From assembly GCF_020148005.1 (NCBI RefSeq), contig NZ_JAGXFD010000001.1, forward strand, positions 1,136,729 through 1,200,728: a stretch of 64,000 bases of DNA, in the 5' to 3' direction. Both the position numbers and the translations under genes were made by a program. Below are positions 1-64,000 of this stretch, one piece after another. Under the pieces are notes generated by a model, which did no database searches, was not told the origin of the DNA, and saw only the letters and a program-made list of their open reading frames with translations. Positions within the stretch are counted from its first letter, which is position 1; every line of letters begins with the position of its first letter. This stretch comes from Modicisalibacter tunisiensis (lineage in GTDB: Bacteria > Pseudomonadota > Gammaproteobacteria > Pseudomonadales > Halomonadaceae).

Positions 1-1871
1 GCGCATGGAGAACCGATCCCCGCAGGCGCGGGGATAACCCGCCCGACGGCACATTCGTGTCGCGTTCCTGCGGCCGATCCCCGCAGGCGCGGGGATAACC
101 CGATCAAGAAGTGCTTGCGGCTGGCGCAGTCGAGCCGATCCCCGCAGGCGCGGGGATAACCCGACCCGGCGCTTTGGCCGGGTCGTGGTGGATGCCCGAT
201 CCCCGCAGGCGCGGGGATAACCCGTCCCAGACGATCTGCTCCCAGGTGGTCAGCGGCCGATCCCCGCAGGCGCGGGGATAACCCGATGCTGGCGACGTTG
301 AAGCCGGCGCCGCGCGCCCGATCCCCGCAGGCGCGGGGATAACCCGGCCGTGTCGATGCAATTCCTGGTCTGCCTCGGCCGATCCCCGCAGGCGCGGGGA
401 TAACCCGGTCGGCGCCTTCCCCGAGCTGACCACCAGGGCCCGATCCCCGCAGGCGCGGGGATAACCCGGGGCCATCGGCAAACATCCCGCGCGTATGCTC
501 CCGATCCCCGCAGGCGCGGGGATAACCCGCACCGCCGCGGCGTCGAAATAGACCGACCGCCCCGATCCCCGCAGGCGCGGGGATAACCCGCATCCCGGCC
601 GCTGGCTGGGCACCGGCAACCGCCGATCCCCGCAGGCGCGGGGATAACCCGCCCGCAAACCCCCTCGACTTGGCCATCGTGCCCCGATCCCCGCAGGCGC
701 GGGGATAACCCCCGCGCGAGCTGGTGGCGGTGGTGCGCACGGTCCCGATCCCCGCAGGCGCGGGGATAACCCGGACGCCGCCTTGATCGACCTGCGCAAC
801 CGCTACCGATCCCCGCAGGCGCGGGGATAACCCGCGACATGCAAGGCGCCCAATGACGTCGCTCAGCCGATCCCCGCAGGCGCGGGGATAACCCGACGAG
901 CGGCATGCACCCCGAGGACCTGATCATCCGATCCCCGCAGGCGCGGGGATAACCCGCCGATCCCTGTCATGAGGGCGGAGACCACGACCCGATCCCCGCA
1001 GGCGCGGGGATAACCCGGCGTCGCGTCCCGGTTTCATCACCACCGCCCACCGATCCCCGCAGGCGCGGGGATAACCCGTTTCTTCACGGTGCCGAGGTGC
1101 TGGAGATCGACCGATCCCCGCAGGCGCGGGGATAACCCGCCCAGCGCCGAGCCCGCGAGTACGTCGACGAGCCGATCCCCGCAGGCGCGGGGATAACCCG
1201 CCCAGGTCCTCCAGGGGCGGCACCGGCGTGTACCGATCCCCGCAGGCGCGGGGATAACCCGGCCGAAAAGGACACGAAAACCGGCTCTCATTACCGATCC
1301 CCGCAGGCGCGGGGATAACCCGTTGACCCCGCGGCTGACCGGGGCGATGGTCCACCGATCCCCGCAGGCGCGGGGATAACCCGATCGTCCTCGCCGGCAG
1401 CGGCGACAACGCCAACCGATCCCCGCAGGCGCGGGGATAACCCGCGCCGACGTTCCTTGGCCTCCAGCCGGGCGAGCCGATCCCCGCAGGCGCGGGGATA
1501 ACCCGCGCACCCGCCGGCTGACGCTGATCGCCAACCGCCGATCCCCGCAGGCGCGGGGATAACCCCGCACGGGCAGCCTTGGCAGCATCCTTGATCGCCC
1601 GATCCCCGCAGGCGCGGGGATAACCCGTCCACATACCAGCGCGTCGCCAAGCACCGCGCCCGATCCCCGCAGGCGCGGGGATAACCCGCCGAGAGCGCCC
1701 GGGCGGCTGAAGCGAATGCCCCGATCCCCGCAGGCGCGGGGATAACCCGTCGTCGCGGATTTCCGGGAGCTTGGCGCCGACCCGATCCCCGCAGGCGCGG
1801 GGATAACCCGTCGACCAGGTCGAACCGGTTGGCCAGGTCGTCCCGATCCCCGCAGGCGCGGGGATAACCCG

Positions 1872-2025
1872 CGGATGATGTCATTGCCGTGTTCTGTCAG
1901 GAACCGATCCCCGCAGGCGCGGGGATAACCCGTGCCGGGCCTCGAGGCGACGATCCTGATGGAGCCGATCCCCGCAGGCGCGGGGATAACCCGGGGTTCG
2001 CCGCAGCCCGAGAGATGAAGAACGG
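1872..2025 (+). repeat. Three-spacer block, copy 1 of an intra-array duplication
   Basis: Spacers at 1872–1903, 1933–1964 and 1994–2025, with their two internal repeats, are identical to the block at 6270–6423. The spacers before and after the block differ between copies, so exactly three spacers were copied, presumably by recombination between repeats. Confidence 0.95.
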
Positions 2026-5000
2026 CCGATCCCCGCAGGCGCGGGGATAACCCGGGCTCAGAATAGGTGGCCAGCTTGTCGTTACTCCGATCCCCGCAGG
2101 CGCGGGGATAACCCAGCATCTCATTCGTGCTGACCGAGGCGCTGCGCCCCGATCCCCGCAGGCGCGGGGATAACCCGCAGATCAGCGGCATCGCGGCGCT
2201 GTTCCAGGATCCGATCCCCGCAGGCGCGGGGATAACCCGGTATTCGAGGCCCGGTCGGCGTCATCGACGATCCGATCCCCGCAGGCGCGGGGATAACCCG
2301 TCGCGGTTACTCGTGACGGGCAGCTGTGGCGCCCGATCCCCGCAGGCGCGGGGATAACCCGCCAGGGTGCCATCGATCGGATCCTCGACAAGTCCGATCC
2401 CCGCAGGCGCGGGGATAACCCGACATCGGCCTGCCCCTCCTTGTCGACGTTAAACCGATCCCCGCAGGCGCGGGGATAACCCGCCGGTGACGACCCCGGC
2501 GGATTGACGGTCGATCCGATCCCCGCAGGCGCGGGGATAACCCGGCCGTGCGCGCCGGGCTGGTCAGGGCAGTGTCCCGATCCCCGCAGGCGCGGGGATA
2601 ACCCGGTCTGGCCTCCATGTTCATGGCGTCGCGGCCGCCGATCCCCGCAGGCGCGGGGATAACCCGTACCTCGCCCGTCACCCACTTCCGAAAAGGTTTC
2701 CGATCCCCGCAGGCGCGGGGATAACCCGCGCGAGTGTTGCCGCACATAGACCGCTTGGCTCCGATCCCCGCAGGCGCGGGGATAACCCGTGGCAGAAGCC
2801 GGGGCCGGGCTGCTCGACAGCCCGATCCCCGCAGGCGCGGGGATAACCCGACCGGCCACGCAGATCTCGCGTGGGCGACGATCCGATCCCCGCAGGCGCG
2901 GGGATAACCCGCGCACGCGGACGTTGTCGGCGGTGCCCATCAGCCGATCCCCGCAGGCGCGGGGATAACCCGACGATGGCCAAGTCGGCCATCGCCTCTT
3001 CCACCCGATCCCCGCAGGCGCGGGGATAACCCGGAATAACACGCCCAGTCGTCCTAGCAACTGCCCCGATCCCCGCAGGCGCGGGGATAACCCGAACACG
3101 CCAGATGGTGCGCAAAGTCTTGCCAGCCGATCCCCGCAGGCGCGGGGATAACCCGGACGGCCTTGACCTGCTTCGCGTAGCGATACCCCGATCCCCGCAG
3201 GCGCGGGGATAACCCGACCCCCAGGCAGTCATCCATGGTCGAGTAACCCCGATCCCCGCAGGCGCGGGGATAACCCGCTGCTGCGCGGTCGCTCCCTGGT
3301 CTACCTCGACCGATCCCCGCAGGCGCGGGGATAACCCGGCGCGCAGCTGCTGGAGGATCGGCACCATGGCCCGATCCCCGCAGGCGCGGGGATAACCCGG
3401 TCGGTCGTTCTATGTCGGCAAGCAGGCGGGTCCGATCCCCGCAGGCGCGGGGATAACCCGGGGGCCGCTCGCGGTCTGGATCTCGCGTTGAACCGATCCC
3501 CGCAGGCGCGGGGATAACCCGGTCGCCGTAATCCCCTGCACCGCCAACGCCAGCCGATCCCCGCAGGCGCGGGGATAACCCGTATCAATATCACCTACAA
3601 CTATGCGCCGCACTCCGATCCCCGCAGGCGCGGGGATAACCCAGGCGAATCGCGAGGTCCACCTATTCAGCGGCCCCGATCCCCGCAGGCGCGGGGATAA
3701 CCCGAGCTGGTTGGAGTTGGTCAGGGCGTTGTCGAACCGATCCCCGCAGGCGCGGGGATAACCCGCCCGGCAGTTCGCCGTAGGTGGCGATGTACAGCCG
3801 ATCCCCGCAGGCGCGGGGATAACCCGCCGGAGATCAGCACCGGCCCCCGCATCATCCCCCGATCCCCGCAGGCGCGGGGATAACCCGGAATTGTCAGGAA
3901 ACACCAATAATGCAGGAATCCGATCCCCGCAGGCGCGGGGATAACCCGGACGCCGCCGAGGTCTACGGCTTCACCGGGCACCGATCCCCGCAGGCGCGGG
4001 GATAACCCGTCGGGGTGGTGGTCGCTCCACTGAATGGTCGGCCGATCCCCGCAGGCGCGGGGATAACCCGGTCCAGGCCAACGCCTACAACCCCAACGCT
4101 GTCCGATCCCCGCAGGCGCGGGGATAACCCGGGGGCACGACAGAACGAGATGGTGTTGAACAACCGATCCCCGCAGGCGCGGGGATAACCCGGCTTCCTG
4201 GCTCTGTCGCGCCTCAGCGATCGACCGATCCCCGCAGGCGCGGGGATAACCCGCTGTGACCCGAATCCGCGAGCAGTACCAAGGACCGATCCCCGCAGGC
4301 GCGGGGATAACCCGAAATCCTCGAACGTTTGGCTGAGCGGCACCTGCCCGATCCCCGCAGGCGCGGGGATAACCCGCACTGGGTGACGCCGGATTCTCTG
4401 GCGCTGCCCCGATCCCCGCAGGCGCGGGGATAACCCGCACTGGTTCACCACCAACGACGGCGGCGGCAACCGATCCCCGCAGGCGCGGGGATAACCCGAT
4501 CAGTCGGGTGGTGTGGTGCTGCCCGGTCTCCCGATCCCCGCAGGCGCGGGGATAACCCGCCAGGGCGTGGTACAGCTCGCTCACCTCGGGCCCGATCCCC
4601 GCAGGCGCGGGGATAACCCGATCATCGTGCCGCGTACCGGCGGTGTCGGCTCCCGATCCCCGCAGGCGCGGGGATAACCCGTGCTTGCTGTAGTGGGCCG
4701 CCTTTTCGAGTAACCGATCCCCGCAGGCGCGGGGATAACCCGCAGGTCATGCATTTTGTTGAGACGTTCGATATCCGATCCCCGCAGGCGCGGGGATATC
4801 CCGGTTCTCCATGAGCGCGACGAGGCGAAGGGTGTCCGATCCCCGCAGGCGCGGGGATAACCCGCCCAGCCGATCCGCTTGATCGGCGACCCAGCGCCGA
4901 TCCCCGCAGGCGCGGGGATAACCCGTACCCTCGCTGGGTCTCGGATGCCTTGCGCTCCCGATCCCCGCAGGCGCGGGGATAACCCGGCCGGCAAGTAATG

Positions 5001-6269
5001 CTCGGCGACGACGACTGGCCGATCCCCGCAGGCGCGGGGATAACCCGGACGCCCGCTGCCTGAACGACATCCTGGCGGACCGATCCCCGCAGGCGCGGGG
5101 ATAACCCGCTCACCGGCGATAACCCGGTTATCGTCCTCATCCGATCCCCGCAGGCGCGGGGATAACCCATTCCCGCTCCTCCTCACATCGACCCGTCATG
5201 CCCGATCCCCGCAGGCGCGGGGATAACCCGTTCATCCGCACCAAGAATCGGCTGGTCTGGTACCGATCCCCGCAGGCGCGGGGATAACCCGGCTTTTGTG
5301 CCTGTACTTCGACGACATCGAAACCGATCCCCGCAGGCGCGGGGATAACCCGCCACCGCTCGTTGTTCAGGTACGTGGTCGGGTCCGATCCCCGCAGGCG
5401 CGGGGATAACCCAGAGATTCACGACATGCTGCTGGACATCATGGAGCCGATCCCCGCAGGCGCGGGGATAACCCGGTCGTGGACATCCCGCGACAGCTTC
5501 AGATCGACCGATCCCCGCAGGCGCGGGGATAACCCGCAGGCGCTGATGACGATCGTGGACGATGCCCACCGATCCCCGCAGGCGCGGGGATAACCCGGTT
5601 GCCTGCTGTTGCCGTTTGTTGCCTGAGCGCCGATCCCCGCAGGCGCGGGGATAACCCGGCCGGCATTGATCGTCTCGATCAGGAAGATCGCCGATCCCCG
5701 CAGGCGCGGGGATAACCCGCCCGGTCATCTTGTGGACGGCTTGCTGTTTGCCCGATCCCCGCAGGCGCGGGGATAACCCGGCGCGCGCTCAGGCATGGGC
5801 GAAGCAGGTCGACCGATCCCCGCAGGCGCGGGGATAACCCGCCAACGTCTGGCCACCATTGCCGAGCGCTATGCCGATCCCCGCAGGCGCGGGGATAACC
5901 CGCCCTTCCCTTGGCTTCATAGTCGCTGGTTTCACCGATCCCCGCAGGCGCGGGGATAACCCGTCAGGGAAAAGCGAGGTCCGCAGGTGGAGGATCCGAT
6001 CCCCGCAGGCGCGGGGATAACCCGGAGCACCCAATTGGAGGGAGGGCCGCATGCCTGCCGATCCCCGCAGGCGCGGGGATAACCCGGCCGTGTAGACGCT
6101 CAGGAGCGCTCCGAGATCCCGATCCCCGCAGGCGCGGGGATAACCCCGCCGTCTTCCGACTGGAACTTCCCCGCCAACGCCGATCCCCGCAGGCGCGGGG
6201 ATAACCCGCCGGGGTGCTTGTAAGCCGACCGACCCCAACGCCGATCCCCGCAGGCGCGGGGATAACCCG

Positions 6270-6423
6270 CGGATGATGTCATTGCCGTGTTCTGTCAGGA
6301 ACCGATCCCCGCAGGCGCGGGGATAACCCGTGCCGGGCCTCGAGGCGACGATCCTGATGGAGCCGATCCCCGCAGGCGCGGGGATAACCCGGGGTTCGCC
6401 GCAGCCCGAGAGATGAAGAACGG
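6270..6423 (+). repeat. Three-spacer block, copy 2 of an intra-array duplication
   Basis: Identical over 154 bp to 1872–2025 and displaced by 4398 bp, which is 72 repeat-spacer units plus six bases. Being nearer the trailer, this may be the older location, but the direction of copying cannot be told from sequence alone. Confidence 0.95.
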
Positions 6424-8711
6424 CCGATCCCCGCAGGCGCGGGGATAACCCGCATTACCCGCCTGACCCACTCTAGGAGGATTGCCGATCCCCGCAGGCG
6501 CGGGGATAACCCGTAAAGCTCGACGCTCATGTCACTGGTCCGGACCCGATCCCCGCAGGCGCGGGGATAACCCGACGCGCACGCCCTGGTCTCGCAGGCA
6601 GCGCGCCCGATCCCCGCAGGCGCGGGGATAACCCGGCATCGGGACGCTGGCCGAGTGCCCGGTTGATCCGATCCCCGCAGGCGCGGGGATAACCCGCCAG
6701 GGATGCTCTACAACTTCAGCCCGGACCACCGATCCCCGCAGGCGCGGGGATAACCCGCCACCAGCGTGTAGTCGGCGGTACCGCTGTCCCCGATCCCCGC
6801 AGGCGCGGGGATAACCCGTCCTATGAGCAGGACGGCAAGGGGATGGAGGACCGATCCCCGCAGGCGCGGGGATAACCCGATTCTCAGCCGCGCTGACCAG
6901 CGTGAAAGCCCCCGATCCCCGCAGGCGCGGGGATAACCCGCTGGTCGACTGGATCCGCAACGACCAGCGCCACCGATCCCCGCAGGCGCGGGGATAACCC
7001 GGCCGCAAGTTCGCCCAGGGCGGGCTGTTCACCCCGATCCCCGCAGGCGCGGGGATAACCCGATTTCCGCCCATACGTAGTCGCCGCTCTGGGACCGATC
7101 CCCGCAGGCGCGGGGATAACCCTCAGGTAGTCCTGGCCGTGGCGCTTATCGATCTCCGATCCCCGCAGGCGCGGGGATAACCCGAAGGGGCGTTCGGTGG
7201 CCGAGTTCGAGCAGCTTACCGATCCCCGCAGGCGCGGGGATAACCCGGTGAAGCCCGGCACGCTTGTCGGGGCTAGGCGCCGATCCCCGCAGGCGCGGGG
7301 ATAACCCGGACTGGACGGCCTTCGCCGACGCCGCCGACGCCCGATCCCCGCAGGCGCGGGGATAACCCGGGCTTGCCGTTGACGTTGACGGTGTCGGACC
7401 CCCGATCCCCGCAGGCGCGGGGATAACCCGGCGTCCAGCTTGGTCTCCATGCGAGCCAGGGTCCGATCCCCGCAGGCGCGGGGATAACCCGCGCACTGGC
7501 GTCAGCTTCCAGACTGCGCACCTCCGATCCCCGCAGGCGCGGGGATAACCCGCACTTTTGGCGTATTGGCCCAGTAGGCTGGATCCGATCCCCGCAGGCG
7601 CGGGGATAACCCGCTGGTTGGCGAGAGACAACTCATCATGACCACCCGATCCCCGCAGGCGCGGGGATAACCCGCGATAGCCGGTCACGCGCAGCGTCCG
7701 GCCGGCCCGATCCCCGCAGGCGCGGGGATAACCCGCCGCCCGCGACGGTCAGCGACAGGTCGGTGAACCGATCCCCGCAGGCGCGGGGATAACCCGGATC
7801 AGGCCAAACGCCTGGAGCAGCTGGTCAGCCGATCCCCGCAGGCGCGGGGATAACCCGAACACGGTGAACCTATTCCATTTGGCGTTGGACCGATCCCCGC
7901 AGGCGCGGGGATAACCCGCAGCGACGCACATCTCGAAGGACGTCCGCCAGCCGATCCCCGCAGGCGCGGGGATAACCCGCTGTGGGATGGCATCAAGGGC
8001 GCTGCCGAGTGCCGATCCCCGCAGGCGCGGGGATAACCCGGCCGACGCTCAGGTGGGCTGGTCTGCTCTCGGCCGATCCCCGCAGGCGCGGGGATAACCC
8101 GGCTGTCGTGGTCGCCGCGGGGTGATTGCGGCTCCGATCCCCGCAGGCGCGGGGATAACCCGGACAGCGACGCCGCCAAGACTGGGCTCGAGACCCGATC
8201 CCCGCAGGCGCGGGGATAACCCGAAAGGAGAGCGACACGAGGCCCCCCGCGAAGCCCGATCCCCGCAGGCGCGGGGATAACCCGGCACTCCGCTGGCCGC
8301 GCCGTCGCCGGGTTCGCCGATCCCCGCAGGCGCGGGGATAACCCGGTGCGGGGTAGGCTTCCCCCGGTGCGGCGTCGCCGATCCCCGCAGGCGCGGGGAT
8401 AACCCGGCGTCGACGATCGCCTCGCGGGCGAAGTAGAACCGATCCCCGCAGGCGCGGGGATAACCCGGGTTCTGGCGCGAACTGGAGTTCAATGAGTGGC
8501 CGATCCCCGCAGGCGCGGGGATAACCCGCGCCTCGGCCTGGCCTTCAAGGCCATGGTGGACCGATCCCCGCAGGTGCGGGGATAAGCCGTACGGGTCGAT
8601 GAAGGCGCTGCCGCACGAGATCCGGTCCCCGCAGGCGCGGGGATAACCCGTGCATGGCGAAGCCCTGACCTGGTCGACCGGCCCGATCCCCGCAGGCGCG
8701 GGAATAACCCG

Positions 8712-8804
8712 AACACCCACCTGAGCCGCGAGGTTCGCGAGGTCCGATCCCCGCAGGCGCGGGGATAACCCGAACACCCATCTGAGCCGCGAGGTTCGCG
8801 AGGC
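8712..8804 (+). repeat. Two adjacent near-identical spacers at the trailer end
   Basis: Spacers 8712–8743 and 8773–8804 differ at two positions only (C at 8720 against T at 8781, and the last base T against C). They are separated by one repeat. A tandem duplication followed by mutation, or capture from two related targets, would both explain this. Confidence 0.9.
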
Positions 8805-8963
8805 CTGATCCCCGCAGATGCGGGGATAACCCGCTGCTGCGCAGCAAGGCGCGCAAGAACACCGCCCGGTCCCCGCAGGCGCGGGGATAATCGTTTGCGT
8901 TCGCTGCCGCCCAGACAGTCCAGAAAGCAGTTCCTGCTGTAGGAAAATACGTCTCGAGAATAC

Positions 8964-9000
8964 GAGCGTCTTTCCACACAGGGAAAAGACGCTCATTTTT
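8964..9000 (+). terminator. Rho-independent terminator closing the CRISPR array
   Basis: Stem arms GAGCGTCTTT (8964–8973) and AAAGACGCTC (8985–8994) pair perfectly over 10 bp around a short loop and are followed by ATTTTT. It points in the + direction, 70 bp after the last repeat, and would end the pre-crRNA transcript. The reverse orientation has no T tract. Confidence 0.88.
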
Positions 9001-9177
9001 CTATCCACGCCTGATCGGGGCGGGCGGTGTAGATGGTTGAGGGGCCGATCCTTTCGCAGACGTTTCGGTGGAATCGTCAGTGGCTTGCGTTCTGGTATTC
9101 AACCGTCGATCGATATGAGCGAGAAGCAGCAGTTGCAGGGCGAGGAAGCCGAAGCAGGTGGTGACACTGAGTGCCAT
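9001..9177 (-). CDS. Possible 58-aa single-pass membrane peptide
   Basis: The frame starting MALSVTTC carries one hydrophobic stretch around residues 8–21 (CFGFLALQLLLLAHI) and then a polar, Ser/Thr/Pro-rich tail. The ATG at 9177 has no convincing ribosome binding site, and the reading frame stays open upstream to 9348 with low-quality composition. The stop abuts the terminator of the CRISPR array. I do not recognise a family. It could be a real small membrane protein or a chance frame in GC-rich DNA. Confidence 0.3.
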   Translation of the reverse strand: MALSVTTCFGFLALQLLLLAHIDRRLNTRTQATDDSTETSAKGSAPQPSTPPAPIRRG

Positions 9178-9274
9178 GGGGGCGTACTCGAAAACGGCGG
9201 ATGCCGCTCGTGGAGTATAGCCGGTGCAGGGCGTTCGGCGAGGGCGGTCAGCCCGCCGGAGCGGGCTGCGGGGC

Positions 9275-9451
9275 TCAGTGTTCGTCGTTCTCGAAGCGCT
9301 CGGCGGCGCGCAGCGCTTCGTCCTGGGTGTCGTGCTCGGAGACGACATTCTCGTTGTCGGGCTGGCTCTCGTCGATCACGACCCAGCCGGTGATCTTCTC
9401 GTTCATGTCGCGGGCGGCGAATACCGGTTCCACACGGGCTTGTTTCTGCAT
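9275..9451 (-). CDS. Small acidic hypothetical protein, 58 aa
   Basis: This frame encodes a 58-residue protein starting MQKQARVEPV and ending ERFENDEH. A good ribosome binding site (AAGGAG, six bases before the ATG at 9451) supports the start. The protein is acidic, with a probable beta hairpin around residues 18–27 (NEKITGWVVI) and a C-terminal helix (DEALRAAERF). An inverted repeat AGCCCGC/GCGGGCT lies at 9250–9267 just downstream and may help termination. No function is recognised. It sits beside the metallothionein gene on the same strand, with about 57 bp between them, so the two may be cotranscribed. Confidence 0.6.
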   Translation of the reverse strand: MQKQARVEPVFAARDMNEKITGWVVIDESQPDNENVVSEHDTQDEALRAAERFENDEH

Positions 9452-9508
9452 GGTCGCTCCTTGGCCGGAAATGATGGGGGCGGTTTTCCTCTTTCGGTAC
9501 GTTTCGGC

Positions 9509-9712
9509 TCAGACGCCGTCGCGGGGTAGATCGCCGGCAGCCGGACGGTTGAGTTCGGTGCAGGGGCAGCCTTCGTGGACGCAGGACATGCCGTCGGGGT
9601 GACCGGCTGCGCAGGCCGAGCAGCAGAAGGCCTGGCCTTCGCTCATCGCGCTCTGCTCGCTGGTGACCTGGTGTTCGCAGCCCACGCAGGCGCAGGTTCC
9701 CAGATCGGCCAT
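9509..9712 (-). CDS. Bacterial metallothionein, 67 aa
   Basis: A cysteine-rich protein that would bind Zn, Cd or Cu in the cytoplasm. Nine cysteines are seen at residues 7, 9, 12, 30, 31, 34, 44, 49 and 51, in the order CACVGC, then FCCSACAAGHP, then a C-terminal GCPC. The CCxxCAxGHP segment is the hallmark of the SmtA/BmtA/PmtA family. In cyanobacterial and Pseudomonas members the first cluster is usually CxCxxCxC; here the last position of it is His (CEH). The start at 9712 has AGGAG seven bases upstream. The chain is longer than Pseudomonas PmtA because of an extra acidic tail after residue 52. Family assignment is firm; metal preference is not known. Confidence 0.9.
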   Translation of the reverse strand: MADLGTCACVGCEHQVTSEQSAMSEGQAFCCSACAAGHPDGMSCVHEGCPCTELNRPAAGDLPRDGV

Positions 9713-9960
9713 CGTTGTCTCCTGTTTGGCGGATTCACCAATCAAGGTAGTCAAGCCGCGGGGCGCTTTGCCAATCGATCGGGCAGCGTGTGGTAGGCGG
9801 CGAGCACCTCGCGAAAGGTGGCGCGACGAGGCTCTGAAATCGGGCGGCGTCGCGTCGCTGGCTCGAGTAACCAGCGACGCGCGACACAACAGACCGATGA
9901 AGCGCGGTGCGTCCGGCACCGCGTTTCAGCATGCGTCCTGACGGGGGCGGGTATCGAGTC
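9713..9960. other. Intergenic region with two inverted repeats
   Basis: No gene is supported here. An 11-bp perfect stem (CGCGTCGCTGG at 9851–9861, CCAGCGACGCG at 9871–9881) and an 8-bp stem (CGCGGTGC at 9903–9910, GCACCGCG at 9916–9923, followed by TTT) lie between the metallothionein gene and the next gene. The second could be a weak terminator on the + strand; the first has no T tract and could be an operator or RNA hairpin. Confidence 0.55.
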
Positions 9961-10269
9961 TCAGTTGTCGGCGTCGGGGGCGGCCGGCTGAAAGGCCCGC
10001 TTGTCGTCGGGCAGGCGCACCATGTCGCCAAGATTCAGCTCGCCGAGCGACTTCATGCGTTCGCCGCTGTCGGGGTCGATCAGCGCGACAACCTCGCCGA
10101 TGCTGGTGGCGTCGCGGTAGGCCTCGACGCGCACGCGCACGCTGACGCCGCGGTAGCGGCCGGTGAGGATGCTGCCGGGGTGGGGCTCGCCGTAGTCGTT
10201 GGGGTCCTTGGCGTAATGCGCGCTGACGCTGCCGGCGCCGGGGGAATCCCATTCGATGTGCTTGTGCAT
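9961..10269 (-). CDS. Hypothetical protein, 102 aa
   Basis: The protein starts MHKHIEWDSP; AGGAG lies eight bases before the ATG at 10269, which is why the longer upstream frame to 10332 was not used. It is soluble, rich in charged residues, with several probable beta strands in the middle (SVRVRVEAYRD, EVVALIDPDSGERM) and a disordered, Pro/Ala-rich C-terminus. No signal peptide or membrane segment is seen. I do not recognise a family. It is transcribed away from the DUF2231 gene at 10453, leaving a shared 183-bp promoter region. Confidence 0.65.
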   Translation of the reverse strand: MHKHIEWDSPGAGSVSAHYAKDPNDYGEPHPGSILTGRYRGVSVRVRVEAYRDATSIGEVVALIDPDSGERMKSLGELNLGDMVRLPDDKRAFQPAAPDADN

Positions 10270-10452
10270 GAAAATCTCCTGTTGCGGGATGAAGTTACCG
10301 TCAGGGTAGCGCGCCAGGCGTGGCTCGCCCATGGGGTGGCGGACATTCGGTCATTAAGCCAGTGTTAAGACGAATGCGCTGTGCTGGGGTAGCGAATTGA
10401 CGCTAACGGCGTGGCCGTCCGGCGGCCATGCCTCGGTAACGGGAGGTACCCG

Positions 10453-10914
10453 ATGTCGATGGCCCATATTCATCCCATGCTGGTTCACTTTCCCATCGTG
10501 CTCTGGCTGCTGGCCGTGGCCTGCCAGTGTCTGGTGGTGTTGCGCGGGGAGACGTTCGAGCGACGGCGAAGCTGGCAGAAGGCGTCGCTGTGGCTGCTGG
10601 TGCTGGGCACGCTCGGGGGCCTTGTTGCGGCCGGCTTCGGCGATGCGGCCTTCGATATCGCCCGAGAGAAGGGTTTCCCCGCGGCGCCCATCGAGTCCCA
10701 CGAGGAGCTGGCGATGACCACGCTGACCGTGTTCGGGCTGCTCACCCTGGTTCAGGCGGTGGTCTACTGGCGGCGCATTGCGCTCAACCGGGCGCTTTCG
10801 TGGGTCATGCCGGTGGCGGGCCTGGCAGGGGTCGTGCTGATGCTGATGACCGCGGATCACGGTGGCGACCTGGTCTACGAGATCGGCGTCAACGTGGCGG
10901 CGGCACATCCCTGA
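10453..10914 (+). CDS. DUF2231-type membrane protein, 153 aa
   Basis: A small integral membrane protein with four hydrophobic segments, beginning with the family signature HIHPMLVHFPIVLW near the N-terminus. This His-Pro-x-x-VHFP pattern in the first helix is typical of DUF2231 proteins, some of which are thought to bind haem or take part in membrane redox chemistry; no function is established. GGGAGG seven bases before the ATG at 10453 supports this start rather than the upstream one at 10411. A GC-rich hairpin follows between this gene and the convergent ompW gene. Confidence 0.8.
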   Translation: MSMAHIHPMLVHFPIVLWLLAVACQCLVVLRGETFERRRSWQKASLWLLVLGTLGGLVAAGFGDAAFDIAREKGFPAAPIESHEELAMTTLTVFGLLTLVQAVVYWRRIALNRALSWVMPVAGLAGVVLMLMTADHGGDLVYEIGVNVAAAHP

Positions 10915-10926
10915 CGGCGTCTGCGC

Positions 10927-10954
10927 GCCGCCCCGGCACGCTGGCCGGGGCGGC
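10927..10954. terminator. GC-rich hairpin between convergent genes
   Basis: Perfect 11-bp arms GCCGCCCCGGC (10927–10937) and GCCGGGGCGGC (10944–10954) with a 6-base loop. No T run follows on either side, but its place between two convergent stops suggests a bidirectional terminator. Confidence 0.6.
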
Positions 10955-10965
10955 CTGAAGCCGAC

Positions 10966-11592
10966 TCAGAAGCGGAAGCTGAGCCCGCCCATCACCACGA
11001 CCGGGTCGATCTCGACGTTGGCGTCGTAGTTCACGCCGCCCACGGTAGCGGTGGCATCGCTGTCGATATCGAGGTACCAGGCGGCGGCGTTGAGCGCCCA
11101 GTGCTCGTCGATCAGCAGGTCGACGCCGACCTGGGCGGCGGCGCCCCAGGAGTCGTCGAGGTTGAGCGTGCCGACATCGAGCGTCTCGTCGGAGAAGTGG
11201 GTGTAGTTGATGCCGGCGCCGAGATAGGGCTGCACGCGCGAGGCGGTGCCGCCCAGCGGGTAGTACTGCAGGGTCAGGGTCGGCGGCAGGTGCTTGGTGG
11301 AGGCGAGGTTGTCGCCGTTGAGCGCGATATCGTGCTCGAAGGGCTGGGCGGCGAGCAGCTCGACACCCAGCGTGTCGGTGAAGCGGTAGCCGAGGGTGAA
11401 GGCGAAGGCGCTGTCATCGCCGACGTCGACGTCGAGCCCCAGGTCGCTGAAGCGGCCGTTGTCGCCGGTGGGATCGACCTTGGCGACCCCGAAGCGGGTG
11501 AACAGGTCGCCCTGGCCGTAGGCGAGGGCGGAGGCACTGGTCATCAGGCCGCCGGCGAGCAGGGCGGCGGAAAGCAGGGCGGGGGTGCGCAT
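10966..11592 (-). CDS. OmpW family outer membrane protein, 208 aa
   Basis: An eight-stranded outer membrane barrel of the OmpW/AlkL type, which passes small hydrophobic compounds. A signal peptide is seen at residues 1–24 (MRTPALLSAALLAGGLMTSASALA). The mature part begins with FTRFGVAKVDP, contains the family pattern LPPTLTLQYYP and PYLGAGINYTHF, and ends in SFRF, the C-terminal aromatic signal for barrel assembly. AGGAG lies upstream of the ATG at 11592; the longer frame to 11754 has no such support. Length fits the family (about 200–215 aa). It faces the DUF2231 gene tail to tail. Confidence 0.92.
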   Translation of the reverse strand: MRTPALLSAALLAGGLMTSASALAYGQGDLFTRFGVAKVDPTGDNGRFSDLGLDVDVGDDSAFAFTLGYRFTDTLGVELLAAQPFEHDIALNGDNLASTKHLPPTLTLQYYPLGGTASRVQPYLGAGINYTHFSDETLDVGTLNLDDSWGAAAQVGVDLLIDEHWALNAAAWYLDIDSDATATVGGVNYDANVEIDPVVVMGGLSFRF

Positions 11593-11757
11593 CTCGAAGT
11601 CTCCTGAGCAGGGGTGGATCATGGCCGCGCGACATGACGCGCCGCCGGGATGAACCCCGCCACAATAACCCTTCAGTTTGTGTGGATATTTGCGCTGGGA
11701 CAAGTTTGGGGCCCGGTCGTGGGCCCGGCGATTTCGAAACCTGTTGCAGGTCAAGAA

Positions 11758-11798
11758 ACGACGACCCCGCCGGGGCGAGGCGCCGGCGGGGTCGTCGT
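11758..11798 (-). terminator. Terminator downstream of typA
   Basis: Sixteen-base arms (11758–11773 and 11783–11798) pair perfectly and, read on the minus strand, are followed by TTTCTT. It begins 15 bp after the typA stop codon. Confidence 0.85.
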
Positions 11799-11812
11799 GA
11801 GGCGGGGCGTGC

Positions 11813-13639
<1,827 letters not shown>

Positions 13640-13818
13640 GACGGGATCCTGCAGGGAAATAAGGGGCGCATTATAGTGGCTAGCCCCCGGCCCCTGCCAC
13701 CATTGGGCGCGGCTTTCGGCCACTTTGTCGATGTCGTGATCCACGTCAAGCCGTCCTGCCGGTCTTCTTCCTAGTCTGGAGGAGCACGTTTTCGAGACGA
13801 TCTGCAAGGAGGTTGGTG

Positions 13819-14457
13819 ATGAAGGCATGGCTCTTGGGCGGTTTGCTGGCGGCGTCACTGGGTCTGGGTTCCGGCGTGGCGTTGGCTCACGGCAATGACG
13901 GCGGCCGGTTCGATCATGGCGGCTACGGCGCGGGCATGGGTCCGGGCATGATGGGCGGCTACGGCGCGGGCATGGGTCCCGGCATGATGGGCGGTTATGG
14001 CGCGGGCATGGGCCCCGGCATGATGGGCGGCTACGGCGCGGGCATGGGTCCCGGCATGATGGGCGGCTATGGCGCGGGCATGGGCCCCGGCATGATGGGC
14101 GGCTATGGTCCGGGCATGGGCCCCGGCATGATGGACGACGATGACGATGAGGCCGGCGGCTGGTACGGGCGCGGCATGCGGGGCAACCCGTCGTGGCAGC
14201 GGGGGCCGCAGGGCGAGAAGCTGCGCCAGCTCCAGCGTGACTTCTTCAAGGAGCAGCAGCCGCTGATGGAAAAGATGATGGAGCAGCGCCTGCGACTGCG
14301 GGAGCTGTCGCTGGACGACAAGGCGGACCCGGAACAGGCCGGCAAGGTCTATGCGGAGATCTTCCGCCTGCGGCGCCAGATGCAGGAGAACGCCCGGCAA
14401 ATGCACGAACAGCTCTACCAGATGATGGAGCAGAACCAGCAGGACCAGTCGCCGTGA
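13819..14457 (+). CDS. Periplasmic Spy/ZraP-like protein with Met/Gly repeats, 212 aa
   Basis: An exported protein with a signal peptide at residues 1–23. Residues 34–105 are six consecutive 12-residue repeats of the form GGYGAGMGPGMM, the sixth with P for A. Then come an acidic patch (DDDDDEAGG) and a long charged helix region (about 130–210, RQLQRDFFKEQQPLMEKMM and similar) typical of the Spy/CpxP/ZraP metal-stress chaperones. The Met-rich part suggests binding of Cu(I) or Ag(I), but that is inference. AAGGAGG six bases before the ATG at 13819 fixes the start. It is transcribed divergently from typA. Confidence 0.72.
   Translation: MKAWLLGGLLAASLGLGSGVALAHGNDGGRFDHGGYGAGMGPGMMGGYGAGMGPGMMGGYGAGMGPGMMGGYGAGMGPGMMGGYGAGMGPGMMGGYGPGMGPGMMDDDDDEAGGWYGRGMRGNPSWQRGPQGEKLRQLQRDFFKEQQPLMEKMMEQRLRLRELSLDDKADPEQAGKVYAEIFRLRRQMQENARQMHEQLYQMMEQNQQDQSP
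13918..14133 (+). repeat. Six in-frame 36-bp tandem repeats
   Basis: The 36-bp unit encodes GGYGAGMGPGMM and repeats six times without interruption. Copies differ by silent changes only (for example GGTCCC against GGCCCC, TAC against TAT) except the last, where Ala becomes Pro. Copy number is likely to vary between strains. Confidence 0.95.
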
Positions 14458-14467
14458 GTGTTCGGGC

Positions 14468-15457
14468 TCACAGCTGTCCGAGCAGGTAGTCGAACAGCCG
14501 CCCGGGGCTCTGCGCCAGCGGCTGGGTCAGCGGGATGCGGGGCAGGGCAAGCGGGTCGCTGCGTGGCGACAGCCAGCCACCCTGCCCGGCCAGCGCCAGG
14601 CTGACGCCGCACTGGCCGACCAGCCGCCGTAGACGCGGCGAGGGTTGCCGGTCGGGATAGGCGAAGACCGGCAGCGGTTCGCGGCACAGCCGGGCGAGTT
14701 CCTGGCGGGCGCGCTTCACCTGGCGGCGTACGGCGTCATCGTCGAGCGGCTCCAGGTCGTTCAGGCCCACGCCGCGCCAGCCGAAGCGTACCAGGCCCTC
14801 GTGTTCCAGCCGGCGGATACTGAAGGGGTCGAGGTTGTGGGGCGCCTCGTCCAGTTCGCCGTGCAGGTAGTCGGCCACCGCGGCGAGACGGCGCGGGTCC
14901 TGGCCCTCGAGCTGCGTCAGGTAGCGGGCCAGGGCGCGGCTGTAGGCGGTGTCGGGGCACGCGGGCGGCAGGGGCGGTCGCGGCAGGCCGGCATCGGCCA
15001 GGGTGTCGTGGATGCGTCGGGCGGCGTGCCCCTCCCACAGGCCTTCGCCGATGGTGAGGCGCCAGCAGCCCCGCGGATGGCGCAGCCAGCCGGTACTCAG
15101 GAACACGCTGGCGGGGATGGCGTAGTGCGCGAGCAGCGGCATGGCCACCTCGAGCGTGCTGCGCCAGCCGGCATCGAAGGTCAGGGCGATGCGGGCCTGC
15201 GGATCATGATGGGGTTGCAGTGCCGTGCCCAGGCAGACCAGCCGGGCGATGTCGCTCAGGTTGATCAGCAGCCGCTCCAGGCTCTCGCGCCCCAGGCACC
15301 AGGGAGCTCGATGCGGCAGCCGGGCCTCGGCATCTCTGGGCAGCACCCGGGGCAGCACGAGAATCGCACTGCGCCCCCACAGCGGTTCCGCCTGGCTGCG
15401 CCGCCAGTGCCCGCGCAGTCGGCAGGCCAGTTCCTGCGCCATATCCAGCCCGTTCAT
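14468..15457 (-). CDS. Polysaccharide deacetylase-like protein, probably lacking the metal site, 329 aa
   Basis: The fold of the NodB/polysaccharide deacetylase family is suggested by IALTFDAGWRSTLEVAMPLL (motif 1, about residues 92–111) and the strand-turn VFAYPD near residue 268. However, motif 1 reads TFDAG instead of TFDDG, so the metal-binding Asp is missing, and the region where HSxxH should stand reads RGVGLND, without either His. It may therefore be a catalytically dead homologue. GGAGG stands before the ATG at 15457, so the longer frame to 15778 was rejected. It follows the glycosyltransferase gene by about 80 bp on the same strand and is probably in its operon. Confidence 0.7.
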   Translation of the reverse strand: MNGLDMAQELACRLRGHWRRSQAEPLWGRSAILVLPRVLPRDAEARLPHRAPWCLGRESLERLLINLSDIARLVCLGTALQPHHDPQARIALTFDAGWRSTLEVAMPLLAHYAIPASVFLSTGWLRHPRGCWRLTIGEGLWEGHAARRIHDTLADAGLPRPPLPPACPDTAYSRALARYLTQLEGQDPRRLAAVADYLHGELDEAPHNLDPFSIRRLEHEGLVRFGWRGVGLNDLEPLDDDAVRRQVKRARQELARLCREPLPVFAYPDRQPSPRLRRLVGQCGVSLALAGQGGWLSPRSDPLALPRIPLTQPLAQSPGRLFDYLLGQL

Positions 15458-15537
15458 GGCATTTTCCTCCCCGCGCGTTCGGCGCGCGCCACCTCCGTGT
15501 CTCGTCAGTCTATCCCAGGACCCAACATCGTCGCTGT

Positions 15538-16101
15538 TCATCCTGCCGAGCGCTGGCCGTCTCCCATGCGTCGTTGCAGCACGCTGGCATGACAGGCACG
15601 CAGGCGAACCAGCAGATCGCGCTCGGCCGTGCCTTCCCGCTCCGGGTCGAAGCCGCCGACCCGTTCGAACCAGCTGTGGCGCATCGCCAGCAGCCGAATC
15701 CGCCCGCCGCCGCCGGGCAGGCGCGACAGCCAGTGCGTGGCGAGCCAGCCATTGCTGACCAGGGCAACGACATCCCACTGCGGCGAGGTCAACGCCTGGT
15801 CGACCAGGGTCAGCCAGCCCGGCGGCGGGTCGATCGCCGGATCGAGAAACAGCAGGACGTCGGCCTGGCTGCGGTTGGCGGCGATGTTGAGGCGTTGTCC
15901 GCGCGTCAGGTCGGGCAGCAGCAGCTGCCGGGCGCCATGGGTATCGGCCAGTCGCTCGATGCGACTGCGAGACTTGTCGACGAGCAGCCAGATCTCGTGA
16001 CGGGTGGGCGTCTGGCCGAAGTCCCGCGCGAGGCCGGCCAGGCAGCGCCCCAGGCGTGCATGACCGCGGCGGGCGTCAAGGATGACACTGTAGGAATGCA
16101 T
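15538..16101 (-). CDS. Family 2-type glycosyltransferase, short form, 187 aa
   Basis: A compact nucleotide-sugar transferase of the GT-A fold. SYSVILDARRGHARLGRCL at the N-terminus matches the first strand and helix, VLLFLDPAIDPPPGWL (about residues 86–101) is the DxD-like segment, and RVGGFDPEREGTAERDLLVRL is the acceptor-side GGFD…E(R)DL motif. At 187 residues it is shorter than most family members (230–330). The start at 16101 is chosen because homology begins there; no strong ribosome binding site is present, and the open frame to 16398 upstream has no family similarity. It is upstream of the deacetylase-like gene, so both may act on one surface glycan or glycolipid. Confidence 0.7.
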   Translation of the reverse strand: MHSYSVILDARRGHARLGRCLAGLARDFGQTPTRHEIWLLVDKSRSRIERLADTHGARQLLLPDLTRGQRLNIAANRSQADVLLFLDPAIDPPPGWLTLVDQALTSPQWDVVALVSNGWLATHWLSRLPGGGGRIRLLAMRHSWFERVGGFDPEREGTAERDLLVRLRACHASVLQRRMGDGQRSAG

Positions 16102-16356
16102 AATGGCGGTCCAGTGACGGTGCCGACCGGTTGCCGTGTCGCCGGCCGCCCGAAGCACCGCGCCCTTGGCGCTCGGTAGTGGTTTGTCAGCGTGCCCTGC
16201 CGTCCCGCGCGTTGTTTGTAATAAAGCGTAGCCAGTGGTTTCAGAGGGTATCAATGTGGCAGCCTGCTGATTTTGCACGCCTTCGCGGCTGATTTTTTCC
16301 TGTGCGCACGGTTGAGAAGTCCCATCGGGGGAGCCGTTCGGGGCGTGGCGATCAAG

Positions 16357-16373
16357 CGCACCATTATGGTGCA
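16357..16373 (+). promoter_or_regulatory. NtrC binding site upstream of glnA
   Basis: CGCACCATTATGGTGCA matches the NtrC consensus TGCACC-n5-GGTGCA at all but the first base. It lies about 180 bp upstream of the sigma-54 promoter, a usual distance for an enhancer. Confidence 0.85.
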
Positions 16374-16533
16374 TTGGTGGGAGCGGGTGATCGTTCATGG
16401 TGCATGAGCGCGGCCAGGACGGGGGCTACCATTCCGGCCTCCGGCATTCCGGGACACACCTGGTCTCGCCGAGGCGAGGTTTGTTGCTGTATTTCAATGG
16501 GTTGCAAGGGGGTGGCAAAGCGATGCGCCATTT

Positions 16534-16549
16534 TGGCACGGTGTCTGCA
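16534..16549 (+). promoter_or_regulatory. Sigma-54 promoter of glnA
   Basis: TGGCACGGTGTCTGCA has GG at 16535–16536 and GC at 16547–16548, exactly ten bases apart, as required for -24/-12 promoters. The start site would be near 16560, about 100 bp before the glnA ATG. Confidence 0.88.
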
Positions 16550-16659
16550 TTTCATTTTCCAGAACGGCACGTCATGGGCAATCCTGAAGCGGCGTGCTAC
16601 AACGACGCTGGACACGCAAGCCATCGATTCGAGCTATCGGCTCATTTGTGGAGGACATC

Positions 16660-18069
16660 ATGTCTGAGAAGACACTCGCCCTGATCGAAGAACACGACGT
16701 CAAGTGGGTGGACCTGCGCTTCACCGACACCAAGGGCAAGGAGCAGCACGTCACGATTCCGGCCGGCGCCGTCGATGAAGAGTTCTTCGAGAACGGCCAG
16801 ATGTTCGATGGCTCCTCCATCGAAGGCTGGAAGGGCATCAACGAATCCGACATGATCCTGCGTCCGGAAGATGGTTCCGGCTTCCTCGACCCGTTCACCG
16901 AGGACGCCACCCTGGTGCTGCGCTGCGACATCATCGAGCCGGCCACCATGCAGGGCTACGAGCGCGACCCGCGCTCCATCGCCAAGCGTGCCGAGGCCTA
17001 CCTGCAGTCCACCGGCCTGGGCGACACCGCCTTCTTCGGCCCGGAGCCGGAATTCTTCATCTTCGACGAAGTGCACTGGAAGACCGATCTCCAGGGCGCG
17101 ATGTACAAGATCACCTCCGAGGAAGGCGCCTGGGCCACCGATTCCACCAACGTGGAAGGCGGCAACCTGGGCCACCGCCCGCGGGTCAAGGGCGGCTACT
17201 TCCCGGTCCCGCCGGTGGACAGCTTCCACGACATCCGCAGCGCGATGTGCAACACCCTGGAGGCGATCGGCCAGTCGGTGGAGGTTCATCACCACGAGGT
17301 GTCCAACGCCGGCCAGAACGAGATCGGCGTGAAGTTCAACACCCTGGTCAAGAAGGCCGACGAGGTCCAGGAGCTCAAGTACGTGGTCCACAACGTGGCC
17401 CATGCCTACGGCAAGACCGCGACCTTCATGCCCAAGCCCATCGTCGGCGACAACGGCTCCGGCATGCACGTCCACCAGTCCTTTTGGAAGGACGGCAGCA
17501 ACCAGTTCGCCGGTGACGAGTACGCCGGCCTGTCCGAGATGGCGCTGTACTACATCGGTGGCATCATCAAGCACGCACGGGCCCTGAACGCCTTCACCAA
17601 CGCCTCCACCAACTCCTACAAGCGTCTGGTGCCGGGCTTCGAGGCGCCGGTCATGCTCGCCTACAGCGCGCGCAACCGCTCCGCGTCCATCCGTATCCCG
17701 TACACCGCCAGCCCCAAGGGCAAGCGCGTCGAGGCTCGCTTCCCCGACCCGACCGCCAACCCCTACCTGGCCTTCGCGGCGATGCTGATGGCGGGCATCG
17801 ACGGCATCAAGAACAAGATCCATCCCGGCGACGCGATGGACAAGAACCTCTACGACCTGCCGCCGGAAGAGGGCAAGAAGGTGCCGACCGTGGCCAACAG
17901 CCTCGACCAGGCCCTGGAAGCCCTGGACAACGACCGGGCCTTCCTCACCGAAGGCGGCGTGTTCACCGACGACATGATCGATGCCTACATCGAGCTCAAG
18001 GAAGAAGACGTCCAGCGCCTGCGCATGGCGACGCACCCGGTGGAGTTCGACCTCTACTACAGCTGCTGA
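16660..18069 (+). CDS. glnA: Glutamine synthetase, type I, 469 aa
   Basis: Makes glutamine from glutamate, ammonia and ATP in the cytoplasm as a dodecamer. Typical motifs are present: [17 protein letters not shown] near residue 50, metal ligands in [10 protein letters not shown], the [22 protein letters not shown]-binding segment, and the adenylylation site in NLYDLPPEE, where Tyr398 corresponds to Tyr397 of the mature E. coli enzyme. So activity is probably controlled by GlnE as well as by NtrC at the promoter. GAGG stands seven bases before the ATG at 16660. Length is normal. A DUF4124 gene and ntrBC follow, the usual order in pseudomonads and halomonads. Confidence 0.98.
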
Positions 18070-18118
18070 TCCCGCGTCCCCGTCCGGCGCACTCGCGCGC
18101 CGGACGTGCCGCGACACG

Positions 18119-18147
18119 GAGCCCGCCAACCGGCGGGCTCTTTTTTT
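18119..18147 (+). terminator. Terminator after glnA
   Basis: Arms GAGCCCGCC (18119–18127) and GGCGGGCTC (18132–18140) with loop AACC are followed by seven T. A second stem lies just before it (CGTCCGGCGC at 18081–18090 with its complement at 18097–18106). Confidence 0.93.
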
Positions 18148-18204
18148 GCGTTACACTCGGACGCGACACGCGGCCGTGTCGTCACGCCATGGAGGAGGGC
18201 TCCC

Positions 18205-18801
18205 ATGAATCGCTGCCTGTCGGCCGTGCTGCTGGCCGTCTGCCTAGTAGCGGGTGCGGCACCGAGCGTCGTTTCGGCGGCCAGCGTCTATCGCACCACC
18301 GATGCCCAGGGCAATGCGGTCTTCACCGACCGACCGGTGGAACAGGGCGAGCGTGTCGAGCTGGAGCCGCTGAGCGTGCTGCCATCCGCCCCCGTGCGCG
18401 AACCCGCGGCGCGTGATGTCGAGCGCGAAACGGCCCGGCAACCGGCGAGTGCCGACACGCCGTTCATGCCCTACACCACCTTTCGCATCGCGCAGCCCGA
18501 GGATGGCGAGACGCTGCCCACCGGCGCCGCCGGCAATGTCCAGGTGGCGCTGGCCATCGAGCCCGCCCTGCGCCCGGATCACAAGGTGCGCCTGCTCGTC
18601 GACGGCCGGGTCAGCCAGTCGGCGCTGCACGCCCGGGTGTTCATGGTCACGGGGCTGGTGCGCGGCGAGCACACCCTGCAGGCGGAACTGCTCGACGCCC
18701 GGGGGCAGGTGCGCCATCGCAGTGCGCCGGTGACCCTCTATGTGCAGCGTGCCAGCGTTCATTTGCCCGCCAACCCCAACAATCCCGCCCGATCGCCCTG
18801 A
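18205..18801 (+). CDS. DUF4124 domain protein, exported, 198 aa
   Basis: A signal peptide covers about residues 1–24 (MNRCLSAVLLAVCLVAGAAP…). The DUF4124 motif SVYRTTDAQGNAVFTDRP follows at once (residues 27–44). The C-terminal half has strands resembling an immunoglobulin-like domain (VQVALAIEPAL, HKVRLLVDGR, HTLQAELLDARG). The role is unknown; such genes are often found between glnA and ntrB in related bacteria. GGAGGAGGG before the ATG at 18205 supports the start. It follows the glnA terminator closely, so it probably has its own promoter or depends on readthrough. Confidence 0.82.
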   Translation: MNRCLSAVLLAVCLVAGAAPSVVSAASVYRTTDAQGNAVFTDRPVEQGERVELEPLSVLPSAPVREPAARDVERETARQPASADTPFMPYTTFRIAQPEDGETLPTGAAGNVQVALAIEPALRPDHKVRLLVDGRVSQSALHARVFMVTGLVRGEHTLQAELLDARGQVRHRSAPVTLYVQRASVHLPANPNNPARSP

Positions 18802-18881
18802 GCGAGGTGCCTCTCTCGACCGTCGATACCTGCGGTTGATACGTCGCATTCGCCACCTTGGCGCAGCGCCTGTGGCGTATA

Positions 18882-18898
18882 TGCACCATAATGGTGCG
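18882..18898 (+). promoter_or_regulatory. NtrC binding site upstream of ntrB
   Basis: TGCACCATAATGGTGCG matches the NtrC consensus in 16 of 17 positions. It lies 53 bp before the sigma-54-like promoter at 18951, so NtrC may activate or repress its own operon. Confidence 0.85.
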
Positions 18899-18950
18899 CC
18901 AGGAGGCGCGTCATCGACTTCCATCCCGCTGAATGCCGGGCTGCCCGGCA

Positions 18951-18966
18951 TGGCGCGCTTCTTGCA
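18951..18966 (+). promoter_or_regulatory. Sigma-54-like promoter of ntrBC
   Basis: TGGCGCGCTTCTTGCA has GG and GC ten bases apart (18952–18953 and 18964–18965) and the TTGC of the -12 element. It differs from consensus only in the -24 tail. The ntrB start codon is about 40 bp downstream. Confidence 0.72.
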
Positions 18967-19004
18967 CTGCTTGTTGCGAGATGGCCCGACGGGGAGAGCG
19001 CACC

Positions 19005-20048
19005 ATGTATCAACGCCTGCTGGAGAACCTGACCACCGCGGTCGTCTACCTGGACGACGCGCTGCGCGTGCGCTGGCTGAATCCCGCCGCCGAGGCGCTG
19101 CTGGCGGTCAGCGAGAGCCGGGTCAGGGGCACGCGCCTGGACTGCCTGGAAGGCGACGGCGGCGCCATCGCGGCGGTGCTGTCCAAGGCGCTGGCGGCCC
19201 GGCATCCCTTCACCCAGCGCGAGGCCGTGCTGCTGCCCGCCGGCGGCGAGCCGGTCACGGTGGACTTCACGGCCACGCCGCTGTCGGACAATGAGCTGCT
19301 GCTCGAGATCGAGCCTCGCGACCGGCTGATGCGCATCTCCCGGGAGGAGGCGCTGATCACCCGTCAGGAGACCATCAAGGTGCTCTCGCGCGGGCTGGCT
19401 CACGAGATCAAGAATCCGCTGGGCGGCATCCGCGGCGCCGCCCAGCTGCTCGAGCGCGACCTGCCGGACCCGCAGCTGGCCGAGTTCACCCGGGTGATCG
19501 TCGAGGAGGCCGATCGCCTGCGCGATCTGGTCGATCGCATGCTCGGCCCCAATCGCCCCATCGGCCACGAGCCGCTCAACATCCACAAGGTGCTCGAGCG
19601 GGTCCGGGCCCTGCTCGAGGCCGAGCACCCGCGGGTCGAGTACGCGCGCGACTACGACCCCAGCCTGCCGGACCTGCACGGCGACGAGGCGCAGCTGATC
19701 CAGGCGGTGCTCAACGTCGCCCGCAATGCCGTGCAGGCCCTGGAGGAGAGTGCCGTCGCCGCGCCGCGCCTGACGCTGCGTACCCGGGCCCGGCGCCAGT
19801 TCACCCTGGGCGCCGAGCGCCATCGGCTGGTCTGCGAGGTGGCGGTCATCGACAACGGCCCGGGGATTCCCGCCGCGCTCCAGGAGACGCTGTTCTACCC
19901 GATGGTCTCGGGGCGTGCCGAGGGCAGCGGGCTGGGGCTGTCGATCGCCCAGTCGATCCTGCACCAGCACCAGGGCCTGATCGAGTGCGACTCGCAGCCC
20001 GGGTGCACGGAGTTTCGCCTGCTGATTCCGCTGGAGTGTTGCGCATGA
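19005..20048 (+). CDS. ntrB: Nitrogen sensor kinase NtrB, 347 aa
   Basis: Two-component histidine kinase/phosphatase for NtrC, controlled through PII. An N-terminal PAS-like domain is seen (residues 8–100, TTAVVYLDDALRVRWLNPAAE), then the phosphoacceptor H-box RGLAHEIKNPLGGIRGAAQ with His133, the N-box NVARNAVQALEE, and the ATP-lid glycines DNGPGI and GSGLGLSIAQ. No membrane segment is present, as expected. GGGAG precedes the ATG at 19005; the upstream frame from 18933 would overlap the promoter. The gene is 85 bp upstream of ntrC, in one operon. Confidence 0.96.
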   Translation: MYQRLLENLTTAVVYLDDALRVRWLNPAAEALLAVSESRVRGTRLDCLEGDGGAIAAVLSKALAARHPFTQREAVLLPAGGEPVTVDFTATPLSDNELLLEIEPRDRLMRISREEALITRQETIKVLSRGLAHEIKNPLGGIRGAAQLLERDLPDPQLAEFTRVIVEEADRLRDLVDRMLGPNRPIGHEPLNIHKVLERVRALLEAEHPRVEYARDYDPSLPDLHGDEAQLIQAVLNVARNAVQALEESAVAAPRLTLRTRARRQFTLGAERHRLVCEVAVIDNGPGIPAALQETLFYPMVSGRAEGSGLGLSIAQSILHQHQGLIECDSQPGCTEFRLLIPLECCA

Positions 20049-20133
20049 ACCGGCAGACATCCCATCGCGCCGCCGGCGCGCCCCTCGTGACGTTCGCCGG
20101 AGGCGAACCCGCTGCTACCCGCTGGAGGGCCTC

Positions 20134-21540
<1,407 letters not shown>

Positions 21541-21543
<3 letters not shown>

Positions 21544-21781
21544 ACAGCGACGTCGCCGTCTCATCCGTAGAAGTTGGAACGGCTGGTCTGGGGGCGCAAC
21601 ACCCCCTCTTTATCAGGTCCGGCAAGCTGAAGGTGCTGCTGCCGGCGCTGGCCGAGGAGTGAACAGTGACGTCGCCGTCTCATCCGTAGAAGTTGGAACG
21701 GCTGGTCTGGGGGCGCAACACCCCCTCTTTATCAGGTCCGGCAAGCTGAAGGTGCTGCTGCCGGCGCTGGCCGAGGAGTGA
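21541..21781 (+). repeat. 119-bp tandem duplication carrying a damaged ntrC 3' end
   Basis: Units begin at the stop codon (TGA at 21541, 21660, 21779) and repeat with a 119-bp period. Each copy contains GTCGCCGTCTC, a 60-bp stretch with no ntrC match, and then the last codons of ntrC again (AAGCTGAAGGTGCTGCTG to GAGGAGTGA). The pre-helix part is disrupted: where ntrC reads CACCCTGACCCGAAAG the copies read CACCCCCTCTTTATCAGG. The two copies are nearly identical to each other and are therefore a recent tandem duplication. Confidence 0.92.
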
Positions 21782-21969
21782 ACAGTGACGTCGCCGTCTC
21801 GGCCTGAGGCGTGAGGCGTGAGGCGTGAGGCGTGAGGCGACGGCGCGACGCGGCGTAGTCGAGGGTTTCGGGGCTGTCACGAACGACCAAAGTCGCGCTT
21901 TTGCGACGCGGCTTGGCAAGGGTAGGCTCATATACCACCGGCAATCTGGTTTACGAGGTCCCCCCTGCC
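21544..21969 (+). other. Intergenic region between ntrC and the lyase gene
   Basis: Besides the 119-bp repeat it holds five tandem copies of TGAGGCG at 21805–21839 and about 130 bp with no recognisable element before the next ATG. No gene is supported; open frames across it are made of the repeated ntrC tail. Confidence 0.7.
21805..21839 (+). repeat. Five tandem copies of TGAGGCG
   Basis: A perfect 7-bp microsatellite placed directly after the third copy of the ntrC tail. Slippage could change its length. It lies about 130 bp before the lyase start codon and outside any gene. Confidence 0.93.
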
Positions 21970-22920
21970 ATGGATCAGTCCCAGCCGATGCCATCGCGAG
22001 TGCACGTCACCGAAGTGGGCCTGCGCGATGGCCTGCAGAACGAAGCGCGGCACCTGAGTACCGAGGACAAGGTGGCGCTGGTGCGTGCGCTGGTGGCCGC
22101 CGGAGTCCGCGAGTTCGAGCTGACCTCCTTCGTCAGCCCGCGGGCGGTGCCCGCGCTGGCCGATGCCGCGGAGCTGGTGGCGGCGCTGGAGGATGTCCAG
22201 GGCGTGCACTGGTCGGCGCTGGTGCCCAACGTGCGCGGTGCCGAACGGGCGCTCGCCGCCGGTGTCGACTCGGTGGTGCTGTTCGTCTCGGCCTCGCAGA
22301 CCCACAACGCCCGGAACGTCAATCGCGACATCGCCGCCTCGCTGGCCGGTTTCACGGAGATCGCGCGACTGCTCGAGGGCAGCGGCGTCGAAGTGCGCGG
22401 TGCCATCGCCACGGCCTTCGGCTGTCCCTTCGAGGGCGATGTCGACGTCGCCGCGGTGGGCGACATCGCCCGCGCCTTCGTCGATCTCGGCGCGCGGCGC
22501 GTGTCGCTGGGCGACACCACCGGCATGGCGACGCCGCCGCTGGTCACGGAACGCATTCGCCACCTGCGCGAGGTGGCGCCCTCCCTGTCGCCGACCCTGC
22601 ACTTCCACAATACCCGCGGCATCGGCCTGGCCAACGTGATGCAGGGGCTGTCGCTGGGCATCGCCCGTTACGAGAGTTCCATCGGCGGGCTGGGCGGCTG
22701 CCCCTTCGCGCCCGGGGCCACCGGCAATATCGCCAGCGAGGACCTGGTCTACCTGCTTACCGAGATGGGCATCGACACCGGCATCGATCTGCCGGCCCTG
22801 ATCGAGGCGTCGGGGCTGGCCTCGCGGCTGATGGGCCGAGCGTTGCCCGCCCAGGTGTCCAGGGCCGGGCCACGGCTGTCACTCAGCGACGGCGACGCCG
22901 TCGCCACGGCCCGGGGGTAG
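21970..22920 (+). CDS. HMG-CoA lyase-like enzyme, 316 aa
   Basis: A DRE-TIM metallolyase that cleaves a 3-hydroxy-3-methyl acyl-CoA, in the classical case HMG-CoA to acetyl-CoA and acetoacetate. Catalytic features are visible: EVGLRDGLQNE near residue 15, the metal-binding LHFHNTRG (His-x-His), and GGLGGCPFAPGATGN with the catalytic Cys. Length matches bacterial lyases. The start at 21970 was chosen because the family N-terminus begins soon after it. Next to it are a family III CoA transferase (5 bp downstream) and a TctCBA transporter, so the natural substrate may be HMG or a relative such as citramalate, imported and activated by the neighbours. Confidence 0.85.
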   Translation: MDQSQPMPSRVHVTEVGLRDGLQNEARHLSTEDKVALVRALVAAGVREFELTSFVSPRAVPALADAAELVAALEDVQGVHWSALVPNVRGAERALAAGVDSVVLFVSASQTHNARNVNRDIAASLAGFTEIARLLEGSGVEVRGAIATAFGCPFEGDVDVAAVGDIARAFVDLGARRVSLGDTTGMATPPLVTERIRHLREVAPSLSPTLHFHNTRGIGLANVMQGLSLGIARYESSIGGLGGCPFAPGATGNIASEDLVYLLTEMGIDTGIDLPALIEASGLASRLMGRALPAQVSRAGPRLSLSDGDAVATARG

Positions 22921-22925
22921 GCAGG

Positions 22926-24155
22926 ATGCAGGCATCGCCGACGACCGGCTCCCTCGAGGGCATCCGCGTCATCGACCTCACGCGGGTGATTTCCGGCCCC
23001 TTCTGTACCCAGATGCTCGGCGACCACGGCGCCGACGTGATCAAGATCGAGCCGCCGCAACACGGCGACGTGGTGCGCTCCCAGGGCAACAAGGTCCGGG
23101 GCTTCAGCTGGTACTTCGCCCAGTTCAATCGCAACAAGCGCTCGCTGACGCTGGACCTGCGCAGCGCGCGCGGCAAGGCGATCCTCTGGCGGCTGCTCGA
23201 GGAGGCCGATGTGCTGGTCGAGAACTTCCGCCCCGGCGTGCTGGGCAAGATGGGGCTGGACGATGCCACGCTGCGCGAGCGCTTCCCGCGCCTGGTGGTG
23301 GGGCGCATCAACGGCTTCGGTTCCGAGGGGCCGTATCGCGACCGCCCGGCCTACGACTTCATCGCCCAGGCCATGAGCGGCTTCATGAGCGTCAACGGCC
23401 CGGCCGACGGCGAGCCCATGCGCGCCGCGCCGCCGCTCAGCGACATGGTCGCCAGCCAGAACCTGGCCTTCGGCATCTGTGCCGCCCTGGTGCGCCGCGA
23501 ACGCACCGGCCGGGGCGATATCGTCGAGACCGCGCTGACCAACGGTCTGATCAGCATGATGGGCTATCTCGCCGCCGAGTATTTCGCCACCGACCAGGTG
23601 CCGGCGCGTACCGGCAACGACCATCCGATGGTCTATCCCTACGGCCTGTTCAAGGCCAGCGACGGCGACGTGGCGATCGCGCCCAGCAACGACACCATGG
23701 TCGAACGGCTGCTGCGCGCGCTGGGCTGCCTCGAGCTGCTCGACGACGCGCGCTTCGCCGACAATGCCGGGCGCATGGCCCATCGCGAGGCGCTGCGCGA
23801 ACGCCTCAATGCGATCATCGGCACGCGCCGCGTGGCCGAATGGATCGAGCATCTCAACGCGGCCGGGGTGCCCTGCGGGCGCGTCCACAGCCTGCGCGAG
23901 ACCTTCGACGACCCCCAGGTTCAGGCCCAGCAGATGCGCCTGGAGCTCGATCAGGGCGAACACGGCCGGGTGCCCACCACCGGCTTCCCGGTCAAGATGA
24001 GCGAGGCGCCGGCCGCGGTCTACCGCCCGGTGCCGGCCCTGGGGGAACACACCCGCGAGATCCTGGCCGGGCTGGGACTCGATGACGCGGCCATCCAGGC
24101 ACTGCACGACGAGGGCGTGATCGGAACCCTCGACACTCCAGCGACCCCGAGATGA
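22926..24155 (+). CDS. CaiB/BaiF (family III) CoA transferase, 409 aa
   Basis: Moves CoA between acyl groups through an aspartyl-CoA intermediate. The N-terminal GIRVIDLTRVISGPFCTQMLGD, ADVIKIEPP, and NKRSLTLDLRS segments are hallmarks of the family, and the catalytic Asp is in PPLSDMVASQ (about residue 172). The small domain follows (AEWIEHLNAAGVPCGRV). GCAGG stands just before the ATG at 22926. Genes of this family with an HMG-CoA-lyase-type partner often activate dicarboxylates with succinyl-CoA; that use here is inference from position. Confidence 0.88.
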   Translation: MQASPTTGSLEGIRVIDLTRVISGPFCTQMLGDHGADVIKIEPPQHGDVVRSQGNKVRGFSWYFAQFNRNKRSLTLDLRSARGKAILWRLLEEADVLVENFRPGVLGKMGLDDATLRERFPRLVVGRINGFGSEGPYRDRPAYDFIAQAMSGFMSVNGPADGEPMRAAPPLSDMVASQNLAFGICAALVRRERTGRGDIVETALTNGLISMMGYLAAEYFATDQVPARTGNDHPMVYPYGLFKASDGDVAIAPSNDTMVERLLRALGCLELLDDARFADNAGRMAHREALRERLNAIIGTRRVAEWIEHLNAAGVPCGRVHSLRETFDDPQVQAQQMRLELDQGEHGRVPTTGFPVKMSEAPAAVYRPVPALGEHTREILAGLGLDDAAIQALHDEGVIGTLDTPATPR

Positions 24156-24177
24156 CACCGACACAAGGAACAACAAC

Positions 24178-25173
24178 ATGGCTATCTCTCCGCGATCCCT
24201 GCACACCGTCGCCGCCGCGGCCCTGCTGGGGCTGGGCCTGAGCGTCAGCACGCCGAGCCAGGCGCTGCCCATCAGTGAATGCATCGCGCCGGCCGACCCG
24301 GGCGGCGGCTGGGACTTCACCTGCCGCAGCGTCGGCAAGCTGCTCTACGACCTCGACCTGGTCGACAATCCCGTCAAGGTGGTCAACATGCCCGGCGGGG
24401 TGGGCGCCGTGGCGTTTTCCAACGTCGCCGGCAAGCGCGCCGACGACAGCGACCTGATCGTGGCCACCAGCACCGTGGGGATCACCCAGATCGCCCAGGG
24501 GCGCTACCCCGGCGGCGTCGACACCATGCGCTGGCTGGGCATGCTGGGCACCGACGTGGGCGTGGTGCTGGTCGATGACGACAGCCCCTACCAGTCCCTC
24601 GACGGCCTGCTCGAGGCGATGGTCGACGACCCTTCCTCGGTGGTCATGGCTGGCTCCAGCGGGGTCGGCGGCTGGGACCATATCCGCGCGCTGATGCTCG
24701 CCGAGGCGGCGGGGCTGCCCGATGACCAGATCGGCAGCGTGCGCTGGGTGCAGTTCGATGGCGGCGGCCCCGCCGTGACCCAGATGATGGGTGGCCACGT
24801 GGATGCCGTGTCCACGGATCTGGGCGAGATCGCCGGCTTCATCAAGTCGGGCGATGTCCGTGTGCTGGCCGTGCTCGCCGACAAGCCGCTGGCGCCGCCC
24901 TTCGAGGACCTGCCCACGGCGGTGTCCCAGGGCTATGACGTGACCGGCTACAACTGGCGCGGCTTCTATACCGGCGGCGAGGTGTCGGATGCCGACTACC
25001 GGTCGATGGTCGACACCCTGAAGACCCTCTACGACTCGCCGGAATGGAAGCAGGTCGCCGAACGCAACGGCCTGGTGCCGCTGTGGCGCGGCGGCGACGA
25101 GTTCAACGCCTTCGTGCGTGACACGGCCGACAAGGTCGAGAGCATCTCCCGGGAGATCGGGGTCATCCAGTGA
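24178..25173 (+). CDS. tctC: Tripartite tricarboxylate transporter substrate-binding protein (TctC family), 331 aa
   Basis: Periplasmic binding protein of a TTT system. A signal peptide covers residues 1–29 (ending PSQA). The mature N-terminus has the conserved ECIAPADPGGGWDFTCR, a family signature, followed by VVNMPGGVGAVAFSNV and the pocket motif FDGGGPAVTQMMGGHVDA. Length is normal (300–335 aa). The spacer of 22 bp from the CoA transferase and the overlap with tctB put it in one operon. The ligand is unknown but is probably the dicarboxylate used by the two enzymes upstream. Confidence 0.92.
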   Translation: MAISPRSLHTVAAAALLGLGLSVSTPSQALPISECIAPADPGGGWDFTCRSVGKLLYDLDLVDNPVKVVNMPGGVGAVAFSNVAGKRADDSDLIVATSTVGITQIAQGRYPGGVDTMRWLGMLGTDVGVVLVDDDSPYQSLDGLLEAMVDDPSSVVMAGSSGVGGWDHIRALMLAEAAGLPDDQIGSVRWVQFDGGGPAVTQMMGGHVDAVSTDLGEIAGFIKSGDVRVLAVLADKPLAPPFEDLPTAVSQGYDVTGYNWRGFYTGGEVSDADYRSMVDTLKTLYDSPEWKQVAERNGLVPLWRGGDEFNAFVRDTADKVESISREIGVIQ

Positions 25174-25643
25174 CGGTGGATGTGCCTTCACCAGCGTCGC
25201 ACGCCTCGGCCCTCGGCGATCGCCTCGCCGGGGCCGTGCTCCTGCTGCTGGCGATCGCGGCCTGGTGGCACGCCCGGACCTTCGTGACCGGCTTTCATCA
25301 GGCGGTGGGGCCGGACGTGTTCCCGCGCCTGGTCTGCGTGCCGCTGGGGCTGCTGGCGCTGTACCTGCTGGTGCGCCCCGGCATCAACGAGCGCTGGCCC
25401 GGACGGGCGGCGCTGCTGCGCCAGGCCGGGCTGCTGGTGCTGCTGGGCGGCTACGCCGCCTTTCTCGAGCCCTGGGGCTTTCTGCCGGCGACGCTGGTCG
25501 GCAGCGTGCTGCTGATGCGGCTGTTCGATGCCGCCTGGCGGCAGGCCCTGGTCAGCGGCGCGTCGCTGACTGTCATCCTCTACCTGCTGTTCGAGTTCGC
25601 GCTGGGCATTCCGCTGCCCGACATCCCCGGCCTCGGCCTCTGA
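25170..25643 (+). CDS. tctB: TTT transporter small membrane subunit (TctB family), 157 aa
   Basis: Four hydrophobic segments are seen (about 17–35, 60–75, 92–107, and 122–150), with the family motif VGPDVFPRLVCVPLGLLALYLL after the first. It starts with GTG at 25170, overlapping the tctC stop codon by four bases (GTGA), which suggests translational coupling. It forms the membrane complex with TctA. Confidence 0.88.
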   Translation: MTVDVPSPASHASALGDRLAGAVLLLLAIAAWWHARTFVTGFHQAVGPDVFPRLVCVPLGLLALYLLVRPGINERWPGRAALLRQAGLLVLLGGYAAFLEPWGFLPATLVGSVLLMRLFDAAWRQALVSGASLTVILYLLFEFALGIPLPDIPGLGL

Positions 25644-25656
25644 GAGCGGACATGAC

Positions 25657-27159
25657 ATGGAGATTCTCGGCTTTCTGCTGCACGGGTTCGCGGTCGCCCT
25701 CGAGCCCCAGAACCTGCTTCTGGCCCTGATCGGCTGTGCCGTGGGCACGCTGATCGGGGCTCTGCCGGGGCTGGGGCCGGTCAACGGCGTGGCGCTGCTG
25801 ATCCCGCTGGCGTTCAACTTCGGGCTGTCGCCCACCGCCGCGCTGATCCTGCTGGTCAGCGTCTACTACGGCACCATGTACGGCGGGCGCATCAGCTCGA
25901 TCGTGCTCAACATCCCCGGCGACGAGCCGGCGATGATGACCACCCTCGACGGCTACCCGATGGCGCTCAAGGGGCGCGGCGGCGAGGCGCTGGGTCTGTC
26001 CGCCGTGGCCTCGTTCGTCGGCGCCACCGTGGCGACCATCGGTCTGACACTCTTCGCGCCGCTGCTGGTGGGGTTTGCCATCCGCTTCGGCCCCGCCGAG
26101 TACTTCGCGCTGTTCATGCTGGCCTTCGCCACCATCGGCGGCGTGACCAGCGGCAGCTTCACCAAGAGCCTGCTGGCCGCCTGCCTGGGCCTGCTGCTGG
26201 GCACCGTGGGGCTCGACCCGGCCAGCGGCGTGTCGCGCTACACCTTCGGCTGGTACGAGCTGTATGACGGCATCGACTTCATCGCCGCGCTGGTCGGGCT
26301 GTTCGCCATCTCGGAGTGCCTGCTCTTCCTCGAGGATCGCCACCAGACCACCGGCGCCAGCCGCGAGCTGGGCTCGGCGATCCCCGGCATGCGCCGCGCC
26401 GGGGCGTGCAAGGCGACCATCGCCCGCGGCTCGCTGATCGGCTTCATCGCCGGCGTGCTGCCGGGCGCCGGGGCCTCGCTGGGCAGCTTCCTCTCCTACA
26501 CGCTGGAGAAGCGCTGGCTGGGGCGCCAGGGTGACTTCGGCAACGGCGACCCGCGCGGCGTGGCGGCCCCCGAGGCCGGCAACAATGCCGCCGCCGGCGG
26601 TGCGCTGATCCCCATGCTGTCGCTGGGCATTCCGGGCAGCGGGACGACGGCCATCCTGCTGGCGCTGCTGCTGTCCATGAACATCACGCCGGGGCCGCTG
26701 CTGTTCGATCAGCAGCCCGACATGGTGTGGGGGCTGGTGGCGGCGCTGTTCATCGGCAACGTCATGCTGCTGGTGCTGAACGTGCCGCTGGTCGGGCTGT
26801 TTGCCCGGGTGCTGCGCGCGCCCTCGTGGCTGCTGATGCCGGTGGTGATCCTGGTGGCGTTCGTGGGCGTCTACTCGCTCAACAACAGCCCCTTCGATCT
26901 CTACGTCATGCTGGCGTTCGGCGTGCTCGGCTATGGGCTGCGCAAGCTGCACATGCCGGCCGTGCCGGTGGTGCTGGGGCTGCTGCTGGGCGGGGAGATG
27001 GAGTTCAACCTGCGCCGTGCCCTGGCGATCTCCGGCGGCGACTGGAGCATCCTGGTCGGCAGCGGCATCTCGGTGGGCATCTATGCCTTCGCCGCCACCC
27101 TGATGGTGGCCGGGCTGGTCTACGCCTGGTGGATCAGGCGAACGCCCGAGGCGGGGTGA
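25657..27159 (+). CDS. tctA: TTT transporter large membrane subunit (TctA family), 500 aa
   Basis: The permease subunit, with about 12 hydrophobic segments. Family patterns are GTLIGALPGLGPVNGVALLIPL near residue 30, YYGTMYGGRISSIVLNIPG near 70, and a second LPGAGASLGSFLSYTLEKR with PEAGNNAAAGGALIPMLSLGIPGS in the second half. Length is typical (about 500 aa). It is the last gene of the cluster that starts at 21970. No strong terminator is seen behind it; a degraded palindromic element begins about 35 bp on. Confidence 0.93.
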   Translation: MEILGFLLHGFAVALEPQNLLLALIGCAVGTLIGALPGLGPVNGVALLIPLAFNFGLSPTAALILLVSVYYGTMYGGRISSIVLNIPGDEPAMMTTLDGYPMALKGRGGEALGLSAVASFVGATVATIGLTLFAPLLVGFAIRFGPAEYFALFMLAFATIGGVTSGSFTKSLLAACLGLLLGTVGLDPASGVSRYTFGWYELYDGIDFIAALVGLFAISECLLFLEDRHQTTGASRELGSAIPGMRRAGACKATIARGSLIGFIAGVLPGAGASLGSFLSYTLEKRWLGRQGDFGNGDPRGVAAPEAGNNAAAGGALIPMLSLGIPGSGTTAILLALLLSMNITPGPLLFDQQPDMVWGLVAALFIGNVMLLVLNVPLVGLFARVLRAPSWLLMPVVILVAFVGVYSLNNSPFDLYVMLAFGVLGYGLRKLHMPAVPVVLGLLLGGEMEFNLRRALAISGGDWSILVGSGISVGIYAFAATLMVAGLVYAWWIRRTPEAG

Positions 27160-27190
27160 CCGCCGGGCCTGCAAGTCAGGGGAAATCGAG

Positions 27191-27274
27191 GTTGGGGATG
27201 GCAAGGGGGCCTGGGAAAGGTTCATGGCGCCCCGGGCCGGCCCCGTTCGCAGACCTGTCGCCGTGTTAGCCCGA
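27191..27274 (+). repeat. Partial copy of an intergenic element also found at 30764–30880
   Basis: The blocks GGTTCATGGCGCCCC (27219–27233) and GCAGACCTGTCGCCG (27249–27263), ending in TAGCCCGAG, match GGTTTATAGCGCCCC and GTAGACCTGTTGCCG…CAGCCTGAG in the same order and orientation at 30828–30873, apart from an extra 12-bp GC-rich insert here. The left inverted-repeat arm of the other copy is not recognisable in this one. Confidence 0.6.
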
Positions 27275-27393
27275 GTCGAGGCGGCGCTATGCCTTCAGGC
27301 TGGAAAGCATTCGCGCGAGACGTCAAGATGGGAGGATGGACCCCGCGATCGCGGGTATTGCAAGGACCACTCTCTAGGGAGGAGCGCAAGATC

Positions 27394-28446
27394 ATGACGG
27401 ATATCGCCAAGCTGCTGGGTGACGAGGCCGACAGCCTGCTCAACCACACCTGCCGGGGCTTCCCCCGGGATACCCTGCACCTGCCGGGACCGGACTTCAT
27501 CGATCGGGTGATGACCGATACCGATCGCAGCCCGCACGTGCTGCGCAACCTCCAGTCGATCTTCAACCACGGACGGCTGGGCGGTACCGGCTACGTGAGC
27601 ATCCTGCCGGTCGATCAGGGCATCGAGCACTCCGCGGGCGCCTCCTTCGCCCCCAACCCGCTCTACTTCGACCCGGCCAACATCATCGAGCTGGCGATCG
27701 AGGGCGGCTGCAACTGCGTGGCCTCGACGCTGGGGGTGCTGTCGTCGGTGGCGCGGCGCTACGCCCACAAGATCCCGATGATGCTCAAGCTCAACCACAA
27801 CGAGACGCTGACCTACCCGGCGCTCTACGACCAGACGCTGTTCGCCCAGGTGGAGCAGGCGCATGCCATGGGCTGTGTGGCGGTCGGCGCGACCATCTAC
27901 TTCGGCTCGCCGGAAAGCCGGCGCCAGATCGAGGAGATCAGCGAGGCCTTCGAACGCGCCCACGAGCTGGGCATGGTCACGGTGCTGTGGGCCTACCTGC
28001 GCAACCCGGCCTTCAAGAAGGACGGCACCGACTACCATGTCGCCTCGGACCTGACCGGCCAGGCGATCCATCTGGCGGCCACCCTCAAGGCGGACATCGT
28101 CAAGCAGAAGCTGGCCGAGACCAACGCCGGCTATCGGGCAGTGGGCTTCGGTCACACTCATGACAAGGTCTACGACGAGCTGACCTCCGAGAACCCCATC
28201 GACCTGGCGCGCTATCAGGTGGCCAACTGCTACATGGGGCGCATCGGCCTGATCAACTCGGGCGGCGGCTCCAAGGGCCATTCCGACCTGGGCGAGGCGG
28301 TGCGCACCGCGGTGATCAACAAGCGGGCCGGCGGCATGGGCCTGATCTCCGGTCGCAAGGCGTTTCAGAAGCCGATGAAGGAAGGCGTCGAGCTGCTCAA
28401 TGCCATCCAGGACGTCTATCTGGCGAAGGACGTGACCGTGGCCTGA
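27394..28446 (+). CDS. fbaB: Fructose-bisphosphate aldolase, class I (FbaB/DhnA type), 350 aa
   Basis: Cleaves fructose 1,6-bisphosphate by a Schiff-base mechanism in glycolysis and gluconeogenesis. Recognised by [20 protein letters not shown] (about residue 72), [34 protein letters not shown], the ADIVKQKL segment and the C-terminal phosphate-binding [24 protein letters not shown] precedes the ATG at 27394. Length fits (about 350). It converges with transketolase, with a strong shared terminator between them. Confidence 0.94.
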
Positions 28447-28492
28447 CGCGCCCGCGGTTCATCAGTGGCCTGAAACAGCGGGTCCGAAACGA

Positions 28493-28523
28493 CAGGGGGC
28501 ACGGCCGATGGCCGTGCCCCCTG
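28493..28523 (+). terminator. Terminator between fbaB and tkt
   Basis: Fourteen-base arms (CAGGGGGCACGGCC and its complement) with loop GAT, followed by TTGCTTTCT on the + strand. It serves fbaB and, read in reverse, may also stop tkt transcripts. Confidence 0.88.
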
Positions 28524-28563
28524 TTGCTTTCTCGCCGCGTCCGGTGTCAGCGGCGACGCGCGG

Positions 28564-30558
28564 TCATTCCGCGAGCAGCGCCTCGACCTCGGCGACGACG
28601 TTGTCGACGGTGAAGCCGTAGTACTTGAACAGATCGCCCGCCGGGGCGGATTCGCCGAAGCTGTTCATGCCGATGATGCGCCCGTCCAGCCCCACGTACT
28701 TGTACCAGTAGGCGCGATGGCTGGCCTCGATGGCCACCCGCTTGCGCTGGGCCGGCGGCAGCACGCTGTCGCGGTAGCTCTGCGGCTGGGCGTCGAAGGT
28801 GTCGGTCGACGGCATCGACACCACACGGATCGCCTTGCCCCTGGCCTCCAGCTCATCGGCGGCCTGCATCGCCAGGTCGACCTCGGAGCCGGTGGCGATC
28901 AGCACCGCCTCGGCCGGGTCGTCGCTGTCCTTGAGCACGTAGCCGCCGCGCTGGATGTCGGCCAGCTGGTGCTTGTCGCGCTGCTGGGCGGCGAGATTCT
29001 GGCGCGAGAACACCAGCGCGGTGGGCGCGCCGCGGCGGTGCAGGGCGGAATGCCAGGCGGCGGCGGTCTCGGTGGCGTCGCACGGGCGCCAGGTCGAGAG
29101 ATTGGGGGTCGAGCGCAGGGCGCTGAGCTGCTCGATCGGCTGGTGGGTGGGGCCGTCCTCGCCCAGGCCGATGGAGTCGTGGGTGAACACGTAGATTGCC
29201 TGGCGATTCATCAGCGCGGCCATGCGCACCGCGTTGTGCATGTACTCCATGAACGTCAGGAAGGTGGCGCCGTAGGGGATGAAGCCGCCGTGGGCGCTGA
29301 TGCCGTTCATGATCGCGCCCATGGCGAACTCGCGGACCCCGTAGTGCAGGTAGTTGCCGTCGTGATGGTCACGATTGATGGCGCGGGCGCCCTTCCAGAA
29401 GGTCAGGTTGGACGGTGCCAGGTCGGCGCTGCCGCCGAGCAGTTCGGGCAGCTGCGGGCCGAGCGCGTTGAGACAGCCCAGCGAGGCCTTGCGGCTGGCC
29501 AGGGTCTCGGCCTTCTCCTGGGCGTCCTGGATGAGCTTCTCGCTGGACAGCGGGCTGGGCAGCTCGCCCTTGAGGCGCCGGCTGAGCTCCTTGGCGAGTT
29601 CCGGGTGCTCGGCCTGGTAGCGCTCGAAGCGGCTCTGCCAGTCCTGCTCGACGGCCGCGCCGCGCTCGGTGGCGTCCCAGGCGCCGTAGAGCGCCTCGGG
29701 CACGTGGAAGGGCGGATGCGGCCAGCCCAGCTGCTGACGCGCCGCGGCGATCTCGTCGTCGCCCAGCGGCGCGCCGTGGCAGGACTCGGTGCCCTGCTTG
29801 TTGGGCGCGCCGAAGCCGATGACCGTCTTGCAGATGATCAGGCTGGGGCGGTCGTCGTGAGTGCGCGCCATCTCGATGGCCGCCTTGATCTCCTCGGGCT
29901 TGTGACCGTCGACGTTGGGCACCACATGCCAGCCGTAGGCCTCGAAGCGCTTGGCGGTGTCGTCGGTGAACCAGCCTTCGACCTCGCCGTCGATGGAGAT
30001 GCCGTTGTCGTCGTAGAAGGCGATCAGCTTGCCCAGGCCCTGGGTGCCGGCCAGCGAGCAGGCCTCGTGGGAGATGCCCTCCATCAGGCAGCCGTCGCCC
30101 AGGAACACGTAGGTGTGATGGTCGACCACGGTGTGGCCGGGGCGGTTGAACTGCGCCGCCAGGGTGCGCTCGGCGATGGCCATGCCCACGGCATTGGCCA
30201 GGCCCTGGCCGAGCGGGCCGGTGGTGGTCTCCACGCCCGGGGTGTAGCCCAGCTCCGGGTGGCCCGGCGTGCGCGAGTGCAGCTGACGGAAGTTCTGCAG
30301 GTCCTGCAGGGTGACGTCGTAGCCGGACAGGTGAAGCAGCGAATAGAGCAGCATCGAGCCGTGACCGTTGGACAGCACGAAGCGGTCGCGGTCGGCCCAG
30401 TGCGGATTGGCCGGGTTGTGCTTGAGGTAATCGTTCCACAGCACCTCGGCGATGTCGGCCATGCCCATGGGGGCGCCGGGGTGGCCTGACTTGGCCTTCT
30501 GCACGGCGTCCATGGACAGCGCGCGGATGGCATTCGCCAACTCGAAACGGGACGGCAT
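28564..30558 (-). CDS. tkt: Transketolase, 664 aa
   Basis: Thiamine-diphosphate enzyme of the pentose phosphate pathway. Visible motifs are [19 protein letters not shown] (residue 23 on), [18 protein letters not shown], the ThDP/Mg segment [14 protein letters not shown] with [28 protein letters not shown], and the pyrimidine-domain [18 protein letters not shown]. The length equals E. coli TktA (663). GAGGAG stands before the ATG at 30558. It is divergent from metK with about 530 bp between them. Confidence 0.97.
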
Positions 30559-31090
30559 TCTCTAGCTCCTCGCCTGCGGCAAATGGGCAGCGGTCGCGGC
30601 TGTGCGTGCGGGTCGGGCGGCCGCGTACCTCTTCCTGATTGGCTGGAGCGCGCCGCCGGGCGGGCGACACGCGGAAATCAGCGCCGTATTGTCGCCGAGA
30701 ACCTGCCCGCCATCAAATCGCCACGGCCCGTGTGGCGGGGCTATCGACGTTGTTAATAGCGATGAACCGGTAACAGGTCGTAAAGGGGGTTTTTGGCCAT
30801 GGATGGCCAAAGTAGTGCCCATGGAAGGGTTTATAGCGCCCCTCGTAGACCTGTTGCCGGTTCAGCCTGAGCCATGCCGCTATCTGCGCTTGCTCCGGGC
30901 CCGCGCGGCGGGGCCTCGCTAGGCAGCCGGACGGGCAGCGTGTAGACTCGGGACCCCCGGGCCCGGCGATGCCTCGCCGCGCCGGAAGGTCGCACGTTGC
31001 CGCCCTGTCGTCTCAGGGGCGTGACGCCGCAGCAAGTCACCCTTCATCATCTGACGCTAACGGACAGCCTAAGAGAGGGTCGAGCACGTC
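30559..31090. promoter_or_regulatory. Divergent tkt–metK intergenic region
   Basis: 532 bp without a supported gene. It must hold the promoters for tkt (minus) and metK (plus). Its main visible structure is the palindromic element at 30764–30863. I see no SAM riboswitch of a known class here. Confidence 0.6.
30764..30863. repeat. Palindromic intergenic element with nested inverted repeats
   Basis: The outer arms GAACCGGTAACAGGTC (30764–30779) and GACCTGTTGCCGGTTC (30848–30863) pair with one G·T. Inside is a second palindrome TTGGCCATGGATGGCCAA (30793–30810). The right half matches a partial copy before fbaB. This looks like a dispersed palindromic repeat with long-hairpin potential; a role in regulation or RNA stability is inference. 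Confidence 0.7.
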
Positions 31091-32311
31091 ATGAGCGAAT
31101 ACTCCCTGTTCACATCCGAATCCGTGTCCGAAGGGCATCCGGACAAGATCGCCGACCAGATTTCCGACGCGGTGCTGGACGCCATCATCGCCCGCGACAA
31201 GCAGGCACGCGTGGCCTGCGAAACCATGGTCAAGACGGGGGTGGCGATCGTCGCCGGCGAGATCACCACCAGCGCCTGGGTCGACCTCGAGGACCTGGTG
31301 CGCAAGGTGATCCTGGACATCGGCTACGATTCCTCGGATGTCGGCTTCGACGGCGAGACCTGCGGTGTGCTCAACCTGATCGGCAAGCAGAGCGTGGACA
31401 TCGCCCAGGGCGTCGACCGCACCAAGCCCGAGGATCAGGGCGCCGGGGACCAGGGGCTGATGTTCGGCTACGCGACCAACGAGACCGAGTCCTACATGCC
31501 GGCGCCGATCCACTACGCGCACCGGCTGGTCGAGCGTCAGTCGGAGCTGCGCAAGAACGGCATGCTGCCGTGGCTGCGCCCGGACGCCAAGAGCCAGGTG
31601 ACCTTCCGCTACGGCGAGGACGGCAAGCCGGTGGCGGTGGACGCGGTGGTGCTCTCGACCCAGCATGACCCGGAGATCGACCAGGACGACCTGCGCAAGA
31701 TGGTGCGCCGCGAGATCATCGAGCAGGTGCTGCCGGCCGAGTGGCTGACGTCGTCCACCAAGTACCACATCAACCCCACCGGCAAGTTCGTGATCGGCGG
31801 GCCGGTCGGCGACTGCGGGCTCACCGGGCGCAAGATCATCGTCGACACCTACGGCGGCATGGCGCGTCACGGCGGCGGCGCCTTCTCCGGCAAGGACCCC
31901 TCCAAGGTCGACCGCAGCGCCGCCTATGCCGGGCGCTACGTGGCCAAGAACGTGGTCGCCGCCGGGCTGGCCGACAAGTGCGAGATCCAGGTCTCCTACG
32001 CGATCGGGGTTCCCGAGCCGACCTCTGTGTCGATCAACACCTTCGGCACCGGCCGGATCAGCGACGACAGGATCATCGAGCTGGTGCGCGAGCACTTCGA
32101 CCTGCGTCCCTACGCGATCACCCGCATGCTCGACCTGCAGCATCCCATGTATCAGCTGACCGCCTCCTACGGCCACTTCGGTCGCGAGCCGTTCGAGCAC
32201 ACCTATACCTGGACCGACGTCAACGGCGAGACCCAGCACGAGACCTTCACCGCCTTCCCGTGGGAGAAGCTCGACCGTGCCGAGGCGCTGCGCGCTGCCG
32301 CCGACCTCTGA
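31091..32311 (+). CDS. metK: S-adenosylmethionine synthase, 406 aa
   Basis: Makes SAM from methionine and ATP. Motifs: [20 protein letters not shown] at residue 7, the ATP-binding [15 protein letters not shown] near 118, and the glycine-rich [19 protein letters not shown] near 260. The chain is about 20 residues longer than E. coli MetK (384), as is usual in pseudomonads and halomonads. The ribosome binding site GAGAGGG is 11 bases before the ATG, a rather long spacing. It begins the SAM cycle set completed by ahcY (33256) and metF (45849). Confidence 0.97.
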
Positions 32312-32340
32312 GCCGGCGCCACCAGCGACCGCCTTCCCTC

Positions 32341-32365
32341 GATGCCCCGCCCCGTGCGGGGCATC
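32341..32365 (+). terminator. Terminator after metK
   Basis: Arms GATGCCCCGC and GCGGGGCATC with loop CCCGT; TTG follows. It lies 30 bp after the metK stop. Confidence 0.75.
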
Positions 32366-32567
32366 TTGCGTCGGGCTGGCGCCGCAAGGGGAACCCATGC
32401 CATCATGCGATGTCGAACAGTGTTCGAGAAGGCCGTGCCTGCCCGGGCCCGGGACTCGCACTCGCGGTTTGGGGAAACGGGCAGGGGCCGTCTACGCTGA
32501 GAGAACAACAGGTCCATCAGGGAATGACAATGAAGGGTTCGTTTATCCACGGAATGAGGATTCGACC

Positions 32568-32960
32568 ATGCTAGATCGCAAGATACCCTGGATTGCCGCG
32601 CTGGCTCTCTCCGCCGTGCTGCTGGCCGGCTGCGGCGACGACAGCGATGACGCGGCCGGTGACGGCGGCCAGTCGTCCACGGCCACCGAGACGTCGAGCA
32701 CCGCGTCGTCCGGCTCGACGGAGGGTTCCGCCACCGGCACGAGCGAGGCATCGAGCACCTCGCAGAACAGCACTTCCTCGGAGACCGGCCAGACGGGTGA
32801 CATGGCCGACTCCAGCGACAACATGGACATGCAGAGCGACTCGGGCGACAGCGCGAGTACCACCGGCGAGATGCAGAACGGCTCCGGCGGTGACGGCTCG
32901 ACGACCCAGGAAACCGGTACCGGCGAGGCCGGCAGCGACGAGGAGGACACCACCCAGTAG
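32568..32960 (+). CDS. Ser/Thr/Asp-rich lipoprotein, 130 aa
   Basis: The N-terminus is a lipoprotein signal with lipobox LLAGC (Cys22). Everything after it is low complexity, made almost only of S, T, G, D, E, A, Q and N, with no hydrophobic core, so the mature chain is probably disordered and strongly acidic. That composition suits a surface linker in a halophile. GAGGA stands before the ATG at 32568. No homologue is recognised by motif. It sits alone between metK and the ahcY leader, with terminators on both sides. Confidence 0.7.
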   Translation: MLDRKIPWIAALALSAVLLAGCGDDSDDAAGDGGQSSTATETSSTASSGSTEGSATGTSEASSTSQNSTSSETGQTGDMADSSDNMDMQSDSGDSASTTGEMQNGSGGDGSTTQETGTGEAGSDEEDTTQ

Positions 32961-32993
32961 GACGATGGACGCCTGACCGCCATCGTTGTCCTC

Positions 32994-33025
32994 CGGGGCG
33001 GCCATCACGGTCGCCCCGTTCTCTT
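32994..33025 (+). terminator. Terminator after the lipoprotein gene
   Basis: Arms CGGGGCG and CGCCCCG are followed by TTCTCTTT. A second short palindrome of six C and six G (33035–33051) lies just downstream. Confidence 0.75.
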
Positions 33026-33156
33026 TCAGTACCGACCCCCCTGCGGGGGGTGACTGCGTGCAGGCGACATGCGCGTAGGCGACGCGATTGCAAACCCGGC
33101 CATCCTGTAGTGAACTGCTGGCACGGTCGCGTGCCGTATCGGAGTCGTGAAGCTGC

Positions 33157-33233
33157 CGTCCGAGGGGCGCTGCAGCGCATGAGACCCATGCGCGAGGCTC
33201 GGACAGGCGGTCGTCAATCGCAACGGCGCCCAT
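33157..33233 (+). ncRNA. S-adenosylhomocysteine (SAH) riboswitch
   Basis: The conserved core is readable in order: CCGAGGGGCGCTGCAGCG (33159–33176), then after a variable hairpin CGAGGCTCGGAC (33193–33204), then AACGGCGCCCA (33222–33232). CCGAG pairs with CTCGG to form P1 and GGGGCGC can pair with GGCGCCC to form the pseudoknot, as in the SAH riboswitch described upstream of ahcY in Proteobacteria. It ends 23 bp before the ahcY start codon. Known members turn the gene on when SAH accumulates. Confidence 0.92.
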
Positions 33234-33255
33234 TCCCCCGGAATGGAGTAAGACG

Positions 33256-34668
33256 ATGACAGCAATGGCCAACGCGCAATCCGCTACCCTGCCGGACCAC
33301 CGGGTCGCCGACATCGACCTGGCCGAGTGGGGGCGCCGCGAGATTCGCATCGCCGAGACCGAAATGCCGGCGCTGATGAAGATCCGCGCCAAGTATCGCG
33401 ATCAGCAGCCGCTGGCGGGCGCGCGCATCGCCGGCTGCATCCACATGACCATCCAGACCGCGGTGCTGATCGAGACCCTGATCGAGCTCGGCGCCAGCGT
33501 GCGCTGGTCCTCCTGCAACATCTTTTCCACCCAGGATCACGCCGCCGCGGCGATCGCCGCCGCCGGCATCCCGGTGTTCGCCTGGAAGGGCGAGACCGAG
33601 GAGGAGTTCTGGTGGTGCATCGAACAGACGGTGGAAGGCCCGGACGGCTGGACGCCCAACCTGGTGCTCGACGACGGCGGCGACCTGACCGCCCTGCTCC
33701 ACGACAAGCGCCCGGAGCTGCTCGAGGCCATCCACGGCATTTCCGAGGAAACCACCACCGGCGTGCACCGCCTGCAGGAAATGCTGCGCGAGGGCACGCT
33801 CAGGGTGCCGGCGATCAACGTCAACGATGCCGTCACCAAGTCCAAGAACGACAACAAGTACGGCTGCCGCCACAGCCTCAACGATGCCATCAAGCGCGGG
33901 CTCGACCACCTGATGGCCGGCAAGCAGGCGCTGGTGGTCGGCTACGGCGACGTGGGCAAGGGCTCGGCGGCCTCGCTGCGCCAGGAGGGCATGATCGTCA
34001 AGGTCAGCGAGATCGACCCGATCTGTGCCATGCAGGCCTGCATGGACGGCTACGAGGTGGTCTCGCCCTACGCCGACGGCGTCAATCGGGGCGTCGAGAG
34101 CATCGACCGCGACCTGCTCGGGCGCATCGATCTGGTGGTGACCTGCACCGGCAACATCAACGCCTGCGATGCGCCGATGCTCAAGGCGCTCAAGAAGGGC
34201 GCGGTGGTGTGCAACATCGGTCACTTCGACAGCGAGATCGACACCGCCTACATGCGCCGCCAGTGGCACTGGGAAGAGGTCAAGCCGCAGGTCCACAAGA
34301 TCTATCGCGACAGCGACCCGGACGACTACGACCCGACCAGCGACGACTACCTGATCCTGCTCTCCGAGGGGCGCCTGGTGAACCTGGGCAACGCCACTGG
34401 CCACCCGTCACGCATCATGGACGGCTCCTTCGCCAACCAGGTGCTGGCGCAGATCCACCTCTTCGAGCACAAGTTCGCCGAGCTCACCGACGACGCCAAG
34501 GCCGGCGGGCTGAGCGTCAGCGTGCTGCCCAAGGCGCTGGACGAGGAAGTGGCCCGCTACATGGTCGAGGGCTTCGGCGGCGTGGTCACGCGCATGACCG
34601 AGGACCAGGCCCGCTACACCGGGGTGGCGGTCGACGGCCCCTACAAGCCGGACGCCTACCGCTACTGA
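33256..34668 (+). CDS. ahcY: Adenosylhomocysteinase, 470 aa
   Basis: Hydrolyses S-adenosylhomocysteine to adenosine and homocysteine and so keeps methyl transfer running. Motifs: [19 protein letters not shown] near residue 57, [18 protein letters not shown], the NAD-binding [13 protein letters not shown] near residue 234, and the C-terminal [16 protein letters not shown]. The length is the 470-residue bacterial form with an insertion relative to the human enzyme. Its leader carries the SAH riboswitch, so expression rises with the substrate. A very strong terminator follows. Confidence 0.98.
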
Positions 34669-34695
34669 GCCCGCCCGACTTCGGGCGCTCAACCG

Positions 34696-34724
34696 ACGCC
34701 GCCCCGTTCCCGGGGCGGCGTTTT
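34696..34724 (+). terminator. Terminator after ahcY
   Basis: Arms ACGCCGCCCCG and CGGGGCGGCGT with loop TTCC, followed by TTTTCG. Confidence 0.94.
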
Positions 34725-34773
34725 CGTGGCCGGGCCACCAGGTCCCCTGGCCAGGAAACGTCGAGGACATCTC

Positions 34774-36030
34774 ATGCTGGATCTCATTGCGATCGTGGTC
34801 TCGCTGACGGCGGCGCTGGCGTGGCTCAATCATCGCGTCGTCGGCCTGCCCAGCCCCATCGGGGTGATGGCCATCGCCCTGGTGCTGTCGGGGGCCCTGC
34901 AGGGCGCGGCCTGGCTGGGGCTGCCGGCCATCCACGCCGAGGCCGAGGCCTGGCTGTCGCGGATCGACTTCACCCGGCTGCTGATGGACGGCATGCTCTC
35001 GCTGCTGCTGTTCGCCGGCGCCCTGCATGTCGACCTGGCGGCGCTGCGCCGCTACCGCTGGTCGATCGGTTTCCTGGCGACGCTGGGGGTGGCGGTCTCG
35101 ACCCTGGCGATCGGCGCCGCGGCCAAGGGGCTGTGCACGCTGTTCGGCCTGGCGGTGCCGTGGCTCGCGTGTCTGGTGTTCGGGGCTCTGATCGCGCCGA
35201 CCGACCCCATCGCCGTGCTGGGCATCCTGCGCCGGGCCGGGGCGCCGGAGGATCTGGAGCTGCGCATCGTCGGCGAGTCGCTGTTCAACGATGGGGTGGC
35301 GGTGGTGGTGTTCACGCTGCTGCTGGACGGCCTCACCGGCGAGACGCCGCTGACGGCGGCCCACGCCGGCACGCTGTTCCTGCAGGAGGCCGGCGGCGGG
35401 GCGCTGCTGGGGCTGGGCATCGGCGGTCTCGCCTATGTGACGATGCGCGGCATCGACGACTATCGCGTCGAGGTGTTGATCTCGCTGGCGGTGGTGCTGG
35501 GCGGCTATGCCCTGGCCCGGCAGCTGCATGTCTCGGGGCCCATCGCCATGGTCGTCGCCGGCCTGCTGGTGGGCAACAAGGCACGCCACAGCGCCATGTC
35601 GACGACCACCCGCCGCTATCTGGACGCGTTCTGGGAGCTGGTCGACGAGATCCTCAATACCCTGCTGTTCGTGCTGATCGGCCTCGAGGTGCTGCTGATC
35701 CCCTTCGAGCCGGCCTACCTGTGGGTGGGCGCCGGGCTGGTGGTGGCCGTCCTGGCGGTGCGCTTCGTCACCGTCGGGATCCCGGTCGTGCTGCTGCGCG
35801 AGCGCCTCGGCTTTCGCCGGGGGTCGACACGCATCCTCACCTGGGGCGGGCTGCGCGGCGGTATCTCGGTGGCCCTGGCGCTGGCCCTGCCGGAGGGCGA
35901 GGCGCGCGACGTGCTGCTGACCGTGACCTACCTGGTGGTGCTGTTCTCGATCCTCGTCCAGGGGCCGACCATCGGCCGGCTGGTCACGCGGTTGCTGGGA
36001 AAGGCGGACGCGTCACGCACGGCGCCTTGA
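34774..36030 (+). CDS. Na+/H+ antiporter, CPA1 (NhaP-like) family, 418 aa
   Basis: An inner membrane cation/proton exchanger with about 12 hydrophobic segments. CPA1 motifs are visible: LLLFAGALHVDLAALRR, the FGALIAPTDPIAVLGILRR segment, GESLFNDGVAVVVF with the ion-binding Asn-Asp pair, and GGLRGGISVALAL near residue 365. The start at 34774 has GAGGA upstream. Such antiporters are important in salt-loving bacteria. It has its own transcription unit and converges with the next gene. Confidence 0.9.
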   Translation: MLDLIAIVVSLTAALAWLNHRVVGLPSPIGVMAIALVLSGALQGAAWLGLPAIHAEAEAWLSRIDFTRLLMDGMLSLLLFAGALHVDLAALRRYRWSIGFLATLGVAVSTLAIGAAAKGLCTLFGLAVPWLACLVFGALIAPTDPIAVLGILRRAGAPEDLELRIVGESLFNDGVAVVVFTLLLDGLTGETPLTAAHAGTLFLQEAGGGALLGLGIGGLAYVTMRGIDDYRVEVLISLAVVLGGYALARQLHVSGPIAMVVAGLLVGNKARHSAMSTTTRRYLDAFWELVDEILNTLLFVLIGLEVLLIPFEPAYLWVGAGLVVAVLAVRFVTVGIPVVLLRERLGFRRGSTRILTWGGLRGGISVALALALPEGEARDVLLTVTYLVVLFSILVQGPTIGRLVTRLLGKADASRTAP

Positions 36031-36040
36031 GGGGCGCGCC

Positions 36041-36499
36041 CTACAGATCCTCCATCCGCTCGGCGTCGCGGACCAGGCGCATGGTCTCGTGCTCCTCGAG
36101 GGAGACCAGGTTGTCGATCAGCTCGTGGGCGGTGGGCGTCTCGACCTGGTCGCGCAGGTAGCGGAACAGCTCGCCGATGTGTTCGTGCTCGGCCAGCACC
36201 TTGCGCATGATGGCGTCCGGCGCCAGATCGCGGAAATCGCTCGCCTCGTGGCTCTCGGGGTGGCTCGGTGCATTCTCGAAATACTCGTAGCACCAGGTGT
36301 GCAAGGCCGCCGGCGAGGCGTCGTGACGCGCCATTTCCAGCGTTTCGCTCAGTGTGCGTTCGTGCTTGGCCAGGTAGGTCAGCAGCATCTGCGCGCGCTC
36401 GTCGTTGACCTTGCCCAGGTCACGCTCGATCTGACCGGCCAGCCGCACATGGGTGCGTCGCGCCCACTCCAGGGCATCCTCCAGGGTTTCGACACGCAT
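36041..36499 (-). CDS. Helical hypothetical protein, 152 aa
   Basis: Predicted to be nearly all alpha-helical, with no signal peptide or membrane segment. Histidines and glutamates recur in helix-compatible spacing (KHERTLSETLEMARHD, LAEHEHIGELFRYL, LEEHETMRLVRDAERMEDL), which recalls four-helix metal-binding bundles such as ferritin-like or hemerythrin-like proteins, but no signature allows a firm call. GGAGGG before the ATG at 36499 supports the start over a longer frame to 36652. It diverges from the DUF4396 gene, sharing a 182-bp promoter region. Confidence 0.65.
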   Translation of the reverse strand: MRVETLEDALEWARRTHVRLAGQIERDLGKVNDERAQMLLTYLAKHERTLSETLEMARHDASPAALHTWCYEYFENAPSHPESHEASDFRDLAPDAIMRKVLAEHEHIGELFRYLRDQVETPTAHELIDNLVSLEEHETMRLVRDAERMEDL

Positions 36500-36681
36500 C
36501 GTGACCCTCCACATCGACGAGATGGCGATATCTTCATTATGGGTCAAGTCGGGGCGGCGGGCTTGATGCGCGTCAAGCTTGCGGATGCCGCGCCCCGGCT
36601 TGCCCCGGTGCCGGACAAGGGGTCTACCTTGGGTAGGGATTGCGTATTCCATTCATCATTGTCGTGGAAAGGAGTCCCGTC

Positions 36682-37416
36682 ATGATTCCCGACTGGTTGA
36701 CCGTACTGGCCTGGATTTCCGTGCTGCTGGGCTTCGCCAGTGCCCTCTACGTGATCGGCGACCTGCGCCGGCATCCGCAGCACATGACCATCATGAACGT
36801 GGTGTGGCCGGCCTGCGCGCTGTTCGGCCACCTGCCGGTGCTCTACGCCTATCGCAAGTACGGGCGTCTGGCCGCCGACGAGATCGCTCATCCGGCCATG
36901 CAGAAGGGCGAGACGCCACCCCACAAGCGCGACACGCCGTTCCCGGTCAAGGTGGCCAAGGGCACGCTGCATTGCGGCAGTGGCTGCTCGCTGGGTGACA
37001 TCGTCGCGGAGTGGGCGGCCTTCCTGATGCCGACCATCGCCGTCTGGCTGGGCTGGAAGGGCATCTTCGAGGACAAGATCTTCGCCGTCTGGGTGCTCGA
37101 CTACATCCTCGCCTTCCTGTTCGGCATTGCCTTCCAGTACTACTCGATCAAGCCGATGCAGGACCTCTCGCCGGGCCAGGCGCTCGTCCAGGCGATCAAG
37201 GCCGACACCCTGTCGCTGACCGCCTGGCAGGTGGGCATGTACGGCTTCATGGCCTTTGCGCATTTCTACCTCTTTGCGGTGGTCTTCGGGATGAAGCTGC
37301 ACGTCGACACCATCCACTTCTGGTTCATGATGCAGATCGCCATGGGCTTCGGCTTCCTGACCGCCTACCCGGTCAACTGGTGGCTGATCCAGCGCGGCGT
37401 CAAGGAGGCGATGTAA
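36682..37416 (+). CDS. DUF4396 membrane protein, 244 aa
   Basis: An integral membrane protein with about seven hydrophobic segments. The region THLHCGSGCSLGDIVAEW-like (here GTLHCGSGCSLGDIVAEW, about residues 93–110) is a hallmark of DUF4396, with conserved His and two Cys that could bind metal, and the C-terminal HFWFMMQIAMGFGFLTAYPVNWWL is also typical. AAAGGAG stands eight bases before the ATG at 36682. Function is unknown; it precedes a copper-type efflux operon, but a terminator separates them. Confidence 0.85.
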   Translation: MIPDWLTVLAWISVLLGFASALYVIGDLRRHPQHMTIMNVVWPACALFGHLPVLYAYRKYGRLAADEIAHPAMQKGETPPHKRDTPFPVKVAKGTLHCGSGCSLGDIVAEWAAFLMPTIAVWLGWKGIFEDKIFAVWVLDYILAFLFGIAFQYYSIKPMQDLSPGQALVQAIKADTLSLTAWQVGMYGFMAFAHFYLFAVVFGMKLHVDTIHFWFMMQIAMGFGFLTAYPVNWWLIQRGVKEAM

Positions 37417-37450
37417 GCGCTTCTCGCTGCCTCCGCCGCAATGGCACGGA

Positions 37451-37474
37451 AGGGCCCGCTCGCGGGCCCTTTTT
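37451..37474 (+). terminator. Terminator after the DUF4396 gene
   Basis: Arms AGGGCCCGC and GCGGGCCCT with a two-base centre are followed by five T. Confidence 0.9.
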
Positions 37475-37595
37475 CGTGGCCCGGCGGCGCGTGTCGAAGG
37501 TCGGGGCGGGCGAGTTCAAGAGAGGCACAAGAACGGCTTTCGTTGACCGGGGTCATGGGAGCGTCTTGATGGCCCGCCTTCCCGGACGTTGCCAC

Positions 37596-37626
37596 TTGAC
37601 CCTTGGGCAACCCGCAAGTCTTACGC
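37596..37626 (+). promoter_or_regulatory. MerR-type (CueR-like) promoter of the copper efflux operon
   Basis: TTGACC (37596–37601) and TTACGC (37621–37626) are separated by 19 bp instead of 17. The spacer holds the imperfect dyad CTTGGGCAACCCGCAAG (37602–37618). A long spacer with a central dyad is the mark of promoters activated by MerR-family metal sensors; CTTG…CAAG recalls CueR/HmrR sites. The regulator gene is not in the window. Confidence 0.7.
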
Positions 37627-37729
37627 TGTTCTTCAAGCCCGGCCATGATGGCCCGGGCGTCGGATGGCCGGCAGGGGGATGCCATTGTGCGGCCGTGGAT
37701 GGTGGAGCCGACAAGTCGGGGAGGCAGCC

Positions 37730-37981
37730 ATGTGGCATGACATGACGGGATACATGAGCGGCGCGGGCTGGGGGCACATGCTCTTCGGCGGCGTCATGAT
37801 GGTGCTCTTCTGGGGGCTGGTGATCGCGCTGATCGTGATGCTGGTCATGCGCCTCACCGGCCATCGCGCCCGTTCGCACCGGACGGCGCCGGATGCCCTG
37901 GAGCTCCTTCGCCAACGCTACGCGCGCGGGGAAATCGACCGCCAGGAGTTCGAGGCGCGCAAGCGCGACCTGTCGGAGTGA
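37730..37981 (+). CDS. Small membrane protein with SHOCT domain, 83 aa
   Basis: One transmembrane helix (about residues 18–42, MLFGGVMMVLFWGLVIALIVMLVM split by few polar residues) is followed by a C-terminal SHOCT motif (ALELLRQRYARGEIDRQEFEARK, about 58–80). The N-terminus is Met/His/Trp-rich (MWHDMTGYMSGAGWGHM), suggestive of copper contact outside the membrane. GGGGAGG precedes the ATG at 37730. Such proteins commonly sit beside copper and heavy-metal resistance genes, as here, where the P-type ATPase follows 86 bp later. Confidence 0.82.
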   Translation: MWHDMTGYMSGAGWGHMLFGGVMMVLFWGLVIALIVMLVMRLTGHRARSHRTAPDALELLRQRYARGEIDRQEFEARKRDLSE

Positions 37982-38067
37982 TGCCTCGCCCTCGCCGTTG
38001 ATCGGCCGCGTGCCGGGGGCGGCGAGGAGTCTTTCGTTGCGTTCTTCCTCCCAGGCAGGAGGTGGCC

Positions 38068-40383
38068 ATGCCCCCGAAACACCACGCCGTTCACGCCTCG
38101 CCCCATGCCGCCGAGGCTCAAGAGGCACCGCCGGATACGCCCAGGGATGCCGAGCCGGGCGGTTACACCTGCCCGATGCATCCCGAGGTGCAAAGCGACG
38201 CCCCGGGCGAATGCCCGAAGTGCGGCATGGCACTGGAGCCGGTGGCACCCCAGGCGCCGGCCACCCGCACCGAGTGGACCTGCCCGATGCATCCCGAGAT
38301 CGCCCGTGACGAACCGGGAAGCTGCCCGAAATGCGGCATGTCCCTGGAGCCGCGTCAGGTCACCGCCGAGGAGGAGAAGAATCCCGAGCTGATCGACATG
38401 ACCCGGCGCCTGTGGGTCGCCCTGGCCCTGGCGACACCGGTGTTCCTGCTGGCGATGGGCCAGCACGTGCCCGGCCTGTCGCTGGAGGCCTGGATTCCGC
38501 ACGAGGTGCGCATCTGGCTGGAACTGGCCCTGTCGACGCCGGTGGTGCTGTGGTGCGGCTGGCCGTTCTTCGTGCGCGGCTACCGCTCGGTGATCGGCTG
38601 GAATCCCAACATGTTCACCCTGATCGCGCTTGGCGTCGGGGTCGCCTATCTCTACAGCCTGGTCGCCACGCTGTTCCCGCAGCTCTTTCCGCCCTCCTTC
38701 CGCGACGCGACGGGGCAGGTGGGCGTCTACTTCGAGGCCGCCGCGGTGATCGTGACGCTGGTATTGCTCGGCCAGGTCATGGAACTGCGTGCACGCAGCC
38801 AGACCAACAGCGCGATCAAGGCCCTGCTGGGGCTGGCGCCCAGGACCGCACGGCGTATCGCCGACGACGGCAGCGAGTCCGATGTGCCGCTGGAACAGAT
38901 CCGGATCGGCGATCGGCTGCGCGTGCGCCCCGGCGAGAAGGTGCCGGTGGACGGCGTGGTGGTCGAGGGCAGCTCCTCGGTGGACGAATCGATGATCACC
39001 GGCGAACCCATGCCCGTCGAGAAGGGCGAGGCCGAGGAGGTCATCGGCGCGACCATCAACGGCACCGGCTCGCTGGTCATCGAGGCCCGGCGCGTCGGCA
39101 GCGACACCCTGCTGTCGCAGATCGTGCAGATGGTCGCCGATGCCAGCCGCAGCCGGGCGCCGATCCAGAACCTGGTGGACGTGGTCGCCGGCTACTTCGT
39201 GCCCACCGTGGTGCTGGCCGCCGTGGTGACCTTCGCGGTCTGGGCGCTGTGGGGGCCCGAGCCGGCGATGGCCTATGCGCTGATCAACGCCGTGGCGGTG
39301 CTGATCATCGCCTGCCCGTGCGCGCTGGGGCTGGCCACGCCGATGTCGATCATGGTGGCCAGCGGCAAGGGGGCCTCGGCCGGGGTGCTGTTCAAGAACG
39401 CCGAGGCGATCCAGACCCTGCGCCGGGTCGACACCCTGATCGTCGACAAGACCGGCACCCTCACCGAGGGGCGCCCGCGGCTGCAGGACGTGGTCGCCGG
39501 CGAGGGCTTCGCGGAGGACGAGGTGCTGCGCCTGGCCGCCACCCTGGAGCGCGGCAGCGAGCATCCGCTGGCGACGGCGATCGTCCAGGGGGCGGCGGAG
39601 CGCGACATCGCTCCCGAGCGCTACACCGACTTCGAATCGGTGACCGGGCAGGGCGTCAAGGGCCGGGTCGGCGACCGGGTCGTGGCGCTGGGCAACCGCG
39701 CCCTGATGGACGCCGAGGGCGTCGAGGCTGACTCGCTCGCCGAGCGTGCCGAGGCCCTGCGCGGCGAGGGCAAGACCGCGATGTTCGTCGCCGTCGACGG
39801 CCGGCCCGCCGGGCTGGTCGCCGTCGCCGACCCGATCAAGGCGACGACCCGGGAAGCGATCGAGGCGCTGCATGACGAGGGCATCCGCATCGTCATGCTG
39901 ACCGGCGACAGCCGGACCACGGCCCAGGCGGTCGCCGGTCAGCTGGGCATCGATGAGGTGATCGCCGGGGTGCTGCCCGAGCAGAAGGCCGAGAAGGTCA
40001 AGGCGCTGCAGGCCGAGGGGCGCTTCGTGGCCATGGCGGGCGACGGCATCAACGATGCCCCGGCGCTGGCCCAGGCCCAGGTCGGCATCGCCATGGGCAC
40101 CGGTACCGACGTGGCCATGGAGAGCGCCGGGGTGACGCTGGTCAAGGGTGACCTGCGCGGCATCGTGCGCGCCCGCCGGCTCAGCCGCGCCACCCTGCGC
40201 AACATCAAGCAGAACCTGTTCTTCGCCTTCGTCTACAACAGCGTGGGCGTGCCGGTCGCCGCCGGTGTGCTCTATCCGGCCTTCGGCATCCTGCTGTCGC
40301 CGATCATCGCCGCGGCGGCGATGTCGTTCAGCTCGGTATCGGTGGTGGCCAATTCCCTGCGACTGCGTCACCAGACGATCTGA
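38068..40383 (+). CDS. copA: Copper-translocating P1B-type ATPase, 771 aa
   Basis: Exports Cu(I) (or Ag(I)) using ATP. Two copies of a His/Cys module ([20 protein letters not shown] at about residue 36 and [20 protein letters not shown] at about 74) replace the usual HMA domains. The membrane metal site is CPC (Cys416, Cys418 in [12 protein letters not shown]), phosphorylation Asp460 is in DKTGTLTEG, and [10 protein letters not shown], the HP motif SEHPLATAI and [13 protein letters not shown] complete the enzyme. AGGAGG before the ATG at 38068 gives this start; a GTG lies two codons earlier. Metal specificity is by similarity to the CopA/CopB-like group. Confidence 0.93.
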
Positions 40384-40436
40384 GCAGGATGCCTGTGTTT
40401 CCAAAGTCTTACCCAGTCGACAAGAGGAGGTTCTGC

Positions 40437-40775
40437 ATGTCGGACAAGGAACGCCGCCTCGGTGTCTCCGAGGCCAACCTGGTGACCCGCAAGCTCAGGC
40501 TCAGGGCCTGCAGCGAGTCGGCCCTGCAGGCGGCCATCGGCGAGATCGATGCCCTGTTCGGTCTCGAGAGCGTCACCTACCTGCCGCGCAAGCGGCGGCT
40601 CGACGTGGCCTACGACGCGACGCGGCTGTGTCTCGATCACATCCGGACGATCCTGTCGCGTCACGCCATCACGGTCAGCAACGGCTGGTGGGAGCGGGTC
40701 AGGGAGAACCACTACCGCTTCGTCGACCAGAACATCAAGGACAACGCCAGCCAGGAGCCCTGGAGCTGCCACTGA
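40437..40775 (+). CDS. Small HMA-like protein of the copper operon, 112 aa
   Basis: The middle part (KLRLRACSESALQAAIGEI … VTYLPRKRRLDVAYDATRLCLDHIRTIL) has the strand-helix-strand-strand-helix rhythm of heavy-metal-associated ferredoxin-like domains, but the CxxC metal loop is absent; single cysteines remain. The tail (NGWWERVRENHYRFVDQNIKDN) is unusual and ends EPWSCH. AGAGGAGG lies seven bases before the ATG at 40437. Position 53 bp behind copA suggests a role in metal export, but function is inference. Confidence 0.6.
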   Translation: MSDKERRLGVSEANLVTRKLRLRACSESALQAAIGEIDALFGLESVTYLPRKRRLDVAYDATRLCLDHIRTILSRHAITVSNGWWERVRENHYRFVDQNIKDNASQEPWSCH

Positions 40776-40887
40776 TCCCGCCGATGGGTGGTGCGGCAGG
40801 GCGTCGTCACCGAATCATCATCGGGGTGCCACCCAGGAGTCATCGACATCGCGGAACATGGGGCCGCGCTTGTCAGGAGGCCCTTCC

Positions 40888-41709
40888 ATGAGCACCCCGT
40901 CCGAGATCGTCGACGCCTGCCGCACCCTGTTCATCTCCGATGTGCATCTCGGCACGCCGGACTGCCAGGCGGCACTGCTTAGCCGACTGCTGCGCCGCGC
41001 GCGTCCCGAGCGGCTGTATCTGGTCGGCGACGTGGTCGACCTGATCGCCATGCGCCGGCGGGCGGTGCTGCCGCCCGCCCAGCAGCAGCTGGTGGCGCGC
41101 ATCCTGCGCCTGGCACGCGGCGGCTGCGAGGTGATCTACATTCCCGGCAACCATGACGCGGCCTTCCGGCGCCTGAGCGGGCTGCGCATCCACAATGTGC
41201 GCATCGAGCGGCGCTGGATCCACGAGCTGGCCGACGGCCGACGCTTCCTGGTCAGCCACGGCGACGAGTTCGACACCCATGTGCGCATCGCGCCCTGGCT
41301 GCTGGCGCTGGGCGACGGCATGCACCAGTTCGTGCTGCGCCTCAATCGCTGGTGCAACGGCCTGCGGCGCACCCTGGGGCTGCCCTACTGGTCGCTGGCC
41401 AGTGCCCTCAAGCGGCGCCTCGGCAGCGCCCGGCGCTACATCGCCCAGTTCGAGCAGGCCGCGCTGCATCAGGCCTGGCGCGAGGGGCTGGACGGCTACA
41501 TCGGCGGGCATATCCACCAGGCCGGGTTCCGGGCGGGCTATGGTGTGCTCTATGCCAACGACGGCGACTGGGTGGAGCACTGCACGGCGCTCGCCGAACT
41601 GCCCGACGGCCGCCTGCGGCTGGTCGACTGGCAGGGGCGCACGCTGGCCACCGAGCCGCACGTGGTGCCGGCGCCGCCGCCCACGCCGGGCGTGCTGATC
41701 AACGCCTGA
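40888..41709 (+). CDS. LpxH-like metallophosphoesterase, 273 aa
   Basis: A calcineurin-type phosphoesterase of the group that includes UDP-2,3-diacylglucosamine diphosphatase in lipid A synthesis. Metal-binding motifs appear in order: ISDVHLGT (residue 16 on), GDVVD, GNHDAAFRR, VSHGDEFDTH, and GGHIHQAGFR. It is longer than LpxH (240 aa), with a helical insert after VSHGDEFD (RIAPWLLALGDGMHQFVLRL…), typical of the broader family. CAGGAGG precedes the ATG at 40888. It may belong to lipid A or another phospholipid pathway; the exact substrate is uncertain. Confidence 0.85.
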   Translation: MSTPSEIVDACRTLFISDVHLGTPDCQAALLSRLLRRARPERLYLVGDVVDLIAMRRRAVLPPAQQQLVARILRLARGGCEVIYIPGNHDAAFRRLSGLRIHNVRIERRWIHELADGRRFLVSHGDEFDTHVRIAPWLLALGDGMHQFVLRLNRWCNGLRRTLGLPYWSLASALKRRLGSARRYIAQFEQAALHQAWREGLDGYIGGHIHQAGFRAGYGVLYANDGDWVEHCTALAELPDGRLRLVDWQGRTLATEPHVVPAPPPTPGVLINA

Positions 41710-41784
41710 GGGGCGGGTATATCCCTCTGAGACGCCCGCATCTGTGGCACACTGGCGGGCCAGCTTCGAGAACGGGAGTCCCGG

Positions 41785-42516
41785 GTGGCCACCACCGTCC
41801 CGCTGGTCGAGGCGCGCGACTATCCCGACCGCGTGCTGAGCGATCGCCATGAATTCCACCAGCTGCTGCTGGGCCTCGACGGCCACGTCGAGCTCGAGGC
41901 GGCGGGGCGCGCCACCCGCGTCGCGCCCGGGGTGCTGGCGCCGGTGGCCGCCGGCGACGTCCACCATTATCTGGCCCCGGGCGACAACCGGGTGCTGGTG
42001 CTCGACCTGCCGGTCGCCTGGTGCCAGTCGCTGGCGCTGGAGGGGCTGGTATCGCGGCCGGCGCGTCGCCTGTCCCGGGCGCTGGCCGAGCAGGGGCGTG
42101 GTCTCGACGGCCGGACGCCCTCGGCGCTGGCCGGCTGGCTGGAGGCCGTGCTCGCCACCGGCGGGCGTGGCGTGGCGTCGCCCCGCTTGCGCCTGCTGCA
42201 TCTGCTGCCGGCGATTCGCGCCGATCTCGCCCATCCCTGGCGCGTCGCCGAGATGGCGGCGTGCTGTCACCTCGCCGAGGCGGCGTTCGCCCGCCAGTTC
42301 CGTGCCCTGACCGGGCAGTCGCCGCATGTGTGGCTGACCGCACAGCGGCTCGCCCGGGCCCGCGAGCTGCTGCGCGATCCCCGCGCCTCGCTCACCGAGA
42401 TCGCCCTGGCCTGCGGCTTCGCCGACGCGGCGCACTTCTCGCGGGTCTTCCGCCGTCATGTCGGCCGTCCGCCCGGTGAATGGCGCCGGGCCTTGAGGGA
42501 CCGAGCTTCCAGCTAG
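41785..42516 (+). CDS. AraC family transcriptional regulator, 243 aa
   Basis: An N-terminal cupin-like domain (HEFHQLLLGLDGHVELE, DVHHYLAPGDNRVLVLDLP) is followed by a two-HTH DNA-binding domain (about 140–238; HPWRVAEMAACCHLAEAAFARQF and DPRASLTEIALACGFADAAHFSRVFRRHVG). It starts with GTG at 41785, six bases behind GGGAG. Regulators of this type often control the permease next to them; candidates are the YddG-like and AEC genes downstream, though neither is adjacent in the same direction without a gap. Confidence 0.88.
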   Translation: MATTVPLVEARDYPDRVLSDRHEFHQLLLGLDGHVELEAAGRATRVAPGVLAPVAAGDVHHYLAPGDNRVLVLDLPVAWCQSLALEGLVSRPARRLSRALAEQGRGLDGRTPSALAGWLEAVLATGGRGVASPRLRLLHLLPAIRADLAHPWRVAEMAACCHLAEAAFARQFRALTGQSPHVWLTAQRLARARELLRDPRASLTEIALACGFADAAHFSRVFRRHVGRPPGEWRRALRDRASS

Positions 42517-42734
42517 CCGTGTAAACCCACCGGACTGGTCACGGGGGCCCACCCGGCTAAACGGGGGCTGGTCGGCCTGGCGGGGAAGAAGATTTATCCC
42601 CGACGGTGCGGGCCCTGAAGGGGCTTGTGGGAGAGGATGCCTCCTCGACTGCGGCGGCCCGGTGGCGCCTTCATCGCGACTGAAGTCGCTCCCACGGCCA
42701 GGCTCCGCATGAACAGCCTGCCGAGAGATCACCG
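42517..42734. other. Intergenic region with a REP-like pair
   Basis: Between the convergent AraC and AEC genes. It holds a pair of inverted REP-like sequences (42627–42695) and no gene. Confidence 0.6.
42627..42695. repeat. Inverted pair of REP-like sequences
   Basis: The left end GTGGGAG (42627–42633) and right end CTCCCAC (42689–42695) face each other. The right unit contains the hairpin GCGAC-TGAA-GTCGC (42676–42689), and the reverse complement reads GTGGGAGCGACTTCAGTCGC, the form common in Pseudomonas and halomonad REP elements. The left unit is a diverged version with GAGG/CCTC. Confidence 0.75.
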
Positions 42735-43667
42735 CTAGCCTAGCCCCGCGAGAGAAAGCAGCGCGTCGAGCCAGAGCGGGATCACCAGTGGCGCGGCCAG
42801 GGTGGTGAGCAGCACGGCGACGGCGCCCTTGGCGGGCGGGATGTCGAGCTCCATGGCGATGACCACCACATTGGCGGCCATCGGCACCACGCCCAGCAGC
42901 AGCAGGGCGGTGGCGAGGGTGGCATCGATGCCCAGCGTGGCCTGCAGCAGCCACACCGCCAGCAGGCTGAGCAGCGGCCACAGGCCAAAGCGCGCCAGCA
43001 CGCAGGCGGCGATGAAGCGGGCGTCGACCGCGGCGAGCGTCACCCGTCCCAGGGTCATGCCGATGATCATCATGCCCAGCACGGTGTAGCTGGACTTGAA
43101 GTGGTCGAGGCCGTCGAGCAGCGCCGCGGGCAGCGGCACCGCCAGGGCGTTGACCAGCAGGGCGGCGGCGAAGGCGTAGAGCAGCGGCAGGCGGACGATG
43201 CGCGAGAGGCTCTCGCGCACCGAGAAGCGCCCCCGGGCGCTGAGGTAGAAGCCCACCGTGAACTCGTAGAGGGTGATGCCCAGCAGGCAGAACAGGTACT
43301 GGGCCACGCCCTCGGGCGGCAGCAGCACCAGCGCCAGCGGCAGGCCGAAGTAGCCGGTGTTGCCGGTGCCGGCGGAGAAGGCCAGCACCGCGGCCTCGGG
43401 TGGGGCGAACCAGGGCCGCGCCAGGCGATGGACCGTCACGGCGATGAGGCTGGCCAGGGTGAACAGCCCGGCGGTCAGCAGCAGGTCGGCGGGGCCGGGA
43501 TCGCCCTGCACCAGACCGCGGAAGAAGGTCAGCGGGGCGATCACGTAGATCAGCAACGTGGCGATGGGCCGCGGGTCGACGCCGAGCCGCCGGGCGACGA
43601 GCCAGCCCAGGCCGACGAAGGCCAGCAGCATCCACAGCGGTTGGGTGAGGTCGGCCTGTGCGGTCAT
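42735..43667 (-). CDS. AEC family transporter, 310 aa
   Basis: A ten-helix permease of the auxin efflux carrier/malonate family. It opens with LWMLLAFVGLGWLVARRLGVDP, and has the mid-protein GTGNTGYFGLPLAL and the second half VLGMMIIGMTLGRV and VPMAANVVVIAMEL, all typical. GGGAG is seven bases before the ATG at 43667; the frame open to 43778 overlaps the divergent promoter. The substrate is unknown. It diverges from the YddG-like gene with about 130 bp between. Confidence 0.88.
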   Translation of the reverse strand: MTAQADLTQPLWMLLAFVGLGWLVARRLGVDPRPIATLLIYVIAPLTFFRGLVQGDPGPADLLLTAGLFTLASLIAVTVHRLARPWFAPPEAAVLAFSAGTGNTGYFGLPLALVLLPPEGVAQYLFCLLGITLYEFTVGFYLSARGRFSVRESLSRIVRLPLLYAFAAALLVNALAVPLPAALLDGLDHFKSSYTVLGMMIIGMTLGRVTLAAVDARFIAACVLARFGLWPLLSLLAVWLLQATLGIDATLATALLLLGVVPMAANVVVIAMELDIPPAKGAVAVLLTTLAAPLVIPLWLDALLSLAGLG

Positions 43668-43801
43668 CGCGATCTCCCGGGCAAAAGCGCCATGATGCCC
43701 GCTCGCGGCGGGCGGCGACAGGTCAGGAATCGACAAGCCGATCGCGCCGCGAGGCGGCAGACTGGGCGTTTCCGTCATCCGTCTTCATGGGAGCCGCTGC
43801 C

Positions 43802-44689
43802 ATGACCGCGCGTCACGAGACGCCCGCCGATCCCCGTGCCACGGCGATCGGCGCCACCACCGTGCTCAACTGGGCGCTGCTGGCCACGCTGACTCAGCTG
43901 GCCGGGCCGGTGCCGCCGTTTCTGCTCACCGCCCTGGCGTTCGCCATCGCCTTCGTCTGCTTCGCCGTCTGGCTGGGCGTGCGCGGGCAGTCGCTGATCG
44001 CGCCGCTGCGCCAGCCGCCACGGGTCTGGGCGCTGGGTGTCGGCGGCCTGTTCGGCTATCACGCCCTGTACTTCGTCGCCCAGCAGAACGCGCCGCCCGC
44101 CAACGCCGGGCTGATCAGCTACCTGTGGCCGCTGCTGATCGTGATTTTCGTCGCCCTGCTGCCGGGCGAGCGGCTGCGCACCAACCATGTGGTCGGCGGT
44201 CTGCTGGGCTTCGCCGGTGCGGCGCTGCTGGTGGGCGGCGACGTGTCGGCGGCCGGCAGCGTGCTGGGCTATGCGGCGGCCTTCGCCTGCGCCTTTCTGT
44301 GGAGTGGCTATTCGGTGCTGTCGCGGGCCAATCGTGCGGTGCCGACCGCCGCGGTGGGCGGCTTCTGCCTGGTCACCGCGCTGCTCGCCGCGCTCTGCCA
44401 TGGGCTGTTCGAGCCGGCGCGCTGGCCGCAGGGGCTCGGCTGGCTGGGTGTGGTCGGCCTGGGTCTGGGGCCGGTGGGCAGTGCCTTCTTCACCTGGGAC
44501 GTGGGTGTCAAGCACGGCAACCTGCGTCTGCTCGGGCTGCTGGCCTACTTCACGCCGCTGCTGTCGACCGTGGTGCTGATCGCTGCCGGCTATGCCGCAC
44601 CGACGCCGTGGCTGGCGCTGGCGGCGGGGCTGATCACGCTGGGCATGCTGGTGGGCAGCGGCTGGCTGGGGCGATGGCGTAGCGCTTGA
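43802..44689 (+). CDS. DMT superfamily exporter (EamA, YddG-like), 295 aa
   Basis: Ten hydrophobic segments in two EamA halves. GLFGYHALYFVAQQNAPPANAGLISYLWPLLIVIF-type sequence (about residues 80–115; key pieces are FGYHALYF and LISYLWPLLIV) is close to the aromatic amino acid exporter YddG, and TWDVGVKHGNLRLLGLLAYFTPLLS in the second half agrees. The ATG at 43802 follows GGGAG; an ATG at 43787 is possible. Its 3' end carries the -35 and dyad of the next gene's promoter. Confidence 0.85.
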   Translation: MTARHETPADPRATAIGATTVLNWALLATLTQLAGPVPPFLLTALAFAIAFVCFAVWLGVRGQSLIAPLRQPPRVWALGVGGLFGYHALYFVAQQNAPPANAGLISYLWPLLIVIFVALLPGERLRTNHVVGGLLGFAGAALLVGGDVSAAGSVLGYAAAFACAFLWSGYSVLSRANRAVPTAAVGGFCLVTALLAALCHGLFEPARWPQGLGWLGVVGLGLGPVGSAFFTWDVGVKHGNLRLLGLLAYFTPLLSTVVLIAAGYAAPTPWLALAAGLITLGMLVGSGWLGRWRSA

Positions 44690-44716
44690 CCCTGTAGTGG
44701 CTACAGGTGCGGTAAT
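44686..44716 (+). promoter_or_regulatory. MerR-type (CadR/ZntR-like) promoter of the CDF exporter
   Basis: TTGACC (44686–44691) and GGTAAT (44711–44716) are 19 bp apart. The dyad CCTGTAGTGGCTACAGG (44691–44707) fills the spacer and resembles sites of the CadR/PbrR/ZntR group. The -35 overlaps the stop codon of the preceding gene. No MerR-family gene is in the window. Confidence 0.82.
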
Positions 44717-44745
44717 CAGGGTCCATTCAACGACGGGAGCCCTGC

Positions 44746-45699
44746 ATGGCGCACGACCACGCTCACCCGCACGGCCATGACCACGATCATGACCACGACC
44801 ACGACCACGCCCCTACCGTGACCGCCGACAGCGAACGCCGGGTGCGCCTGGCGATGTGGCTGACCGCCGGTTTCATGCTGGCCGAGGTCATCGGTGGCTG
44901 GTGGTCCGGGTCGCTGGCGCTGCTGGCCGATGCCGGGCACATGGTCAGCGATGCCGCCTCGCTGGGGCTGGCGTTGTTCGCCTTCCGCCTCGGGCGGCGC
45001 GCGCCGGATGCCCGGCGGACCTTTGGCTACCAGCGCTTCCAGGTGCTGGCGGCCTTCGTCAACGGCCTGACGCTGCTGGCGATCGGCGTGGGCATCGTGA
45101 TCGCCGCCATCAAGCGCTTCTATGCCCCGGTGGACGTCATGGCCGGGACGATGATGGGCGTCGCCGTGCTGGGGCTGCTGGTCAACCTCGGGGTGTTCGC
45201 CATCCTGCATGCCGGCGACCGCGACAACATCAACCTGCGTGGCGCCATCCTGCACGTGATGGGCGACCTGCTCGGTTCGGTGGCGGCGATCGTCGCCTCG
45301 CTGGTGATCCTGTTCACCGGCTGGGATGTCGCCGACCCGCTGCTGTCGCTGCTCGCCGCGGCGCTGATCCTGCGCGGGGCCTGGAAGATCGTCCGGCGCA
45401 GCGCCCACACCCTGCTCGAGGGCACCCCGGACGGGGTCGAGATCGCCGAGATCCACGAGGCGCTGGCCTCGGTGGAAGGGGTCAGCGACGTCCACGACGT
45501 TCACCTCTGGGGGCTGACGCCCCAGGATCCGCTGCTCAGCCTGCACCTGGTGGTGGATGCCGAGGCGGACAACGACCGTGTGCTGCGCGAGGCCTATGCC
45601 CGGTTGCACGAGCGCTTCGGCATCCAGCATGCCACCTTGCAGCTCGAGGGGCGGGCCTGCCTGACCGGCGGCGACTGCCAGACGCCGTCGCCGGCGTGA
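44746..45699 (+). CDS. Cation diffusion facilitator (Zn/Cd efflux), 317 aa
   Basis: A proton-coupled exporter of Zn(II), Cd(II) or similar ions. The N-terminus is His-rich (alternating H and D over residues 3–22). Six membrane helices follow with the metal site residues in LLADAGHMVSDAASL (His-x3-Asp) and LHVMGDLLGSVAAI, then a cytoplasmic domain with VHDVHLWGLTP. It closely resembles ZitB/CzcD. Transcription probably starts from the MerR-type promoter 30 bp upstream. Confidence 0.93.
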   Translation: MAHDHAHPHGHDHDHDHDHDHAPTVTADSERRVRLAMWLTAGFMLAEVIGGWWSGSLALLADAGHMVSDAASLGLALFAFRLGRRAPDARRTFGYQRFQVLAAFVNGLTLLAIGVGIVIAAIKRFYAPVDVMAGTMMGVAVLGLLVNLGVFAILHAGDRDNINLRGAILHVMGDLLGSVAAIVASLVILFTGWDVADPLLSLLAAALILRGAWKIVRRSAHTLLEGTPDGVEIAEIHEALASVEGVSDVHDVHLWGLTPQDPLLSLHLVVDAEADNDRVLREAYARLHERFGIQHATLQLEGRACLTGGDCQTPSPA

Positions 45700-45848
45700 T
45701 CATGACCCGTTCTCATGCTCGGTGCCGAGGGCGCCGCGGCAACATGACCGGGCTTCATGATCGACCTCGAAACTTTCATTGGTCGTCGGCGAACCCGGCG
45801 GGCACAATGCGGGCATTCTGCACGCATGGAAACGACAAGGGTTGACCG

Positions 45849-46688
45849 ATGAGCGCACACGAGCATCCGCTGGGCATCAGCTTCGAATTCTTTCCCCCCA
45901 ATACCGACGCCGGGCGGGAGAAGCTCATGGCCGCCCGGGATGCCCTGGCCGAGCGCAAGCCGCGCTTCTTCTCGGTGACCTACGGCGCCGGCGGCTCGAC
46001 CCAGGCGCGGACCCACCACACGGTACAGCGCGTCCGCGAGTGCGGCATCAGCACCGCGCCGCACCTGTCGTGCATCGGCAGCGAGAAGGCCCAGGTGCGC
46101 GAGCTGCTCGAGCGCTATCGCGCCGACGGCATCGACAGCCTGGTGGCGCTGCGCGGTGACCTGCCCTCGGGCATGGGCGGGATCGGCGAGCTGCGCTACG
46201 CCAACGAGCTGGTCGAGTTCATCCGCGCCGAGACCGGCGATCACTTCGAGATCGCCGTGGCCGCCTACCCCGAGGCCCACCCCCAGGCGCCGAGTCTCGA
46301 GCATGACCTGCAGAACTTCGTGCGCAAGATGCAGGCCGGCGCCGACCTGGCGATCACCCAGTACTTCTTCAGTGCCGAGGCGTATTTCCACTTCGCCGAG
46401 CGGGCGCGGGCCCTCGGGGTGGAGAAGCCGATCGTGCCGGGCATCATGCCGATCACCAACTACACCAAGCTGGCGCGCTTCTCGGATGCCTGCGGGGCCG
46501 AGATCCCGCGCTGGATCCGCAAGCAGCTCGAGGCCTACGGCGACGACAGCGAGAGCATCCAGGCCTTCGGCGAGGAGGTGGTGTCCCGGCTGTGCCAGCG
46601 GCTGCTCGACGGCGGCGCGCCGGGGCTGCACTTCTACACCCTCAATCAGGCCACACCGGCGCTGCGCATCCTCGACAACCTCGCCTGA
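45849..46688 (+). CDS. metF: 5,10-methylenetetrahydrofolate reductase, 279 aa
   Basis: FAD enzyme giving 5-methyl-THF for homocysteine remethylation. Recognised by SFEFFPPNT at the N-terminus (catalytic Glu), FFSVTYGAGGST, the LVALRGDLP segment, GADLAITQYFF and VPGIMPITNY. Length is normal (about 280). The gene lies about 11 kb beyond ahcY; in pseudomonads it usually follows ahcY closely. It is followed by a strong terminator. Confidence 0.95.
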   Translation: MSAHEHPLGISFEFFPPNTDAGREKLMAARDALAERKPRFFSVTYGAGGSTQARTHHTVQRVRECGISTAPHLSCIGSEKAQVRELLERYRADGIDSLVALRGDLPSGMGGIGELRYANELVEFIRAETGDHFEIAVAAYPEAHPQAPSLEHDLQNFVRKMQAGADLAITQYFFSAEAYFHFAERARALGVEKPIVPGIMPITNYTKLARFSDACGAEIPRWIRKQLEAYGDDSESIQAFGEEVVSRLCQRLLDGGAPGLHFYTLNQATPALRILDNLA

Positions 46689-46711
46689 CGGTCGGTCGGC
46701 ACCGGCGATAC

Positions 46712-46746
46712 ACGGGCCCCACCCCTGCGGTGGGGCCCGTTCGTTT
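46712..46746 (+). terminator. Terminator after metF
   Basis: Arms ACGGGCCCCACC (46712–46723) and GGTGGGGCCCGT (46729–46740), then TCGTTT. Confidence 0.88.
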
Positions 46747-46767
46747 GGCGGGGAACGTCGGGGAAAG

Positions 46768-46818
46768 TGTGTGACATTCCGCACAAAAGGCTGAGCGAGC
46801 TGTGTGGATCTTCGCACG
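46768..46818 (+). promoter_or_regulatory. Two DctD-like operator sites upstream of dctP
   Basis: TGTGTGACATTCCGCACA (46768–46785) and TGTGTGGATCTTCGCACG (46801–46818) share the pattern TGTGTG-n5–6-TnCGCAC and lie 33 bp apart, about three helical turns, on the same face. They are placed 75–125 bp before the sigma-54 promoter, as expected for enhancer sites of DctD. Confidence 0.72.
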
Positions 46819-46840
46819 CCTGAGCCGTACCGCTGCGTGA

Positions 46841-47983
<1,143 letters not shown>

Positions 47984-48000
47984 TCGGCCCGAGGTACCCG

Positions 48001-48031
48001 ACGACGGCGTCCCCCGGGGCGCCGTCGTTGT
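48001..48031 (+). terminator. Hairpin between dctP and dctQ, possible attenuator
   Basis: Arms ACGACGGCG (48001–48009) and CGCCGTCGT (48020–48028), then TGTC. It could end part of the transcripts or protect the dctP message, giving more receptor than membrane subunits. Confidence 0.65.
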
Positions 48032-48048
48032 CTCCGTGAGGAAAGATC

Positions 48049-48609
48049 ATGATTGTACGTTGGCTCAACAAGCTGGAAGAGGCGATCTTCTCGGCGCTGC
48101 TGGTGGCCATGGTGCTGCTGGTGGGCGTCGAGGTGTTCTATCGCTTCGTGCTGGCCGAGGGGATCAGCTGGGCGCAGGAGGCCTCGCTCTACCTGTCGGG
48201 CTGGTTCGTGCTGTTCGGCGTCTCCTGGGGGATCAAGCACGGAACCCACATCGGCGTCGACGTGCTGGTCAAGAAGCTGCCGCGCGGCGGACGGCGCATC
48301 GTCACCCTTATCGCCCTGGCGGTGTGCCTGACCTACTGCGGCCTGCTGCTGGTGGGCAGCTACCAGTACCTGTCGCTGACCCGGATGATCGGCATCGAAC
48401 TGCAGGACATCCCCATCCCCAAGTGGCAGGCGACCCTGATCCTGCCGATCGGCCTGGGCCTGCTGGTGCTGCGCTTTCTCGAGCTGGGCTGGCGGGTGAT
48501 CAAGGATGAGGCCGACGGCTTCGGCTTCTCCGACGAGGGCGAGGAGAGCCTGCGACTCGCCGAGCAGGACGCCGCCGGCGAGACCCGCGACAAGGAGGGC
48601 CGCCCGTGA
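48049..48609 (+). CDS. dctQ: TRAP transporter small membrane subunit DctQ, 186 aa
   Basis: Four transmembrane segments, with the family pattern SWAQEASLYLSGWFVLFGVSWGI near residues 40–62 and HIGVDVLVKKLP after it. The hydrophilic tail after residue 155 is acidic. GAGGAAAG precedes the ATG at 48049. It overlaps dctM by four bases. Confidence 0.93.
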   Translation: MIVRWLNKLEEAIFSALLVAMVLLVGVEVFYRFVLAEGISWAQEASLYLSGWFVLFGVSWGIKHGTHIGVDVLVKKLPRGGRRIVTLIALAVCLTYCGLLLVGSYQYLSLTRMIGIELQDIPIPKWQATLILPIGLGLLVLRFLELGWRVIKDEADGFGFSDEGEESLRLAEQDAAGETRDKEGRP

Positions 48610-49988
48610 CCATCGCGACCCTGTTCATCCTGCTGTTCGGCGCCATCTTCCTGGGCATGCCGATCGCCTTCGCGCTGGGCTTCTCCAGCGTGACCACGAT
48701 CCTGCTGTTCTCCAATGATTCGCTGGGCTCGATCGCCATCAAGCTGTTCGAGTCGGTCTCGAACCACTACACGCTGCTGGCGATTCCCTTCTTCATCCTG
48801 TCGAGCGCCTTTCTCTCCACCGGCGGGGTGGCGCGGCGCCTGATCAACTTCGCCACCGATGCCGTGGGCCACGTCAAGGGCGGCCTGGCGATGGCCTCGG
48901 TGCTGGCCTGCATGCTGTTCGCCGCGGTCTCCGGCTCGTCGCCGGCCACGGTGGCGGCGATCGGCTCGATCGTCATCGCCGGCATGGTCCGCCAGGGCTA
49001 CCCGGAGTCCTACGCCGCCGGGGCGATCGCCAACGCCGGCACGCTGGGCATCCTGATCCCCCCGTCGATCGTCATGCTGGTCTACTCGGCGGCCACCGAG
49101 GTCTCGGCGGCCAAGATGTTCATGGCCGGCCTGATCCCCGGGCTGATGATGGGCTCGATCCTGATGCTGGCCATCTACATCTCGGCACGGCGCATGAAGC
49201 TGCCCGCCCAGCCGTTCCCGGGCGTCGGTGCGCTGCTGCGCTCCGGCGGCAAGGCGACGGCCGGGCTGCTGCTGATCCTGCTGGTGCTGGGCTCGATCTA
49301 CGGTGGCGTGGCCAGCCCCACCGAGGCGGCGGCGATCGCCGCGATCTACGCCTGGCTGGTGGCGGTGATCGGCTACCGCGACATGGGCCCGCTCAAGGGT
49401 GTGCCCTGGAAGCGCCCCGACGAGAACCTGGCCGCGGCGGCCGTGCGCAACCTGTGGCAGACGCCGCTGGCGCTGGTCGGCTCGTTCGTCAATCGCGAGG
49501 TGCGCGAGGTGGTGCTGGACGGCGCCAAGGTGTCGATGATGCTGCTGTTCATCATCGCCAACGCCATGCTCTTCGCCCATGTGCTGACCACCGAGCGCAT
49601 TCCCCATCACATCGCCGAGGCGATCGTCTCCTGGGGCCTGCCGGCGTGGGGCTTTTTGATCGTCGTCAACCTGCTGCTGCTGGCGGCGGGCAACTTCATG
49701 GAGCCGTCGGCGATCCTGCTGATCATGGCGCCGATCCTGTTCCCGATCGCCATGCAGCTGGGCATCGACCCCATCCACCTGGGCATCATCATGGTGGTCA
49801 ACATGGAGATCGGCATGCTCACGCCACCGGTGGGGCTCAACCTGTTCGTCACCGCGGGGATCACCAATCGCTCGATCGGCTGGGTGATCAAGGCGGCGCT
49901 GCCGTGGCTGTGCCTGTTGCTGCTGTTCCTGATCGCCATCACCTATATTCCGGCGATCTCGCTGTGGCTGCCCAACCTGCTGTCGTGA
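48606..49988 (+). CDS. dctM: TRAP transporter large membrane subunit DctM, 460 aa
   Basis: The sodium-coupled permease of the TRAP system, with about 12 hydrophobic segments. Typical pieces are LLAIPFFILSSAFLSTGGVA, MLFAAVSGSSPATVAAIGS, GTLGILIPPSIVMLVYS and, near the end, IMVVNMEIGMLTPPVGLNLFV. It starts with GTG at 48606 inside the dctQ stop (GTGA). It is somewhat longer than many DctM proteins (425–440) because of a hydrophilic insert around residues 255–300. A hairpin terminator follows. Confidence 0.95.
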   Translation: MTIATLFILLFGAIFLGMPIAFALGFSSVTTILLFSNDSLGSIAIKLFESVSNHYTLLAIPFFILSSAFLSTGGVARRLINFATDAVGHVKGGLAMASVLACMLFAAVSGSSPATVAAIGSIVIAGMVRQGYPESYAAGAIANAGTLGILIPPSIVMLVYSAATEVSAAKMFMAGLIPGLMMGSILMLAIYISARRMKLPAQPFPGVGALLRSGGKATAGLLLILLVLGSIYGGVASPTEAAAIAAIYAWLVAVIGYRDMGPLKGVPWKRPDENLAAAAVRNLWQTPLALVGSFVNREVREVVLDGAKVSMMLLFIIANAMLFAHVLTTERIPHHIAEAIVSWGLPAWGFLIVVNLLLLAAGNFMEPSAILLIMAPILFPIAMQLGIDPIHLGIIMVVNMEIGMLTPPVGLNLFVTAGITNRSIGWVIKAALPWLCLLLLFLIAITYIPAISLWLPNLLS

Positions 49989-50010
49989 ACGCGCCGGCAC
50001 GAGAAGACAA

Positions 50011-50040
50011 CAGGAACCCCGCCGCAAGGCGGGGTTCCTG
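50011..50040 (+). terminator. Terminator after dctM
   Basis: Thirteen-base perfect arms (CAGGAACCCCGCC and complement) with a GCAA tetraloop. No long T run follows. Confidence 0.82.
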
Positions 50041-50121
50041 CGTCTGGCGCCCTGGTGCGGTGCCACGCCCTCGACTAGCCTGAGATCGCACGCACAATCA
50101 CGAACCGTGAGGGAGGCAGTC

Positions 50122-50652
50122 ATGCGTTTGCCGCAATGGATGCTGGGCCTGGGGGTCGCCGCGCTGACGACCGCCGGCGCCCATGCCGCGACCACCGTCG
50201 AGATGCACGCCGTCTCGGCCGACGGCGTCGGCGAGTCGATCGGCACCATCAGCGTCGAGAAGACCCCCTGGGGCGTCAAGTTCACCCCCGACCTGAAGGG
50301 CCTGGAAGCCGGCCTGCACGGCTTCCACCTGCACCAGAACCCGAGCTGCGAGCCGGCCGAGAAGGACGGCGAGAGGGTTGCGGCCGCGGCGGCGGGCGGT
50401 CACTTCGATCCCGACGCCACCGGCACTCACCAGGGGCCCTACGGCGAGGGGCACCTGGGCGACCTGCCGCTGCTCACGGTCGATGCCCAGGGTACCGCGA
50501 CGACGCCGGTGCTGGCGCCGCGGCTGTCCATGACCGACCTCGGAGGGCATGCGCTGGTGATCCACGCCGGCGGCGACAATTACAGCGACGAGCCGCACCT
50601 CGGGGGCGGCGGGGCGCGAGTCGCCTGCGGGGTCATCGGGAAGGACCAGTGA
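50122..50652 (+). CDS. sodC: Periplasmic Cu/Zn superoxide dismutase, 176 aa
   Basis: Converts superoxide to peroxide and oxygen outside the cytoplasm. The signal peptide ends near residue 22 (AHAA). Copper and zinc ligands are visible: HGFHLHQNPSC, then AAGGHFDPDATGTHQGPYGEGHLGD, then VIHAGGDNYSD, and the second disulphide Cys in ARVACGVI. GAGGGAGG stands before the ATG at 50122. Length fits the bacterial SodC group (about 173–177). Confidence 0.95.
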   Translation: MRLPQWMLGLGVAALTTAGAHAATTVEMHAVSADGVGESIGTISVEKTPWGVKFTPDLKGLEAGLHGFHLHQNPSCEPAEKDGERVAAAAAGGHFDPDATGTHQGPYGEGHLGDLPLLTVDAQGTATTPVLAPRLSMTDLGGHALVIHAGGDNYSDEPHLGGGGARVACGVIGKDQ

Positions 50653-50765
50653 CCGCTGTAAGGCGGTGTCGTGGCAGGGCACCGTGAAGCGTGAAGAAGA
50701 AGGACCACAGAGGCCGGGCAATGCCCGGCCTCGCCGTTATCGGGGGATGTGCGTCAGCGACCGGT

Positions 50766-51008
50766 TCAGCCCTTGGGGTCGAGGATGCGCACCGGAGTCA
50801 CGCTGTTGTCTTGCTCCTCCTCGCGGGGCTGGTTGACCCGGGTGGCGATCTCGGGCGCGGCCTCGTCCTCGATCGGCAGCTGTTCGAAGAAGTCGCAGGC
50901 CACGCAGTCCCGGTAGCGGATGCCGTGCTGTTCCCAGGTGCGAATCCTGTCCATGGCGGCGCAGCGCGGGCAGATCGCCCCGGCGATGAAGCGTTTCTGG
51001 ATGGCCAT
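50766..51008 (-). CDS. YheV-like zinc-ribbon protein (DUF2387), 80 aa
   Basis: A small putative metal-binding protein. Two CxxC pairs are seen: AICPRCAAMDRIRTW and RDCVACDFFEQ, in the family layout (RFIAGAxCPxC…W…RxCVxCxF). The acidic C-terminus is disordered. AGGAGGG stands before the ATG at 51008. It lies 60 bp downstream of prlC on the same strand, and the two are probably cotranscribed; its function is unknown. Confidence 0.82.
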   Translation of the reverse strand: MAIQKRFIAGAICPRCAAMDRIRTWEQHGIRYRDCVACDFFEQLPIEDEAAPEIATRVNQPREEEQDNSVTPVRILDPKG

Positions 51009-51068
51009 GGGCCCTCCTGTGACGGCCCCCGGCGAGCCGGGGGCGCGGGTGGATGATGGCGGGCGGCG

Positions 51069-53120
51069 TCAGGCGGCGCGGATGCCGCTGTGACGCAGCA
51101 GCGCGTCGACGCTGGGCTCGCGGCCGCGGAAGGCCTTGAACAGCTCCGCCGCGTCCCGCGAGCCGCCGGCCTCGAGGATATGGTAGCGGAAGCGCCCCCC
51201 GGTTTCGGGGTCGAAGATGCCGGCCTCCTCGAAGGCGCTGTAGGCGTCCGCCGACAGCACCTCCGCCCACTTGTAGCTGTAGTAGCCGGCCGCGTAGCCG
51301 CCGGCGAAGATGTGGCTGAAGCTGTTCTGGAAGCGGTTGAAGTCGACCCGCGGCACCACCGAGTAGCGATCGCGCACGTCGTCGAGCAGCGCCTGGACGT
51401 CGGCCGCCGAGGGGGCGTCGAGTTCGTGGTGGAGGCGGAAGTCGAACAGCGAGAACTCCAGCTGGCGCAGCATGCCCATCGCCGACTGGAAGTTGCGCGC
51501 CGCCTGCAGCCTGTCGAGCAGCGTGTCGGGCAGGCGCTCGCCGGTATCGACGTGGGCGGCGATCATGTCCAGCCCCTCGCGCTCCCAGCAGAAGTTTTCC
51601 ATGAACTGGCTGGGCAGCTCGACCGCATCCCAGGCCACGCCGTTGATGCCGGAGACGTCGGCGACGGTCTGTCGAGTCAGCATGTGGTGCAGGCCGTGAC
51701 CGAACTCGTGGAACAGCGTCAGCACCTCGTCGTGAGTGAGCAGCGCGGGCCGCTCGCCCACCGGCCGGGTGAAGTTGCAGGTCAGGTAGGCCACCGGCAG
51801 CTGCAGGCTGCCGTCCTCGCGCTGGCGGCGCACCCGGCACTCGTCCATCCAGGCGCCGCCGCGCTTGCCCTCGCGGGCATAGAGGTCGAGGTAGAAGCCG
51901 GCGATCGGCGTGTCACCGTCGTGGATCGTGTAGTAGCGCACGTCCGGATGGTAGCGCGGGGCCGTCTCGTCCTCGACGAAGCGCAGGCCATAGAGCCGCC
52001 CGGTGACGCGGAACAGCCCGTCGATCACCTGCGGCGCCGGGAAGTAGGGGCGCAGCTGTTCCGGCGAGATGGCGTAGCGCGCCTCGCGCAGCTTCTCGCT
52101 GGCGTAGCCGACATCCCACGGCTCGAGGCTCTCGAGGCCGAGCGACTCCCGGGCGAAGGCCTCGAGCTCGTTGAACTCCTCCTGCGCCTGGGGGTGGGCG
52201 CGCTCGGCGAGGTCGGCGAGGAAGTCGAGCACCTGGCGCGGCGACTCGGCCATCTTGGTGGCCAGCGAGTAGTCGGCATAGGTGGCAAAGCCGAGCAGCG
52301 TGGCCAGTTCCTGGCGCAGGGCGAGGATCTCCTCGATGACCGGTGCGTTGTCGAACTCGCCGGCATCGGGGCCGACGTCCGAGGCGCGGGTGACGAAGGC
52401 GGTGTAGATCTCGCGGCGCAGCTCGCGGTCGTCGGCGTAGGAGATCACCGGGAAGAAGCTGGGGAAGTCGAGGGTGATGCGATAGCCGTCGACGCCCTTG
52501 GCCTCGGCGTTGGCCCTGAGGGTGTCCAGGGCGCTCTGCGGCAGGCCGTCGAGGGCGTCGGCGTCGGTGACGTCCTTGTGCCAGGCCTGGGTGGCGTCGA
52601 GCACCTGGTTGGCGAAGGTGTTGGACAGCTCGGAGAGCCGGGCCTGGATCTCGCCGTAGCGCCGCTTGGCGTCGGCCGGCAGGTCGACGCCGGCGAGCCG
52701 GAAGTCGCGCAGGGTGTTGTCGACCGAGCGCTGCTGGGCGGCATCGAGCTCGGCCCAGGCCGGCGAGTCCCTGAGGGACTGGTAGGCGCGGAACAGCCCC
52801 TCGTGCTGGCCCAGCCAGGTGCCGTATTCGGAGAGCCTGGCCAGGCAGGCCTGGTAGGCCTCGCGCAGCTCGGGGTTGTTCATCGTGCCGTTCAAGTGCG
52901 AGACCGGCGACCAGGCCTGGGACAGGCGGTCGTTGAGCGCTTCCAGGGGCGCGGCGAGGCTCTCCCAGGTGGGCGTCTCGCGCTCCGCCCGGGCGGCGAG
53001 CCGATCGATGGCGTCACGGTTCTCGTCGAGGATCCGCTCGATCGCCGGCACCACGTGTTCCGGCCGGATCTCGGCGAAGGGCGGCAGGGGGTGGGTCTCG
53101 AGCAAGGGGTTGCGGGACAT
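51069..53120 (-). CDS. prlC: Oligopeptidase A, 683 aa
   Basis: Zinc metallopeptidase of family M3 that degrades signal peptides and short peptides in the cytoplasm. The zinc motif is in LTLFHEFGHGLHHML (HEFGH, about residue 470) with the third ligand in the ENFCWE region downstream. The N-terminus MSRNPLLETHPLPPFAEIRPEHVVPAIE is typical of the family. Length matches E. coli PrlC (680). The start at 53120 is chosen by this N-terminus; GAGG is 11 bases upstream. Confidence 0.96.
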   Translation of the reverse strand: MSRNPLLETHPLPPFAEIRPEHVVPAIERILDENRDAIDRLAARAERETPTWESLAAPLEALNDRLSQAWSPVSHLNGTMNNPELREAYQACLARLSEYGTWLGQHEGLFRAYQSLRDSPAWAELDAAQQRSVDNTLRDFRLAGVDLPADAKRRYGEIQARLSELSNTFANQVLDATQAWHKDVTDADALDGLPQSALDTLRANAEAKGVDGYRITLDFPSFFPVISYADDRELRREIYTAFVTRASDVGPDAGEFDNAPVIEEILALRQELATLLGFATYADYSLATKMAESPRQVLDFLADLAERAHPQAQEEFNELEAFARESLGLESLEPWDVGYASEKLREARYAISPEQLRPYFPAPQVIDGLFRVTGRLYGLRFVEDETAPRYHPDVRYYTIHDGDTPIAGFYLDLYAREGKRGGAWMDECRVRRQREDGSLQLPVAYLTCNFTRPVGERPALLTHDEVLTLFHEFGHGLHHMLTRQTVADVSGINGVAWDAVELPSQFMENFCWEREGLDMIAAHVDTGERLPDTLLDRLQAARNFQSAMGMLRQLEFSLFDFRLHHELDAPSAADVQALLDDVRDRYSVVPRVDFNRFQNSFSHIFAGGYAAGYYSYKWAEVLSADAYSAFEEAGIFDPETGGRFRYHILEAGGSRDAAELFKAFRGREPSVDALLRHSGIRAA

Positions 53121-53319
53121 GCGCGGTGGCCTCGTCTGCAAAAAGGGGGACTGCTTGTTAGATGCGGCCGCACCCGGCGGGTTTCAACGCCGCATCGACG
53201 ATCGCCCGGGCGGCGCCATTCCCGTGCCGCGCCGCCCCTGCTAGGCTTGCGGCTTTCGAGCGCCGTCGGCACGGCAGGCCGCGCCGGCGCCCGTGGCGGG
53301 ACAACAAGGGACACGAGCG

Positions 53320-54660
53320 ATGAAAGAGACACTGGAGCGCTGGAGCAGCCGGCGTGCCTTCATACTGGCGGTCACCGGCGCCGCGGTGGGACTGGGCAAT
53401 ATCTGGCGCTTCCCCTACATGACCGGCGAGAACGGCGGCTCGGCCTTCCTGCTGCTCTACATCGCCTTCGTGGTGCTGCTGGGGCTGCCGGTGATGATGG
53501 CCGAGATCCTCATCGGCCGCGCCGGACGGCGCAGCCCCATGCAGTCGCTCGGCCACCTGGCGCGGGCCGCCGGGGCCTCGCCGCACTGGCGCTGGCTCGG
53601 CGTGTTCGGGGTGATCACCGTGTTCTTCATCCTGTCGTTCTACTCGGTGGTCTCCGGCTGGTCGATCGAGTACCTGGTGGAGTCGATCAACGGCAACTTC
53701 GCCGGCGGCACGCCGCAGGCGATCGGCGCCAACTTCAACGACTTCCTCGCCGACCCGCTGCGCATGACCTTCAATCACACCCTGTTCATGCTGCTGACCA
53801 TGTCGGTGGTTGCCGCGGGCATCTCCGGTGGCCTCGAGAAACTCAACAACCTGCTGATGCCGCTGCTGTACCTGCTGCTGATCGTGCTGGCCGTCTACGC
53901 CACCACCACGCACGGCTTCGGCACGGCGATGGCCTGGCTGTTCACGCCCGATGCCTCGGCGATCACGCTGTCGGTGGTACTCAACGCCATGGGCCACGCC
54001 TTCTTCACCCTGGCGGTGGGCGCCTGTGCGCTGATGGCCTACGGCGCCTACATGCCGGATCACCAGAGCCTGCCGCGGGCGGTGGCCGCGGTGGCGGTGC
54101 TCGACGTGCTGGTGGCGCTGCTCTCGGGCATCGCCATCTTTTCGGTGGTGTTCTCGCAGGGCCTGGACCCCGGCGAGGGCCCGGGGCTGATGTTCGTCAC
54201 CCTGCCGATCGCCTTCGCCGAACTGCCCGGCGGCTCGCTGTGGCTGGCGGTGTTCTTCCTGCTGCTGCTGCTGGCCACCTGGACCTCGTCGATCAACCTC
54301 GCCGAGCCGATGGTCGCCACCCTGCAGGGCGCCGGGCTCAAGCGCGGCCGCTCGGCGGCGCTGGTGGGCATCGCGGTGTGGGCGGTGGGGCTGCTGTCGG
54401 TGCTGTCGTTCTCGACCATGGCCGACGTGCACTGGATCGGCGAGATGAACTTCTTCGACCTGGTGACCACCGTGCCCACCGACGTCTTCCTGCCCGTGGG
54501 CGGGCTGCTGATCGCCGTCTTCGCCGCCTGGGTGATGTCCAGCGAGGCCGCCGAGCGCGCCCTCGACGCCGGGCCGGGCGGCTTTCGTACCTGGCGCGCC
54601 CTGGTGCGCTACGTTTCCATCCCGCTGGTGGTGGTGGTACTGCTGTCGGGGCTGTTCTGA
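53320..54660 (+). CDS. Sodium-dependent (NSS family) transporter, 446 aa
   Basis: A LeuT-fold sodium symporter, likely for an amino acid or related solute. The signature AVTGAAVGLGNIWRFPYMTGENGG spans TM1 (key run: VGLGNIWRFPY). About 11 hydrophobic segments follow, including SFYSVVSGWSIEYL and the TM8-like LATWTSSINLAEP with the sodium-site Ser residues. AAGGG precedes the ATG at 53320. Family members of this size are usual in bacteria; the substrate cannot be told. Confidence 0.92.
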   Translation: MKETLERWSSRRAFILAVTGAAVGLGNIWRFPYMTGENGGSAFLLLYIAFVVLLGLPVMMAEILIGRAGRRSPMQSLGHLARAAGASPHWRWLGVFGVITVFFILSFYSVVSGWSIEYLVESINGNFAGGTPQAIGANFNDFLADPLRMTFNHTLFMLLTMSVVAAGISGGLEKLNNLLMPLLYLLLIVLAVYATTTHGFGTAMAWLFTPDASAITLSVVLNAMGHAFFTLAVGACALMAYGAYMPDHQSLPRAVAAVAVLDVLVALLSGIAIFSVVFSQGLDPGEGPGLMFVTLPIAFAELPGGSLWLAVFFLLLLLATWTSSINLAEPMVATLQGAGLKRGRSAALVGIAVWAVGLLSVLSFSTMADVHWIGEMNFFDLVTTVPTDVFLPVGGLLIAVFAAWVMSSEAAERALDAGPGGFRTWRALVRYVSIPLVVVVLLSGLF

Positions 54661-54681
54661 ATCGCGAGGAGGTGACGAATC

Positions 54682-55224
54682 ATGAACCTGAGAACCTTTC
54701 GCGGCCACACGCCGCAGCTCGGCGAGCGCGTCTACATCGACCCGGACTGCGTGGTGCTGGGCGACGTGACCCTGGGCGACGACTGCTCGGTGTGGCCGAT
54801 GGCGGTGGTGCGCGGCGACATGCACCGCATCCGCGTCGGTGCGCGGGTCAGCATTCAGGATGGCAGCGTGCTGCACATCACCCACGCCAGCGACTACAAC
54901 CCCGGCGGCTACCCGCTGAGCATCGGCGACGACGTGACCATCGGTCACAAGGCGATCCTGCACGGCTGCACCGTGGGCGACCGGGTGCTGGTGGGCATGA
55001 ATGCCACCATCATGGATGGCGCCGTGGTCGAGGACGAGGTGATCATCGCCGCCGGCGCGGTGGTCACGCCCGGCAAGCGCCTGGAAAGCGGGCACGTCTA
55101 CGCCGGCAACCCGGCCCGGTCGCTGCGCCCCCTGAAGGAGGCCGAGCGGCAGTTCTTCACCTATACCGCCGGCAACTACGTCAAGCTGAAGGACGAGTAC
55201 CTCGCCGCAACCGATCCCGCCTGA
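54682..55224 (+). CDS. Gamma carbonic anhydrase family protein (YrdA-like), 180 aa
   Basis: A left-handed beta-helix trimer with hexapeptide repeats (VVLGDVTLGDDCSVWPMAVVRGD, VTIGHKAILHGCTVGDRVLVG). The zinc ligands of the gamma class are in LHITHAS (His), IGHKAILHGC (two His). GAGGAGG precedes the ATG at 54682, 21 bp after the NSS stop, so the two genes form an operon. Enzyme activity is not proven for YrdA-type proteins. Confidence 0.92.
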   Translation: MNLRTFRGHTPQLGERVYIDPDCVVLGDVTLGDDCSVWPMAVVRGDMHRIRVGARVSIQDGSVLHITHASDYNPGGYPLSIGDDVTIGHKAILHGCTVGDRVLVGMNATIMDGAVVEDEVIIAAGAVVTPGKRLESGHVYAGNPARSLRPLKEAERQFFTYTAGNYVKLKDEYLAATDPA

Positions 55225-55343
55225 TAGGCCGGGCCTCCGGGCGACGCTCCGGGGGCCGGTTTCCCGAGCCCAACTGATTGTTTTTCCGAGGTGCCGTGGG
55301 CGATAATCTGGATTTGCATCCAGTGATTCGCAGGTGGCGGCGC

Positions 55344-56015
55344 GTGGCCGACTTCAAGACTCATTTCAGTGTGGCCGTGGCCGGTGGCGCGCTGCTGGCC
55401 GTCGGCGGCTGGCAGGCGGCGCTGTGGTCGCCCCCCGAGGGCGCCTCGCTGGCCGCACTGACCGCCTTCGGCGGCATCCTGCCGGACATCGACTCCGACC
55501 ATTCCCGGGCCATTCGCCTGATCTTCAACCTCTTCGCCCTGCTGGCGGTGGTCGCCGGCGCGTGCTGGCTGCAGGGGCGGGTCAGCCCGGCGATGCTGCT
55601 GGTCGGCTGCGGCGGGCTGTACGTCGCGGTGCGCTACGGCGCCGGGGCGATCTTCCGGCGCTTCAGCGTGCATCGCGGCATCTGGCACTCGCTGCTGGCG
55701 ATGGGGCTGTGCGGGCTGACCACCACCGCGTTGAGTTACCAATGGCTCGCCCAGCCGGCCTGGCAGGCCTGGGCGCAGGGCGTGGCCCTGGTGCTGGGTG
55801 GCGTCATTCACCTGCTGCTCGACGAGCTCTACAGCGTCGACCTGGTGGGCTCGCGGCTCAAGCGCTCCTTCGGCACGGCGATGAAGCTGTTCGACTACCG
55901 CGAGCCGGGCAATTCGATGGTCATGCTGTTGCTGGCGGTGGGGCTGTCGCCCTGGCTGCCGCCCTGGCAGACGCTGCTCGACCTGCTGGCCCACAGCACC
56001 CGACTGTGGCAATGA
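55344..56015 (+). CDS. YdjM-type membrane-bound hydrolase (DUF457), 223 aa
   Basis: An inner-membrane protein with about five helices. It opens with the family start ADFKTHFSVAVAGG and has the metal-ligand patterns GGILPDIDSDHS and HRGIWHSLLAMG, plus HLLLDELYSVD, as in YdjM and related putative metal-dependent hydrolases. The start is uncertain: GTG at 55344 gives (M)ADFKTH as in homologues, while a GTG at 55296 has a better-placed GAGG and would add 16 residues. It converges with dctD, with about 20 bp between. Confidence 0.82.
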   Translation: MADFKTHFSVAVAGGALLAVGGWQAALWSPPEGASLAALTAFGGILPDIDSDHSRAIRLIFNLFALLAVVAGACWLQGRVSPAMLLVGCGGLYVAVRYGAGAIFRRFSVHRGIWHSLLAMGLCGLTTTALSYQWLAQPAWQAWAQGVALVLGGVIHLLLDELYSVDLVGSRLKRSFGTAMKLFDYREPGNSMVMLLLAVGLSPWLPPWQTLLDLLAHSTRLWQ

Positions 56016-56035
56016 GCGTGCGGCAGTAAGCCCGC

Positions 56036-57421
56036 TCAGTCGGCGTCCGCGCGCTGGCGGTAGTCCTCGGCGCGCAGGTCGTACTTCTTGAGCTTGTCGT
56101 AGAGGGTCTTGCGCGGCAGTCCCAGGTGCTCACAGACGATACTGACCCGGCCGTGGTGATTGGCGAGCGCCTGACTGATCAGACTCTTCTCGAACAGCTC
56201 GACCTGGCGGGGCAGGGTCAGGGCACCGGCGGCGCTGTCGTGGCCTTCCAGCAGGTGATCCAGGCGGTAGTCGTAGGCCGCGCCCAGCAGCACGAAGCGC
56301 TCGGCGAGGTTGCGCAACTCGCGCACGTTGCCCGGCCAGTCGTGGGCCATCAGCACCGAGACGCCGGCAGCATCCAGCGGCGGCGCCTCGAGCCCGCTGC
56401 GGTTGGCGGCGACCACCGCGAAATGCTGAAAGAGCAGCGGCACGTCCTCGCGGCGTTCGCGCAGCGGCGGAATCGGCAGGGTCACCACGTTGAGTCGGTA
56501 GTAGAGGTCCTCGCGGAACTCGCCGCGCTCGGCCGCGGCCTTGAGGTCCACCTTGGTGGCGGCGATCACCCGGATGTCCAGGGGCACGGCGCGGTTGGAG
56601 CCCAGGCGCTCGATGGTGCGTTCCTGCAGCACGCGCAGCAGCTTGACCTGCAGCGACAGCGGCATCGACTCGATCTCGTCGAGGAACACGCTGCCGCCGC
56701 TGGCATGCTCGAACTTGCCGATGCGCCGCTCTACCGCGCCGGTGAAGGCCCCCTTCTCGTGGCCGAAGAGTTCGGATTCGATGATGTTCTCCGGCACCGC
56801 CCCGCAGTTGATGGCGACGAACGGCTGGCCGCCGCGCCGGCTGCGTTCGTGCAGCGAGCGCGCGACCAGGTCCTTGCCTACCCCCGTCTCGCCGAACAGC
56901 AGCACGTCGGTTTCCACCTGGCTGATGCGCTGTAGCATGGTGGTCAGATGCTGCATGGCCGGCGTGCGGCCGACGATGCGGGGTCCGGGGGCGGCGCGCT
57001 GGGCCTCCAGCTCGGCCTTGAGGCGGCGGTTCTCGAGGCTCAGCCGGCGTTTCTCGACGGCGCGGCGCACCACGTCGGTGAGCCGCTCGCCGGCGAAGGG
57101 TTTCTCGAGGAAGTCCCAGGCGCCCTCGCGCATCGCCTCCACCGCCGTGGAGATGTCGCCGTGGCCGGTGATCAGGATCACCGGCAGATCGGGGTCGCGA
57201 CGGCGCACTTCGCGCAGCAGCGCCAGACCGTCCATGCCGGGCATGCGGATGTCGCTGACCACCACGCCGGGGAAGTCGGCCTCGAGCCGGGCCAGCGCGG
57301 CCTCGGCGTCGCCGACCGCCTGTGGCTGGTAGCCGGCCAGTTCCAGGGTCTGGCCGGCGGTGATGCGCAGGTGTTCCTCGTCGTCGACGATCAGCACCGG
57401 AGTGGCATCCGACTCATGCAT
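56036..57421 (-). CDS. dctD: C4-dicarboxylate response regulator DctD, 461 aa
   Basis: Sigma-54 activator of the NtrC type. The receiver has LIVDDEEHL and phosphoacceptor Asp57 in VVSDIRMPG; the AAA+ domain has [22 protein letters not shown] and [10 protein letters not shown]; the C-terminal Fis-type helix-turn-helix reads [24 protein letters not shown], characteristic of DctD rather than NtrC. GGAGGA is six bases before the ATG at 57421, and the start overlaps the dctB stop by eight bases. The likely target is the dctPQM promoter at 46768–46909, 6 kb away. Confidence 0.93.
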
Positions 57422-59678
57422 GGCGTTCCTCCTCGGGGGGCGGCTCGGCGGTGGCCGGTTCCGCGCAGGCCGGCAGGGTGATGGTGAAGCAGGCGCCGCC
57501 GGATTCGGCGTTGTCGGCGTCGAGCTGGCCGCCCAGGTCGTCGATGATGCGCGCCGAGATCGACAGGCCCAGGCCCAGCCCCTTGCCGGTGGCCTTGGTG
57601 GTGAAGAAGGGCTCGAAGACCCGGCCGAGATGCGCCTCGGCGATGCCCGGGCCATTGTCGCGTACCTCGATGCGGACCGTCTCGCCGGGGTGGATGCGCA
57701 GCCACAGGTGCGGCTCGGGCGTCTCACTCATCGCCTGCAGGGCGTTGCCGATCAGGTTGACCAGCACCTGCTCGAGACGCACCAGGTCGGCGTGGACCCA
57801 GACGTCGCCGGGCGGCCAGTCGCGGGTGATCGTCACGCCGGCGTTGACCAGCCGCGAACGATACAGCCGCAGGGCATAGCCGAAGCTGGCCTGCACGGAG
57901 ACGGGCGTCAGGTTGTCGCCGCTCTTGCGCGAGAACTGCTTGAGCTGGGCGCTGATCTCGGCCATGCGCGCGGTGAGCTCGACGATCTGCTCGAGGTTGG
58001 CGTCGGCGGTCTCGTGGCGGCCGCGTTCGATGAAGGCCCGGGCATTCTCGGCGTAGGCGCGGATCGCCGCCAGCGGCTGGTTGAGCTCATGGTTGATGCC
58101 CGCCGCCATCTGGCCGAGGACCGCCAGCTTGGCGGCCTGGACCAGCTCGTCCTGGGTCTGGCGCAGGCTGGCCTCGGCGCGCTTGCGTTCGTCGATCTCC
58201 GAGGACAGCCGCTGGTTGGAAGCCAGCAGGTCGCGGGTGCGTTCGGCGACCCGCTGCTCCAGCTGGTCGCGGGCGCGGGCCAGGGCGTGCTCCTGGGCCT
58301 TGCGCTCGCTGATGTCGAACACCGTGGCCAGCCAGCGTTGGCCGTGGGGGCTGACCAGCCGGCTGACGGTGAGTTCCAGCGGAATGCCGTCGCCGCCGGG
58401 GCGCAGCGCCAGCACCTCGATGGCCGGCGACTGGCGGGTGTGGCGCAGGGCGGCGATGCTGCGCGCATCGGCCGGCGAGAGCAGTTCGGTGAGATGGCGG
58501 CCCTCGACGCTCTGCGGCGTGTGCCCGAACAGCGCCTGGGCGGTGGGGTTGAGGTAGGTCAGGGCGGCGTGCTCGTCGAGCACCAGCAGGCCGGCACGGG
58601 TGCGGTCGATGATGCCGCGCACCCTTGCCTGCCCCTCGGCCAGGGCGCGGCGCTCGCGATTGGCGAACAGCTCGCGCTCCCGGCGCAGGCGCCAGCGCTG
58701 CCAGCCGATGCCGCCGGCGAGGATCACCACGCCGTAGAGGCCGGCGGCGAGGATACCGGCCTGCCACTGGGCGCTTTCCAGGGAGTGCAGCGGCTTGAGC
58801 ATGCGCATCCGCCAGCCCAGGGTCGGCAGCTCGCGGGTCACCGAGAGGAATCGCTCTCCCTCCAGCGGGCCGTCGCCGAAGGTCATCAGGCGCGAGCCGT
58901 CGCTGCGTCGCCCCAGGCGGGTCAGGTCCAGGGTCGGCAGGTGGGCGCCGTCGTAGCGGCGCGTGGCGTCCAGGTGTTCACGCTCGTCGGGCTGCAGCGG
59001 GCGCAGGCTGGCCAGGCGCAGCGCCGGTGAGCTGGCCATGAACACCACGCCGTTCTCGTCGCTGATCAGCAGCTCGCCGTTCAGGCTCGTCCAGTTGGCC
59101 TCCAGCGGCGCGACGAGCACCTTGACTACCAGCACGCCGGCGATATGCCCGCCCTGGGCATCGGTGACGCGCACCGGCGCCGAGAAGTAGTAGCCGCGCT
59201 CGCCGGATTGCGTGCCCAGGCCGTAGAAGCGCCCCATCCGGCCCTGCATGGCGTCGAGGAAGTAGGGGCGAAAGCCGTAGTTCTGGCCGACGAAACTGTG
59301 CGGCAGGTCCCAGTTGCTGGCGGCGAGGGTGGTGCCGGTGTCGTCGAGCAGGTAGATGTCGGAGACGTCGGCGATGCCGCGGAAGTCGTCGAACAGGCGG
59401 TTGAGGCGCATCACCGCCGCGGGATCGCCGGGATGGGTGACGGCGTAGCGCACGGCCTCGCGGCTGGCCAGCAGGTGCGGCAGATAGTCGTGACGAGACA
59501 GGTAGGCGGAGACGCCGGCGGCGGACAGCCGCAGTTCGTTGCGGCCTTCGGCGTACAGGGCGTCGAGCGCTTCCTCGCGGGCCAGCAGGGAGACCTGCCA
59601 GACACTCACGGCCAGCCCCAGCGGAACCAGCAGCAGCAACAGTCGCCGCCAGCGTTTGGGCAAGCGGGTGGCCTGCAT
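57414..59678 (-). CDS. dctB: C4-dicarboxylate sensor kinase DctB with extra PAS domain, 754 aa
   Basis: Membrane sensor kinase. Two membrane helices (about 11–29 and 302–322) bracket a periplasmic double-PAS region containing SDIYLLDDTGTTLAASNWD, SFVGQNYGFRPYF and the family RGYYFSAPV. A cytoplasmic PAS domain follows (about 350–465: LLVLDEHAALTYLNPTAQALFG), then a coiled coil, the H-box GINHELNQPLAAIRAYAENA with His530, and the kinase core NLIGNALQAM, DNGPGI, GKGLGLGLSIS. Classical DctB is about 600–620 aa and lacks the cytoplasmic PAS, so this one is longer. GAGGAG precedes the ATG at 59678. Confidence 0.93.
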   Translation of the reverse strand: MQATRLPKRWRRLLLLLVPLGLAVSVWQVSLLAREEALDALYAEGRNELRLSAAGVSAYLSRHDYLPHLLASREAVRYAVTHPGDPAAVMRLNRLFDDFRGIADVSDIYLLDDTGTTLAASNWDLPHSFVGQNYGFRPYFLDAMQGRMGRFYGLGTQSGERGYYFSAPVRVTDAQGGHIAGVLVVKVLVAPLEANWTSLNGELLISDENGVVFMASSPALRLASLRPLQPDEREHLDATRRYDGAHLPTLDLTRLGRRSDGSRLMTFGDGPLEGERFLSVTRELPTLGWRMRMLKPLHSLESAQWQAGILAAGLYGVVILAGGIGWQRWRLRRERELFANRERRALAEGQARVRGIIDRTRAGLLVLDEHAALTYLNPTAQALFGHTPQSVEGRHLTELLSPADARSIAALRHTRQSPAIEVLALRPGGDGIPLELTVSRLVSPHGQRWLATVFDISERKAQEHALARARDQLEQRVAERTRDLLASNQRLSSEIDERKRAEASLRQTQDELVQAAKLAVLGQMAAGINHELNQPLAAIRAYAENARAFIERGRHETADANLEQIVELTARMAEISAQLKQFSRKSGDNLTPVSVQASFGYALRLYRSRLVNAGVTITRDWPPGDVWVHADLVRLEQVLVNLIGNALQAMSETPEPHLWLRIHPGETVRIEVRDNGPGIAEAHLGRVFEPFFTTKATGKGLGLGLSISARIIDDLGGQLDADNAESGGACFTITLPACAEPATAEPPPEEERHA

Positions 59679-59703
59679 GGGCGCTCCTCGGATCTCGTGG
59701 ACG

Positions 59704-60489
59704 TCAGTCGCCGCGTTCGGGCAGGGCCTGGGCGCGACGCAGGGCGCGCTGGGCCCGGGTCTCGGCCCGTTCCAGCTCGAGCAGGCCCTCCTCGACGAAC
59801 ACCAGGTGCTCGTGGGCCAGCAGCCGGGCGTCCTCCGGGCGGCCCTCGAGGATGGCGTCGAGCAGCGCGCGGTGCTGGGTCATCAGCTGCTTGCGGGAGC
59901 CGGGCTTCTCGAACAGGTGAGCGAGGTTGGAGACGATGCTCTTTTCCAGCAGATGGAAGATGCCGCGAATGGTGTGCAGCAATAGCACGTTGTGGCCGGC
60001 CTCGGCGATCGCCAGGTGAAAGGCGGCGTCGGCCTTGGCCTCGCGGTTGGGGTCGTCCTGCAGCGCCGGCTCGGCGTAGCTGGCCTCCAGCTCCTCGAAG
60101 CGGCGGATCAGCAACTCCTTGTCGGCCGGGGTGGAACGCAGGGCCGCATAATAGGCGGCGATGCCTTCCAGGGCGTCGCGGAACTCGAGCAGGTCGAGGT
60201 GGAATTCGCCGTGACGCGAGAGCATCTCCAGCAGCGGGTCGCTGTAGCCGCTCTTGAGCTCCTCGCTGACGAAGGTGCCGCCCCCCTGGCGGCTGTTCAG
60301 CAGGCCGCGTGCCGAGAGTTTCTGGATCGCCTCGCGCAGTGAAGGGCGCGAGACACCGAAGCGCTCGGCCAGCTCGCGCTCCGGCGGCAGCCGTTGCCCC
60401 GGCGCCAGGCTGCCTTCGAGAATCATCGACTCGAGACGTTCGGTGATGACGTCGGCGATACGCGGTTGTCGGACCGGCTGATAGACCAT
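59704..60489 (-). CDS. lldR: LldR/PdhR-type GntR family regulator, 261 aa
   Basis: A FadR-subfamily repressor. The winged helix is at residues 8–75 (LAPGQRLPPERELAERFGVSRPSLREAIQKL and GLLNSRQGGGTFV), followed by an all-helical FCD effector domain with the metal/effector residues in LEFRDALEG, HLAIAEAGHN and TQHRALLDAI. Its divergent neighbours are lutABC and a lactate dehydrogenase, so lactate is the likely effector. Two identical operators lie in the shared intergenic region. The start has no strong ribosome binding site, but homology begins here. Confidence 0.88.
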   Translation of the reverse strand: MVYQPVRQPRIADVITERLESMILEGSLAPGQRLPPERELAERFGVSRPSLREAIQKLSARGLLNSRQGGGTFVSEELKSGYSDPLLEMLSRHGEFHLDLLEFRDALEGIAAYYAALRSTPADKELLIRRFEELEASYAEPALQDDPNREAKADAAFHLAIAEAGHNVLLLHTIRGIFHLLEKSIVSNLAHLFEKPGSRKQLMTQHRALLDAILEGRPEDARLLAHEHLVFVEEGLLELERAETRAQRALRRAQALPERGD

Positions 60490-60579
60490 GGCGTATTCTC
60501 GGGATACCGGGTGGCTGGGCTCGCTCCGGGGGAGCGGTCGGCAGATTGTGTCAAAGGTGCGACAGGTCGGCTAATGTCA

Positions 60580-60596
60580 AATTGGTTTTACCAATT
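60580..60596. promoter_or_regulatory. LldR-type operator 1
   Basis: AATTGGTTTTACCAATT is a perfect 7-bp inverted repeat around TTT, of the TGGT-n-ACCA kind bound by LldR/PdhR proteins. It lies about 90 bp before the lldR start, suited to autoregulation. Confidence 0.88.
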
Positions 60597-60731
60597 CTAG
60601 CGCGATACCGAGCGCTCGCAACCTCGCTGGCGAAAGGGGATTTCAGTGGTATGACAACAAGTTGCCGGTGCCGCTCGGGCAGGCAATACCAAAGTCTAAA
60701 GCACCGGAGGGCGAGTTTGTTACTCTGTCGT

Positions 60732-60760
60732 TTGACTCTCGCCTAACCTTGCCCATAAGG
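60732..60760 (+). promoter_or_regulatory. Probable sigma-70 promoter of lutABC
   Basis: TTGACT (60732–60737) and ATAAGG (60755–60760) are 17 bp apart. The predicted start near 60767 is just before operator 2, so a bound repressor would block it. Confidence 0.5.
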
Positions 60761-60779
60761 TTCTCCAACATCAATTGTC

Positions 60780-60796
60780 AATTGGTTTTACCAATT
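60780..60796. promoter_or_regulatory. LldR-type operator 2
   Basis: The same 17 bases as operator 1 (AATTGGTTTTACCAATT), preceded by TGTC as there, exactly 200 bp away and 62 bp before the lutA start codon. Confidence 0.88.
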
Positions 60797-60858
60797 AGAG
60801 CTCGGCGCCAGCGCGGCGCGGTGCCCGGGTCGCGACGCAACTGGCTCGAGGAAAGGAC

Positions 60859-61614
60859 ATGACGCCACTCAAGCAATACCCCCCCAGGCCGGACAAGGTG
60901 TACTTCTACGGCACCTGTCTCATCGATCTCTTCTATCCCGGCGCCGGGCTCGACGGTATCCGCCTGCTCGAGCGGGAGGGCATCGAGGTGGTGTTTCCCG
61001 ACGACCAGACCTGTTGCGGCCAGCCGGCCTACACCTCGGGCTACCATGACGAGGCCCGGGCGGTGGCGGCCGCGCAGCTCGACCTGTTTCCCGAGCCATG
61101 GCCGGTGATCGTGCCGTCCGGCTCCTGCGGCGGGATGATGCGCACTCACTATCCGCAGCTGTTCGCCGGCACCGAGCGCGAGGCGCAGGCCCGCGAGCTG
61201 GCCGGGCGGATCTTCGAGCTGACCGAGTTCCTGGTGCATGTCTGCCATGTGAAGCTGACCGATCGCGGCGAGCCGCAGCGCGTGGCGATGCATACTTCAT
61301 GCAGCGCCCGGCGTGAGATGGGCGTGGCCGATACCGGCCCGGCGCTGCTCGGCCAGCTCGAGCGGGTGGAACTGGTCGAGCAGGCGCGCGCGGCGGAGTG
61401 CTGTGGCTTCGGTGGGACCTTCGCGGTGCGCCATCCCGAGGTCTCGGCGGCGATGGTCGACGACAAGACCCGGGCCATCGAGGAGGCCGGTGCCGAGCAC
61501 TTCGTGACCTCGGACTGCGGCTGCCTGATGAACATCGACGGCCACCTCGAGCAGCAGCAGCGGCCGGTACGGGGTGAGCACATCGCCAGCTATCTGTGGA
61601 GGCGCACCTCATGA
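60859..61614 (+). CDS. lutA: L-lactate utilisation protein LutA, 251 aa
   Basis: Fe-S subunit of the LutABC complex, which oxidises L-lactate to pyruvate. Two CCG motifs are present: QTCCGQPAYTSG near residue 52 and AECCGFGGTFAV near 177, together with SGSCGGMM, TSCSARREMG and SDCGCLMN. AGGAAAG lies just before the ATG at 60859. lutB starts inside its stop codon (ATGA). Confidence 0.94.
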   Translation: MTPLKQYPPRPDKVYFYGTCLIDLFYPGAGLDGIRLLEREGIEVVFPDDQTCCGQPAYTSGYHDEARAVAAAQLDLFPEPWPVIVPSGSCGGMMRTHYPQLFAGTEREAQARELAGRIFELTEFLVHVCHVKLTDRGEPQRVAMHTSCSARREMGVADTGPALLGQLERVELVEQARAAECCGFGGTFAVRHPEVSAAMVDDKTRAIEEAGAEHFVTSDCGCLMNIDGHLEQQQRPVRGEHIASYLWRRTS

Positions 61615-63053
61615 GCGTTCAGACCTTTACCCCGCAGGCCTTCCATCGTCAGGCTCACGATGCGCTGGGCAACCCGCAGATCCGCAGCAATTTCCGGCGC
61701 GCCATGGACGGGCTGATGGACAAGCGGCGCAGTGTCTTCAGCGAATGGGACGTGGAAACGCTGCGCGAGTTGGGCGCCAACATTCGCCTGCGTGCGCTGT
61801 CGCGGCTGCCGGACCTGCTCGAGCAGCTCGAGGCCAACTGCCAGGCCAACGGCATTCGCGTGCATTGGGCCAGCGACGGCGACGAGGCCTGCCGGATCGT
61901 CCGCGAGATCTGTCAGGCGCGCGAGGCGAAGTCGGTCATCAAGGGCAAGTCGATGGTCTCTGAGGAGATGCACCTCAACGCGCATCTCGAGGAGGCGGGC
62001 ATCGAGGCGCTGGAGTCGGACCTCGGCGAGTACCTCGTGCAGCTCAACGAGCAGACGCCCTCGCACATCATCATGCCGGCGATCCATCTCAACACCGACG
62101 AGATCTCGGACATCCTCCACGACAAGACCGGCACCGAGCGTACCCGCGACGTGGACGCCATGACCGCAGCGGCGCGGGCCCAGCTGCGCGAGCGCTTCAT
62201 GGCCGCCGACGTGGGCATCTCGGGGGTCAACTTCGCGGTCGCCGAGACCGGCACGCTGTGCCTGGTCGAGAATGAGGGCAACGGCCGCATGACCACCACG
62301 GTGCCGCCGGTGCACATCGCGGTGACCGGTATCGAGAAGGTGGTCGAGCGCCTGCGCGACGTGCCGCCGCTCTATGCGCTGCTGACCCGCTCGGCGACCG
62401 GCCAGCCGGTGACCACCTACTTCAACATGATCTCCGGGCCGCGCCGGGCGGACGAGCATGATGGGCCCGAGGAGGTCCATCTGGTGCTGGTCGACAACGG
62501 GCGCTCGGCCATCTACCAGGACGACGAGCTGCTCGACACCCTGCGCTGCATCCGCTGCGGGGCGTGCATGAACCACTGCCCGGTCTACACCCGGGTGGGC
62601 GGGCATACCTACGGCACCACCTACCCGGGGCCGATCGGCAAGATCCTGATGCCGCACCTGATGGGGCTGGAGGCGACCCGCGACCTGCCCAGCGCGTCGA
62701 GCCTGTGCGGGGCCTGCGGCGAGGTCTGTCCGGTGAAGATTCCGATTCCCGACCTGCTGGTGCGGCTGCGCAAGGAGTCGGTCGGCGAGGGGCGCGGCAA
62801 CGTGCCGGGAGCCGGGGTCAAGCGCAACCGCAAGGAGGTCTTCGCCTGGAAGAGCTGGCAGTGGCTGGCCACCCATCCCGGGGCCTGGCGGGCCGGTACC
62901 GGCATGGCCGGCAAGCTGCGCGGGCTGGCGCCGTCGACGCTGCGTCCCTGGACCGACTACCGCACCGTACCGAAGCCGGCATCGACCACGCTGCATGCGC
63001 TGGTCAAGCGCCATCGCCAGGACCACGACACCACCGGGGAGAGCGAGTCATGA
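61611..63053 (+). CDS. lutB: L-lactate utilisation iron-sulphur protein LutB, 480 aa
   Basis: The N-terminal LUD domain (KGKSMVSEEMHLN, AETGTLCLVENEGNGR) is followed by two 4Fe-4S motifs: CIRCGACMNHCPVY (about residue 308) and CGACGEVCPVKIPI (about 368). Length fits YkgF/LutB. GGAGG precedes the ATG at 61611, overlapping lutA by four bases; lutC overlaps in the same way at its end. Confidence 0.95.
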   Translation: MSVQTFTPQAFHRQAHDALGNPQIRSNFRRAMDGLMDKRRSVFSEWDVETLRELGANIRLRALSRLPDLLEQLEANCQANGIRVHWASDGDEACRIVREICQAREAKSVIKGKSMVSEEMHLNAHLEEAGIEALESDLGEYLVQLNEQTPSHIIMPAIHLNTDEISDILHDKTGTERTRDVDAMTAAARAQLRERFMAADVGISGVNFAVAETGTLCLVENEGNGRMTTTVPPVHIAVTGIEKVVERLRDVPPLYALLTRSATGQPVTTYFNMISGPRRADEHDGPEEVHLVLVDNGRSAIYQDDELLDTLRCIRCGACMNHCPVYTRVGGHTYGTTYPGPIGKILMPHLMGLEATRDLPSASSLCGACGEVCPVKIPIPDLLVRLRKESVGEGRGNVPGAGVKRNRKEVFAWKSWQWLATHPGAWRAGTGMAGKLRGLAPSTLRPWTDYRTVPKPASTTLHALVKRHRQDHDTTGESES

Positions 63054-63730
63054 GTGCCCGCGAGACCATTCTCAAGCGCCTGCGCGAACGTGCCGACGGG
63101 GCGCTGAGTGCGCCCGAGAGCGACTTCTCGGTGATGACCGGGCGCGGCTGGACGCCCGCCGAGCGGCTGGCGCGTTTCGAGTCGATGATCACCGCGGTGC
63201 ACGGCGAGGTGCATCACGCCGCGCGGGGCGAATGGACGCAGGCCCTGGCCGCCGTCCTGCGCGACAAGGGCGTGACCCGACTCGGTGTGGGGCGCGAACA
63301 CCCGGTCGCCGTCGAGGCGCGGGCGGCGCTGGCCGACGGCGGCGTGATGCTGGTCGATGCCGACCGTGATATTGCGGCCTGGAGTCGCGAGCAGTTCGAG
63401 ACGCTGGAGGCCGGCCTGACCTCGACCCGGGGTGCCATCGCCGAGACCGGCAGCCTGTGGCTGTGGCCGACCCCCGACGAGCCGCGCCGGCTGAGCCTGG
63501 TGCCGCCGCTGCACATCGCCGTGCTGGACGCCGAGACCATCGAGGACACCTTCTTCGACGTGGTCGAGGCTCACGGCTGGGCGCAGGGCATGCCCACCAA
63601 TGCGCTGCTGATCTCCGGGCCCAGCAAGACCGCGGACATCGAGCAGACGCTGGCCTACGGGGTCCACGGCCCTCGCGAACTGGTGGTGATCGTGCGCCAT
63701 GCTGACGCCCCCGGGCAGGCGGACGCATGA
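63050..63730 (+). CDS. lutC: L-lactate utilisation protein LutC, 226 aa
   Basis: The third LutABC subunit, a LUD-domain protein (DUF162). Recognised by GAIAETGSLWLWPTPDEPRR (key run AETGSLWL), VPPLHIAVLDAETI, and NALLISGPSKTADIEQTLAYGVHGPREL near the C-terminus. The ATG at 63050 overlaps the lutB stop (ATGA), and the next gene starts within its own stop, so all four genes are coupled. Confidence 0.94.
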   Translation: MSARETILKRLRERADGALSAPESDFSVMTGRGWTPAERLARFESMITAVHGEVHHAARGEWTQALAAVLRDKGVTRLGVGREHPVAVEARAALADGGVMLVDADRDIAAWSREQFETLEAGLTSTRGAIAETGSLWLWPTPDEPRRLSLVPPLHIAVLDAETIEDTFFDVVEAHGWAQGMPTNALLISGPSKTADIEQTLAYGVHGPRELVVIVRHADAPGQADA

Positions 63731-64000
63731 CGCCGGCCTATCGTGACCTGCTCGAGGCGCTGCGCGAAACGCTGCCCGACGAGCGCCTGATCCATGATCC
63801 GCTGCGCCTGCTGGCCTATGGTTCCGATGCCAGCTTCTACCGGCTGATTCCGCAGTTGGTGGTGCGCCCTCTCGACGAGGCGGAGCTGGGTGTCGTGATG
63901 CGCGCCTGCCGGGAGCGCGGGCTGCCGATGACGTTTCGCGCCGCGGGCACCTCGCTGTCCGGCCAGGCCGTCGGTGATTCGGTGCTGATCCAGCTCAACC
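63727..64000 (+). CDS. FAD-linked oxidase, probable D-lactate dehydrogenase, N-terminal part
   Basis: The frame runs off the right edge after 91 residues. It starts MTPAYRDLLEALRETLP and shows the beginning of the FAD-binding type 4 domain: LLAYGSDASFYRLIPQLVVRP and RAAGTSLSGQAVGDSVLI (the GTSLSGQ pyrophosphate loop). This matches the Dld-II/GlcD-type lactate dehydrogenases often found behind lutABC. The ATG overlaps the lutC stop by four bases (ATGA). Whether it has the C-terminal Fe-S domain cannot be seen. Confidence 0.88.
   Translation, partial: MTPAYRDLLEALRETLPDERLIHDPLRLLAYGSDASFYRLIPQLVVRPLDEAELGVVMRACRERGLPMTFRAAGTSLSGQAVGDSVLIQLN

What the first reader, a model, noticed from the sequence alone, without database searches (positions are those of the whole stretch)
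1..8894. Very long type I-E array, still incomplete at the window edge
About 146 repeats are visible and the leader end is not reached. Arrays of this size are uncommon in Gammaproteobacteria. The almost perfect repeat conservation over the first 8.5 kb suggests active upkeep and many acquisitions. The approximately 142 different spacers are a long record of the mobile elements met by this lineage.
Basis: partly seen in the sequence, partly recalled or inferred. Interest (0 to 1): 0.6.

Follow-up and report, generated by a model that had tools for sequence, protein, structure and literature searches.

The report
Long, mosaic halomonad CRISPR immune array
A bacterium related to salt-loving halomonads carries a complete, ordinary kind of CRISPR immune system with an unusually long memory of 162 stored fragments, and the part that writes and stores this memory appears to have been swapped with a related species as one block of DNA.

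Summary
The window holds the last 146 repeats of a type I-E array; the whole array has 163 repeats and 162 spacers (159 distinct), window -1027 to 8894. A 106-bp leader and an intact cas3-cse1-cse2-cas7-cas5-cas6-cas1-cas2 operon lie just left of the window. In the phage and prophage loci examined, 34 of 159 distinct spacers match with at most 6 mismatches (reversed control: 1), with AAG at 18 of 34 best matches; targets include P2-like and phiHAP-1-like halomonad phages. So this is an ordinary, probably active I-E system, long but not extreme: 9 of 275 family genomes hold at least 100 such repeats.

Less expected: the locus is a mosaic. Against the congener T82-2, the stretch from mid-cas5 to 139 bp past the array differs at 8 of 3045 compared sites; adjoining flanks differ by 6-7%, cas3 and cse2 by 14-18%, cse1 partly more. 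The six oldest spacers are shared and identical. Simplest reading: adaptation genes, leader and array were exchanged between species by homologous recombination, followed by near-complete spacer turnover. A spacer trio duplicated 72 units apart points to rearrangement within the array.

The parts
1..8894 (+). Window part of the type I-E CRISPR array: repeats 18-163, spacers 18-162 (plus the end of spacer 17). The array begins at window -1027; the leader, cas2, cas1, cas6, cas5, cas7, cse2, cse1 and cas3 lie further left (locus L002 7465-16701) and read in the same direction.
1843..2025 (+). First copy of a three-spacer block (repeats and spacers 48-50)
6241..6423 (+). Second, identical copy of the three-spacer block (spacers 120-122), 72 units away, with different neighbours on both sides
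8500..8894 (+). Trailer end: repeats 157-163 and spacers 157-162, identical in Halomonadaceae bacterium T82-2, including the degenerate repeats
8561..8894 (+). Degenerate trailer repeats 158-160, 162 and 163 (repeat 161 is consensus)
8895..9033 (.). 139 bp beyond the array, still identical to T82-2; identity falls to about 94% from 9034, taken as the right edge of the exchanged stretch

Best explanation
This is a complete type I-E CRISPR-Cas system with one long array. Shown: the anatomy, the orientation (leader next to cas2, degenerate and shared old units at the far end), protospacers in halomonad phages and prophages, an AAG-type PAM, and a mosaic locus. Inferred: Cas1-Cas2 insert 32-nt pieces next to AAG at the leader end, Cas6e cuts the hairpin repeats into crRNAs, and Cascade with Cas3 destroys matching phage DNA. 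Also inferred: long after the two species split, a block running from inside cas5 through cas6, cas1, cas2, leader, array and 139 bp of trailer was exchanged by homologous recombination between the lineages of this genome and T82-2 (or came to both from one donor). Each array then replaced nearly everything but the six oldest spacers, reaching 162 here and about 109 in T82-2, while the block changed by about 0.3%.
For: Operon intact and of I-E type; repeat hairpin of 8 bp, -15.7 kcal/mol; leader similar by eye in five other halomonads and 99.1% identical in T82-2. The PAM-derived last repeat base is G in 154 of 162 units and spacers are 32 nt in 152 of 162. 33 of 159 distinct spacers match with at most 6 mismatches (32 positions counted) in 180 phage or prophage loci against 0 of 159 reversed spacers; with 180 more viral loci, 34 against 1. 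AAG stands at the PAM of the best match in 18 of 33 (background 1.2% in 11 loci). Six spacers (37, 41, 64, 66, 72, 155) hit one P2-like prophage segment. Mosaic: 8 mismatches in 3045 sites of the block, against 201 in about 3277 alignment columns of trailer flank; fitted left edge L002:14189, log-likelihood gain 61.6. Silent divergence: cas1 0.004, cas6 0.011, three upstream ORFs 0.088-0.159, cas3/cse1/cse2 0.41-0.49, so purifying selection does not explain the block. A further 10 kb of window is 90-92% identical to T82-2.
Against: No expression, crRNA, interference or acquisition data. 125 of 159 distinct spacers have no match with at most 6 mismatches in the loci examined, and 16 of 34 best matches lack AAG. 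Spacers 64 and 155, in conserved terminase genes, match 98 and 57 loci, mostly without AAG. The best matches are not all independent (160 and 161 share one protospacer), and many loci were brought in by the spacers themselves; in viral loci not chosen that way it is 16 against 1. Only one relative shares the block, so donor and direction are unknown. cas7 (96.6%) and the first part of cas5 are patchy, so more than one exchange is likely. The three upstream ORFs were not verified as genes. The T82-2 array is split over two contigs, so its total of about 109 spacers is inferred from two ends.
Confidence: 0.85

Rival explanations
1. Vertical inheritance only: both species inherited the locus, and cas6-cas1-cas2-leader look alike because they are under strong purifying selection.
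For: Cas1 is a conserved protein: 100% identical to T82-2 and roughly 89-95% to most other halomonads listed.
Against: Silent sites are also nearly identical in cas1 and cas6, while three flanking ORFs differ at 9-16% of silent sites. Spacers, degenerate repeats and 139 bp of trailer are identical and then change sharply. cas1 of the next best of the compared loci is only about 84% identical in DNA.
Confidence: 0.07
2. The length is an assembly artefact of expanded or collapsed repeats.
For: One spacer trio occurs twice, and repeats are hard for assemblers in general. No reads were available.
Against: 156 of 159 distinct spacers occur once, so units are individually anchored. The two trio copies have four different neighbours, so each junction must be present in some molecule. 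The array lies inside a 3.2 Mb contig.
Confidence: 0.05
3. A fossil locus: the array is a record only, and interference or acquisition no longer works.
For: No functional data; the trailer repeats are degenerate; own Cse1 has an unusually divergent central segment.
Against: All eight genes are open and match their family models over nearly the whole length, Cas5 by Pfam and Cas3 over 6-803 of 878. Repeats 1-157 are uniform but for repeat 96. 156 spacers lie leader-side of the shared six, and all but spacer 21 are absent from the T82-2 array as held, although the neighbouring DNA differs by only 0.3%.
Confidence: 0.08
4. The duplicated trio arose by replication slippage (tandem duplication and later deletion) rather than by joining two diverged copies of the array.
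For: Duplicated spacers or blocks occur in 16 other arrays measured here, 1 to 36 units apart. SpacerPlacer reports that most complex events are simple duplications and cites array recombination as rare (PMC11472070, passages).
Against: The copies lie 72 units apart with unrelated neighbours. Slippage would need a 72-unit duplication followed by an exact deletion of 69 units.
Confidence: 0.45

Closest known systems
Type I-E CRISPR-Cas of Halomonadaceae (e.g. T82-2, Halomonas beimenensis, H. faecis)
   Same: Closely related Cas1, cas genes, leader and repeat family; arrays of 100 or more repeats recur.
   Different: Longest single array measured here (163), though H. faecis has at least 157 and is cut by the fetched stretch; own Cse1 has a uniquely divergent central segment.
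Type I-E of Escherichia coli (K-12 and B-8552 variants, PMC12736100, passages)
   Same: Gene order, AAG-type PAM (recalled for E. coli), and a mosaic operon in which casA, cas1 and cas2 stay alike while other genes differ.
   Different: There the contrast is within one species and between far more divergent alleles. Here the near-identical block also takes in cas6, leader, array ends and trailer, and links two species.
Salmonella type I-E cas-STY/cas-STM (PMC7712790, passages)
   Same: cas and leader phylogeny at odds with MLST, taken there as horizontal transfer.
   Different: Base-level edges and shared old spacers were not in the passages that I saw.

Membership tests
CRISPR-Cas type I-E | Signature Cse1 and Cse2 beside Cas7, Cas5, Cas6e and Cas3 | tested here: met
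   TIGR02547, TIGR02548, TIGR01869, TIGR01868 and TIGR01907 over curated cut-offs; Cas3 meets the Cas3 helicase and HD domain models but is below the full-length PRK09694 cut-off
CRISPR-Cas type I-E | Cas1e and Cas2e adaptation genes | tested here: met
   TIGR03638 374.2 bits (cut-off 215.6); TIGR01873 129.5 bits (cut-off 33.15)
CRISPR-Cas type I-E | 29-nt hairpin repeat and 32-nt spacers | tested here: met
CRISPR-Cas type I-E | AAG-type PAM next to protospacers | tested here: met
   AAG at 18 of 33 best matches, background 1.2%; 16 of 34 lack it
CRISPR-Cas type I-E | crRNA processing, DNA interference and spacer acquisition | not testable with these tools
   needs experiments
Exchange of a cas/array block by homologous recombination | Sharp edges separating low from background divergence, also at silent and non-coding sites | tested here: met
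Exchange of a cas/array block by homologous recombination | A donor lineage in which the block matches its own genome background | tested here: inconclusive
   of 48 loci compared besides T82-2, the next best match to the block is only about 84%

The most novel reading that the evidence does not exclude
CRISPR memory and its writing machinery (cas6-cas1-cas2-leader-array) travel between halomonad species as one recombining cassette, separately from the effector genes, which have their own, deeper exchange history. The array was also lengthened by joining two diverged allelic arrays at a shared spacer trio. The 0.3% divergence of the cassette then gives a clock: about 155 spacers gained here in that time.
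Probability: 0.45. Interest if true: 0.55.

Novelty: new member of a known kind. Interest (0 to 1): 0.38.

Why it matters
The system itself is ordinary. Its value is as a case in which the separate histories of memory, writing genes and effector can be read at base level in one locus. The passages I saw call recombination between arrays rare (PMC11472070; PMC8549365; both citing Kupczok et al.). A locus with clear edges and shared oldest spacers would let spacer turnover be measured against substitutions, and would show an inherited record moved between species. The spacers also name P2-like and phiHAP-1-like phages among the elements that this lineage has met.

Tried and rejected
Plasmid search of the array (40 of 150 records listed) returned mainly what look like other organisms' CRISPR arrays matching the repeats, so no plasmid protospacers were taken from it. 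The phage search gave weak hits in 15 and 3 records; three of the 15 were fetched and the 3 from the leader-side part were not used. The cross-array comparison at the end was unreliable, because spacer cores were trimmed at differing offsets (it missed the spacers known to be shared with T82-2); searches replaced it. Only its list of duplications within single arrays of at least 31 repeats is used. Array length failed for 5 loci (runs of N) and gave nothing for 2 of 80, leaving 73 measured; it cannot much exceed 157 repeats because loci end 10 kb past cas1. The trailer-flank ORF values include overlapping spurious frames and are not used. cas2 gave no silent-site value (shorter than the ORF cut-off). 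The scan of six leaders for an IHF-like motif (recalled consensus) found none with at most one mismatch, a result against a simple E. coli-like IHF site. No donor for the Cse1 central segment was found (best 66% in 275 family genomes; best 63% in 80 named loci). Self-targeting was tested only in the window and the 18.5 kb to its left (best 8 mismatches). One P2-like terminase was not found in this genome or in T82-2, while 3 of 3 prophage carriers in the same call gave it. In some searches only two candidate stretches per genome were scored, so those tallies are lower bounds.

Full report
WHAT IS THERE. The window is C1:1136729-1200728 of a 3.55 Mb genome in 8 contigs. It begins inside a CRISPR array that starts 1,028 bp further left. 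The whole array has 163 repeats, consensus CCGATCCCCGCAGGCGCGGGGATAACCCG, and 162 spacers; 146 repeats and 145 complete spacers (142 different) lie in the window, and the last repeat ends at 8894. Spacers are 32 nt in 152 of 162 cases, 33 nt in 9 and 34 nt in 1. The last repeat base, which in type I-E comes from the PAM (recalled), is G in 154 of 162. The repeat folds into an 8-bp hairpin. 157 of 163 repeats are identical over their first 28 bases; the variants are repeat 96 and five of the last six.

THE CAS OPERON. In L002 (18.5 kb ending just inside the window) lie cas3 7465-10152, cse1 10375-12138, cse2 up to 12791, cas7 12788-13894, cas5 13869-14660, cas6 14660-15352, cas1 15377-16297 and cas2 16299-16595, as open frames in the array's direction (start codons not verified). 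Seven pass curated type I-E or family cut-offs; Cas3 passes the helicase and HD domain models but not the full-length E. coli-type model. 106 bp of leader follow cas2 and look alike in five other halomonads. Cas1 is found once in this genome.

HOW LONG IS LONG. Of 14 genomes held for the genus, 2 carry Cas1e over the cut-off; of 275 in the family, 64 do. Nine of 275 have at least 100 matches to a generic I-E hairpin core: 249, 163 (this genome), 150, 130, 119, 111, 107, 104 and 103 (whole-genome counts, not single arrays). In 80 named loci around the closest cas1 genes, 73 arrays could be measured, and five had at least 100 repeats: H. faecis 157 or more (cut by the stretch), H. alkaliantarctica 150, Vreelandella stevensii 114, H. 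beimenensis 109, Chromohalobacter beijerinckii 108. CRISPRCasdb states that the majority of bacterial genomes hold 50 spacers or fewer in total and that the longest array has 587 (PMC7145573, passages). So the array is long and the longest fully measured here, but not extraordinary.

WHAT IT REMEMBERS. Halomonas phage vB_HboP_4908 is matched by spacer 37 (3 mismatches), 40 and 64 (5 each), 66 (6) and 72 (8), counted over 33 nt. Protospacer-bearing stretches were sought in 275 family genomes with spacers 1-156, longer pieces were fetched, and 80 viral contigs around a P2-like portal gene were added. In these 180 loci (2.29 Mb), 33 of 159 distinct spacers match with at most 6 mismatches over 32 positions, and 0 of 159 reversed spacers do. 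With 180 more viral loci the count is 34 against 1. In the 261 viral loci that were not chosen by spacer search across genomes, it is 16 against 1; these were reached through proteins of target phages, and one, vB_HboP_4908, was itself found through spacer 37. AAG stands at the PAM in 18 of the 33 best matches, against a background of 1.2%; 16 of 34 lack it. Spacers 64 and 155, in conserved terminase genes, match 98 and 57 loci, mostly without AAG. One 20-kb P2-like prophage segment is hit by six spacers (37, 41, 64, 66, 72, 155). Twenty target ORFs were scanned against PHROGs: 6 had no family; others were tail sheath, tail, neck, terminase, portal, tape measure, helicase, helicase loader and ParA genes, and one of unknown function. 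The ParA target is 77% identical to that of Halomonas phage phiHAP-1. Spacer 49, one of the duplicated trio, matches perfectly, with AAG, a contig that also carries matches (3 mismatches, AAG) to spacers 160 and 161. One P2-like terminase used as a query was not found in this genome or in T82-2, while 3 of 3 prophage carriers gave it in the same call.

THE MOSAIC. One congener, G006, has the same locus; the end of its contig C15 is letter for letter the fetched part of LSBP01000039.1, 'Halomonadaceae bacterium T82-2'. Its array is interrupted in a repeat by what looks like an insertion sequence, with contig ends on both sides; the parts hold 29 intact repeats plus the interrupted one, and 80 repeats. 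The six trailer spacers 157-162 are identical in both, in order, together with the degenerate repeats; apart from these only spacer 21 is shared, with unrelated neighbours. DNA identity is 92.7% over the aligned upstream part, 85.5% cas3, 80.8% and 94.2% over two parts of cse1 (its middle did not align), 81.9% cse2, 96.6% cas7, 96.0% cas5, 99.4% cas6, 99.9% cas1, 100% cas2, 99.1% leader, 94.4% trailer flank. Base by base, the change falls at L002:14189 inside cas5. From there to the first repeat there are 8 mismatches in 2512 sites. From repeat 157 to 139 bp past the array there are 0 in 533. From window 9034 on, 201 of about 3277 alignment columns differ. Silent divergence is 0.004 in cas1 and 0.011 in cas6, against 0.145 in cas5 as a whole, 0.104 in cas7, 0.088, 0.120 and 0.159 in three upstream ORFs and 0.41-0.49 in cas3, cse1 and cse2. 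A further 10 kb of window is 90-92% identical to T82-2. cas3 and cse2 of the two genomes are about as far apart as each is from other genera, and the two cse1 genes more so.

INTERPRETATION. Selection on Cas1 and Cas2 cannot explain identical silent sites, spacers and trailer with sharp edges. The simplest reading is that a block from mid-cas5 through the array was exchanged between these lineages, or received by both from one source, well after they split. Since then the block changed at 8 of 3045 compared sites, while 155 spacers here and about 102 in T82-2 became unshared. Which lineage gave is unknown: among 48 other loci the next best match to the block is about 84%. The effector genes have a different, deeper history. 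cas7 has a patch of 99.6-100% identity between less similar stretches, so there was probably more than one exchange.

THE TRIO. Spacers 48-50 recur as 120-122 with four different neighbours. Re-acquisition of three in order is implausible. Either two diverged copies of the array recombined next to the trio, or a long duplication was followed by an exact deletion. Sixteen other arrays measured here hold duplicated spacers or blocks, 1 to 36 units apart. I cannot decide between these.

KNOWN WORK. Mosaic I-E operons are on record: E. coli has two variants in which casA, cas1 and cas2 are alike while cas3, cas7, cas5 and cas6 differ (PMC12736100, passages), and Salmonella cas and leader trees conflict with MLST (PMC7712790, passages). 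Recombination between arrays is called rare (PMC11472070, passages; PMC8549365, passages; both citing Kupczok et al., which was not held). A review describes stable trailer ends, duplications and deletions (PMC8047081, passages). My searches on transfer of arrays with cas genes listed no paper that by its title or abstract start describes this block, and a search on Halomonas type I-E arrays listed 6 papers, none evidently about it; I saw only listings and passages, so I do not claim absence from print. The verdict is a new member of a known kind, with a cleaner mosaic than expected.

Noticed in passing
L002:10819-11382 (outside the window, left): The central 188 residues of this genome's Cse1 are at most 66% identical to those of the 56 other family genomes with a match, while T82-2 and six other halomonads agree at 82-95% in about this part; the flanking parts are ordinary. 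No donor found.
   Followed up: partly
locus L116; window spacers 37, 41, 64, 66, 72, 155: A single P2-like prophage segment carries protospacers of six spacers, which suggests repeated, perhaps primed, acquisition against one phage group.
   Followed up: partly
window 225-256 (spacer 21); L032: Spacer 21 is identical to a spacer in the middle of the T82-2 array with unrelated neighbours: independent acquisition of the same protospacer, or a second array exchange.
   Followed up: partly
window 8712-8804 (spacers 160 and 161): Two adjacent spacers differ at 2 of 33 bases and match the same ParA gene of phiHAP-1-like elements; Onishia taeanensis (L256) carries an array spacer 4 mismatches away.
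   Followed up: partly
L026 end and L032 start (G006): The T82-2 array is interrupted inside a repeat by what looks like an insertion sequence with inverted ends.
   Followed up: no
G006:C3 (L027): T82-2 has a second type I-E Cas1 (298 bits) and, near it, another long array with a different repeat; the genome holds 249 I-E-like repeats in all.
   Followed up: no
L002:5014-7059: A PHA synthase (phaC) lies left of cas3 on the other strand; this stretch does not align well with T82-2, so the cas locus sits at a point of gene-content difference.
   Followed up: no
phage record OR820920.1: The terminase of 'Bacillus phage vB_BpuM-ZY1' is 79.5% identical to that of a halomonad P2-like prophage, closer than the Halomonas phage at 75.1%; the host label may deserve a check.
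   Followed up: no
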